Assembly (NCBI GenBank): GCA_007692645.1 | Contig: REBR01000259.1 | Coordinates: 1-38,843 of the forward strand | Reading direction: 5' to 3' | Length of the DNA stretch: 38,843 nucleotides | Source: Halomonadaceae bacterium | GTDB taxonomy: Bacteria; Pseudomonadota; Gammaproteobacteria; Pseudomonadales; Oleiphilaceae | Program-made: the position numbers and the translations under genes | Notes under the pieces: model-generated | Told to the model about the DNA's origin: nothing | The model's input: only the letters and a program-made list of their open reading frames with translations | The model's database searches: none | In this document: positions 1 to 38,843 of the stretch, one piece after another | How positions within the stretch are numbered: position 1 is the first letter of the stretch | Layout: every line of letters begins with the position of its first letter

Positions 1-55
1 AAGTGGCTGGTGTTGGCGTATGCGTCCCTGGAGCGGCTTTGAGCTCTGTCCCCAT

Positions 56-1057
56 TTAAACCTCAGGTTGGCGGTAAGCCCTGGGAGAAACCCCGAACCA
101 TTTGCGGAAGGCCCGGGAAAAGGCACTCACATCACTGAAGCCCAGCAGGAAGGCCAACTGGGTGACGCTCATATTTGGCGTTTGCAGGTGGCGCTCGGCC
201 AGGGATTTACGGGTGTTTTCCAGCAGGCGATTCCAGGTCAGGTTTTCACTGGTGAGCTGGCGCTGCAGGCTGCGGGTGCTCAGGTGGAAGGCCTCAGCGG
301 CCCTGGCCAGGCCAGGGTCGCCGTCCGGCAGTTGGGTTTCCAGCCACAGGGTCAGGCGCTGGCTGAGAGAGCCGGTTTTCATGGCCGCCAGTCGCTGGCT
401 GAGTAAGCCCTCCACCAGGGTCGCCATCTGGCTGTCGCTGGTGGCCAGTTTTGCCGCGGCGTCGCTGGCGTCAAAGCGCATGCTGAAACAGTCCCCGGCG
501 GTAACCGGGCAACGAAAGTAACGGCCCATGGCCTGTTGCAGGGCCGGGTCAATATCCGGGGTGGTCAGGTGCAGGGGGTTGAACTGGCGTTGAATACGGG
601 CCCGCATCAGTCGCACCAGGCTGGACATCACAAACACCACCGCCTGGGGGTGGGGCTGGTGGTCTGTGGCGGGGCGAAAGGTCAGGGTGATGGTGAGTTC
701 GGCTTCTTCTATGGTGGTGTCCACCAGATCGCTCACCAGCCGGTGAAAGCGGGCCACCCGCTGCAACACGGTACGGAAATCGCCACCGGCCGCCTGGATC
801 AGGCCAAGGCCGCCGAAGGTGGTGTAGTCCGCAAAGCGGGCCACATTAATGCCCAGGGAGGGGTCTTTCAGGAGCGCCTGGGCTTCGTTCAGCAGGGTGT
901 TGGTGGTTATTACCGGCAGGCGCAGTTCCGGGTTACTGATCTGCTCCATAGTCAGGCCGTGACCGTTTAATAGGGGTTCCGTGGCCACGCCCCGGGATTC
1001 CAGGTAACGCATGAGTGGCTGCATCAGCGTGGCAACGGTCTCCTTGCCAGCAGTCAT
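56..1057 (-). CDS. AraC-family transcriptional regulator with arabinose-binding-like N-terminal domain
   Basis: A 333-residue protein of the usual length for AraC regulators with an N-terminal ligand domain of the AraC-binding type (about residues 20-205) and a C-terminal double helix-turn-helix (about 235-330). The second helix-turn-helix region reads TQLAFLLGFSDVSAFSRAF followed by RKWFGVSPRAYR, the classic AraC signature. The first recognition helix lies in FHLSTRSLQRQL. The gene is divergent from the desaturase at 1152 with only 94 bases between the two ATGs, so by the usual AraC arrangement it probably controls that gene and itself. The effector is unknown; relatives respond to small metabolites or lipids. 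The family is certain, the target is inferred from position. Confidence 0.93.
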   Translation of the reverse strand: MTAGKETVATLMQPLMRYLESRGVATEPLLNGHGLTMEQISNPELRLPVITTNTLLNEAQALLKDPSLGINVARFADYTTFGGLGLIQAAGGDFRTVLQRVARFHRLVSDLVDTTIEEAELTITLTFRPATDHQPHPQAVVFVMSSLVRLMRARIQRQFNPLHLTTPDIDPALQQAMGRYFRCPVTAGDCFSMRFDASDAAAKLATSDSQMATLVEGLLSQRLAAMKTGSLSQRLTLWLETQLPDGDPGLARAAEAFHLSTRSLQRQLTSENLTWNRLLENTRKSLAERHLQTPNMSVTQLAFLLGFSDVSAFSRAFRKWFGVSPRAYRQPEV

Positions 1058-1151
1058 TGGCGTCTCCGGTCAAGTAAGTTGGCGGTCTGGGCCGAGTTTT
1101 GCCCCATTTGGTAGCGTATTGTAGAGGAACGTTGTTCAAAGAGGGATTGTC

Positions 1152-2231
1152 ATGTCCGCCACAAGCACAGAAAAAACGGTCAATCAGGACCAGCAGATCC
1201 AGCAGGAACTGCGCCAGGTGAGTGACGGTGTTCGCGCCCGCAACCCCTGGCTGCGCCACCAGAATACCATTGGTATGGGCATTTTCCTGATCTCCATCGC
1301 CGGTATCATTGCCAATGCCTGGCTGTATATGGCGGGCATCATGCCGGCATGGGCGGTGATTCTGCTCACCGCTTTCTGGGCATCTTTACTCCATGAGCTG
1401 GAGCATGACCTGATCCACTGGATGTACTTCAAAAAGCAGCCACTGCTGCACCATCTCATGATGCTGGGGGTCTATCTGGCCCGGCCCACCACCATAAATC
1501 CCTGGATTCGCCGGGGCATGCATTTCCGCCACCATAAAATCTCCGGCACCGAGACGGATATTGAAGAGCGCGGCATCACCCTGGGTGAGCGTTGGGGGCT
1601 GCGGCGCTTTTTCATGGTGGGGGACAACATGCTGGCGTTCTACCTGCGCAGTAAAAAGTACCTGAGCGAACCTCGCCGGCTGTACCGGGAAGGTAAAATA
1701 GACCGCCGGGACATCAAAAATCTGCGCCTGATCAGCGCCTTTGGTTTTAACCCTCTGGGGGTGATTGTCTACGGTATCTGGCATCTGTTTGTACTGTATT
1801 ACCTGGTTACCGGCATTGCCTGGCTGTTTGGCGCCACGGTGCCCTGGCCCGGGTTTGTGGAGGCCAATATGGGCTGGATGACCACTGCGGTGGTGGTGCT
1901 GATCGCTCCCAATGTGCTGCGCACCTACTGCCTGCACTTTATTTCCTCGAACATGCACTATTACGGGGATGTGGAGCCAGGCAAGATCAGCGAGCAATGC
2001 CAGGTGCTGAATGTCTGGTGGTTGCTCCCCGTTCAGGCCTTCTGCTGCAACTTCGGCAGCACCCACGCAATTCACCACTTTGTGGTGCGGGACCCCTTCT
2101 ATGTGCGCCAAATGGCCGCCAAAGAGTCCCATGAAGTGCTGCGCAAATACGGCATCCGCTTCAACGACCTGGGCACCTTCCGCCGGGCCAACCGCTTGCA
2201 CGAGCGCCCCGCCCGAGCGGGCACTGCCTGA
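1152..2231 (+). CDS. Membrane fatty acid desaturase family protein
   Basis: A 359-residue di-iron membrane enzyme. Three histidine clusters are visible: HELEHDLIH near residue 80, HFRHHK near 125 and HAIHHF near 305, which matches the fatty-acid desaturase superfamily (PF00487). Hydrophobic segments near residues 40-75 and 195-260 place the clusters on the cytoplasmic face. It would insert a double bond, or hydroxylate, an acyl or related lipid chain using O2 and an external electron donor; no ferredoxin or reductase partner lies next to it. The start ATG follows an AGAGGG ribosome site. The divergent AraC regulator at 56-1057 is its likely controller. The histidine spacing does not fit the AlkB alkane hydroxylase set. 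Substrate and regiospecificity cannot be read from the sequence. Confidence 0.88.
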   Translation: MSATSTEKTVNQDQQIQQELRQVSDGVRARNPWLRHQNTIGMGIFLISIAGIIANAWLYMAGIMPAWAVILLTAFWASLLHELEHDLIHWMYFKKQPLLHHLMMLGVYLARPTTINPWIRRGMHFRHHKISGTETDIEERGITLGERWGLRRFFMVGDNMLAFYLRSKKYLSEPRRLYREGKIDRRDIKNLRLISAFGFNPLGVIVYGIWHLFVLYYLVTGIAWLFGATVPWPGFVEANMGWMTTAVVVLIAPNVLRTYCLHFISSNMHYYGDVEPGKISEQCQVLNVWWLLPVQAFCCNFGSTHAIHHFVVRDPFYVRQMAAKESHEVLRKYGIRFNDLGTFRRANRLHERPARAGTA

Positions 2232-2237
2232 TCTGGA

Positions 2238-2340
2238 TTGCGGCTATAGCCGCGATCAATCCCAAGCCCCTGCCCAAAACCCTGCCAATGTTACCGGCCA
2301 GTTGAGTGGGCCTCATCGCGGCCATGGCCGCTCCTACAGG
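2238..2340. repeat. REP doublet 1 (inverted pair, BIME-like)
   Basis: Two head-to-head palindromic copies. The forward copy carries GCGGCTATAGCCGCGAT (2240-2256) and the reverse copy ATCGCGGCCATGGCCGC (2315-2331) followed by CTCCTACAGG. The forward copy begins only a few bases after the desaturase stop codon and has lost the usual CTGTGGGA flank. The same spacer motifs (ATCAATCCC, GCCCCTGCC, TTGAGTGGGCCTC) recur in doublet 2, so the two are a direct duplication of about 100 bases. Such elements in pseudomonads are mobilised by RAYT (TnpA-REP) enzymes; none is encoded here. Confidence 0.85.
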
Positions 2341-2366
2341 GGGCTCCACATGGTGTGTGGTCTGTA

Positions 2367-2481
2367 CCTGTGGGAGCGGCTATAGCCGCGATCAATCCCA
2401 GGCCCCTGCCAAAAAAGCCTGCCCCGCCAATAGCATCTGCCAACTGAGTGGGCCTCATCGCGGCCGTGGCCGCTCCCACAG
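2367..2481. repeat. REP doublet 2 (inverted pair, BIME-like)
   Basis: Forward copy 2367-2392 (CCTGTGGGAGCGGC followed by TATAGCCGCGAT) and reverse copy 2457-2481 (ATCGCGGCCGTGGCCGC then TCCCACAG). It is a near-direct repeat of the doublet at 2238-2340. Together the two doublets fill the gap between the convergent desaturase and aminotransferase genes, so they may also serve as a bidirectional transcription stop. Confidence 0.87.
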
Positions 2482-2512
2482 TAATCTGTGAGTAGACTTT
2501 CCAGGCAAGGTC

Positions 2513-3619
2513 TCAGCCAATCTGAGCCAGGGTCTGGCGCAGGGTGAGAATCACTTCATCCGCTTGCTGTTGGGTGAGCTCCGGGTGCATGGGCAGGGAC
2601 AGGCAGTGGGCTGAGACCTCTTCTACAACCGGCAGGCACAGGTCCGGGAACAGTGGCTCCAGGGCGGGCTGGCGGTAGAGGGGGATGGGGTAGTGAATGG
2701 CGCAGCCAATCTGCTGTTCCTGCAGTGCCTCATAGACATAATCCCGTTGACTCAGCAGCAGCGTGTACTGGTTGAACACATGGCAACTGTATTGATCCTG
2801 GCGTGGGGTGATCAGGCTGGACATATCAGCCAGTGACTGGGTGTAATACCGGGCCCAGTGCCGGCGGGCTTCGTTGTAGCGGTCAATGCGCCGCAGTTTG
2901 GCCCGCAGAACCACCGCCTGGAATTCATCCAGACGACTGTTATAGCCGGTCATCTCATGGCAATGGCGCTTGTGGCTGCCGTGGTTGCACAGGGAGCGCA
3001 GGCGGGCGGCGAGCTGGTCGTCCTGGGTGGTGATCAGGCCGCCGTCGCCGCAGGCCCCCAGGTTCTTGCTGGGGAAAAAGCTGAAGCAGCCGGTGTTGCC
3101 CAGGGTGCCGGTAACCCCCGCGGTACAGCTGGCGCCAAAGGACTGGGCGCAATCCTCCACCAGATACAGTTCATGGTGAATGGCAATACTGCGCAGCAGC
3201 TCCATGTCTGCCGGCTGCCCGAACAGGTGCACCGGCAGAATGGCTTTGGTGGCCTCGGTAATGGCCTGTTCCACCAGGGCCGGGTTGAGGTTGAAGCTGC
3301 GGGGGTGGATGTCCACAAACACCGGGGTGGCGCCGGTGAGTAAAATGGCCTCCACCGTGGCAAAGAAACTGAAAGGGGTGGTGATCACTTCATCCCCGGG
3401 GCCAATATCCAGTGCCCGCAAACTCAGCATCAGGGCATCAGTGCCAGAGGCACAGCTGATGGCATGACGGCTGCCCAGGTAGTCAGCGGCTTCCTCTTCG
3501 AAGGCGGCCACCTGGGGGCCGAACAGAAACTGGCCGCTGGCCAGCACACTGTGTATGCCGCTGGTGATTTCCTTGTCCAGGGCGGCGTTCTGGGTTTTCA
3601 GATCCACCATTGCAATCAT
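2513..3619 (-). CDS. gnnB: DegT/DnrJ/EryC1/StrS sugar aminotransferase (GnnB-like)
   Basis: A 368-residue PLP-dependent aminotransferase of the sugar-nucleotide type. Visible marks are the cofactor-binding ASGTDAL near residue 58, the VEDCAQSFGA segment near 155 and the PLP lysine in FPSKNLGACGDGG near 185. It transfers an amino group, normally from glutamate, to a keto group on a nucleotide-linked sugar. The ATG overlaps the stop of the upstream oxidoreductase (ATGA), so the two are translationally coupled. An oxidoreductase of this kind plus a DegT aminotransferase is the GnnA/GnnB pair that makes UDP-GlcNAc3N for amide-rich lipid A. A WbpE/VioA-like role in O-antigen sugar synthesis is the main alternative. 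The family is certain, the symbol is tentative. Confidence 0.85.
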   Translation of the reverse strand: MIAMVDLKTQNAALDKEITSGIHSVLASGQFLFGPQVAAFEEEAADYLGSRHAISCASGTDALMLSLRALDIGPGDEVITTPFSFFATVEAILLTGATPVFVDIHPRSFNLNPALVEQAITEATKAILPVHLFGQPADMELLRSIAIHHELYLVEDCAQSFGASCTAGVTGTLGNTGCFSFFPSKNLGACGDGGLITTQDDQLAARLRSLCNHGSHKRHCHEMTGYNSRLDEFQAVVLRAKLRRIDRYNEARRHWARYYTQSLADMSSLITPRQDQYSCHVFNQYTLLLSQRDYVYEALQEQQIGCAIHYPIPLYRQPALEPLFPDLCLPVVEEVSAHCLSLPMHPELTQQQADEVILTLRQTLAQIG

Positions 3620-4608
3620 TTTGGCTGTCCTCCGCTATTGGTGGGGGCACGCTGGTCTGTGGTGAGCATCGGGCTGGCGGACATGTGCTGCATGATCAGG
3701 TGCGCAATTTTTAAGGCCCGCATACCATCCCTGGGACTGACCTGGGGTTGGCGGCGGTGGCGGATACAGGCAATAAAGGCCTGAATTTCCGCCTGCAACG
3801 GGTCGCTTAGGGGGAATTTCAGCGGCGACGGATCCTGCCGCTTCAGTGGGTGAGACTGCCAGCCAGAAGGGCGGCTGAAGCGCTCCAGGGTGTTCTTGTG
3901 CAGATCAGCGCAGTAAAACTGATCCTGCTGGAAAATTCGCAGCCGCCGTTGTGGTTGGCTGCTGATGCGGCTGGCGGTCAGTCTGGCGACACAGCCGTTG
4001 CAGAAATGCAGGCGGGCATCGGCAATGTCACTGTGCCGGGTCATCACTGGCCGGCCGCTGGCATCAATGCGGGCCACCGGGGAGGGCACCAGCTGCAGGA
4101 TGTGGTCGATATCATGAATCATCAGGTCCAGTACCACGTCCACATCATTGCCCCGGGTGGAAAAGCTGGACAGACGGCTGGCGCGGATAAACAACGGCTT
4201 GTGGCAATGACTTTGCAGAGACTGCCACACCGGGCTGAAGCGCTCCACATAGCCCGGCTGCAGCACGCAGCGTTGCTGGTCTGCCAGGGTGATCAGCTGC
4301 CGTGCCTGCACCAGGCTGGTGGTCATGGGTTTCTCCACCAGCACATGAATGCCCGCCCACAACAGGTCCCGGCAGACAATAAAGTGGCGACTGGCAGGCA
4401 CCGCCACACTGACCAGGTCGACCCGGCCTGGCAGTAACTGGTGGTCGTCCAGGGCCTCGGCACCGGTTTCCCCCGCCAGTTGCCGGGCCCGGTCCAGGTT
4501 GATGTCCACCACGGCAACCAGTTCTACCCCGGGCAGGGCAGCGTATTTACGGGCATGGAATCGCCCCAGGTGCCCGGCCCCCACCACCGCCGCCCGCAGG
4601 GCCGTCAT
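3616..4608 (-). CDS. gnnA: Gfo/Idh/MocA-family sugar-nucleotide oxidoreductase (GnnA-like)
   Basis: A 330-residue NAD(P)-dependent dehydrogenase. An N-terminal Rossmann fold starts with VVGAGHLGRFHARKYAAL, and the family motif VLVEKPMTTS near residue 98 holds the conserved lysine. The substrate domain contains GYVERFSP and DVVLDLMIHDIDHIL, wording I associate with UDP-GlcNAc 3-dehydrogenases (GnnA). It would oxidise the 3-OH of UDP-GlcNAc so that the overlapping downstream aminotransferase can aminate it. It is the first gene of a two-gene operon. No lpxA, lpxD or O-antigen gene is adjacent in this window, so the pathway cannot be confirmed from context. Confidence 0.82.
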   Translation of the reverse strand: MTALRAAVVGAGHLGRFHARKYAALPGVELVAVVDINLDRARQLAGETGAEALDDHQLLPGRVDLVSVAVPASRHFIVCRDLLWAGIHVLVEKPMTTSLVQARQLITLADQQRCVLQPGYVERFSPVWQSLQSHCHKPLFIRASRLSSFSTRGNDVDVVLDLMIHDIDHILQLVPSPVARIDASGRPVMTRHSDIADARLHFCNGCVARLTASRISSQPQRRLRIFQQDQFYCADLHKNTLERFSRPSGWQSHPLKRQDPSPLKFPLSDPLQAEIQAFIACIRHRRQPQVSPRDGMRALKIAHLIMQHMSASPMLTTDQRAPTNSGGQPK

Positions 4609-5096
4609 GGTGTTGCTCCTGTTTTTACTATTGGTTCATGGTCTGCCTCAGCACTGTGGGTTTGGTGGGTGCTGGGGGTATGAGCGGCCTGTGTGGCCGG
4701 GGACTGACTGCCATGGGGTTGGTGAGCAGGTCGTTGCATCCCTGTAGACTCTCCTTTGCCGGTTTTTTGCGGGTGTTGTGGCCGCATGCTGTTATGGCTG
4801 CACTGTCGTATGAGGTCAGGCACTGTTCTGGTATGGGTCATCCGATGCGGATCAGGGAAGTCAGTTCCCGGCAAAATTCACTGATCTGGAAAATTGTTGG
4901 CTGGTGCCGTGGGGGCAGCTGGGGCGGTTCCCCAGTGGGTGTCTGCAGTTGGGGATGGAGGGCCTGAACAGAGGCTGTGGGGGGCAAAAAGGTCGCCTGG
5001 CGACATTTTGCTGTAACCTTGGCAGCTATTAAGGGTCATCTTTGCGTATACAACCGGCCTGGGAACAGGATTTAACGGACGGAGCAGGGCATAAGC
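4609..5096. other. 488-base divergent intergenic region without a convincing gene
   Basis: This lies between the divergent gnnA-like gene and the membrane-flavoprotein gene and presumably holds both promoters. Short open frames occur on both strands but none shows a recognisable protein or a good ribosome site. The only clear structure is the inverted repeat at 4984-5011. I could not pick out a promoter with good spacing. Confidence 0.6.
4984..5011. other. Inverted repeat upstream of the membrane flavoprotein
   Basis: GCAAAA (4984-4989) pairs with TTTTGC (5006-5011), and inside it GTCGC pairs with GCGAC around a CTG loop. The symmetry and the flanking A and T runs would suit either a bidirectional terminator or a protein-binding operator about 85 bases before the start codon at 5097. 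There is no upstream plus-strand gene to terminate. Confidence 0.45.
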
Positions 5097-7244
5097 ATGA
5101 GTACAGGCAAAAAGAGTGTAATTGCATTAATTATTCTGGCGGTGGCGGCCTTTTTCCTGCTGGATATGGGGCGGTTTCTGGAACTGGAGGCGCTCAAAGC
5201 CCACCAGGGGGAACTGAATGCCCTGATTGCGGATAATCTGCTGCTGAGTCTGGCGCTGTTTTTCCTGGTGTATGTGGCGGTCACGGCCCTGTCACTGCCC
5301 GGGGCGGCGGTCATGACCCTGGCGGGTGGTGCCCTGTTCGGCCTGGGCTGGGGGCTGGTGATTATTTCCTTTGCCTCCACCATTGGTGCCACCCTGGCGT
5401 TCCTGGTGGCCCGCTTTCTGCTTCGTGACACCCTCAAATCCCGTTATGCCAGTACCCTGCACAAAGTGGACGAAGGCATTCGCCGGGACGGTGCCTTTTA
5501 CCTGGCCACCCTGCGGCTGATTCCGGTGTTTCCGTTCTTTGTGATCAATATCGTTATGGGCCTCACCGGCATGCGCACCTGGACCTACTACTGGGTCAGC
5601 CAGCTGGCCATGCTGCCGGGCACACTGGTGTATGTGAATGCCGGCACCCAGCTGGCCGGAATCGAGGGCATGGGGGATATTGTCTCCCCGGGGCTGCTGC
5701 TGTCGTTTGTGTTGCTGGGGATCTTCCCGCTAGTGGCCAAGTTCATTATCGGCCGGATTCAGCGTAAGCGTCTGTACAGCCGCTTTCGCAAGCCAGTGAA
5801 CTTCGACTACAACATGGTGGTTATTGGTGCTGGCAGTGCCGGTCTGGTGTCTGCCTATATCGGTGCCACGGTGAATGCCAAGGTGGCACTGATTGAACGG
5901 GGCAGCATGGGGGGGGATTGCCTCAATACCGGCTGTGTGCCCTCCAAGGCCCTGATCCGCTCCGGCAAGCTGGCCCAGCAGATGCGCCAGGCAGACAGGT
6001 ACGGCCTGACAGCGGTGAACCCAAAGGTGCCCTTTGCGGATGTCATGAAGCGCATTCACAAGGTCATAGAGACCATAGAACCCCATGATTCGGTGGAGCG
6101 TTTTACCGGCCTCGGGGTGGACTGCATCCAGGGTTCGGCGAAGCTGATTACCCCCTGGGAGGTGGAAGTCACGGAAGGGGACAGCACCCGCCGGCTAACG
6201 GCCCGTTCCATTATTATCGCCAGTGGCGGCAAGCCCTTTGTGCCGCCGATTCCAGGCATTGAAGAGGTTGACCCACTGACCTCGGAAAATCTGTGGGAAA
6301 TTGAAGAGCAGCCCGGGCGCCTGCTGGTACTGGGGGGTGGTCCTATTGGCTGTGAGCTGGCCCAGGCCTTCCACCGCCTGGACAGCCAGGTGACACAGGT
6401 AGAGCAGGGGGATCGGTTACTGGCCCGGGAAGACGAGGATGTCTCTGAGCAGGTGCTGCTGCGATTTCAGGAAGAAGGGGTGGATGTGCGCCTGGGCCAC
6501 AAAGCCAGCCGTTTTGCGGTGGAAGAGGGTGAGAAGGTGCTCTACTGCGAACACCAGGGTCAGGAAGTGCGCATTGTCTTTGACCAGGTCCTGGTGGCCG
6601 TGGGGCGCAAGGCCAACACCGAGGGCCTGGGCCTGGAGAATCTGCACATTACCCCCACGGAGCGGGGCACCCTGCCCACCAATGACGATCTGAGTGTGCT
6701 GTACCCCAATGTGTTCGCCTGCGGTGATGTGGCCGGACCCTATCAGTTTACCCATACTGCGGCCCACCAGGCCTGGTTTGCGGCGGTGAACGCCCTGTTT
6801 GGTCAGTTCAAGCGCTTCAAGGTGGATTACTCGGTGATCCCCTGGGTCACCTTTACCTCCCCTGAAGTGGGGCGGGTGGGGTTGAGCGAGACGGAGGCCC
6901 GGGCCCAGGGGATCGATTTTGAAGTTACCCGCTATGGACTGGACGATCTCGACCGGGCCATTACCGAGTCTGAAGCCCACGGCTTTATCAAGGTGATTAC
7001 CCCCCGTGGCAAGGACCGTATTCTGGGCGCCACGGTGGTGGGTGAGCATGCCGGTGAACTGCTGGCAGAGTTTATTCTGGCCATGAAACACAAGATCGGT
7101 CTGAACAAGATTTTAGGCACCATTCATCCTTACCCCACCTGGAATGAGAGCGTAAAATTCGCTGCTGGTGAATGGAAAAAAGCCCATGCGCCTCAAAGGG
7201 TTATTCGTTGGTTGGGTAAGTATCACAGCCGTCGCCGGGGCTAG
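5097..7244 (+). CDS. TVP38/TMEM64 (DedA-like) membrane domain fused to a pyridine nucleotide-disulfide oxidoreductase
   Basis: A 715-residue two-part protein. Residues 1-230 form a polytopic membrane domain of the SNARE-associated/VTT type (PF09335), with helices near 8-24, 48-70, 72-110 and 190-220 and the pattern LRLIPVFPFFVINIVMG. From about residue 238 there is a complete flavin disulfide reductase: FAD motif VVIGAGSAGLVSA, redox pair in GGDCLNTGCVPSKA (about 272-285), NAD(P) motif LVLGGGPIGCELAQAF, second FAD motif VFACGDVAGPYQFTH and C-terminal dimer domain with TIHPYPTWNES. The overall resemblance is to mercuric reductase or lipoamide dehydrogenase, but there is no HMA domain or C-terminal Cys pair for mercury. 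It is probably a membrane-anchored NAD(P)H oxidoreductase of unknown substrate. It is monocistronic and followed by a terminator. Confidence 0.9.
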   Translation: MSTGKKSVIALIILAVAAFFLLDMGRFLELEALKAHQGELNALIADNLLLSLALFFLVYVAVTALSLPGAAVMTLAGGALFGLGWGLVIISFASTIGATLAFLVARFLLRDTLKSRYASTLHKVDEGIRRDGAFYLATLRLIPVFPFFVINIVMGLTGMRTWTYYWVSQLAMLPGTLVYVNAGTQLAGIEGMGDIVSPGLLLSFVLLGIFPLVAKFIIGRIQRKRLYSRFRKPVNFDYNMVVIGAGSAGLVSAYIGATVNAKVALIERGSMGGDCLNTGCVPSKALIRSGKLAQQMRQADRYGLTAVNPKVPFADVMKRIHKVIETIEPHDSVERFTGLGVDCIQGSAKLITPWEVEVTEGDSTRRLTARSIIIASGGKPFVPPIPGIEEVDPLTSENLWEIEEQPGRLLVLGGGPIGCELAQAFHRLDSQVTQVEQGDRLLAREDEDVSEQVLLRFQEEGVDVRLGHKASRFAVEEGEKVLYCEHQGQEVRIVFDQVLVAVGRKANTEGLGLENLHITPTERGTLPTNDDLSVLYPNVFACGDVAGPYQFTHTAAHQAWFAAVNALFGQFKRFKVDYSVIPWVTFTSPEVGRVGLSETEARAQGIDFEVTRYGLDDLDRAITESEAHGFIKVITPRGKDRILGATVVGEHAGELLAEFILAMKHKIGLNKILGTIHPYPTWNESVKFAAGEWKKAHAPQRVIRWLGKYHSRRRG

Positions 7245-7251
7245 TGTCAAG

Positions 7252-7290
7252 GCGCTCCCCCGGGGCTATGCTCCGGGGGGCGCGTTTGAT
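7252..7290 (+). terminator. Intrinsic terminator after the membrane flavoprotein
   Basis: A GC-rich stem (GCGC plus CCCCCGG at 7252-7263, against CCGGGGG plus GCGC at 7273-7283, with one bulged T) is followed by GTTTGATTTT. It sits 8 bases after the stop codon. The downstream T-rich tract also contains the -35 of the next promoter. Confidence 0.75.
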
Positions 7291-7313
7291 TTTGCCGGGG
7301 TGAGCTCTATAAT
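7285..7313 (+). promoter_or_regulatory. Sigma-70-type promoter of ectA
   Basis: A perfect -10 box TATAAT lies at 7308-7313. A -35 box TTGATT at 7286-7291 leaves a 16-base spacer, or TTTGAT at 7285-7290 leaves 17. The transcript would start near 7320 and run about 80 bases before the ectA ATG at 7401. Confidence 0.65.
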
Positions 7314-7400
7314 AGACACCCAAATCATCAGAGAGGCGCGCTAAGCAGAAGGCGATGTGAAACACCCATTGCTGTGATGTTTTCGCGACACCCTTACTTA

Positions 7401-7916
7401 ATGAGTAGCGATAATTCGAGTTCCAACTCTATCATTCTGCGCCAGCCGCGCAGTGAAGACGGCTACCGCCTGCATCAGCTGATTGCTGCATGCCCACCCC
7501 TTGATCCCAACTCCATCTATTGCAATCTGCTGCAATGTGACCATTTTGCCGCCACCGGTGTGGCAGCGGAAATGGACGGTAAACTGGTGGGCTTTATTTC
7601 AGCGTACATTCCGCCACAGAAACCGGACACGGTGTTTGTCTGGCAGGTTGCCGTACACAGTGATGCCCGTGGCCATGGCCTGGGCAAGCGTATGCTGAAA
7701 GAAATCGTTCAGCGCCCCGCCTGCGCTCAGGTGCAGTACATGGATACCACCATCACTGATGACAACGAAGCCTCCTGGGGGTTGTTCCAGTCCTTTGCCC
7801 GGGATCTGAAGGCTGAGACCGCACGCTCCGTTTACTACCACAGCGAGCGTCATTTTGACGGTCAGCACGATTCCGAGCATTTGCTGCGCATCGGTCCCTT
7901 CTCCGTTCAGGGTTGA
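7401..7916 (+). CDS. ectA: L-2,4-diaminobutyrate N-acetyltransferase (EctA)
   Basis: A 171-residue GNAT acetyltransferase. It matches EctA closely: ACPPLDPNSIYCNLLQC near residue 30, then FVWQVAVHSDARGHGLGKRML near 78-97, the acetyl-CoA site. It transfers acetyl from acetyl-CoA to the gamma-amino group of 2,4-diaminobutyrate, giving the ectoine precursor N-gamma-acetyl-diaminobutyrate. I chose ATG 7401, which begins MSSDNSSS, although an in-frame ATG at 7377 is possible; neither has a strong ribosome site. In normal ectoine operons ectB and ectC follow, but here the ectoine-type aspartokinase comes next after 74 bases. The enzyme itself looks intact. Confidence 0.93.
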   Translation: MSSDNSSSNSIILRQPRSEDGYRLHQLIAACPPLDPNSIYCNLLQCDHFAATGVAAEMDGKLVGFISAYIPPQKPDTVFVWQVAVHSDARGHGLGKRMLKEIVQRPACAQVQYMDTTITDDNEASWGLFQSFARDLKAETARSVYYHSERHFDGQHDSEHLLRIGPFSVQG

Positions 7917-7990
7917 CCGGCACGGCCGCGGCCCCCGTCAGCGGGGCTTGCAGAACGACCTTAAAGTCATTCCAAGCGAAGACAAGAATC

Positions 7991-9430
7991 ATGAGTAAAC
8001 AGCATACAGTTGAAAAAATCGGCGGCACGTCCATGTCTAACTACATTGCGGTGCGGGACAACATTATTGTCGGCGCCCGCCGTGCCGAAGAAGTGTATAA
8101 CCGCATTTTCGTGGTGTCCGCCTATGGCGGTGTTACCGACAAGTTACTGGAGCACAAAAAAACCGGTGACCCCGGTGTCTACGACCTCTACTCCCACGCC
8201 GAATCTGACTGGGCCTGGGGCGACGAACTGAGCAAACTGGCCAAGCACCTGTGTGATATCAATGATGACCTGTTTGGCGATGACCTGCTGAGCCAGCAGG
8301 CCAATCAGTTTATTGCCGAGCGCATTGAAGGGGTGCGCAACTGCCTGCTGGACCTGCAGCGGCTGTGCTCCTATGGTCACTTTCAGCTGGAAGACCACCT
8401 GCTGACGGTGCGGGAAATGCTGGCGGGTATCGGTGAGGCCCACAGTGCCTTCAACACTACCCTGCTGCTGCAGAACGAAGGCTACAACGCCCGCCTGGTA
8501 GACCTTACCGGCTGGCGGGATTCCGAGACCCTGCCCCTGGATGAAAAAATTGCCAAGGCGTTCGATAAAATCGACCTGACCCGGGAGCTGGCCATCGTTA
8601 CCGGCTATGCCCAGTGCAAGGAAGGTCTGATGCGCACCTTCGACCGGGGCTACAGCGAGATGACCTTCAGCCGTATTGCCTGCATTACCGATGCCCGGGA
8701 AGCGGTGATTCACAAGGAATACCACTTAAGCTCCGCGGACCCGAAAATTGTCGATGCGGAGAAAGTCGTGCCCCTGGGCCGCACCAATTACGATGTGGCG
8801 GACCAGTTGGCCAACCTGGGCATGGAAGCGATCCACCCCCGGGCCGCCAAGGGCATGCGCCAGAACGACATTCCCCTGCGCCTCATGAACACCTTCGAGC
8901 CGGAGCACACCGGTACCCTGATCACCCGGGACTATGTGAGCGAGAAGCCCCAGGTGGAGATCATTGCTGGCAAGAAGCACGTGTTTGCCATTGAAGTGTT
9001 TGATCAGGACATGCAGGGGGAGCCAGGAGCAGACCGTAAATTCCTGGAAGTGCTGGCCCGCTTCAAGATCCGCTTTGTTACCAAAGACACCAACGCCAAC
9101 ACCATTACCCACTACGTGGACACCACCCTGCGTAACGTCAAGCGGGTAGTGAAGGCCCTGGAAGAGGTGTTTCCCAACGCGGAAATCTCCACCCGCAAAC
9201 TGTCCATTGTCTCTGCCATTGGCAGCGACATGCAGGTGCCGGGCATTCTCGCCAGGTCTGTGCAGGCCCTGGCGGACGAAGACATCGCCATCGTCGCCCT
9301 GCATCAGTGCATGCGTCAGGTGGATATGCAGTTTGTGGTGGATGAAGCGAACTACGAGAAGGCCATCACAACCCTGCATCGGGTACTGATTGAGCCCCAT
9401 AACCACGAGTACGCCATCGTCGCCGCCTGA
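7991..9430 (+). CDS. ask: Ectoine-pathway aspartokinase (Ask_Ect)
   Basis: A 479-residue aspartate kinase of the specialised type found in ectoine gene clusters. It opens with HTVEKIGGTSMS, contains FVVSAYGGVT, and carries a long helical insertion (residues about 60-140) seen in that subgroup. The catalytic domain runs to about 320 (RTFDRGYSEMTFSRIA and AEKVVPLGRTNYDVADQLANLG), and two ACT domains fill the C-terminus (about 325-470). It phosphorylates aspartate at the head of the aspartate-semialdehyde branch that feeds diaminobutyrate synthesis. The ATG at 7991 was chosen because homology starts there; the open frame extends upstream to a TTG that overlaps the ectA stop. It is probably cotranscribed with ectA. 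Confidence 0.92.
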   Translation: MSKQHTVEKIGGTSMSNYIAVRDNIIVGARRAEEVYNRIFVVSAYGGVTDKLLEHKKTGDPGVYDLYSHAESDWAWGDELSKLAKHLCDINDDLFGDDLLSQQANQFIAERIEGVRNCLLDLQRLCSYGHFQLEDHLLTVREMLAGIGEAHSAFNTTLLLQNEGYNARLVDLTGWRDSETLPLDEKIAKAFDKIDLTRELAIVTGYAQCKEGLMRTFDRGYSEMTFSRIACITDAREAVIHKEYHLSSADPKIVDAEKVVPLGRTNYDVADQLANLGMEAIHPRAAKGMRQNDIPLRLMNTFEPEHTGTLITRDYVSEKPQVEIIAGKKHVFAIEVFDQDMQGEPGADRKFLEVLARFKIRFVTKDTNANTITHYVDTTLRNVKRVVKALEEVFPNAEISTRKLSIVSAIGSDMQVPGILARSVQALADEDIAIVALHQCMRQVDMQFVVDEANYEKAITTLHRVLIEPHNHEYAIVAA

Positions 9431-9442
9431 GGAGGCCCTGGC

Positions 9443-9504
9443 GGCAGCACATCCCCCGGTGCTGCCTGCCTCTTTCTGATGCGCCCTGCGCCACCCTGGC
9501 GCAT
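9443..9504 (+). terminator. Two hairpins after ask
   Basis: Hairpin 1 pairs GGCAGCAC (9443-9450) with GTGCTGCC (9459-9466). Hairpin 2 pairs ATGCGCC (9479-9485) with GGCGCAT (9498-9504). Neither is followed by a good T run, so termination may be partial, allowing some read-through into the sigma-factor gene. Confidence 0.45.
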
Positions 9505-9606
9505 AGGGCTTACACAACCGCCTAAATCTTCATCCAGTTGACTGCCCGCGCCGTATATTCTGCTACCAAACTACTCACTCAACATTCACAAACCCAGGTA
9601 ACAGTT

Positions 9607-10704
9607 ATGGATACCTTGCTTGATCCTATCGATCAACGTGATCCGGAACTGGGTGACGACAGGCTCAGCGACCGTGATTCGGCGGATGCCGATGACGCTG
9701 TAGCCAGCTGGAGGGAACCAGAGTCCCCGCTTCTGGAATTACCGGATGACAACGAACCGACCAGTGTTATTGGCCGGTACTTCCGCGATGCCCACCGCTT
9801 TAACCTGCTCGGGGCTGAATCGGAACGGGACCTTTCCAGCGCCTTGAATGATGCCCTGGAAACCCTGCTGCGCCAGGTGCCCGGGGCCGAGTGTTCAGCA
9901 CTGACCATTCGGGATGTGCTGGAGCTGGTGGAAGAGGCTGACGTTCAGCTGGATGAGGCCGGTCTCAGGGCCAAAGCGGCCATTGAGAGCTGCCGCAGCC
10001 GGCTGATTGAAAGCAACCTGCGCCTGGCAGTGCACCTGGCCCGTGGCCAGCAAAACCGCGGCCTGCCCATGCCGGACCTGATTCAGGAAGGCAACGTGGG
10101 CCTGATCAAGGCAGTGGAGCGTTTCGATCCGTCACGGGGCTTCAAGTTCTCCACCTACGCCTACTGGTGGATTGCGGAAGAGATCAAACGGGCCATCAAA
10201 CGGGGCCGTCGGGTGGTGCGCACTCCGGATCACGTGGTGGATGAGATTCGTAAGGTGCAGGCCGTAGAAGCCCGTCTGGCCCGCAGCCTGGGGGAGCTCC
10301 CCACCCGGGAAGCCCTGGCCGCTGCCACGGACACTACCCCGGCCCGTATCGAGGAGTTGTACCGTTTTGCCCGGCCGGAGGTGTCTACCTCTATGCCCAT
10401 CGCTTCCGATGGTGATCTGACATTGGCGGATACGCTGATGGATTCAGAGTCGGAGCCGGTGGATCAGGTGATGGGGGACCGGGATCAGCAGCGGGTGCTT
10501 GACCAGGTATTGTCCATGCTGAAACCCCGTGAGGGGGAGATCCTGCGCCGCCGCTTTGGTCTCGATCGCCGGGAGCCGGAAACCCTGCAGATGATCTCAG
10601 CGGATCTGGGTATCAGCCGGGAACGGGTGCGCCAGATCGAGAAGGCAGCCATGATGAAGTTGCGTGAACATTCTGCGGATTTTGCCCATTTGGCGGGCAA
10701 TTGA
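9607..10704 (+). CDS. Sigma-70 family (group 2-like) RNA polymerase sigma factor
   Basis: A 365-residue sigma factor with an acidic, probably disordered N-terminus (1-55), region 1.2 (from about 50, SVIGRYFRDAHR), regions 2.1-2.4 (about 131-205), region 3 (about 205-270) and region 4 (about 290-355, ending SRERVRQIEKAAMMKLR). The core-binding helix RLIESNLRLAVHLAR and LIQEGNVGLIKAVERFD are well kept, as are Trp187-Trp188 for DNA melting. The two residues that in RpoD read the -12 base (Gln437, Thr440) align with Glu191 and Lys194. An extra stretch of about 50 residues sits between regions 1.2 and 2.1. It resembles RpoS in size but is not a clear RpoS. ATG 9607 follows a weak AGGTAA site; the upstream TTG at 9538 is less likely. 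Confidence 0.88.
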   Translation: MDTLLDPIDQRDPELGDDRLSDRDSADADDAVASWREPESPLLELPDDNEPTSVIGRYFRDAHRFNLLGAESERDLSSALNDALETLLRQVPGAECSALTIRDVLELVEEADVQLDEAGLRAKAAIESCRSRLIESNLRLAVHLARGQQNRGLPMPDLIQEGNVGLIKAVERFDPSRGFKFSTYAYWWIAEEIKRAIKRGRRVVRTPDHVVDEIRKVQAVEARLARSLGELPTREALAAATDTTPARIEELYRFARPEVSTSMPIASDGDLTLADTLMDSESEPVDQVMGDRDQQRVLDQVLSMLKPREGEILRRRFGLDRREPETLQMISADLGISRERVRQIEKAAMMKLREHSADFAHLAGN

Positions 10705-10735
10705 GTGGAGATTTAAACCCTTTGTCAGCAGTCAG

Positions 10736-10761
10736 AAAGCCTCCGTTCGGAGGCTTTTTTT
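10736..10761 (+). terminator. Strong intrinsic terminator of the sigma-factor gene
   Basis: AAAGCCTCCG pairs perfectly with CGGAGGCTTT, followed by a run of seven T. It lies 31 bases after the stop codon. Confidence 0.93.
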
Positions 10762-10785
10762 ATGGCTTTCCGGGCAGCCGGTATT

Positions 10786-10894
10786 CCCTGTGGGAGCGGC
10801 CATGGCCGCGATAAGGCAACTCCGGTACAGATGTTCTGGCAGGAGGATTCGTTATGCATGGAAATTAATCGCGGCTATAGCCGCTCCCACAGGG
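10786..10894. repeat. REP doublet 3 (inverted pair, BIME-like)
   Basis: The forward copy at 10786-10812 has the CATG core (GCGGCCATGGCCGCGAT after CCCTGTGGGA). The reverse copy at 10868-10894 has the TATA core (ATCGCGGCTATAGCCGC then TCCCACAGGG). It sits between the convergent sigma-factor and DUF3429 genes. As in the two doublets near 2.3 kb, each pair combines one TATA-type and one CATG/CGTG-type palindrome. Confidence 0.88.
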
Positions 10895-10926
10895 GGCTAT
10901 CTCACAGGGGGGAGGCGTTGTAAGGG

Positions 10927-11379
10927 TTAAATAACCCCGGCCAACAGGGCAATACCCACCCCGATCTGGCTGCTGATCACCACAATGGTCAGGGCCAGTC
11001 GCAGCTTCAGGTACCAGTCTGGCCAGTAGCCGCCCATGATGCGCCGGTCAGTGAGGTACAGCAGCAGGTAGAGCAGGGGGAAGACAATAATGGCGAACTG
11101 GTAGGGCAGCAGTACTGACAGGGCAGCAGTGATAAAAAAGAACTGGCTTAACAACAGGGCATTAACCGGTGAGATTGGATAAGAGCGGTCTTCCAGTTGC
11201 ATGCCGATGGGCCAGTACACACCGGCCATAAATGCCAGAATGCCGGCGCTATAAAGGAAAAACAGCTTGGCTGCCATGTCGGCGCCACCGGGCCAGAACC
11301 AGATCGCTAATAACCCCAGAATGAAAGGGATCATCCCCCCCAGACCACAGGTAATCGCAAGGCGATGAACTGACAACAT
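10927..11379 (-). CDS. DUF3429 family membrane protein
   Basis: A 150-residue protein with five predicted membrane helices (about 8-30, 37-58, 74-95, 97-115 and 126-148). FLYSAGILAFMAGVYWPIG matches the DUF3429 family, small inner-membrane proteins of unknown function in proteobacteria. Its ATG overlaps the stop of the upstream gene by one base (TGATG), so the two are coupled. No function can be assigned. Confidence 0.75.
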   Translation of the reverse strand: MLSVHRLAITCGLGGMIPFILGLLAIWFWPGGADMAAKLFFLYSAGILAFMAGVYWPIGMQLEDRSYPISPVNALLLSQFFFITAALSVLLPYQFAIIVFPLLYLLLYLTDRRIMGGYWPDWYLKLRLALTIVVISSQIGVGIALLAGVI

Positions 11380-11678
11380 CAGTTGGCACCCTTGGTGGGC
11401 ATACGCAGGGGGTCGGAAGAAGTCCCCTCCAGGCCGATCATTTCGTTATAGGCGGAATCATGCATCAGCATGCGATTGGGTACTGCGTAATGGTCCAGTA
11501 ACTCATTCATGGCAGAAGAGCTGGGCAATAGCAGGGTCTGGTGTTCATTGTCAGAGAGCATATAGAGCTGTTGGTTCAGCCACAGCCGGGCAATGTAGTG
11601 TTTGCCTTCAATAGAGATGATGTCCGCACGGGTGACTTTGTCACCCTGTTCCTTCAGTTGTTGTAACGTAATGCGCAT
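11379..11678 (-). CDS. DUF6482-like small conserved protein
   Basis: A 99-residue soluble protein without a signal peptide. The layout (short helix, then IISIEGKHYIARLWLNQQLYMLSDN, then a C-terminal HDSAYNEMIGLEG) resembles the DUF6482 family of pseudomonads and relatives, whose role is unknown. It is the first gene of a two-gene operon with the DUF3429 membrane protein. The family call rests on remembered pattern only. Confidence 0.65.
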   Translation of the reverse strand: MRITLQQLKEQGDKVTRADIISIEGKHYIARLWLNQQLYMLSDNEHQTLLLPSSSAMNELLDHYAVPNRMLMHDSAYNEMIGLEGTSSDPLRMPTKGAN

Positions 11679-11821
11679 GGCAAACCCTCCAGAATATGTC
11701 CAGTTTTACGTGAACCGGATCAGGCTGGATGGGTCAGGGGTTAAAAAAAAGAACCATTGTTAAAAGTAATGGAAGTTATAGGAGTTATAGCTTCTGTATT
11801 TGTAGAGTAAGGAGACACTAA

Positions 11822-12220
11822 CTAAGGGGTTTTGCTCTGCCATCGGCCAAGATAAAAGCCGCTGGCTACAGCCCCCAGAGCCAGTGTGCCGTTGAGGCCC
11901 AGATTGGCCCAGGCCTGAACCCAGGCGCCGGCTTCAATCAACTGCAGGGTCTCCAGGCTAAAAATGGAGAAGGTGGTAAAACCGCCGCAGAAACCAGTCA
12001 TGACAAACTGGCGCCGGTGCAGTGCCGCCATGGGGTGTTGTTGGGGCAGCGTCAGGGCCGCAAACCAGCCAATGATCAGGGAGCCCAGCACATTCACTGA
12101 CAGAGTGCCCAGGGGGATCAGCCCGCCGGCCTCCGCTGGCATGCCCTGTTGAATGGCGTAGCGGCACAGGCTGCCCAGCATACTGCCCAGGGCGACCCAG
12201 AGGGTAACGGTGGGGTTCAT
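11822..12220 (-). CDS. crcB: Fluoride ion channel CrcB/Fluc, second copy
   Basis: A 132-residue four-helix membrane protein. It keeps the family motifs: GSLCRY near residue 17, GTLSVNVLGSLIIG (38-51, with pore Asn43) and TGFCGGFTTFSIFSLE (75-90), including both pore phenylalanines (Phe84 and Phe87). Fluc channels are dual-topology dimers that export toxic fluoride. The ATG overlaps the stop of the preceding crcB copy by four bases (ATGA), ensuring matched synthesis. The start at 12220 was chosen for this coupling and because the extra upstream frame has no family similarity. Having two different copies side by side suggests a heterodimer. Confidence 0.92.
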   Translation of the reverse strand: MNPTVTLWVALGSMLGSLCRYAIQQGMPAEAGGLIPLGTLSVNVLGSLIIGWFAALTLPQQHPMAALHRRQFVMTGFCGGFTTFSIFSLETLQLIEAGAWVQAWANLGLNGTLALGAVASGFYLGRWQSKTP

Positions 12221-12609
12221 GGCATGCCTCCTGCCAGCAACAGCCGCATGCCGGTGGCACCCAGCCACAGGGCCGTCATGCAACCGAACAGTGAAAGGAA
12301 GATGTTGTTGAAGGCGTTGCTCCAGTCCCCCGCCTGCATCAGGGTCAGGGTCTGCAGGCTGAAGGAGGAGACAGTGGTGTAGCTGCCACAGAAACCCAGA
12401 ATCAGCAGCCCGGTGAGCTCGCCGCCAAACCAGGACTGGGTGCCAGCCAGCACGGCCAGGGCGCCTACCACCAGGGCGCCGGTGAGGTTCACAACCATGG
12501 TGCCCCAGGGGAATACCTCACCGGTGTAGCCGGTGACCAGGCCGCTCACCCAGTAACGCAGCACGCCACCCCCGGCACCCCCCAGGGCCACTGCCAGCCA
12601 GGTCAGCAT
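12217..12609 (-). CDS. crcB: Fluoride ion channel CrcB/Fluc, first copy (variant Phe box)
   Basis: A 130-residue CrcB homologue with GGGVLRYW (13-20), GTMVVNLTGALVVG (36-49, pore Asn41) and GFCGSYTTVSSFSLQT (72-87). In the Phe box the first phenylalanine of the usual TTFSTF is Val80, while Phe83 remains; the partner copy keeps both. The gene overlaps the end of tag by 7 bases and the next crcB by 4, so tag-crcB-crcB is one tight operon. It probably forms a heterodimeric fluoride channel with the downstream copy. I saw no clear fluoride riboswitch ahead of the operon. Confidence 0.92.
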   Translation of the reverse strand: MLTWLAVALGGAGGGVLRYWVSGLVTGYTGEVFPWGTMVVNLTGALVVGALAVLAGTQSWFGGELTGLLILGFCGSYTTVSSFSLQTLTLMQAGDWSNAFNNIFLSLFGCMTALWLGATGMRLLLAGGMP

Positions 12610-13244
12610 GGTGGCGCCGGTGGCAGCTGGAAGCTGCGGCTGAGGGCCAGGGTTTCGGCCCGCTGGGGGCAGCCGGTGAGGTGGTCGTTGACCATGCCAA
12701 CGGCCTGCATAAAGGCATAACAGATAGTGGGGCCAACGAAATTGAAACCGTGCTGTTTCAGGGCCCGGGACATGGCCTGTGACGCCGCTGTTTCAGTGGG
12801 GATTTCCGGGAAGCTGGCAAAGTGATTGATCTGGGGGCGGCCGTCCACAAAACTCCAGAGAAAATGGGCGAAATTCTGGCCCTGGGAACGCATCTTCCGG
12901 TAACCGGCGGCGTTTTTGAGGATAGACTGAATCTTCAGGCGGTTGCGCACAATGCCCGTATTCTGCATCAGCCGTTCCACATCCTGATGGTTAAAATGGG
13001 CCAGGCGGTCCGGGTCAAAGTCGGCGAAGGCGGCCCGGTAGTTAGCCTGTTTGCGCAGAATTGTCAGCCAGCTCAAGCCGGCCTGCTGGCCATCCAGGCA
13101 GAGCTTGGCGAAGAGCTCCAGGGGGTCCGCCACCGGGCGGCCCCACACCTGGTCGTGGTAGGCCACATAATCCGGGGCATCGCCACACCAGGGGCAGCGT
13201 TCCTGGGGTTCTGTCATGGTGCTGGCTGGCTCATGCACGGGCAT
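12603..13244 (-). CDS. tag: DNA-3-methyladenine glycosylase I
   Basis: A 213-residue base-excision repair enzyme that removes 3-methyladenine from alkylated DNA. It follows E. coli Tag throughout: the RCPWCG N-terminus and YVAYHDQVWGRP, LCLDGQQAGLSWLTILRKQANYR, the glycosylase Glu/Trp region, and the C-terminal NDHLTGC, giving the Cys/His/His/Cys zinc site. The ATG at 13244 has an AGAGGGAA site directly upstream; a second ATG nine codons in is an alternative. It heads the operon with the two crcB genes, a pairing with no obvious functional logic. Confidence 0.95.
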   Translation of the reverse strand: MPVHEPASTMTEPQERCPWCGDAPDYVAYHDQVWGRPVADPLELFAKLCLDGQQAGLSWLTILRKQANYRAAFADFDPDRLAHFNHQDVERLMQNTGIVRNRLKIQSILKNAAGYRKMRSQGQNFAHFLWSFVDGRPQINHFASFPEIPTETAASQAMSRALKQHGFNFVGPTICYAFMQAVGMVNDHLTGCPQRAETLALSRSFQLPPAPPC

Positions 13245-13271
13245 TTCCCTCTGTTACCGGACTGCCTGGGG

Positions 13272-13937
13272 TTACAGGCCCAGGCGGGCTTTCAGCCAGA
13301 GGCCCATGTCGCGGATTTCGTTGGGGTGAACGGCATGGGGCATCGGGTAGCTGCGGTATTCTGCCGGGTAACCCCGGGCTTTCAGGGTATGCACGATGCG
13401 CTGGCCGAGCATTTCCGGAATCATCGGGTCAGCGGTGCCGTGGCAGACCAGTACCGGCAGCTGGCTGTTAGCCTCATGGGCCTGGATGGTGTCACTGGTG
13501 GCGAAATAGGACGACAGCACCAACAGTCCCCCCAGAGGCTCAGGATGAGTCAGGGCTGCATGCAATACCACCGCTCCCCCCTGGGAGAAGCCCGCCAGAA
13601 TAATCCGCTCACTGGGAATGCCCCGTTGCCGTTCCCGCTCCACAAAGGCGCGGGCATCTTCAGCGGACTGGGTCAGCTGTTTCTCGTCCACGGAGCGGTC
13701 CACATCCACCGCCTTGATATCGTACCAGGAAGGCATGGACATGCCGCCATTGATGGTCACCGCCCGGGCGGGGGCGTGGGGGAAAATAAAGCGCACCCGG
13801 GACTCTGCCGGCAATCCCAGTTCCGGCACAATGGGCTCAAAATCATGCCCGTCAGCCCCCAGGCCATGGAGCAGAATAACCGTGGCATCGGCTTCGCCAC
13901 CGGGAGGGTTGATCTCTACACAGGGTAACAGGGCCAT
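13272..13937 (-). CDS. Alpha/beta-hydrolase, carboxylesterase/phospholipase family (PF02230)
   Basis: A 221-residue serine hydrolase of the carboxylesterase/acyl-protein thioesterase family. The oxyanion segment ILLHGLGADGHDF is near residue 26, the nucleophile elbow GFSQGGA near 117, and the acid and base fall in HGTADPMIP and MPHAVH. It hydrolyses short-chain esters or lysophospholipids in the cytoplasm; no signal peptide is present. ATG 13937 is chosen because GAGGA lies 7 bases upstream, while the in-frame ATG at 13949 lacks a ribosome site. It sits 28 bases upstream of tag on the same strand and may be cotranscribed with it. Confidence 0.9.
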   Translation of the reverse strand: MALLPCVEINPPGGEADATVILLHGLGADGHDFEPIVPELGLPAESRVRFIFPHAPARAVTINGGMSMPSWYDIKAVDVDRSVDEKQLTQSAEDARAFVERERQRGIPSERIILAGFSQGGAVVLHAALTHPEPLGGLLVLSSYFATSDTIQAHEANSQLPVLVCHGTADPMIPEMLGQRIVHTLKARGYPAEYRSYPMPHAVHPNEIRDMGLWLKARLGL

Positions 13938-14052
13938 GATTGTCCTCATTGAAAAAAGGTACCAGCCTGGGTCAGTTCAGTGACAAAGACGGCGATGGGA
14001 AAGTTATGCAGAAGCTAACAGGGTTCGCCCCGGGCCTCAACAGGTAGTGTGC

Positions 14053-14841
14053 TTATGTCTGGCGACACTGCAGCGGGGTGTGGAGTTGCCAGGGGGGAGC
14101 TTGGGGCATTGCAGGGGCTGCCGGGCCTTTCGTTGCAGAGGGCTCCTCTGGCTGCCACAGCAGCGACAGCCAGTAACCGGAGACGACCAGCACCCCCGCC
14201 TGCCAGCCGCTGTTGTTGGCCGGCAAGCTCAGTTGCCAACGGGACGGATCAGCAGCCCCCTGGGTTAGTTGCAGCTGTTGCAGGTTATTGGCGATACCCT
14301 GGTGCGTGGCTTTTAGCCACGCCTCTTTCAGGGTCCATAACAGCAGAAAGCGGTCTTTGCCGGTGGCGGGGGGCAGGGCAGCCAGGCAGGCCTGCTCCCG
14401 GGGGGTAAACCAGCGTTCAGCCAGTGCCTGCCAGTGCAGTATCCGGTTCCGGGGCTCCAGGTCCAGGCCCAGGGGGCGCTGGTACAGGCCACAGACTGCC
14501 AGCCCGTCACTGTGGGCCATGGCGGCATAGCGGCCCCACTCCGGGGGCAGCAGCAGCGGCCCCGCTGCGGGAACCTGATGGTTGTCCCTGCCAGGGCATT
14601 CCCGGGCCAGGGCCCGTTGCAGCAGTTGCCGGGACAGGCGGTATTCCAGCCGCCGGGTTGGGTTGGTGATGGTGTTCAGGCGCTGTTCCTGGGCCTTGTT
14701 CAGGGGTCTGGTGTTGTCGGCGCCGGCTGCCAGTGGCTGCAAATACAGGCGAGGCCCATGGGCGGGCGCCATATCAGTTAATAGCTCCAGGTCCCTGGCG
14801 TAAGCGCCAGGCCCCGGCAGGTGCTCCCGGGGTGTTCTCAT
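14053..14841 (-). CDS. 4'-phosphopantetheinyl transferase (Sfp/AcpT type)
   Basis: A 262-residue enzyme that moves the phosphopantetheine arm of coenzyme A onto a serine of a carrier protein. The Mg/CoA motif GLDLEPRN and the catalytic WTLKEAWLKA are both present in the right order, about 60 residues apart. The size fits the Sfp/EntD/AcpT group rather than AcpS. The ATG lies just after the pdxH stop codon, so the two genes are likely coupled; the open frame also extends back to a GTG inside pdxH. No polyketide, NRPS or siderophore gene is in the window, so the carrier protein target is unknown. Confidence 0.87.
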   Translation of the reverse strand: MRTPREHLPGPGAYARDLELLTDMAPAHGPRLYLQPLAAGADNTRPLNKAQEQRLNTITNPTRRLEYRLSRQLLQRALARECPGRDNHQVPAAGPLLLPPEWGRYAAMAHSDGLAVCGLYQRPLGLDLEPRNRILHWQALAERWFTPREQACLAALPPATGKDRFLLLWTLKEAWLKATHQGIANNLQQLQLTQGAADPSRWQLSLPANNSGWQAGVLVVSGYWLSLLWQPEEPSATKGPAAPAMPQAPPWQLHTPLQCRQT

Positions 14842-14843
14842 GG

Positions 14844-15479
14844 TCAGGGCTGCAGGCGGCTGATGGTCCACTGCTCACCCTCCAGGCGATACTCGAAGCG
14901 GTCATGGAGGCGGCTGGGCCGGCCCTGCCAGAATTCCATGCGCTGGGGCCGTAATTGGTAGCCGCCCCAGAATTCCGGTAATGGAATGTCTCCCTGGTCA
15001 AAGCGGGTCTCAATGTCCGCCAGCCGTGCTTCCAGTGCCTGCCGGGAATCAATGCTCTCACTCTGGCGTGACACCCAGGCACCGATCTGGCTGCCCCGGG
15101 GGCGGCTATGGAAATAGCGTTCAGACTCTTCCCGGCTGACCTGCTCCACCGTGCCTTCCACAATCACCTGTCGGTTCAATGGTAACCAGGGAAACAGCAG
15201 GCTGGCCCGGGGGTTCTGCTGCAGGTCCCGGGCTTTGCGGCTGTGGTAGTTGCTGTAAAAGACGAAACCCGAAGGCTCGAGACCCTTGAGCAGCACGGTG
15301 CGCAAGCCCGGTACCCCCTGACCATCGGCGGTAGCCAGGGAGCAGGCATTCACATCTTCAATGCCGGCCTCCTGGGCGGCCTTGAACCAGTGTTCGAACT
15401 GTTGCAACGGGTCGGCATGCAATTGGCTGCGGCGCAGGCCGCTGCTTTCAAAATCTCGGCGCAGGTTACTGATATCCAT
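14844..15479 (-). CDS. pdxH: Pyridoxamine/pyridoxine 5'-phosphate oxidase
   Basis: A 211-residue FMN enzyme that makes pyridoxal 5'-phosphate. It follows the E. coli protein over its whole length: LRRDFESSGLRRSQL at the N-terminus, RTVLLKG, FYSNYHSRKARDL, LFPWLPLNRQV, YFHSRPRGSQIGAWVS and the C-terminal PEFWGGY, FWQGRPSRLHDRF and ISRLQP. ATG 15479 is preferred over a GTG ten codons upstream because the family begins here; neither start has a strong ribosome site. It is followed immediately by the phosphopantetheinyl transferase. Confidence 0.95.
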   Translation of the reverse strand: MDISNLRRDFESSGLRRSQLHADPLQQFEHWFKAAQEAGIEDVNACSLATADGQGVPGLRTVLLKGLEPSGFVFYSNYHSRKARDLQQNPRASLLFPWLPLNRQVIVEGTVEQVSREESERYFHSRPRGSQIGAWVSRQSESIDSRQALEARLADIETRFDQGDIPLPEFWGGYQLRPQRMEFWQGRPSRLHDRFEYRLEGEQWTISRLQP

Positions 15480-15709
15480 GGCAGGGCGTCCCGGGAAAGT
15501 GGCAAACACCTATCATACAGGGCGCCAGCCTGTGCCGACAGTGACTGTTGTCAGGCCGTGCCGGGGGGGCTGGGAAGCCGTTGCTTACGGCGCCGTCATA
15601 AGCCCTGAGTCTTGCCCGGGTGTTACCTGGCGGCTGTCTGGTTATAATAGGCATCTTTCGCTTCCCTGTTACCAGCCGGGTAAGAATTTTTTCAGCTTAG
15701 GAGAAACCC

Positions 15710-16444
15710 ATGGTGCGTATTACAGTTTTGGCAGTGTGCCTGCTATTTACCAGCCTGGCCCAGGGGCAGACTCGCATTGCCGTGGCCTCCAATTTCGAAC
15801 CTACGGCCCAGGTTCTGGCGGATAATTTTTTTGACGCTAGCGGTGAGCGCCTGACCCTGGTGGAGGGGGGCACTGAGCAGCTGGCCCAGCAGATCCGCCA
15901 GGATGTGGGCTTTGCTGCCTTTATTTCCGGGGACAAGGCCCGGGTTGAGCAGTTGCTGGAAGGGGGCATGGCGGTAGAGGGGACGGACTTTGTTTATGCC
16001 ACCGGCCGCCTGGTGCTGCTGGCGGATAACCCGGAAAATGAGCAAGGTCATGGCCCGGAAGAGATGCTTCGGGAAGAATCCTATCTGAGCCTGGCGATTC
16101 CCCATGCCCGTGAAAGCGCCTACGGCGAGGCCACTGCCAAGGTGCTGGATGAAATGATTGGCTCCCGCTACCGGGTACGCCGGGAAGTGCAGGGCAACTC
16201 CTCTGCCCAGACCTTTCAGTTTCTGCGCAGTGGTTCAGTGGATCTGGGCTTTGTGCCCCTGAGTCTGGTGATCGCCCATGATATTCCCGAGGAGCGTTAC
16301 TGGCTGGTGCCTGACGATATGCATGATCCCCTGGAGCAGGCAGCGGTGCTGATCGATGAAGACAGTGAGGTGGCGCGGAAATTCCTTGAGTACATGCAAA
16401 GTGACGAAGCCCGCCAGATTATTCTGGATGCCGGGTATGAATAA
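15710..16444 (+). CDS. modA: ModA-like periplasmic oxyanion (molybdate)-binding protein
   Basis: A 244-residue periplasmic binding protein with a signal peptide (1-19, cleavage after AQG) and the ModA pattern: IAVASNFEPTAQVLADNF, the second substrate loop AAFISGDKARVEQL, FVYATGRLVLLA, and LGFVPLSLV. It would bind molybdate, or possibly tungstate, in the periplasm. AGGAG lies 7 bases before the ATG. It has no modB or modC neighbour; instead its last 8 bases overlap yfbR. NasA, 20 kb away, needs molybdenum cofactor, so supply of this metal is relevant, but the link is only inferred. Confidence 0.85.
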   Translation: MVRITVLAVCLLFTSLAQGQTRIAVASNFEPTAQVLADNFFDASGERLTLVEGGTEQLAQQIRQDVGFAAFISGDKARVEQLLEGGMAVEGTDFVYATGRLVLLADNPENEQGHGPEEMLREESYLSLAIPHARESAYGEATAKVLDEMIGSRYRVRREVQGNSSAQTFQFLRSGSVDLGFVPLSLVIAHDIPEERYWLVPDDMHDPLEQAAVLIDEDSEVARKFLEYMQSDEARQIILDAGYE

Positions 16445-17030
16445 GGGCACCAGCCCGTTTTTTGCCTATATCGGCCGTTTGCGCTGGATCCGGCGCTGGG
16501 GGCTGATGCGCAATGCCATTGAGGAAGACGTGGCGACCCATTCCTGGGAAGTGGCGGTGCTGGCCCATGGCCTGGCGGTGATACGCAATGCTCATTTCGG
16601 CGGTCAGGTTAACGCCGAGGCAGTGGCCACTGCCGGTCTGTACCATGATGCGGCAGAGGTGATTACCGGGGATATGCCAACGCCGGTGAAATACCACTCA
16701 GCGGTGATGCGCGAAGCGTTCGGGGATATTGAACACAAAGCCCAACAGGAGCTCCTGGCGCTGTTGCCGGATAGTCTGCGGGAACATTTCGCCCCCTGTA
16801 TTCAGGAAGAGGCATGGAGTGCGCAAACCCGGGAGCTGGTGAAGGCCGCGGATCGGTTGGCGGCCTATCTCAAGTGTGAAGCGGAAATACGGGCGGGTAA
16901 CCGGGAGTTTGAACAGGCAGGCCAACAGATTCTGCAACGGTTGCAGCAAGACGCCATTCCGGAAGTCACGTATTTTCTTCAGGTGTTTGCACCGGATTAC
17001 GGCACCAGTCTGGATAACCTGCTTTCCTGA
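16437..17030 (+). CDS. yfbR: 5'-deoxynucleotidase (YfbR)
   Basis: A 197-residue HD-domain phosphohydrolase that removes phosphate from 5'-dNMPs. It parallels E. coli YfbR: FFAYIGRLRWIRRWGLMRNAIEEDV, THSWEVAVLAHGLAVI, the HD motif YHDAAEVITGDMPTPVKY, and KAADRLAAYLKCEAEI. The ATG at 16437 lies inside the end of modA (8-base overlap), indicating coupling. A longer in-frame start at 16356 runs through modA sequence and has no homology. Confidence 0.94.
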   Translation: MNKGTSPFFAYIGRLRWIRRWGLMRNAIEEDVATHSWEVAVLAHGLAVIRNAHFGGQVNAEAVATAGLYHDAAEVITGDMPTPVKYHSAVMREAFGDIEHKAQQELLALLPDSLREHFAPCIQEEAWSAQTRELVKAADRLAAYLKCEAEIRAGNREFEQAGQQILQRLQQDAIPEVTYFLQVFAPDYGTSLDNLLS

Positions 17031-17064
17031 GGGGCTCGGCCCTGCAGCACAGGTACCCGGTTAC

Positions 17065-18042
17065 TCAGGCGCCGTCATCATCTTCTGTTTCATGGCTCAG
17101 GCGGGAATGCACGGCCATGGAACTGGGTAGCTGCTCGCCGACACGGCGGGGAATGCCATCGGCTTTTTCCACCGCCTCATCCAGGTGGGCCCGGTTAAAC
17201 TCGATGCCCGGGTAACGGGACTGGAGTGCGGTTAGCTGGATCTGGGTCTGCTGCCACAGTTTATCCTGTTCTTCAGCGCCCAGTTCCTCTGACTGGCCAT
17301 GGACCTGCAGCCAGACAATGCCATCCTGCACCCCGGCTTTGACCGGTTCCTCCACAATGCGCACCGATGTGCCCCTTTCGACCTCCCACACCAGGGTGCT
17401 GATATCCTCGTTATACATGCGAATACAGCCATGGCTTACCTGCTGGCCGATACCGAAGCGTTTGTTGGTGCCATGAATCAGGTAACCGGCTTCTTCCAGA
17501 AGCAGGGCAAAGGGTCCCAGGGGGTTCTCTGGTCCGGGAGGGATCATTCGCGGCAAAATCTCACCCCGTTCCTCGGCCTGACGGCGCACGGAAGACGGCG
17601 GGTACCAGGCCGGTTGCTCCAGGCGCATGGTGACGTGGGTGTCTGTCAGGGGGGAGGGGTTGTTGCTGGTGCCAATACCCACCGGATAGGTGGTGACCTT
17701 GCCGTCTTTGAAGTGATACAGCCGGTATTCCGACAGATTCACCACAATGCCGTCGTGGGGCGTGGAGGGCAGCAAGTGATGGGTGGGCAGTGTCACGGAG
17801 GTGCCGTCACCGGGTAGCCAGGGGTCCACGCCCGGGTTGGCACGGACCATTTCCAGGTAGCCCAGCCCATAGACTTCCCCCAGGTCGGCGAAGGTGTCTT
17901 CATAAACTGTGTGCAAATGAATGATTTCACCCACCAGCACATCGCCATTGGTCAGACTCATGGTTCGCCCCTGTGCAGTGGGAATGCTGACCAGCAGGCA
18001 CAGCAGAACGAGGGCACAAGGGGGAAGAATAGGTCGCAACAC
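17065..18042 (-). CDS. L,D-transpeptidase (ErfK/YbiS/YkuD family) with LysM-like domain
   Basis: A periplasmic cell-wall enzyme of about 325 residues that cross-links peptidoglycan or attaches lipoprotein through L,D bonds. A signal peptide occupies residues 1-25 (to TAQG). A LysM-like segment lies at 40-87, the YkuD domain at about 97-235 with His190 in IHGTNKRFG and catalytic Cys206 in SHGCIRMY, and an acidic C-terminal tail follows. The start is uncertain: no ATG precedes the signal peptide. GTG at 18042 is chosen because AGAGA lies just upstream and it yields a normal signal peptide; TTG at 18102 is the longest option. It is convergent with yfbR. Confidence 0.88.
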   Translation of the reverse strand: MLRPILPPCALVLLCLLVSIPTAQGRTMSLTNGDVLVGEIIHLHTVYEDTFADLGEVYGLGYLEMVRANPGVDPWLPGDGTSVTLPTHHLLPSTPHDGIVVNLSEYRLYHFKDGKVTTYPVGIGTSNNPSPLTDTHVTMRLEQPAWYPPSSVRRQAEERGEILPRMIPPGPENPLGPFALLLEEAGYLIHGTNKRFGIGQQVSHGCIRMYNEDISTLVWEVERGTSVRIVEEPVKAGVQDGIVWLQVHGQSEELGAEEQDKLWQQTQIQLTALQSRYPGIEFNRAHLDEAVEKADGIPRRVGEQLPSSMAVHSRLSHETEDDDGA

Positions 18043-18171
18043 AGTTATTGTCTCTACAGATACAGATATGAAGAGATTAAAGGTTACCGGGTCCCGGAAC
18101 AAGCCTGACAGCCTTTTCAGACGTGCTGCCGGAACCCTCTGCAGACCCTGTAACGGAATGGTAACCTTTTT

Positions 18172-18603
18172 CTAACGGCGCTGAATGGCTTCGGCGTTTT
18201 TCAGTACCTGCTCAAACACATTCAGGCAGGTCTCAATGTCTTTTTCTGAGACCCCTTCCAGCATCTGGTCCCGCAGCACAGTGGCCCGGGCATCCAGGGT
18301 TTTCATAAAGGCTTCCCCCTGGGGGGTCAGGTGCAGACGGCGGGCGCGGCGGTCTTTTTCACAGGGGCGGCGTTGAATCAGGCGTTGCTGCTCGAGATTG
18401 TCCAGTAACCGCACCAGGGTGGGGTTCTCAATGGCCATCAATTCTGCCAGTTCCCGTTGAGTAACCCCCTCACCCCCACGGTGCAAAGCCACCATGGTGG
18501 TCCACCGTGCCTGGGTGACACCCAGGTCTTTGAGGCGTTCATCTAATAGTTTACGCCAGCGTCGGGCCAGGCGGGCGAGAGAGAAAGGAAACTGTCGGCG
18601 CAT
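18172..18603 (-). CDS. MarR-family transcriptional regulator
   Basis: A 143-residue winged-helix regulator. The DNA-binding region TQRELAELMAIENPTLVRLLDNLEQQ (split here between residues 50 and 75) and the wing CEKDRRARRLHLTPQGEAF are typical, close to the SlyA subgroup. ATG 18603 is used; a GTG six codons upstream is possible. It lies 128 bases downstream of the MFS transporter on the same strand, so the pair may be one unit in which the regulator controls an exporter. No operator palindrome could be identified. Confidence 0.9.
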   Translation of the reverse strand: MRRQFPFSLARLARRWRKLLDERLKDLGVTQARWTTMVALHRGGEGVTQRELAELMAIENPTLVRLLDNLEQQRLIQRRPCEKDRRARRLHLTPQGEAFMKTLDARATVLRDQMLEGVSEKDIETCLNVFEQVLKNAEAIQRR

Positions 18604-18731
18604 GATTGTCGGATTCTCCACAGTGTCTGTCTTAGCGGGTCAGTATTTACTCGCAGACTAATGGATATAAACTAATAATGACAGTATGCTGAAACTATAG
18701 GTATTACTGCGTAGGGGGCGCCTTATTCGGT

Positions 18732-20015
18732 TTAGTAACCGTGTTTGCCCACCAGATCCCCATCAATGTCATCCATGGTTATCGCATTTTCATCATTCCG
18801 TGGGTCCATTTCCGCCATGCCTACAGCGACCTCAGGGGTTGTCATGACAAAGGCTTCCTGGTCTTCCACCGGCACATCCGTAGTGTGGCGGATGCGGTTG
18901 CTCACATACCCCGCCAGCAGGAACAGCATCAGGCTGTTACCCAGAAACAGGCCCCCCGGGCCAAGGCGGTCCATCATCAGGGCCCCTGCCACCGGGCCAA
19001 TGCAGCTGCCAATGCCATAGGCGAGCAACAGTGTGGTACTGGCGCCTACGATTTGGTTGGACTCCATGCGGTCATTGGTGATGGCTACAGCGATGGGGTA
19101 AATGGCCGCGGTCAGGCCTACAAAAAGGGCGCTGGTGAACAGTACCAGGGCCGGCATCAGTTGGCCCAGAAAGGCGGTGGCGAAACTGGCTACCCCGGCG
19201 ACCAGGCTGGTGATAAGCATAATCCGGCGGCGGTCGAAGCGGTCACAAAGCATACCAATGGGCCAGGCCAGTATCATGGCTGCGAGAATCGAGCCGGCCA
19301 TAAAATAGCTGATACGGTCCATGGGCAAGCCAATCTGGCTGGCGTACACCGGCCCCATGGTATAAAACCCGGTAATCAGCATGCCGCAGAGAATGGCCCC
19401 TGCCAGGCCGGTAGCGGCCACTTCATAAATGGCGGGAAAGCCCACCCGTATGCTGGGGCCTATGGCGGGGGCCTCCATGCGGGTAATGGACAGGGGTATC
19501 AGGGCGGCGCTGATAAGAATAGCCGCCAAAGAAAACAGCATGAAATCCGCCGGATTGCCCAGGTTGATCAGTAACTGGCCACCGGCCACGGCAATAAAGA
19601 ACACCACCTGGTAGACCGCAAACAGGGTGGCCCGGTTGCGGTTGGTGGCGCTGGCACTGAACCAGCTTTCAACAATGATCATCAGCCCTGCCATGGCAAA
19701 GCCGCTCACTACCCGCAGGGCGCTCCACAGGTAGGGTTCCACCGCCATGGGGTAAATCAGCGTGGCACAGGCCAGCAGGGCAGAAAAGGCCGCAAAAGCG
19801 CGAATGTGGCCGGCACGGCGAATCACCCGGTCGGCATACAGGGTGCCCACCACAAAGCCTACTGAGTAAAACACCAGTACCCAGCCGATGGTGGCTGTGG
19901 AGAATTGATCGATATTGAGGCGCAGGCCCAGGAGCGTGTTGAGAAATGCGTTGCCACTCACCAGCAGAATCAAGCTGATGATCAGCGCCGACATGGCGAA
20001 TACCACCCGTGTCAT
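18732..20015 (-). CDS. MFS transporter (YcaD-like)
   Basis: A 427-residue membrane protein with twelve predicted helices and the MFS loop signatures (YADRVIRRAGHIRAF after helix 2 and LCDRFDRRRIML after helix 8). The SGFAMAGLMIIVESWF region is typical of the YcaD-type subgroup. The C-terminal 45 residues are hydrophilic and acidic and extend into the cytoplasm. The substrate is unknown; with the neighbouring MarR gene, export of a toxic small molecule is plausible. It is divergent from the ExeM-like nuclease. Confidence 0.9.
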   Translation of the reverse strand: MTRVVFAMSALIISLILLVSGNAFLNTLLGLRLNIDQFSTATIGWVLVFYSVGFVVGTLYADRVIRRAGHIRAFAAFSALLACATLIYPMAVEPYLWSALRVVSGFAMAGLMIIVESWFSASATNRNRATLFAVYQVVFFIAVAGGQLLINLGNPADFMLFSLAAILISAALIPLSITRMEAPAIGPSIRVGFPAIYEVAATGLAGAILCGMLITGFYTMGPVYASQIGLPMDRISYFMAGSILAAMILAWPIGMLCDRFDRRRIMLITSLVAGVASFATAFLGQLMPALVLFTSALFVGLTAAIYPIAVAITNDRMESNQIVGASTTLLLAYGIGSCIGPVAGALMMDRLGPGGLFLGNSLMLFLLAGYVSNRIRHTTDVPVEDQEAFVMTTPEVAVGMAEMDPRNDENAITMDDIDGDLVGKHGY

Positions 20016-20181
20016 TGTTGTTGCTCCGGGAATGCTGGTGAACTGAGGTAGGCACTTCGCTGAAAGCGACTGCCAGAACCGGGTTTACTGAATGGGCGCA
20101 AGTTTAAATGATACTAACCGGGTTAACCAATAAGCACTATCACTAAGGGGCCAATGTGGTCCACGGGCAAGGAGGCAGATA

Positions 20182-21993
20182 ATGCAGCAGGAGTCGACCC
20201 AGCACCGTTGGCGGCAGCGGGGCAAAGCCTGGTTGCCCGTGGCAGCCGGCAGCCTGGCTGGGGTGTATTTTGCCCTTGCGGCCTGGCTTAATCCCCTGGA
20301 GGTGGCGGCAGATGCCCCCTGCGGCGAACCGGGGGTCCTGTTGTCGGCCCTGCAGGGGGAAGTGTCACCCCGCACCGGGGACTGGGTCACTGTGGAGGCG
20401 GTGGTCAGTGCTGATTTTACCCATGAAGACGGTTTTGGCGGCTTTTTCCTGCAGCAACCGGCGGCGGAGGTGGCCCCGGATAAGACCCGCTCCCGGGGGC
20501 TGTTTGTGTATGCTCCGGAGACACAGGTGGTGGTGGGGGAGCGGTTGCGCCTGCGGGGGCAGGTGGGTCAGCACCATGGCATGACCCAGCTCAGCAGAAT
20601 CCAGATTGAGGGGCGCTGCGGCGAGCATGGGGCCCTGACCCCGGTACCGGTGTCCCTGCCGTTAACCGAGGCTCAGCGGCATCGTCTGCAGGGCATGGTG
20701 ATTACCCTGGAGCCACCGATTACGGTCACCGGCAACTATTCACTGGGCCGCTTCGGCACCCTGAAGCTGGCGGATGAACGGCTTTATATCCCCACCCAGT
20801 TGGCGTTACCGGGCCAGGCAGCACAACGGCTGGCAGCAGCGAACAGGGAGCGAATGCTGATACTGGATAACGGCAGTCGGCGGCAGTTTCCTGACCCGGT
20901 TCCTTATCCCCCGGAGGGCCTGACGGCAGAGCGAACGGTACGTACAGGGGATCAGCTGGAGGCGCTAACCGGGGTGCTGGATTACCGCTACGACAACTGG
21001 CGCCTGCAGCCCCTGAGTACACCGCTGTTCAATACCGCTAACCCGCGCCCCCAGGCGCCGCCCGCCCCGGAGGCAGGGCAGCTGCGTCTGGCCGCCTTCA
21101 ATGTGGAAAACTACTTTAACGGCAACCAGGGCTTCCCCACACCCCGGGGAGCCATCAGCCCCCGGGAGCTGGCCCGGCAGGAGGCCAAACTGTCTGCGGT
21201 GTTGAGGGGTTTGCAGGCGGCGGCAGTGGGCCTGGTGGAGGTGGCCAATGATGGCTACGGGGCTGACAGCTCCATTGCCTCCCTGGCGGCCATGGCCGGT
21301 GAGGACTGGGCCTGGGCGACCCCGGAAACCCCCCGCACCGGCTCCGATGAGATCACCAACGGGCTGATTTACGACCGCCGTCAACTGGTCGCCCTGGGCC
21401 CCGCCTTCAGCCCGGAGCACCGGGCTTTTATGGGGGGTAACAGGCCGCCACTGGGGCAGTGGCTGCGCCATAGGCACAGTGGGGTCACGGTGCTGGTGGT
21501 GGTTAACCACTGGAAGTCCAAGCGCTGCGGTAATGCCACCGGGGAGCAGCAGGACCAGAACGATGGCCAGGCCTGCTGGAACCCCCTGCGCCTGGCAGCC
21601 GCGGAGGCGTTGATCCAGTGGCTGGGGACCTTGCCGGAGGCGGCCCATAGCCCGGTGCTGTTACTGGGTGACCTGAACGCCTATGCCCGTGAAGAGCCCC
21701 TGCAGCGGTTGGCGGCGGCGGGCTTCACCAATCTATTGGCAGAGCAGCAACCGCCCCCCCACAGTTATGTGTTTATGGGCCAGTCCGGCACGCTGGACTA
21801 TGCTCTGGGGAACCCGCCGTTGCTGGCCTTGCTGGAACAGGTTCAGCTCTGGGGAATCAATGGGGATGAACCGCCGCTGCTGGATTACCGCCTGGGGGGT
21901 AAAACCCGGGAACAGCGGCAGCAGCTATTCAGTGATTCTCCCTGGCGATCATCAGACCATGACCCGATATGGGTGGATATCCGGCCTAATTAG
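20182..21993 (+). CDS. ExeM/NucH-type extracellular endonuclease
   Basis: A 603-residue protein. An N-terminal hydrophobic segment (about 16-36) acts as a signal or anchor. An OB-fold region of the nuclease-associated type (about 55-150) follows, then an endonuclease/exonuclease/phosphatase domain from about 295 to the end. Catalytic motifs are visible in order: FNVENYFN, GLVEVANDG, VVNHWKSKRCG, LLLGDLNAYAREEP, the DYALGN segment and SSDHDPIWVDI. Homologues degrade extracellular DNA for phosphate acquisition or biofilm dispersal. Shewanella ExeM carries a C-terminal sorting tail that is absent here, as the protein ends right after the catalytic DHDP motif. An AGGAGG site precedes the ATG. Confidence 0.9.
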   Translation: MQQESTQHRWRQRGKAWLPVAAGSLAGVYFALAAWLNPLEVAADAPCGEPGVLLSALQGEVSPRTGDWVTVEAVVSADFTHEDGFGGFFLQQPAAEVAPDKTRSRGLFVYAPETQVVVGERLRLRGQVGQHHGMTQLSRIQIEGRCGEHGALTPVPVSLPLTEAQRHRLQGMVITLEPPITVTGNYSLGRFGTLKLADERLYIPTQLALPGQAAQRLAAANRERMLILDNGSRRQFPDPVPYPPEGLTAERTVRTGDQLEALTGVLDYRYDNWRLQPLSTPLFNTANPRPQAPPAPEAGQLRLAAFNVENYFNGNQGFPTPRGAISPRELARQEAKLSAVLRGLQAAAVGLVEVANDGYGADSSIASLAAMAGEDWAWATPETPRTGSDEITNGLIYDRRQLVALGPAFSPEHRAFMGGNRPPLGQWLRHRHSGVTVLVVVNHWKSKRCGNATGEQQDQNDGQACWNPLRLAAAEALIQWLGTLPEAAHSPVLLLGDLNAYAREEPLQRLAAAGFTNLLAEQQPPPHSYVFMGQSGTLDYALGNPPLLALLEQVQLWGINGDEPPLLDYRLGGKTREQRQQLFSDSPWRSSDHDPIWVDIRPN

Positions 21994-22084
21994 AAAGTAG
22001 TCCTTTGCTTACATCTAGTTAGGACATCCCCTAAGCATCAGGGCTGGCAGGAAAAATACCGATGGTACTGATTCTGCCAGAGGC

Positions 22085-22111
22085 TGGACAATGCTGTAAA
22101 AAGTCTATAAT
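22085..22111 (+). promoter_or_regulatory. Possible sigma-70 promoter of the GGDEF-EAL gene
   Basis: A perfect TATAAT is at 22106-22111, and TGGACA at 22085-22090 (five of six to TTGACA) is spaced by only 15 bases, shorter than ideal. The start codon is about 48 bases downstream of the -10. Confidence 0.45.
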
Positions 22112-22158
22112 GAATGGTTACTGTTTTTTTATGATTTAGAACCAGAGCCGATATCGCC

Positions 22159-24462
22159 ATGAATAACAAGAAGCCGGCGCCACTGGATTCTGCCTCGTTA
22201 GCTGTGCCGCTGATGTTTCGCCAGGGTCCCAGCCTGATTGCCCTGGGATACCTGTTGCTGGGGGTGCTCTGGATTGTATTCAGTGATGCGTTTGTGGAGG
22301 CCACGGACCTTGGATACCGGGTACAGACCTGGAAAGGGCTGGGTTACGTGGCTGCTACCGCGGTGCTGTTATACGGCGCCATGCAGATGCTTTACCGGAT
22401 GATGCAGCAGAGCCAGGAGCGCCTGTTCCGGGCACAGCGCATTGCCGGTCTGGGTGACTGGGGTCTGGACAGAAGCAACAGAGCTCTGAGCGGCTCTCCG
22501 GAGCTGTATCAGTTGCTGGGGGTGGCACCGGCCAAGTTGCAGAGCTGGGATCAGTTCAGGGCGTTATTCCGGCAGCAGGACCAGGGCAGGCTGGATGCCC
22601 TGCTGGAGCCGGAAGGCCAGAGCAATGTCCAGAGCATGCTCGAATGCCAGTTAGCCGGGGAGGGCCACCAGCGCTGGTTTCAGCTGCGGGTAGAGTCCGG
22701 CTGTAGTCAGCAGGTGGCAGGTACTCTTTTGGACATTACCCGCCAGCGGGGGTTGATGGATGCGGTGCTGGAGCGTGAAGCCCGTTTCGCTGAAATGGCC
22801 CGGCATATTCCGGAAGTCTTCTGGATCTATGAGCCGGAGCAACAGTGCATTACCTATGTCAGCCCGGCCTTTGAAAAAATCTGGCAGTATACCCCTGAGG
22901 AGCTGGCCCTGGACCCTGCCCTGTGGATGGCTTCAGTGCACCCGGATGACCGGGAACAGGTTCGCCAACGCACCGCACAGAACCTAACCGATGCCCGCCC
23001 CTGCAGTGGTGAATACCGTATTCACCGGGCCGATGGCCAGTGGCGCTGGGTCCATGACCGCACATACCCCATTTGTGATGAACAGGGGGTGCTGTTGCGA
23101 ATCGTAGGGGTCACCCAGGACGTTACCGAAGAGCATTACCATCAGCAGGCCTTGTACCAGGCTGCCCACTATGACGGCCTGACCGGGCTGCCCAACCGGG
23201 TGCTGTTTCATGAACGGCTGGAACATCAGTGTCTGGAAACGTCTCATGAGCATCGCTCTGCCCTGTTTTTTATCGACTTGGACCGGTTCAAGACCATCAA
23301 CGATTCCATGGGCCACAGTGCCGGTGATGAGCTGTTACGCCAGGTGGCACAGCGGCTGCAGGAAGTGTTGTTGGGGCGGGGCTTTATTGCCCGCCTGGGG
23401 GGGGATGAATTTGCCGTGCTGTTATCCCGCCAGTCAGATTTTGAGCAGCATGAGAAAGTGGCTAGGGATCTGATTTGCGCCCTGTCACGCCCCTATCTGA
23501 TCCAGCAGCAGACTTCTTATGTGACGGTGAGCATGGGTATTGCCCTGTATCCCGCGGATGGCAGTGACCCGGAGACCTTGCTGAAAAATGCCGACATGGC
23601 CATGTACAGTGCCAAGGCAGAGGGCCGTAACACCTACACCTATTTTCACCATGAGCGGGCCAGCGCTTCCACTGACCGCATGCACCTGGAGATGGATATT
23701 CACCGGGCCGTGGAGCGGGGCGAGTTTGAGTTGTATTACCAGGCCCAGTTCACCGTAGATGACCGCAGTCTGGTGGGGGCTGAATGCCTGCTGCGCTGGC
23801 ACCACCCCCAGCGGGGCATGATTTCCCCGGTGGAGTTTATCCCGTTACTGGAAGAAACCGGTCTGATCCAGCGGGTCGGGCTATGGGTGATTGAAGAGGC
23901 GTGCCGCCAGCTACAGGCCTGGTGTCAGTGGGGTCTGAGGGACTTTATCCTGGCGGTGAATGTCTCTGCCCGCCAGCTCAACGACGAGCAGCTGCCGGCC
24001 CACATTGCCCATTTGCTGGAAGTCTATCAGGTACCGGGCAATATGCTGGAGCTTGAGCTCACAGAGAGCTCCCTGATGCAGGAACCTGCCCATGCCCTGC
24101 GCTTATTTACCGAGTTGCGGGCAATGGGCGTGCGCATCGCCATCGACGATTTTGGTACCGGCTACTCCAGCCTGAATTACCTCAAGCAGTTTGCCCCGGA
24201 TCTGCTGAAGATCGACAAAAGCTTTGTGGACGGGATCGCCGGTGATGATAAAGACCGGGCGATTCTCTTCGCCATTATCAATCTGGCCCACACCCTGGAT
24301 ATCTGCGTGATTGCAGAAGGGGTGGAGCTGGAAGAGCAGATGACCAGCCTGAGCCACGGCAAGTGCGACTGGGTTCAGGGCTTCCTGATGGCCAGGCCGC
24401 AACCCGCTGGCGTGTTTGTGCCCTGGTTGCAGCAGCAGCGTCTTTTAACCGGGGTCAACTGA
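22159..24462 (+). CDS. Membrane-anchored PAS-GGDEF-EAL cyclic-di-GMP protein
   Basis: A 767-residue signalling protein. Two N-terminal membrane helices (about 25-45 and 57-78) are followed by a PAS-like region (90-200), a PAS/PAC domain (about 205-325, ending VGVTQDVTEEH), a GGDEF domain (about 335-490, with the intact active motif RLGGDEF near 412) and an EAL domain (about 500-755). The EAL signature reads ECL near residue 540, while ELTESSLM, IDDFGTGYSSLNYL, KIDKSFV and IAEGVE are all present. It is therefore probably able to make and perhaps degrade cyclic-di-GMP. It would link a sensed signal to biofilm or motility, and sits beside an extracellular nuclease gene. Confidence 0.93.
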   Translation: MNNKKPAPLDSASLAVPLMFRQGPSLIALGYLLLGVLWIVFSDAFVEATDLGYRVQTWKGLGYVAATAVLLYGAMQMLYRMMQQSQERLFRAQRIAGLGDWGLDRSNRALSGSPELYQLLGVAPAKLQSWDQFRALFRQQDQGRLDALLEPEGQSNVQSMLECQLAGEGHQRWFQLRVESGCSQQVAGTLLDITRQRGLMDAVLEREARFAEMARHIPEVFWIYEPEQQCITYVSPAFEKIWQYTPEELALDPALWMASVHPDDREQVRQRTAQNLTDARPCSGEYRIHRADGQWRWVHDRTYPICDEQGVLLRIVGVTQDVTEEHYHQQALYQAAHYDGLTGLPNRVLFHERLEHQCLETSHEHRSALFFIDLDRFKTINDSMGHSAGDELLRQVAQRLQEVLLGRGFIARLGGDEFAVLLSRQSDFEQHEKVARDLICALSRPYLIQQQTSYVTVSMGIALYPADGSDPETLLKNADMAMYSAKAEGRNTYTYFHHERASASTDRMHLEMDIHRAVERGEFELYYQAQFTVDDRSLVGAECLLRWHHPQRGMISPVEFIPLLEETGLIQRVGLWVIEEACRQLQAWCQWGLRDFILAVNVSARQLNDEQLPAHIAHLLEVYQVPGNMLELELTESSLMQEPAHALRLFTELRAMGVRIAIDDFGTGYSSLNYLKQFAPDLLKIDKSFVDGIAGDDKDRAILFAIINLAHTLDICVIAEGVELEEQMTSLSHGKCDWVQGFLMARPQPAGVFVPWLQQQRLLTGVN

Positions 24463-24993
24463 CCCTGCCATCACCCGGTCATGGTTCACCTTGATGCGAC
24501 TGGCAGCCCCAGGGCCGCCGGCATGGGTGCACAGGGTTGCCAGTAGCGCCAGTACCGGTCTGGCAGCCTCAAAATCCGCCAGCTGGCCGCTGGCCCAGAG
24601 TTCCAGCTCACCCCGGGCTGCCTGGGCCACAGTGCCGGCTACCGGTGCCTCCAGGTAGCGCCCCCCGGCCCGGGCTACCCGGGCGTGCAATGCCGGGGCA
24701 TCTTCCGGCTGGTGGCTGGTCAAATCCACAATCAGCCGGTCTTCCAGGTCACCCGCCAGTAAACCGTCCTTGCCCCCCAGCACGGCATTCACCGTGGCGG
24801 TGTCTGCCAGGGCAAGCAAAATAAGACTGCTGGAGCGCTGTAAAAGTTCCGCCGGGGTGTTTACCGTCTCGTGACCCTGAGAAAGTGGTCTTGAAATTGT
24901 GCGGTTGTACACAGTTACCGCATGTTCCTGCTGACGCAATCGGGCCGCAACCGCAGCCCCCAGATTACCGAAACCAATCAGTCCAATTGTCAT
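24445..24993 (-). pseudogene. C-terminally truncated beta-hydroxyacid dehydrogenase (6-phosphogluconate dehydrogenase/HIBADH family)
   Basis: A 182-residue frame that contains only the NAD-binding half of the 3-hydroxyisobutyrate dehydrogenase family. It has GLIGFGNLGAAVAARL at the start, VDLTSHQP near residue 92, EAPVAGTVAQAARGEL near 118 and the catalytic lysine segment GPGAASRIKVNHD near 165. Whole members are about 290 residues; the helical C-terminal domain is missing, and the frame ends about 12 residues after the lysine. Its last 18 bases overlap the end of the convergent GGDEF-EAL gene, which suggests a rearrangement removed the rest. It may be translated but is unlikely to be a normal dehydrogenase. 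Confidence 0.75.
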
Positions 24994-25278
24994 GAGAGCA
25001 CCTCCTGTAGCGGCTTCAGAGCATTCAGGGTAACCAGAGAAAGGCCTTCTGGGCTAGTGTTTACTTTGCTCGACTGGCCCATGAGGCAAATTTCTACGTC
25101 ATTAATGCCAAGGCCGGGCAATTGTCTTTAGCTACATACTTTCCTGGAACGTTGTTTCTGCAGCAAATTGGATGCCGTGCAGATGCAAGGAACCCCGCAC
25201 TCTGAATGCGGGCATTTTCGGCAGTCTTGCGCTTGGTAAGACGTAACTCCGGATCAAGGAAAGGTGGAGCATAATAAG
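24994..25278. other. Intergenic region between the truncated dehydrogenase and the second AraC gene
   Basis: This 285-base divergent spacer must hold the promoters of both neighbours. A hairpin (CCCGCA 25194-25199 with TGCGGG 25207-25212, followed by CATTTT) lies about 70 bases before the AraC start and could act as a weak leader terminator. No gene and no convincing -35/-10 pair were found. Confidence 0.5.
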
Positions 25279-26355
25279 ATGAATACATCCGTAAACCATA
25301 GTGGGCTTGGGCTGCCCGCGATCTATCTGCACCTGGTACAGCAGGTGCTCAATGCCAGGGGGATGGACAGCCGGCGGTTGCTGGTTGAATCGGGCCTGGA
25401 TCCCGATTCCCTGTTGCAGGAAGAGAGCCGTATACCGCTCTCTACCGCCGCGGTGTTTATGCACCGGGCGATTATTGAATCCCGTGAACCGGGGCTGGGC
25501 TTTCTGCTGGCGGAAGAGTTGCGACTTCCCCTGCACGGCCCCCTGGGGCGGGCGGTTATGAGCAGTGAGAACCTGCGGGAAGTGCTGGACATGATGACCC
25601 GGTTTATTGCCCTGCGTATACCACTGCTGCAGGTCAACACTTACCGGGAGGGGCGTTATTCGGTGATCGAGTTCAGTGGCGACGGCCCCACGGCCCTCAC
25701 GGATTTTGTGCTGGATGCGGTGACCGTGGGCTGCGTGTACATGGGTAAGCAGATTATCAACGCCCGCACCCACGAGCAGTTTATTGAGCGTAAAGGGGCT
25801 GAGCCGGCTTGTTACTCCCGCTTCAAGGACCAGTTGCCGGTGTCGATCCGTTACGAGCGCCGCCGCAACGCCCTGCTGTTCCCGGTGGAATGGCTGGACT
25901 ACCCGGTGCGCTTCAGCGATTCAGAAGTGGCCCAGGTGTCCCGGGCCCAGTGTGAGCAGTCTCTGCAGCAGCTGACCCAGGACCAGGGGTTGCGGCCACG
26001 GGTGCGGCGGATTGTCGCTACCAGCCACCCGTTCCCGCCCCGCCTGGGCCAGGTGGCACAGTCACTGTTTATGTCGGAGCGGACCCTGAAGCGGCATCTG
26101 CAGGGTGAGGGGGCGACTTACCAGGAAGTGGTGGATGACGTGCGTCTTGAGCGGGCCGAGAAGCTGCTCACTACCACCCGCCTGAGTCTGGGGCAGATTT
26201 CCGATGCCCTGGGTTATGCGGACGCCGCCAATTTCACCCGGGCCTTTAAGCGCTGGACCGGTATCAGCCCCAGTGCTTACCGCCGGGAGAGCGCCATGCG
26301 CAATATCCCCACCGCAGCGCCGGTAGAGATGGCGCTGGCCAGCCACGACATATAG
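25279..26355 (+). CDS. AraC-family transcriptional regulator with arabinose-binding-like N-terminal domain
   Basis: A 358-residue regulator of the same architecture as the one at 56-1057. A ligand domain covers about residues 15-210 (YLHLVQQVLNARGMDSRRLL at the start) and an AraC double helix-turn-helix about 235-335. The latter includes FMSERTLKRHLQGEGATYQEVVDDV (residues about 265-290) and LGYADAANFTRAFKRW followed by GISPSAYRR. ATG 25279 is preferred to the GTG at 25264 because GGAG lies about 10 bases upstream. Its neighbours give no clear target; the divergent partner is a truncated dehydrogenase, so the original target may have been lost. Confidence 0.92.
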   Translation: MNTSVNHSGLGLPAIYLHLVQQVLNARGMDSRRLLVESGLDPDSLLQEESRIPLSTAAVFMHRAIIESREPGLGFLLAEELRLPLHGPLGRAVMSSENLREVLDMMTRFIALRIPLLQVNTYREGRYSVIEFSGDGPTALTDFVLDAVTVGCVYMGKQIINARTHEQFIERKGAEPACYSRFKDQLPVSIRYERRRNALLFPVEWLDYPVRFSDSEVAQVSRAQCEQSLQQLTQDQGLRPRVRRIVATSHPFPPRLGQVAQSLFMSERTLKRHLQGEGATYQEVVDDVRLERAEKLLTTTRLSLGQISDALGYADAANFTRAFKRWTGISPSAYRRESAMRNIPTAAPVEMALASHDI

Positions 26356-26371
26356 GGCACCTGGCAGTAAC

Positions 26372-26404
26372 AAAGCGGCCCCGGCTAATTACCGGGGCCG
26401 CTTT
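26372..26404. terminator. Bidirectional terminator between AraC gene and nirD
   Basis: A perfect 13-base-pair stem (AAAGCGGCCCCGG with CCGGGGCCGCTTT) around a CTAATTA loop. The A and T ends let it work for both the plus-strand AraC gene and the minus-strand nirBD transcript, whose stop codon is 2 bases away. Confidence 0.93.
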
Positions 26405-26406
26405 GT

Positions 26407-26784
26407 TTAAGCCACAGCGGTCTGCTGGGACTGGGACTGGGACTGGGACAGGTTCAGCTCCACCAGGCCGTCCTTTAACCGCACCGGGTAACTGGCCACA
26501 GTAACACCGTCCTCTTCCAGGCAGCGTCCGTCCAGCAGGCTGAAGTGCTGCTTGTACAGGGGAGAGGCCACCACCGGTTCCCCGGCAATATCCCCCACAA
26601 TACCCCGTGCCAGCACATTGGCACCCCCCAGTGGGTCGTAGTGGCTCAGGGCAAAAATCTGCTGTTCTGTGTCCGGCAGGTAAAACAGGGCCACCGGACC
26701 GTCTTCGGTCCATACCGCTATCCCGGTGTCAGCCACCAGGTCCTGCTGGTTACACACGGTGATCCATTGGGTCTGTTTGCTCAT
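26407..26784 (-). CDS. nirD: Nitrite reductase (NADH) small subunit
   Basis: A 125-residue Rieske-fold protein without the iron-sulphur ligands, as usual for NirD. The core HYDPLGGANVLARGIVGDIAGEPVVAS and the following SPLYKQHFSLLDGRCLEE are diagnostic (shown here as two parts of one continuous stretch). It partners NirB in reducing nitrite to ammonium in the cytoplasm. It is 69 bases downstream of nirB. The C-terminus holds four Ser-Gln pairs encoded by a perfect fourfold CTGGGA repeat (26425-26448), a slippage-prone tract that would add or remove residues in pairs without a frameshift. Confidence 0.95.
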   Translation of the reverse strand: MSKQTQWITVCNQQDLVADTGIAVWTEDGPVALFYLPDTEQQIFALSHYDPLGGANVLARGIVGDIAGEPVVASPLYKQHFSLLDGRCLEEDGVTVASYPVRLKDGLVELNLSQSQSQSQQTAVA

Positions 26785-26853
26785 GGTCTGTCTCCTGGGC
26801 GTCTGGTAAGGCGTCAGGGCGGCTCAGTGCCGCCCCAGCCGTGAGTGGCGGTG

Positions 26854-29382
26854 TTAGCTGGCTACCGCAATCAGTTTTTCTTTTGCGGTCATTTCCCTGG
26901 GCCGTTTCTGGCCCCGCTCCGGCACCCATTGCTGCAGCGGGTCATCCCGTTGGTCATTGACGAATTCCCGGAAGCGACGCAGCTTGTCCGGATCTGCCAG
27001 GGCGCTCTGCCACTCGCACTGATAGGTGTCCACCACGTGGGCCATCTGGGCTTCCAGCTCTTCCCCGAGACCCAGGCTGTCGTTGATCACCACGTCTTTG
27101 ACATAGTCCAGGCCCCCTTCCAGGTTCTCCAGCCACACGGAGGTGCGCTGCAGCCGGTCAGCGGTGCGCACATAGAACATCAGGTAACGGTCGATGTACT
27201 TCACCAGGGTCTGGTCATCCAGGTCCGTGGCAAACAGGTCTGCGTGGCGGGGGCGCATGCCGCCGTTGCCGGAGACGTACATATTCCAGCCGTTCTCCGT
27301 GGCAATCACCCCCACGTCCTTGCTCTGGGCTTCGGCACACTCACGGGTACAGCCAGAGACCCCCATTTTCAGTTTGTGGGGAGAGCGCAGGCCCTTATAG
27401 CGGTTCTCCAGAAAGATCGCCATGCCGACGCTGTCCTGCACCCCGTAACGGCACCAGGTGCTGCCGACGCAGGACTTCACCGTACGCAGTGATTTGGCAT
27501 AGGCGTGGCCGGTCTCAAAGCCTGCCTGTAGCAGCTCATCCCAGATCAGGGGCAACTGGTTCAGGGTGGCGCCGAACAGGTCCACCCGCTGGCCACCGGT
27601 GATCTTGGTGTACAGGCCATAGCGCTTGCCCACTTCCCCCAGCACGATCAGCTTCTCCGGGGTGATCTCGCCACCGGCGATGCGGGGCACAATGGAGTAG
27701 GTGCCGTTTTTCTGCATGTTGGCCATAAAGGTATCGTTGGTGTCCTGCAGGGGCACATGGTCCGGCTCATGCACATGCTCATTCCAGAACGAGGCCAGAA
27801 TGGAGCCAATGGCGGGCTTGCAGATCTCACAGCCACGGCCCTTACCGTGTTTCTCCAGCAACTCTTTGAAGGTGCGGATCTTGCCCACCTGCACCAGGTG
27901 AACCAGTTCCTGGCGGGTATGGGGGAAGTGTTCGCAGATGTCCTTGTTGACCTCCACGCCACGGCTCTCCAGCTCCGACTCCACCACATTCTTCAGCAGG
28001 GCAGTACAGCCACCGCAACCACTGCTGGCTTTGGTATCCGCCTTGACGCTGCCCAGGTCCAGGGCGCCCGCATCAATGCTGCAGCAGATGTCCCCTTTGG
28101 TGACGTTATGGCAGGAGCAGATGGTGGCGGTAGCGGGCAGAGCATCAGCCCCCAGGGTGGGTGCTTCGCCGTCGCCAGCGGGCAGGATCAGTGACTGGGG
28201 GTTCTCCGGCAGATCGATGCCGTTGAGCATGTACTGCAGCAGGGTGTCATAGCGGCTGTTATCCCCCACCAGCACTGCTCCCAGGACTTTCTTGCGGTCC
28301 TGGCTGATAACCATTTTCTGGTAGGTGCCGTTGGACTCGTCGAGAAAGCGCACAGTGCGTGCCCCGGGGGTTTTGCAGTGGGCGTCGCCGATGGAGCCCA
28401 CATCCACCCCCAGCAGTTTCAGCTTGGTACTCATGTCAGCGCCGGTAAAGGCCGCCTCGGTATCGCCGTTCAGGTGCGAAGACAGGGTCTTGGCCATGGT
28501 GTAACCCGGCGCCACCAGACCAAAGATCTGCTGGTTCCACAGGGCACACTCACCGATGGCGAAAATGGCCGGGTCACTGGTGCCACAATGGTTGTTCACC
28601 ATGATGCCGCCACGGTCGCCGATCTCCAGATCGCAGCTGCGGGCCAGGGCGTCTTGGGGGCGGATACCGGCAGAGAAGACAATCAGGTCGGTCTCAAGGA
28701 AGTCCTCTTCGCCAAACTCCATACGCAGGCGATGCTCTTGTCCGGGAACAATGGCAGAAGTGGCTTTCTCCGTGTGTACCTGCACACCGATCTCTTCAAT
28801 TTTGTCTTTCAGTACCTGGCCGCCTTCGTCGTCCAGCTGCACCGGCATCAGCCGTGGTGCAAACTCCACCACATGGGCTTCAATACCCAGCTGCTTGATG
28901 GCATTGGCCGCTTCCAGCCCGAGCAGGCCGCCGCCAACCACCACGCCTTTTTTTACCCCCTGGGCACTGGAGCGGATGGCATCCAGGTCGTCCAGGGTAC
29001 GGTACACCAGGCAGTGTTCCTGCTCATGGCCGGGTATCGGCGGTACAAAGGGGTAGGAGCCGGTGGCCAGTACCAGGGCGTCGTAGGGGTAGTCCCCCTG
29101 ATCGGTGCTGACCACCTGCTTATCCCGGTCAATACCGGTGACGCATTCCCCCAGGTGCAGATCAATGCCCTGTTCCTGATACCAGGTGAGGGGGGCCAGT
29201 GACAGGTCCTCATGGGTGGAACCGTCAAAGTACTCGGACAGGTGGACCCGGTCGTAGGCGCACAGGGCTTCCTCGCCGAATACCATAACCTGGTATTGCG
29301 CAGCCGCTGGGGTACCGGCGAACTGCTCCAGAAAATGGTGCCCTACCATGCCATTGCCGATAACGATCAGTTGCTTACTCAT
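26854..29382 (-). CDS. nirB: Nitrite reductase (NADH) large subunit
   Basis: An 842-residue enzyme that reduces nitrite to ammonium with NADH. FAD and NADH domains come first (IGNGMVGHHFLEQF at the start, VVVGGGLLGLEAANAI near 148). Next is a BFD-like [2Fe-2S] domain (CSCHNVTKGDICC near 425 and SGCGGC near 458), then the ferredoxin-like half domain (about 555-620) and the siroheme/[4Fe-4S] domain with CVGSTWCRYG and GVSGCTRECAEAQ. Length matches full NirB. It lies 67 bases after the NasB-like gene and is cotranscribed with it and nirD. The transcript is controlled from the sigma-54 promoter and leader terminator at 30.7-30.85 kb. Confidence 0.97.
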   Translation of the reverse strand: MSKQLIVIGNGMVGHHFLEQFAGTPAAAQYQVMVFGEEALCAYDRVHLSEYFDGSTHEDLSLAPLTWYQEQGIDLHLGECVTGIDRDKQVVSTDQGDYPYDALVLATGSYPFVPPIPGHEQEHCLVYRTLDDLDAIRSSAQGVKKGVVVGGGLLGLEAANAIKQLGIEAHVVEFAPRLMPVQLDDEGGQVLKDKIEEIGVQVHTEKATSAIVPGQEHRLRMEFGEEDFLETDLIVFSAGIRPQDALARSCDLEIGDRGGIMVNNHCGTSDPAIFAIGECALWNQQIFGLVAPGYTMAKTLSSHLNGDTEAAFTGADMSTKLKLLGVDVGSIGDAHCKTPGARTVRFLDESNGTYQKMVISQDRKKVLGAVLVGDNSRYDTLLQYMLNGIDLPENPQSLILPAGDGEAPTLGADALPATATICSCHNVTKGDICCSIDAGALDLGSVKADTKASSGCGGCTALLKNVVESELESRGVEVNKDICEHFPHTRQELVHLVQVGKIRTFKELLEKHGKGRGCEICKPAIGSILASFWNEHVHEPDHVPLQDTNDTFMANMQKNGTYSIVPRIAGGEITPEKLIVLGEVGKRYGLYTKITGGQRVDLFGATLNQLPLIWDELLQAGFETGHAYAKSLRTVKSCVGSTWCRYGVQDSVGMAIFLENRYKGLRSPHKLKMGVSGCTRECAEAQSKDVGVIATENGWNMYVSGNGGMRPRHADLFATDLDDQTLVKYIDRYLMFYVRTADRLQRTSVWLENLEGGLDYVKDVVINDSLGLGEELEAQMAHVVDTYQCEWQSALADPDKLRRFREFVNDQRDDPLQQWVPERGQKRPREMTAKEKLIAVAS

Positions 29383-29449
29383 ACCTTGTTTCCTCTCTGT
29401 GTCATTCTGGTTGAGGCCCGGGGCCTCTTAGTGGTCTGAGGGCGGTCAG

Positions 29450-30703
29450 TTATGCTGCCGCTGCCCCGCAATGTGCTTCACCAAAGACCAATAATTCCCG
29501 CCAGGGGGTCAAATCGGCTCCCTGCCGTAACTGTCTGAACAACCAGGGTCCGGTGCGGGCGTCGCCATAGAGCACGGCCCCCACCAACCGGTTGTCCCGC
29601 AGCAGCAGGTGACGGTATTCCTGCTGCTCACGGTCGTAATAGGTAATGGATTCGGTGCCTTCAGCGGGCACTACCTGGCCACAGGAAAACAGCTCAATGC
29701 CGCTGATTTTCAGCCGGGTGGCCTGTTCACTGAGGTGGTAGTGGGCCGGCTGCCCCAGCAGGTGAGCGGCCAGCACATCCGCCTGTTGATTGACCGGGTC
29801 CACCAGACCGAAGGTGTGCTCATGGAACTGGCAGCATTCCCCCAGGGCGTGAATATGGGGGTTGCTGGTGGTCAGGGTCTGGTCCACCACCACGGCACGG
29901 TCACAGACCAGGCCCGCCGCTGCCGCCAACTCGCTGTTGGGGCGAATGCCGGTGGCAATCACCACCAGGTCTGCAGCCAGGGTCTCGCCACTGGTCAGCT
30001 CCACAGCGGCGACCGGGCTCTCCCGGTGGGCATCCTTGCCATGGAACCCGGCCACCTGGGTTTCAAGCCTCAGGTTCAGGCCCCGGGCTTGCAGGGTCTC
30101 TGCCAGGAGTTGGCCGGCGGTGGCGTCCAACTGGCGGTTCAGCAGGTGGCTGCTGCGGTGCAACAGGGTCACCTGCATGCCCTGTTTGCGCAGGCCTTCT
30201 GCGGCTTCCAGGCCGAGAAAGCCGCCCCCCACCACCAGGGCATGGCCCCCCTGGCGGGCAGCCAGCTGCAGGGCCCGGGTGTCCTCCAGGGTGCGAAACC
30301 CCTGAATGCCGGGGCGCTCTACTCCGGGTAGCGGTGGCAGGGCCGGCCGTGAACCGGTGGCCAGCACCAGACGGTCGTAGCCAACCTGTTGGCCACTGGC
30401 GGTGCTGACCTGCTGTGCCTGGGGGTCAATGGCGGTGACCGGGTCACCGCTGATGCAGTGAATCTGGTGCTGTTGGTACCAGTGCTGGTCGCACAGGGGC
30501 AGGCTGCTGCTATCCGCTTCTCCCGCCAGCAAGGGGGACAACAGGATGCGGTTATAGGCAGTCTCGGGTTCTTCTCCGATAACGGTAATGGCCCAGGGCT
30601 GTGCCGGTTCTGCCACCAGGGACTGCAGCAGACGCTGGGCCGCCATACCGTGGCCAATAATGACCAGGCGTTGTGGTGTCAGTTGTGTGGTGGACGCTGT
30701 CAT
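29450..30703 (-). CDS. nasB: NAD(P)H:FAD oxidoreductase of the nitrate assimilation cluster (NasB-like)
   Basis: A 417-residue flavoprotein related to the N-terminal half of NirB. The FAD motif LVIIGHGMAAQRLL is at the start, LVVGGGFLGLEAAEGL near 150 and VVIATGIRPNSEL near 245. It lacks the BFD-like and siroheme domains, so it cannot reduce nitrite itself. By analogy with Klebsiella NasB it probably passes electrons from NAD(P)H to the nitrate reductase NasA; the symbol rests on that context. ATG 30703 is chosen because it lies downstream of the leader terminator and begins the homology; the frame stays open upstream through the leader by chance. It is the first gene of nasB-nirB-nirD. Confidence 0.82.
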   Translation of the reverse strand: MTASTTQLTPQRLVIIGHGMAAQRLLQSLVAEPAQPWAITVIGEEPETAYNRILLSPLLAGEADSSSLPLCDQHWYQQHQIHCISGDPVTAIDPQAQQVSTASGQQVGYDRLVLATGSRPALPPLPGVERPGIQGFRTLEDTRALQLAARQGGHALVVGGGFLGLEAAEGLRKQGMQVTLLHRSSHLLNRQLDATAGQLLAETLQARGLNLRLETQVAGFHGKDAHRESPVAAVELTSGETLAADLVVIATGIRPNSELAAAAGLVCDRAVVVDQTLTTSNPHIHALGECCQFHEHTFGLVDPVNQQADVLAAHLLGQPAHYHLSEQATRLKISGIELFSCGQVVPAEGTESITYYDREQQEYRHLLLRDNRLVGAVLYGDARTGPWLFRQLRQGADLTPWRELLVFGEAHCGAAAA

Positions 30704-30726
30704 GGGTTTTCCCCGGGCCAAAAAAA

Positions 30727-30768
30727 ACGCCTGCCTCCCCGGGTAGGGGGAGTGCAGGCGTCGTTGCC
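30727..30768 (-). promoter_or_regulatory. NasT/ANTAR-type leader of nasB-nirBD: P2-like hexaloop hairpin overlapping an intrinsic terminator
   Basis: On the minus strand, GGC-AACGAC-GCC (30768 to 30757) forms a short stem with a six-base loop having A at position 1 and G at position 4, the ANTAR-recognition pattern. Its 3' side overlaps the 5' arm of a strong terminator: ACGCCTGC and CTCCCC pair with GGGGAG and GCAGGCGT (30761 to 30727), then eight U (to 30720). The two structures exclude one another, so NasT binding to the hairpin would allow read-through. An upstream hairpin (CCGGC, loop GCAGCA, GCCGG; 30792-30807) is the candidate first stem. Confidence 0.78.
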
Positions 30769-30833
30769 ATTCCTGGTTGTAAGGTGCCGGCCCGGCTGCT
30801 GCGCCGGATCGGTCTGGTTCATAGGGTATAAGC

Positions 30834-30849
30834 TGCAGCAACCGTGCCA
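30834..30849 (-). promoter_or_regulatory. Sigma-54 promoter of nasB-nirBD
   Basis: The minus strand reads TGGCACGGTTGCTGCA, with the GG and GC pairs separated by exactly 10 bases (consensus TGGCAC-N5-TTGCA). It is almost identical to the site before nrtA. Transcription would start near 30823, leaving a leader of about 120 bases before ATG 30703. Confidence 0.85.
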
Positions 30850-30933
30850 GTTATTTACCGGCCTGTTTTTGCAGAGAATTCACTGGAATTGCACCCCGGG
30901 TCGCGGCCTGGGCTTCCCGGTTTTGGTGCATTA

Positions 30934-30967
30934 AAACCGCCTGCGCACCTGATTGGTGCGCAAGCGG
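30934..30967 (-). terminator. Terminator of nrtABD
   Basis: On the minus strand ACCGC-T-TGCGCACC pairs with GGTGCGCA-G-GCGGT around an AATCA loop, followed by TTTTAA. It begins about 20 bases after the nrtD stop. The inner TGCGCACC/GGTGCGCA palindrome also resembles an NtrC site, so it could double as an enhancer for the nasB-nirBD promoter 90 bases away. Confidence 0.75.
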
Positions 30968-30986
30968 TATCCAGGCTGTCCTATCC

Positions 30987-31838
30987 TCAACCGCGATGGG
31001 CCGCTTTCACCAGGGGGCCGGCGCTGGCGCGGGCTGAGGTTCTCAGGGGCTGCACCTTTTTCTGCTTTTCATACAGGAACTGCAGCACCTCCTGGCGCAG
31101 GTGGTTGTACTCGCTGTCTTCCGCCAGAGCGACCCGGTTGCGGGGTCGGGGCAGCTTCACGGAGAGGATCTCGCCGATGGTGGCCTGGGGCCCGTTGGTC
31201 ATCATAACGATACGGTCAGACAGCAGTACCGCCTCATCCACGTCGTGGGTAATCATGATCACGGTGCTGTTGAGTGACTGCTGGATCTCCATCAGGGAAT
31301 CCTGCAGGTGGGCCCGGGTCAGGGCATCCAGGGCACCGAAGGGCTCATCCATCAGCAGTACCTTGGGTTGCATGGCCAGGGCCCGGGCTATGCCCACCCG
31401 CTGGCGCATGCCCCCGGAGAGTTCATCCGGGCGCTTGTCCAGGGCATGGTCCATGTGTACCAGCTCCAGGTTATGGATGATCCATTCCCGTCGCTCCTTG
31501 CGGCCCATGGTCTTGCCGAACACCTGGTTAACCGCCAGTTCCACGTTCTGGTAGGCGCTCATCCAGGGCATCAGTGAATGGTTCTGGAACACCACGGCCC
31601 GCTCAGGGCCTGGTTCGTTCACTTCCTTGCCATCCAGCATGCAGCCACCCTGGGTGGCTTGCAGCAGGCCGGCGACGATGTTGAGTACAGTGGACTTGCC
31701 GCAACCGGAGTGGCCGATGAGGGAAACAAACTCCCCCTGGTCCAGTTTCAGGTTGATGTTGTCCAGGGCCAGAAAATCCCCCTTCGCCGTGGGGAAGGAC
31801 ATGCTCACGGATGACAGTTCCAGATGGGGCTTACTCAT
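30987..31838 (-). CDS. nrtD: Nitrate ABC transporter ATP-binding protein (NrtD/NasD type)
   Basis: A 283-residue ATPase. Walker A GHSGCGKST is near residue 43, the signature LSGGMRQR near 141, Walker B VLLMDEPFGALD near 161 and the switch histidine in MITHDVDEAV. It powers nitrate uptake through NrtB. Its size matches the single-domain NrtD/NasD rather than cyanobacterial NrtC, which has an extra binding-protein domain. It is the last gene of the nrtABD operon, 55 bases after nrtB, with a terminator just downstream. Confidence 0.93.
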   Translation of the reverse strand: MSKPHLELSSVSMSFPTAKGDFLALDNINLKLDQGEFVSLIGHSGCGKSTVLNIVAGLLQATQGGCMLDGKEVNEPGPERAVVFQNHSLMPWMSAYQNVELAVNQVFGKTMGRKERREWIIHNLELVHMDHALDKRPDELSGGMRQRVGIARALAMQPKVLLMDEPFGALDALTRAHLQDSLMEIQQSLNSTVIMITHDVDEAVLLSDRIVMMTNGPQATIGEILSVKLPRPRNRVALAEDSEYNHLRQEVLQFLYEKQKKVQPLRTSARASAGPLVKAAHRG

Positions 31839-31893
31839 GGTGTTCTCCTGATTCGCTGTTGCTCACCACCCCGGGGGTTAACCGGGAATGGGC

Positions 31894-32889
31894 TTACTGA
31901 GTGGATGCGCTCTTGTCCCAGGACAGGGCCCGTTGCAGCATTAACATGGTGCGGTCCAGCAGCAGGCCGATAACACCAATGGCGATCACCGCCACCATGA
32001 TGCGGCTCAGTGAAGAGCTGCTGCCGTTCTGGAATTCATCCCAGATGAATTTCCCCAGCCCCGGGTTCTGGGCCAGCATTTCCGCGGCGATCAGCACCAT
32101 CCAGGCAATTCCCAGTGACAGGCGCATGCCGGTGAAAATCATCGGGATAGCAGATGGCAGCACCACCCGGCGCACATGGGTGAGAAACGGCAGTCGTAAT
32201 ACCTGGCTGACGTTGCGCAGGTCCTGGCTCACGGAGTTCACCCCCATCATGGTGTTGATCAGGGTGGGCCAGAGGCTGCAAAGGGACACCGTGATCACCG
32301 AGGTGACAAAGGAGCGGGAGAACATGGGGTCGTCACTCACATAGGTGGCGGATACCACCAGGGTGACAATGGGCAGCCAGGCCAGGGGCGAGACCGGTTT
32401 GAACACCTGGATCAGGGGGTTGATGGCGGCGTACAGGTGCCGGTTCAGGCCCACCAGAATGCCCAGGGGAATGGCCACCAGGGAAGCCAGCAGAAAGCCG
32501 GACATCACCGTCATCAGGCTGGTGCCAATCTGGTGAAAGAAGGTGGGCTGGCCGGAATAGGGGCGGATGCGGGTTTCAGCCTCCGGGTTACGCTCCAGCA
32601 GCTGGGCATTGCGGGCTTCCTGCATGGCGATAAAATCCCGGGCCCGCTGTTGCTCTTCCTGGTAGTCCGCCCACAGGTTGCCGGACTGCTGCCACACCTG
32701 GGCCGGCCCTGGCAGACTGCCCACGGCGGTATCCACGTTCTGTGAAGCCAGTTGCCAGAGCATCAGGAAGACCGCGATGCCGATAATGGGCATGCCCAAT
32801 GTGCGTAACACTCCCTGCAGACTGAAAGCGGGCAGTCGCTGTTGCACAAAATCACTGATGGGTTTGGTGTAGCGCATAACAGTGTCCAT
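31894..32889 (-). CDS. nrtB: Nitrate ABC transporter permease
   Basis: A 331-residue inner-membrane protein of the nitrate/taurine-type ABC permease family with six core helices in about residues 125-320 and one extra helix near 30-48. The EAA-type coupling loop lies near LRLPFLTHVRRVVLPSAIPMIF (read as two parts around residue 240). A hydrophilic insertion of about 60 residues (60-115) follows the first helix and lies in the periplasm, as in other NrtB proteins. It has a GAGAGAAAC ribosome site. It works with NrtA and NrtD. Confidence 0.93.
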   Translation of the reverse strand: MDTVMRYTKPISDFVQQRLPAFSLQGVLRTLGMPIIGIAVFLMLWQLASQNVDTAVGSLPGPAQVWQQSGNLWADYQEEQQRARDFIAMQEARNAQLLERNPEAETRIRPYSGQPTFFHQIGTSLMTVMSGFLLASLVAIPLGILVGLNRHLYAAINPLIQVFKPVSPLAWLPIVTLVVSATYVSDDPMFSRSFVTSVITVSLCSLWPTLINTMMGVNSVSQDLRNVSQVLRLPFLTHVRRVVLPSAIPMIFTGMRLSLGIAWMVLIAAEMLAQNPGLGKFIWDEFQNGSSSSLSRIMVAVIAIGVIGLLLDRTMLMLQRALSWDKSASTQ

Positions 32890-32937
32890 GTTTCTCTCCT
32901 TCGGCCAGACCCCGTTTCAGGGGTCCTGGCGCTTTGG

Positions 32938-34317
32938 TTACGGCTGTTCGTTGCCTTTCAGGCCGATGTCGAAACTGTCGATATAGGCGTTGGGTTTGCG
33001 CCCGTCGTAGGGCACGCCATCAATAAAGTCTGATTGCACCGGTTTGAAGCCGTCTTCGTTGGCAAAGTCCGGGAAATCCTCCGCGGTCATATGGCCATCG
33101 GCAATCAGCGCCTCTGCTGCCTTGCGGTAAATATCCGGGCGGTAGATCTCCCGGGCTTTTTCCATGTACCAGTCATCGGAGCGCTGCTCCGTGAGCTGCC
33201 CCCAGCGGCGCATCTGGGTCATAAACCAGATGGCGTCACTGTAGTAGGGGTAGGTGGCGTTATGGCGGAAGAACACGTTGAAGTCCGGGGCCGCACGGCG
33301 ATCGCCTTTTTCATACTCGAAGGTGCCGGTCATGGAGTTGGCGATCACCGCTTTGTCGGCCCCCACGTAGCGGGACTGGGACAGGATATCAACCGCTTCT
33401 TCGCGATTGGCGTTGTCGTTTTCGTCCAGCCAGTGGGCGGCTCGGATTAATGCCTTCACCACCCGGATATGGGTATTGGGGTAGCGGTCGGCCCAGCTTT
33501 TGCTGACCCCGAACACCTTTTCCGGGTTGTAGGGCCAGATGTCGTGGTTGCTGATCACCGGCACGCCAATGCCGGAGAACACCGCCTGCTGGTTCCAGGG
33601 CTCCCCCACGGCGTAGCCGGCAATGGTGCCCGCATCCATGGTGCTGGGCATCTGCGGCGGTGGGGTCACGGACAGGCGCACCTGGGCATCCCGCCGGCCG
33701 CTGTTGTCCCCCCGTTGCGGGGCATAGAACCCCGGGTGCAGACCACCGGCGGCCAGCCAGTAGCGGATTTCATAGTTATGGGTGGAGACCGGGTAGACCA
33801 TGCCCATATTGAAGTTCTCCCCCTCATCCAGGTAAGACTCCACCACCGGTTTCAGGGCACTGGCACTGATGGGGTGTCTGGGTTTGCCGTCTTCCCGGTC
33901 CTCCACGTGGGGGCGCATCTGTTCCCAGACGTCATTGGAGACGGTAATGGCGTTGCCGTTGAGGTCCATACTGAAGGCGGTGATGACATCCGCCTGGGCG
34001 CCCCCCACCCCAAGGCTTGCGCCGATGGGTTGGCCCGCCAGCATGTGGGCGCCATCCAGCTCCCCGTCGATTACCCGGTCCAGCAACACCCGCCAGTTGG
34101 ACTGGGCTTCCAGGTCCACCATCAGGCCTTCATCAAAGAAGAAGAATTTTTCCGCGGCAATGGCCAGTGGCGCCATGTCCGTGAGCTTGATAAAGCCGAA
34201 GGTCAGCTCGTCTTTTTCCGGTGGGCCCAGCTCTGCCAGGGCGGGGGTCGCTGCAGTGGCCATCACCGCCAGCAGGGGGGCAGCCAGTGGACGTAATAAC
34301 CGGTTGAGATGGGACAT
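32938..34317 (-). CDS. nrtA: Nitrate ABC transporter substrate-binding protein
   Basis: A 459-residue periplasmic binding protein. A Sec signal peptide covers residues 1-28 (ending ATPALA), followed by the NrtA/CmpA fold: [67 protein letters not shown] and [14 protein letters not shown]. It captures nitrate for NrtBD. ATG 34317 has AAGGAG 8 bases upstream; the frame remains open through the leader terminator but that part is not protein-like. It is the first gene of nrtABD, controlled by a sigma-54 promoter and an ANTAR-type leader. Confidence 0.95.
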
Positions 34318-34356
34318 GGGGTTTCTCCTTGAGTCATTTTTTGCCGGCCAAAAAAA

Positions 34357-34396
34357 ACGCCTGCCTCCCGGTAAGGGGAGTGCAGGCGTCGATGCC
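34357..34396 (-). promoter_or_regulatory. NasT/ANTAR-type leader of nrtABD: P2-like hexaloop hairpin overlapping an intrinsic terminator
   Basis: On the minus strand GGC-ATCGAC-GCC (34396 to 34385) gives a six-base loop with A1 and G4. Its 3' arm is shared with the terminator stem (ACGCCTGC plus CTCCC with GGGAG plus GCAGGCGT, 34389 to 34357), which is followed by eight U (to 34350). A possible first stem pairs CAGTGGC with GCCGCTG at 34414-34436, though with a nine-base loop. The terminator stem is nearly the same sequence as that ahead of nasB. Confidence 0.78.
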
Positions 34397-34470
34397 AAAC
34401 AGAGTCAGATTGTCAGCGGCGCTGGGGCGGCCACTGTGTAATTCCAGTTGAGTTGTACTGATTTAATATT

Positions 34471-34486
34471 TGCATCAACCGTGCCA
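34471..34486 (-). promoter_or_regulatory. Sigma-54 promoter of nrtABD
   Basis: The minus strand reads TGGCACGGTTGATGCA with the required 10 bases between GG and GC. It differs from the nasB-nirBD promoter at a single base. The leader to ATG 34317 is about 140 bases. Confidence 0.85.
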
Positions 34487-34552
34487 TTTGTTAAATTCAA
34501 ACAAAAACAACAAGTTGTGGGCATCGCATCTGGCGGGGCGGGTGTTTTTCTC

Positions 34553-34594
34553 CCGTTTTCGGTGCAGCGGAGGGGGCCGCCGCACCGGAAACGG
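34553..34594 (-). other. Long hairpin immediately after nasS
   Basis: CCGTTT, CGGTGC and GCGG pair with CCGC, GCACCG and AAACGG in a long interrupted stem that begins directly after the nasS stop codon. No U run follows on the minus strand, so it is either a weak terminator or a 3'-end stabilising structure separating nasTS from nrtABD. Confidence 0.55.
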
Positions 34595-35722
34595 TCACTT
34601 TTCCATCAGCGTGTCGGCACCCACCTCAATGGGGCCCTTGTGGCCAGGCACAGTAAAGGGGTGGGCATGGCTGCCTTCCTCTTTTTCGCTGCTCACCGGG
34701 GTGTCCAGTGACAGGGCTTCGGCGGCCTGACGGTAAAGGTCAGGGCGAAACAGATCCACGGGCAGCTCTGCCGGTAGCTGGCCCGGTATCTGGCCCCGCT
34801 GGGTCATGCGGTTCAGTAACCAGCGGAACTGGGACAGCCAGGGGAAGTTGGCACTCTGGCGGAAAAAATGCTGCTGAATGCGGGGGTGGAACAGGGCGCT
34901 GCCCCGCTGCCCCAGGGGCGTAATCACCTGATCCAGGTAAGGGGGCAGTGCCAGAATATCCAGCAGCGCCGGACGGTTCACCGGGTTATCCAGCCAGCGG
35001 CAGGCCTGGATCAGGGCCATGAGCAACCGTTCATGGGATTGGGGGTTGGCCTGTTGCCAGTCACTGCGAATGCCCAGGACTTTTTCCGGGGCGTTTTGCC
35101 AGATCTGATGCCCGGTCACTAACAGATGACCGGTGCCGTCCAGTTCCGCCAGTGAGTTCCATGGCTCTCCGACACAGGCCATATCAATCTCACCCCGGGC
35201 CAGGGCGCCGGTCATGCGGTCCGGTGGTACGGTGATCACCCGGATCTCCTGGCCGGGGGCCAGTCCTGCCGTGGCCAGCCAGTCCAGTAACTGCAGATAG
35301 TGGCTGGACCAGGCGTAGACAATGCCCACCAGCAACGGTTGCTGGCGCCGGGCGGCGCACTGGGCCAGGGCCCGGGCAGCCATGGGGGGCTGTGACAGGT
35401 CATGGCCGCTGGCCAGTAACTCATCGTGCAGGGCCCGGCTGACGGTGATGCCGTTGCCGTTGCGGCTCAGCACCATGGCGCAGGTCAGGGGAATGGGGGG
35501 GGCGCCAAGGCCCAGTTGTGCCGCCAGGGTCATGGGGGAAAGCATTTGTCCGCCGTGTAAAGCGCCGACACCCACTTTGTCCCGCAGGCTGGCCCAGGAC
35601 ACTTCCCGGTGCAGCTGCACCTGTAATCCCTGTTGCCGGAACAGCCCCAGTTCACGGGCGATAATCAGGGGTGCAGCATCCAGCAGCGGCATATAGCCCA
35701 GGTGGAGGGGTTGCTCAGTCAT
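34595..35722 (-). CDS. nasS: Nitrate/nitrite sensor protein NasS
   Basis: A 375-residue cytoplasmic relative of NrtA without a signal peptide. It keeps the binding-protein pattern (LGYMPLLDAAPLIIARELGLF, GALHGGQMLSPMTLAAQLG, GNGITVSRAL, EIDMACVGEPWNSL, PEKVLGIRSDWQ). In Azotobacter, Paracoccus and others NasS binds NasT in the absence of nitrate and releases it when nitrate or nitrite is bound. ATG 35722 has GGGAG about 8 bases upstream and overlaps the end of nasT by 8 bases, so the two are made together. The longer open frame starts inside nasT. Confidence 0.93.
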   Translation of the reverse strand: MTEQPLHLGYMPLLDAAPLIIARELGLFRQQGLQVQLHREVSWASLRDKVGVGALHGGQMLSPMTLAAQLGLGAPPIPLTCAMVLSRNGNGITVSRALHDELLASGHDLSQPPMAARALAQCAARRQQPLLVGIVYAWSSHYLQLLDWLATAGLAPGQEIRVITVPPDRMTGALARGEIDMACVGEPWNSLAELDGTGHLLVTGHQIWQNAPEKVLGIRSDWQQANPQSHERLLMALIQACRWLDNPVNRPALLDILALPPYLDQVITPLGQRGSALFHPRIQQHFFRQSANFPWLSQFRWLLNRMTQRGQIPGQLPAELPVDLFRPDLYRQAAEALSLDTPVSSEKEEGSHAHPFTVPGHKGPIEVGADTLMEK

Positions 35723-36320
35723 GGTTGCGTCTCCCGCTGAATATACCAATTACATCGTCTGCCACCTGACCCAGCCGCTGGCTGCGGTCCATGGCCAGTT
35801 TGCGCAGAGTGCGGAACGCCTCCTCTTCGTCACAGCCCTGGTGTTTCATAATCAGGCCCTTGGCCTGCTCCACCTGTTTACGTTCATCCAGGGCGGTACG
35901 GGTTTCCAGCAGTTCGTGGCGCAGTGCCTGAAAGGACTGGAAGCGGGCAATGGCCACATCAATAATAGGCTTGACCCGGTGTTGTTCCAGGCCATCCACA
36001 ATGTAGGCACTGACCCCGGCGCGAACCGCGTTCTGGATGGTTTCACTATCACTTTGACCACTGGCGAAAAACACGATGGGCCGGGGGGCGTGTTCGCTCA
36101 TGGCCGCCATGGTGTCCAGGGTGTCCCGGTCCGGTGAGTCCATATCGATGATCACCAGATCCGGTTGCTGGCTGGCCACGGCGGCCACCAGCCCGAGGGT
36201 ATTATCCCGCTGGCAGATGACTTTATAGCCCTGGGATTCCAGGGCATCCCGGACCAGTTGGGCGCGGTCCGGTTCGTTGTCCACCAGCATCACGCGGACA
36301 GGTGTAATACTCGTTGCCAT
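35715..36320 (-). CDS. nasT: ANTAR-domain transcription antiterminator NasT
   Basis: A 201-residue regulator. A receiver-like domain (1-125) has VMLVDNEPD at 10-18 and the acidic VIIDMD around residue 59. A C-terminal ANTAR domain (about 135-195) has ERKQVEQAKGLIMKHQGCDEEEAF and a conserved Ala/Arg-rich helix. ANTAR domains bind paired hexaloop hairpins in leader RNA and prevent a terminator from forming. The targets are most likely the three leaders in this island at 30.73, 34.36 and 36.62 kb. It is divergent from nasA and overlaps nasS. Confidence 0.94.
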   Translation of the reverse strand: MATSITPVRVMLVDNEPDRAQLVRDALESQGYKVICQRDNTLGLVAAVASQQPDLVIIDMDSPDRDTLDTMAAMSEHAPRPIVFFASGQSDSETIQNAVRAGVSAYIVDGLEQHRVKPIIDVAIARFQSFQALRHELLETRTALDERKQVEQAKGLIMKHQGCDEEEAFRTLRKLAMDRSQRLGQVADDVIGIFSGRRNHD

Positions 36321-36361
36321 GGGACTCCCTCTTGCGGTTAGTGACTACACACGCAAAAGGC

Positions 36362-36377
36362 GGGCCATATTAGTGCA
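36362..36377 (-). promoter_or_regulatory. NtrC-like binding site, distal
   Basis: The minus strand reads TGCACTAATATGGCCC; the left half and the centre match the NtrC pattern TGCACCAAAATGGTGCA, and the right half is degenerate. It lies about 215 bases upstream of the nasA sigma-54 promoter and also close to the nasT start. Confidence 0.45.
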
Positions 36378-36453
36378 TATTAGAAGAGAGGGCGGGCTAA
36401 AGGGGTTTTTACGGTGCAGTCGCCGGTCCCGGGGATAAGGAAGGGGGAAAGTG

Positions 36454-36470
36454 TGCACTAAAATGAGGCG
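36454..36470 (+). promoter_or_regulatory. NtrC-like binding site, proximal
   Basis: TGCACTAAAATGAGGCG matches the first eleven positions of the NtrC consensus with one change and shares TGCACTAAWATG with the distal site. It is about 120 bases upstream of the sigma-54 promoter, a normal enhancer distance. Confidence 0.5.
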
Positions 36471-36550
36471 AATAAGCTGGAAACGCCTTTTTAAGGTGCT
36501 TCTGTACAGCCCATTGGCGGCAAAAAAAAACAGTGGCTTAGCGCCTGTTC

Positions 36551-36580
36551 AGGGGATGTCAGGGGATGTCAGGGGATGGC
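36551..36580 (+). repeat. Threefold 10-base direct repeat at the nasA promoter
   Basis: Three contiguous copies of AGGGGATGTC (the last ends GGC). The third copy merges into the -24 element of the sigma-54 promoter. Ten-base spacing would place each copy on the same DNA face. Confidence 0.9.
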
Positions 36581-36592
36581 ACCGGGCTTGCA
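36577..36592 (+). promoter_or_regulatory. Sigma-54 promoter of nasA
   Basis: TGGCACCGGGCTTGCA is a full match to the sigma-54 consensus TGGCAC-N5-TTGCA. Transcription should begin near 36603, giving a leader of about 120 bases. Confidence 0.92.
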
Positions 36593-36597
36593 TCCCT

Positions 36598-36684
36598 AAA
36601 TACCGCAGTGCAGGTATTTCAGGCAACGATGCCCGGTTACGACTCACGCCATTTGGCAGGTGTGAGTGGTGACCGGGTTTTTTT
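36598..36684 (+). promoter_or_regulatory. NasT/ANTAR-type leader of nasA: two hairpins and a terminator
   Basis: Hairpin 1 pairs AAATACC (36598-36604) with GGTATTT (36613-36619) around GCAGTGCA; part of its left arm may lie before the transcript start. Hairpin 2 is GGC-AACGAT-GCC (36622-36633), with A1 and G4 in a six-base loop. Its last bases are shared with the terminator stem, in which CCCGGT (36632-36637) pairs with ACCGGG (36672-36677) and inner ACTCAC pairs with GTGAGT, followed by seven U. This is the expected anti-termination switch for NasT. Confidence 0.8.
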
Positions 36685-36724
36685 GTTCTTTGCCCATCAC
36701 TTTTTCGCACCACAGGACCGGCCC

Positions 36725-38843
36725 ATGAGTGAAACAGCAACCACCTGTCCCTACTGCGGCGTTGGCTGTGGCGTATTGGCCGAGCCCCGGGGACCTGACC
36801 TGGCACCGGTTCGGGGGGACCCGGACCATCCGGCCAATGAGGGGCGCCTGTGCGTCAAAGGCGCCAGTCTGCATGAAACCCTGGGGCACCATGGCCGCCT
36901 GCTGCAGCCCCGGGTCCGGGGTCGCGCCGTCACCTGGCCAGAAGCCATTAACGCCGTGGCCCGGGGTCTGGCTGAAACCCGGGACCGCCTGGGGGGAGAA
37001 GGGCTGGGCTTTTACCTGTCCGGTCAGTTGCTCACAGAGGACTATTACGTGGCCAACAAGCTGGCCAAGGGGTTTCTCGGCGCCCGCCATCTGGATACCA
37101 ATTCCCGCCTCTGTATGTCTTCCGCAGTGGCGGGCTACAAGCGGGCCCTGGGGGCGGATGCGGTACCCGGGTGCTACGAGGATCTGGACCATGCGGACCT
37201 GCTGGTGCTGAGTGGGGCCAACCCTGCCTGGAACCACCCGATTCTGTATCAGCGCATGAAGCGGGCCAAACAGGCCCAGCCAGGGCGGCGGGTAGTATTG
37301 ATTGACCCCCGGCGCAATGCCTCTGCAGAGCTGGCGGACCTGCATCTGGCTCTGGCACCGGGCACCGATGCCATTCTCTGGAACGGTCTGCTCACTGATC
37401 TGGCGGATCGCCAGGGGCTTGATCAGGGCTATATTGACGCCCACTGCAGCGGCTTTGCTGAAGCCCTGGCTGCTGCCCGGACCTCAGCCCCGGACGCCGC
37501 CAGGGTAGCCCGGGACTGTGGCCTGGCAGAGGCGGATGTACGGCAGTTTTATGACTGGTTCCGGGCCACCCCCCGCACCCTGAGCTTTTATTCCCAGGGC
37601 ATTAACCAGTCCAGCAGTGGCACCGACAAGTGCAATGCCATTATTAACTGCCACCTGGCCACCGGCCGGGTGGGCAAGCCCGGGGCCAGCCCCTTCTCCA
37701 TCACCGGCCAGCCCAACGCCATGGGGGGGCGGGAAGTGGGGGGGCTGGCTAACCAGCTGGCGGCACACCGGGATTACGACACCCCCGGTGCATTAGAGGA
37801 GGTGGCTGGTTTCTGGCAGGCTGCGGATATGGCCCAGGCCCCCGGCCATAAGGCGGTGGACCTGTTTGAGGCGGTGCACCGGGGGGAAATCCAGGCCCTG
37901 TGGATCATGGCCACCAACCCCCTGGTATCCCTGCCGGACAGCAACCGGGTGCGCCAGGCCCTGGAGCGGTGCCCCCTGGTAATTGTCTCTGACTGTGTGG
38001 AAGACAGCGATACCCTGGCCCTGGCGGATATTGTGCTGCCCGCCTGTGGCTGGAGTGAAAAAGACGGCACTGTGACCAATTCCGAGCGTTGTATTTCCCG
38101 CCAGCGGGCCTGGCTGCCAGGGGCAGGAGAGGCCCGTCCTGACTGGTGGATTATCAGCCAGGTGGCCGCTGCCATGGGTTATAGGCAAGCCTTTGATTAC
38201 ACCTCCCCGGCGGCGATCTTCCGGGAGCATGCGGCCCTCTCTGCCCTGAATAATCAGGGCCAGCGGGTGTTCAATATTGGTGGTCTGGCCGGTGTGACGG
38301 ACCAGCAGTATGAAGACCTCAAACCGATTCAGTGGCCGGTGCTGCCCGGTGCCCGTATTGGCCGCCAGCGACTGTTCGGTGATGGACGCTTTGTCACTCC
38401 CGATGGCCGTGGCCGGTTGCTGCCCATCACCCCCCGTGGACCTGAGCAGTCCTGTACTCCCGGTTACCCACTGCGACTCAATACCGGCCGCCTGCGTGAC
38501 CAGTGGCACACCATGACCCGCACCGGCCGGGCCCCCCGCCTGTTGCAGCACCGCAGTGAGCCCTTTGTGGCCATCCACCCCCAGGATCTGGCGGCGTTTA
38601 ACCTTAAAGATGGGGATCTGGCCTGGGTACATAACGCCCTGGGGCGCTTCCTGGGTCGCCTGAAAGTCACCCATGAGCAGCGCCCCGGGGAACTCTTTGT
38701 ACCCATTCACTGGACTGACCAGTTTTCCCGGGAAGCGGTGGTGAGCCGGTTGCTGGCAGCAGTGACTGACCCGGTGTCCGGTCAGCCTGAAAGCAAGCAG
38801 GGAGCGGTAACCCTGAGCCCTTTCAAGGCCCGTTGGCAGGCCC
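36725..38843 (+). CDS. nasA: Assimilatory nitrate reductase catalytic subunit (partial, runs off the window)
   Basis: An open frame of 706 codons with no stop before the window ends. An N-terminal [4Fe-4S] site uses Cys8, Cys11, Cys15 and Cys43. The molybdopterin domain follows, with the molybdenum-ligand Cys130 in NSRLCMSSA, then INQSSSGTDKCNAIINCHLATG, GQPNAMGGREVGGLANQL and WIMATNPLVSLPDSN. A C-terminal molybdopterin dinucleotide-binding region starts near residue 575 (YPLRLNTGRLRDQWHTMTRTG). It reduces nitrate to nitrite in the cytoplasm. No twin-arginine signal is present. It is divergent from nasTS. The missing C-terminus could carry the BFD-like [2Fe-2S] domain found in many NasA proteins; this cannot be seen here. 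Confidence 0.96.
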   Translation, partial: MSETATTCPYCGVGCGVLAEPRGPDLAPVRGDPDHPANEGRLCVKGASLHETLGHHGRLLQPRVRGRAVTWPEAINAVARGLAETRDRLGGEGLGFYLSGQLLTEDYYVANKLAKGFLGARHLDTNSRLCMSSAVAGYKRALGADAVPGCYEDLDHADLLVLSGANPAWNHPILYQRMKRAKQAQPGRRVVLIDPRRNASAELADLHLALAPGTDAILWNGLLTDLADRQGLDQGYIDAHCSGFAEALAAARTSAPDAARVARDCGLAEADVRQFYDWFRATPRTLSFYSQGINQSSSGTDKCNAIINCHLATGRVGKPGASPFSITGQPNAMGGREVGGLANQLAAHRDYDTPGALEEVAGFWQAADMAQAPGHKAVDLFEAVHRGEIQALWIMATNPLVSLPDSNRVRQALERCPLVIVSDCVEDSDTLALADIVLPACGWSEKDGTVTNSERCISRQRAWLPGAGEARPDWWIISQVAAAMGYRQAFDYTSPAAIFREHAALSALNNQGQRVFNIGGLAGVTDQQYEDLKPIQWPVLPGARIGRQRLFGDGRFVTPDGRGRLLPITPRGPEQSCTPGYPLRLNTGRLRDQWHTMTRTGRAPRLLQHRSEPFVAIHPQDLAAFNLKDGDLAWVHNALGRFLGRLKVTHEQRPGELFVPIHWTDQFSREAVVSRLLAAVTDPVSGQPESKQGAVTLSPFKARWQA

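Follow-up and report, generated by a model that had tools for sequence, protein, structure and literature searches.

A natural ectoine gene pair without ectB

EctB is regarded as both the entry and the rate-limiting step of ectoine synthesis, and a complete ectABC set commonly serves to call ectoine producers from genomes. The window analyzed here, a 38,843-nucleotide stretch of DNA from a salt-loving marine bacterium, raises the question of how a cell might use an ectoine operon in which ectA is followed directly by the gene of the ectoine-type aspartate kinase, ask, with neither ectB nor ectC in between.

Both genes are intact and of the ectoine type, as the initial annotation had proposed, and both products score above the cut-offs of their curated families. 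EctA, the L-2,4-diaminobutyrate N-gamma-acetyltransferase (171 aa; 7401-7916, + strand), reached 198.9 bits in a search with the TIGR02406 equivalog profile (cut-off, 120.6), and phmmer matched it to the EctA structures 3d3s (E = 3e-45) and 6sk1 (E = 7e-33). Its ORF spans 7374-7916 (+) and is readable from a GTG at 7374; alignment to relatives places the start at the ATG at 7401. Ask_Ect (479 aa; 7991-9430, +) scored 774.7 bits against a cut-off of 536 with the NF006614/PRK09181 aspartate kinase profile and is 77-85% identical to the kinases encoded 3' of ectAB or ectA in close relatives. The 74-base spacer that separates the two genes (7917-7990), likewise as annotated, is the site occupied by ectB in 72 of 80 related loci (seven others are ectA-ask and one is cut), and comparison with the relatives' loci revealed no recognizable ectB-like remnant in it.

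Both flanks of the pair are typical of the family-wide ectoine operon. Upstream of ectA lies a gene for a 715-aa fusion of a VTT domain and a pyridine-nucleotide-disulphide oxidoreductase (5097-7244, +), a conserved neighbor that sits close to ectA in 79 of the 87 loci compared. The conserved neighbor downstream of ask encodes a sigma-70 family factor (9538-10704, +), as is the case at most 1 kb 3' of ask in 56 of the 87. This divergent, RpoS/RpoD-like factor directly follows ask in EctB-less loci, too, and is a possible stress regulator of the ectoine operon. The nearest named relatives of the window are Halospina denitrificans, Halovibrio salipaludis, and 'Vreelandella utahensis', with Marinobacter next.

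The ectoine synthase gene is kept on another contig

A profile search located a single ectC in the window's genome, on a separate contig (G000:C185:10306-10701; NF009806, 203 bits). When compared at the positions described for binding of metal (Fe ligands), substrate, and product (PMC6344544), its product retains W21, S23, R25, T40, Y52, E57, Y85, H93, and F108; position 38 is a His, as in the solved structure 5bxx. Its identity to the remotely located ectC genes of the Halospina group and Marinobacter is 73-84%, whereas the operonic copies in genomes G011 and G008 reach only 53-54%. A remote ectC is the usual arrangement in this family, seen in most Marinobacter examined and reported for M. 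hydrocarbonoclasticus (PMC3187862).

Loss of ectC is thereby ruled out, and the "ectC absent" half of the original observation is ordinary, remote and solitary EctC proteins being already known. The idea that ectBC might reside elsewhere in the cell is thus borne out for ectC; for ectB, no such copy was found in the genome (see below). Since ectC is retained, N-gamma-acetyl-diaminobutyrate, which had been suggested as a final solute, need not be the end product.

Three genomes (G020, G063, and G065) carry more than one ectC copy, G020 together with a stop-containing ectC fragment. The Halospina/Halovibrio group additionally encodes a protein of ~556-560 aa (L128:8243-9913 (+), G009:C3, G020:C12, and G032:C14), which we considered as an EctB-EctC fusion and rejected: it joins an EctC-like cupin to an ATP-grasp domain and lacks two key EctC residues, with the Fe ligand His93 replaced by Tyr and Tyr52 by His. 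To judge from its sequence, this protein, whose gene adjoins those of two S15-type hydrolases and an M20 peptidase, is probably not an ectoine synthase. No counterpart turned up in the genome of the window.

EctB is missing from 13 EctA-bearing genomes

With the TIGR02407 profile, nothing in the window's genome (88% complete, 288 contigs) exceeded the EctB cut-off of 552 bits, the best match being an ArgD at 172 bits. At this level of completeness, the absence of ectB from the window's own genome rests partly on kinship. Four relatives of the Halospina/Halovibrio type (96-99% complete) share the ectA-ask pair, and no EctB was found in them or in eight Marinobacter-type genomes with EctA (99-100% complete, one of them a single contig). 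While the state of the window's assembly would allow for an ectB that is present and was missed, these twelve genomes make such an oversight a most improbable explanation. A diverged ectB copy elsewhere was also considered and rejected, as the class-III transaminases of the EctB-less genomes were all assigned otherwise.

In a family survey of 139 genomes, comprising the window's own and others picked at ≥95% completeness, EctA was detected in 136 and EctB in 123. Thirteen genomes had EctA and no EctB, namely, the window's, the four of the Halospina group, and the eight of Marinobacter type. The remark that an EctA-Ask pair on its own is unusual was therefore fair, with ~10% of the family's EctA-bearing genomes (13/136) lacking EctB. 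The ectA and ask reading frames are intact in all 13. Moreover, the same ectA-ask junction, with a spacer of 40-194 bp, recurs in the twelve other genomes, most of them from isolates, which makes the assembly error that had been named as a possible refutation very unlikely. The ectB half of the observation is real.

ectB was deleted in place more than once

In a tree built on EctA+Ask, the EctB-less genomes fell into at least four clades. The window grouped with the Halospina group (support, 100/100), and M. confluentis grouped with CHS3-4 and G093 (100/99). EctB-less M. vulgaris was placed beside EctB-bearing Marinobacter sp. ATCH36, and the branching of four further EctB-less genomes (G088, G114, G130, and G151) was unresolved with respect to EctB-bearing G137 (L331). 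EctB requires a minimum of five state changes on this tree, so a later regain of ectB or recombination in G137 is possible; this genome, which sits amid scar-bearing ones, may also be their sister.

Two of these lineages have retained deletion scars. G088, G114, G130, and G151 have in common a 194-bp spacer in which the initial ~20 ectB codons survive; its translation (18 residues compared, with small variations, ahead of a stop codon) was set against the corresponding 26 residues of an intact relative's EctB. Relative to G137, the sequence jumps after the ectB start by ~1.24 kb into the ectB-ask spacer. In M. vulgaris, a 180-bp spacer retains the last ~120 nt of ectB in comparison with ATCH36, and the loss of ectB in this species is very recent. 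As the break points differ between the two scar lineages, we conclude that these were separate in-place deletions. No ectB remnant was recognized in the other EctB-less spacers compared. The comparison thus shows that the family-typical ectA-ectB-ask operon turned into ectA-ask by clean in-place removal of ectB, without a visible scar in the window's lineage and with one in two others. The clean ectBC deletion for which a synteny check had been proposed holds for ectB and not for ectC, given the latter's usual remote position.

The remaining genes are under purifying selection

Simple NG86 estimates for ectA and ask gave dN/dS values of 0.04-0.16 in the scar clade, which goes back to one common deletion; 0-0.09 in the Halospina/Halovibrio group (dS up to 1.1); 0.016-0.041 among M. 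confluentis, CHS3-4, and G093 (dS of ~1 or more); and 0.08-0.11 between the window and the Halospina group, where dS is partly saturated. Both genes are therefore under strong purifying selection in several EctB-less lineages (dN/dS mostly 0.02-0.16), and such low values after ectB loss make them look like working genes.

These data bear on the idea that the pathway is decaying, ectB having been lost first and ectA, ask, and ectC being relics that still await loss. While the very recent event in M. vulgaris would suit this idea, neither the relaxed selection nor the broken frames of a decaying cluster were found. Instead, dN/dS stays well below 1 over long divergence in three EctB-less clades, frames are intact throughout, and the EctC catalytic residues are preserved in the eight EctB-less genomes examined (a set that excludes G088, G093, G114, G130, and G151). 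We regard decay as highly improbable.

Housekeeping transaminases as candidate replacements for EctB

With EctB absent, diaminobutyrate has to be supplied by another route, as the initial annotation had contemplated. We consider it probable that the ectoine pathway is functional, that its dedicated transaminase was lost in place, and that another enzyme, likely GabT or ArgD, aminates aspartate-semialdehyde. Ask would provide aspartyl phosphate and thereby aspartate semialdehyde, which a non-EctB transaminase would convert to L-2,4-diaminobutyrate; EctA would then acetylate the diaminobutyrate, and the remotely encoded EctC would close the ring to yield ectoine.

The stand-in for EctB would most likely be a housekeeping class-III omega-transaminase, i.e., GabT or ArgD/AstC. 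Such a role is credible because Halomonas elongata delta-ectB and delta-ectB delta-doeD mutants still synthesize ectoine, for which the authors credit other transaminases (PMC3187862). Across the EctB-less genomes, the class-III set consists of GabT, ArgD/AstC, BioA, and HemL, with patchy extra copies in some; in CHS3-4 and M. vulgaris it comes down to GabT, ArgD, BioA, and HemL, and the window's group adds an argF-linked ArgD. GabT or ArgD is present in every EctB-less genome, the GabT of the window's genome being a fragment at a contig end. No fully discriminating alignment column in GabT or ArgD sets the EctB-less genomes apart and no convergent change was found, so neither enzyme is singled out. 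We slightly prefer GabT, given that diaminobutyrate is 2-amino-GABA and that diaminobutyrate and GABA are the preferred amino donors of the EctB reverse reaction (PMC3187862).

Two other class-III proteins were rejected as special replacements. ArgD2 (TIGR00707) occurs in the Halospina group as well as in the window's genome, while none was seen in the Marinobacter genomes that were searched; it adjoins a gene that reads as argF-like and is more likely an enzyme of arginine biosynthesis. A 569-573-aa protein is patchily distributed, and a similar one occurs in EctB-bearing G137.

A dedicated but unrelated enzyme, either a transaminase of another fold or a different diaminobutyrate-forming activity, might instead have replaced EctB from outside the operon, before or after the loss. 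Its patchy occurrence would explain why certain lineages lost ectB, and our survey covered class-III aminotransferases. Yet no extra gene common to the EctB-less genomes was seen beside ectA-ask or ectC, and loss in four clades would demand four acquisitions or one widespread gene, which leads us to view this replacement as unlikely. Less likely still is salvage, in which diaminobutyrate or N-acetyl-diaminobutyrate would be drawn from ectoine that is taken up or recycled (DoeA/DoeB), or from some other import, with EctA and EctC merely re-forming ectoine. H. elongata does have a synthesis-degradation cycle (PMC3187862), but the ectoine-type aspartokinase, an enzyme best explained by de novo flux, has been kept under strong constraint.

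Relation to known ectoine systems

Among known systems, the window comes nearest to the Marinobacter operons, ectABC-ask or ectAB-ask with a remote ectC, which resemble it in their EctA, Ask, and EctC families, the order from ectA to ask, the remote ectC, and the flanks. In contrast to the Marinobacter ectAB-ask operon, that of the window lacks ectB, and none was found in the genome. The H. elongata delta-ectB laboratory strains SB1 and SB1.1 likewise combine EctA and EctC without EctB and still make ectoine (PMC3187862); there, however, the deletion is artificial and confined to one strain, whereas here it is natural, recurs across four or more clades, and has persisted through long evolutionary spans. 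Solitary-EctC genomes such as that of Pseudomonas syringae also have an incomplete ectoine gene set and may draw on external N-gamma-acetyl-diaminobutyrate (PMC5924519), but they lack both ectA and ectB, while here ectB alone is gone and the ectoine-type aspartokinase is retained.

In the limited literature searched, which included few subscription journals, we came across neither a description of a naturally EctB-less ectoine operon nor ectoine measurements or physiology for EctB-less species. A leaky ectB deletion in one laboratory strain was already known; repeated natural loss that affects ectB alone, leaves scars, and is followed by selection on the remaining genes was not met with in this literature. 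EctB thus appears as the one dispensable part in this family, lost on four or more occasions, with EctA, EctC, and the ectoine-type kinase all retained, and rules that ask for a complete ectABC may overlook ectoine producers. It is possible, if rather doubtful, that a natural and stable EctB-independent pathway exists in which diaminobutyrate is the product of a specific, as yet unrecognized enzyme, formed from aspartate semialdehyde or through other chemistry, permitting the repeated loss of ectB in one family. EctB-less natural strains with EctB-bearing sisters offer material for finding an alternative diaminobutyrate-forming enzyme.

Other genes in the window

The window itself encodes a DegT aminotransferase (2513-3619), which we rejected as a replacement for EctB: it resembles nucleotide-sugar enzymes (WbpE) and was not found close to ectA in relatives. 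It is followed by a GFO/IDH/MocA oxidoreductase (both within 2513-4608, -) whose nearest family, UDP-GlcNAc 3-dehydrogenase, scored below the cut-off. Their sequences suggest that the two act together on nucleotide sugars, perhaps to make a 3-amino sugar. On the other side of the ectoine genes, 11822-12283 (-) encodes a protein of the CrcB (fluoride channel) family, the profile test covering this ORF, and the adjoining ORF at 12217-12609 (-) reads like a second CrcB subunit.
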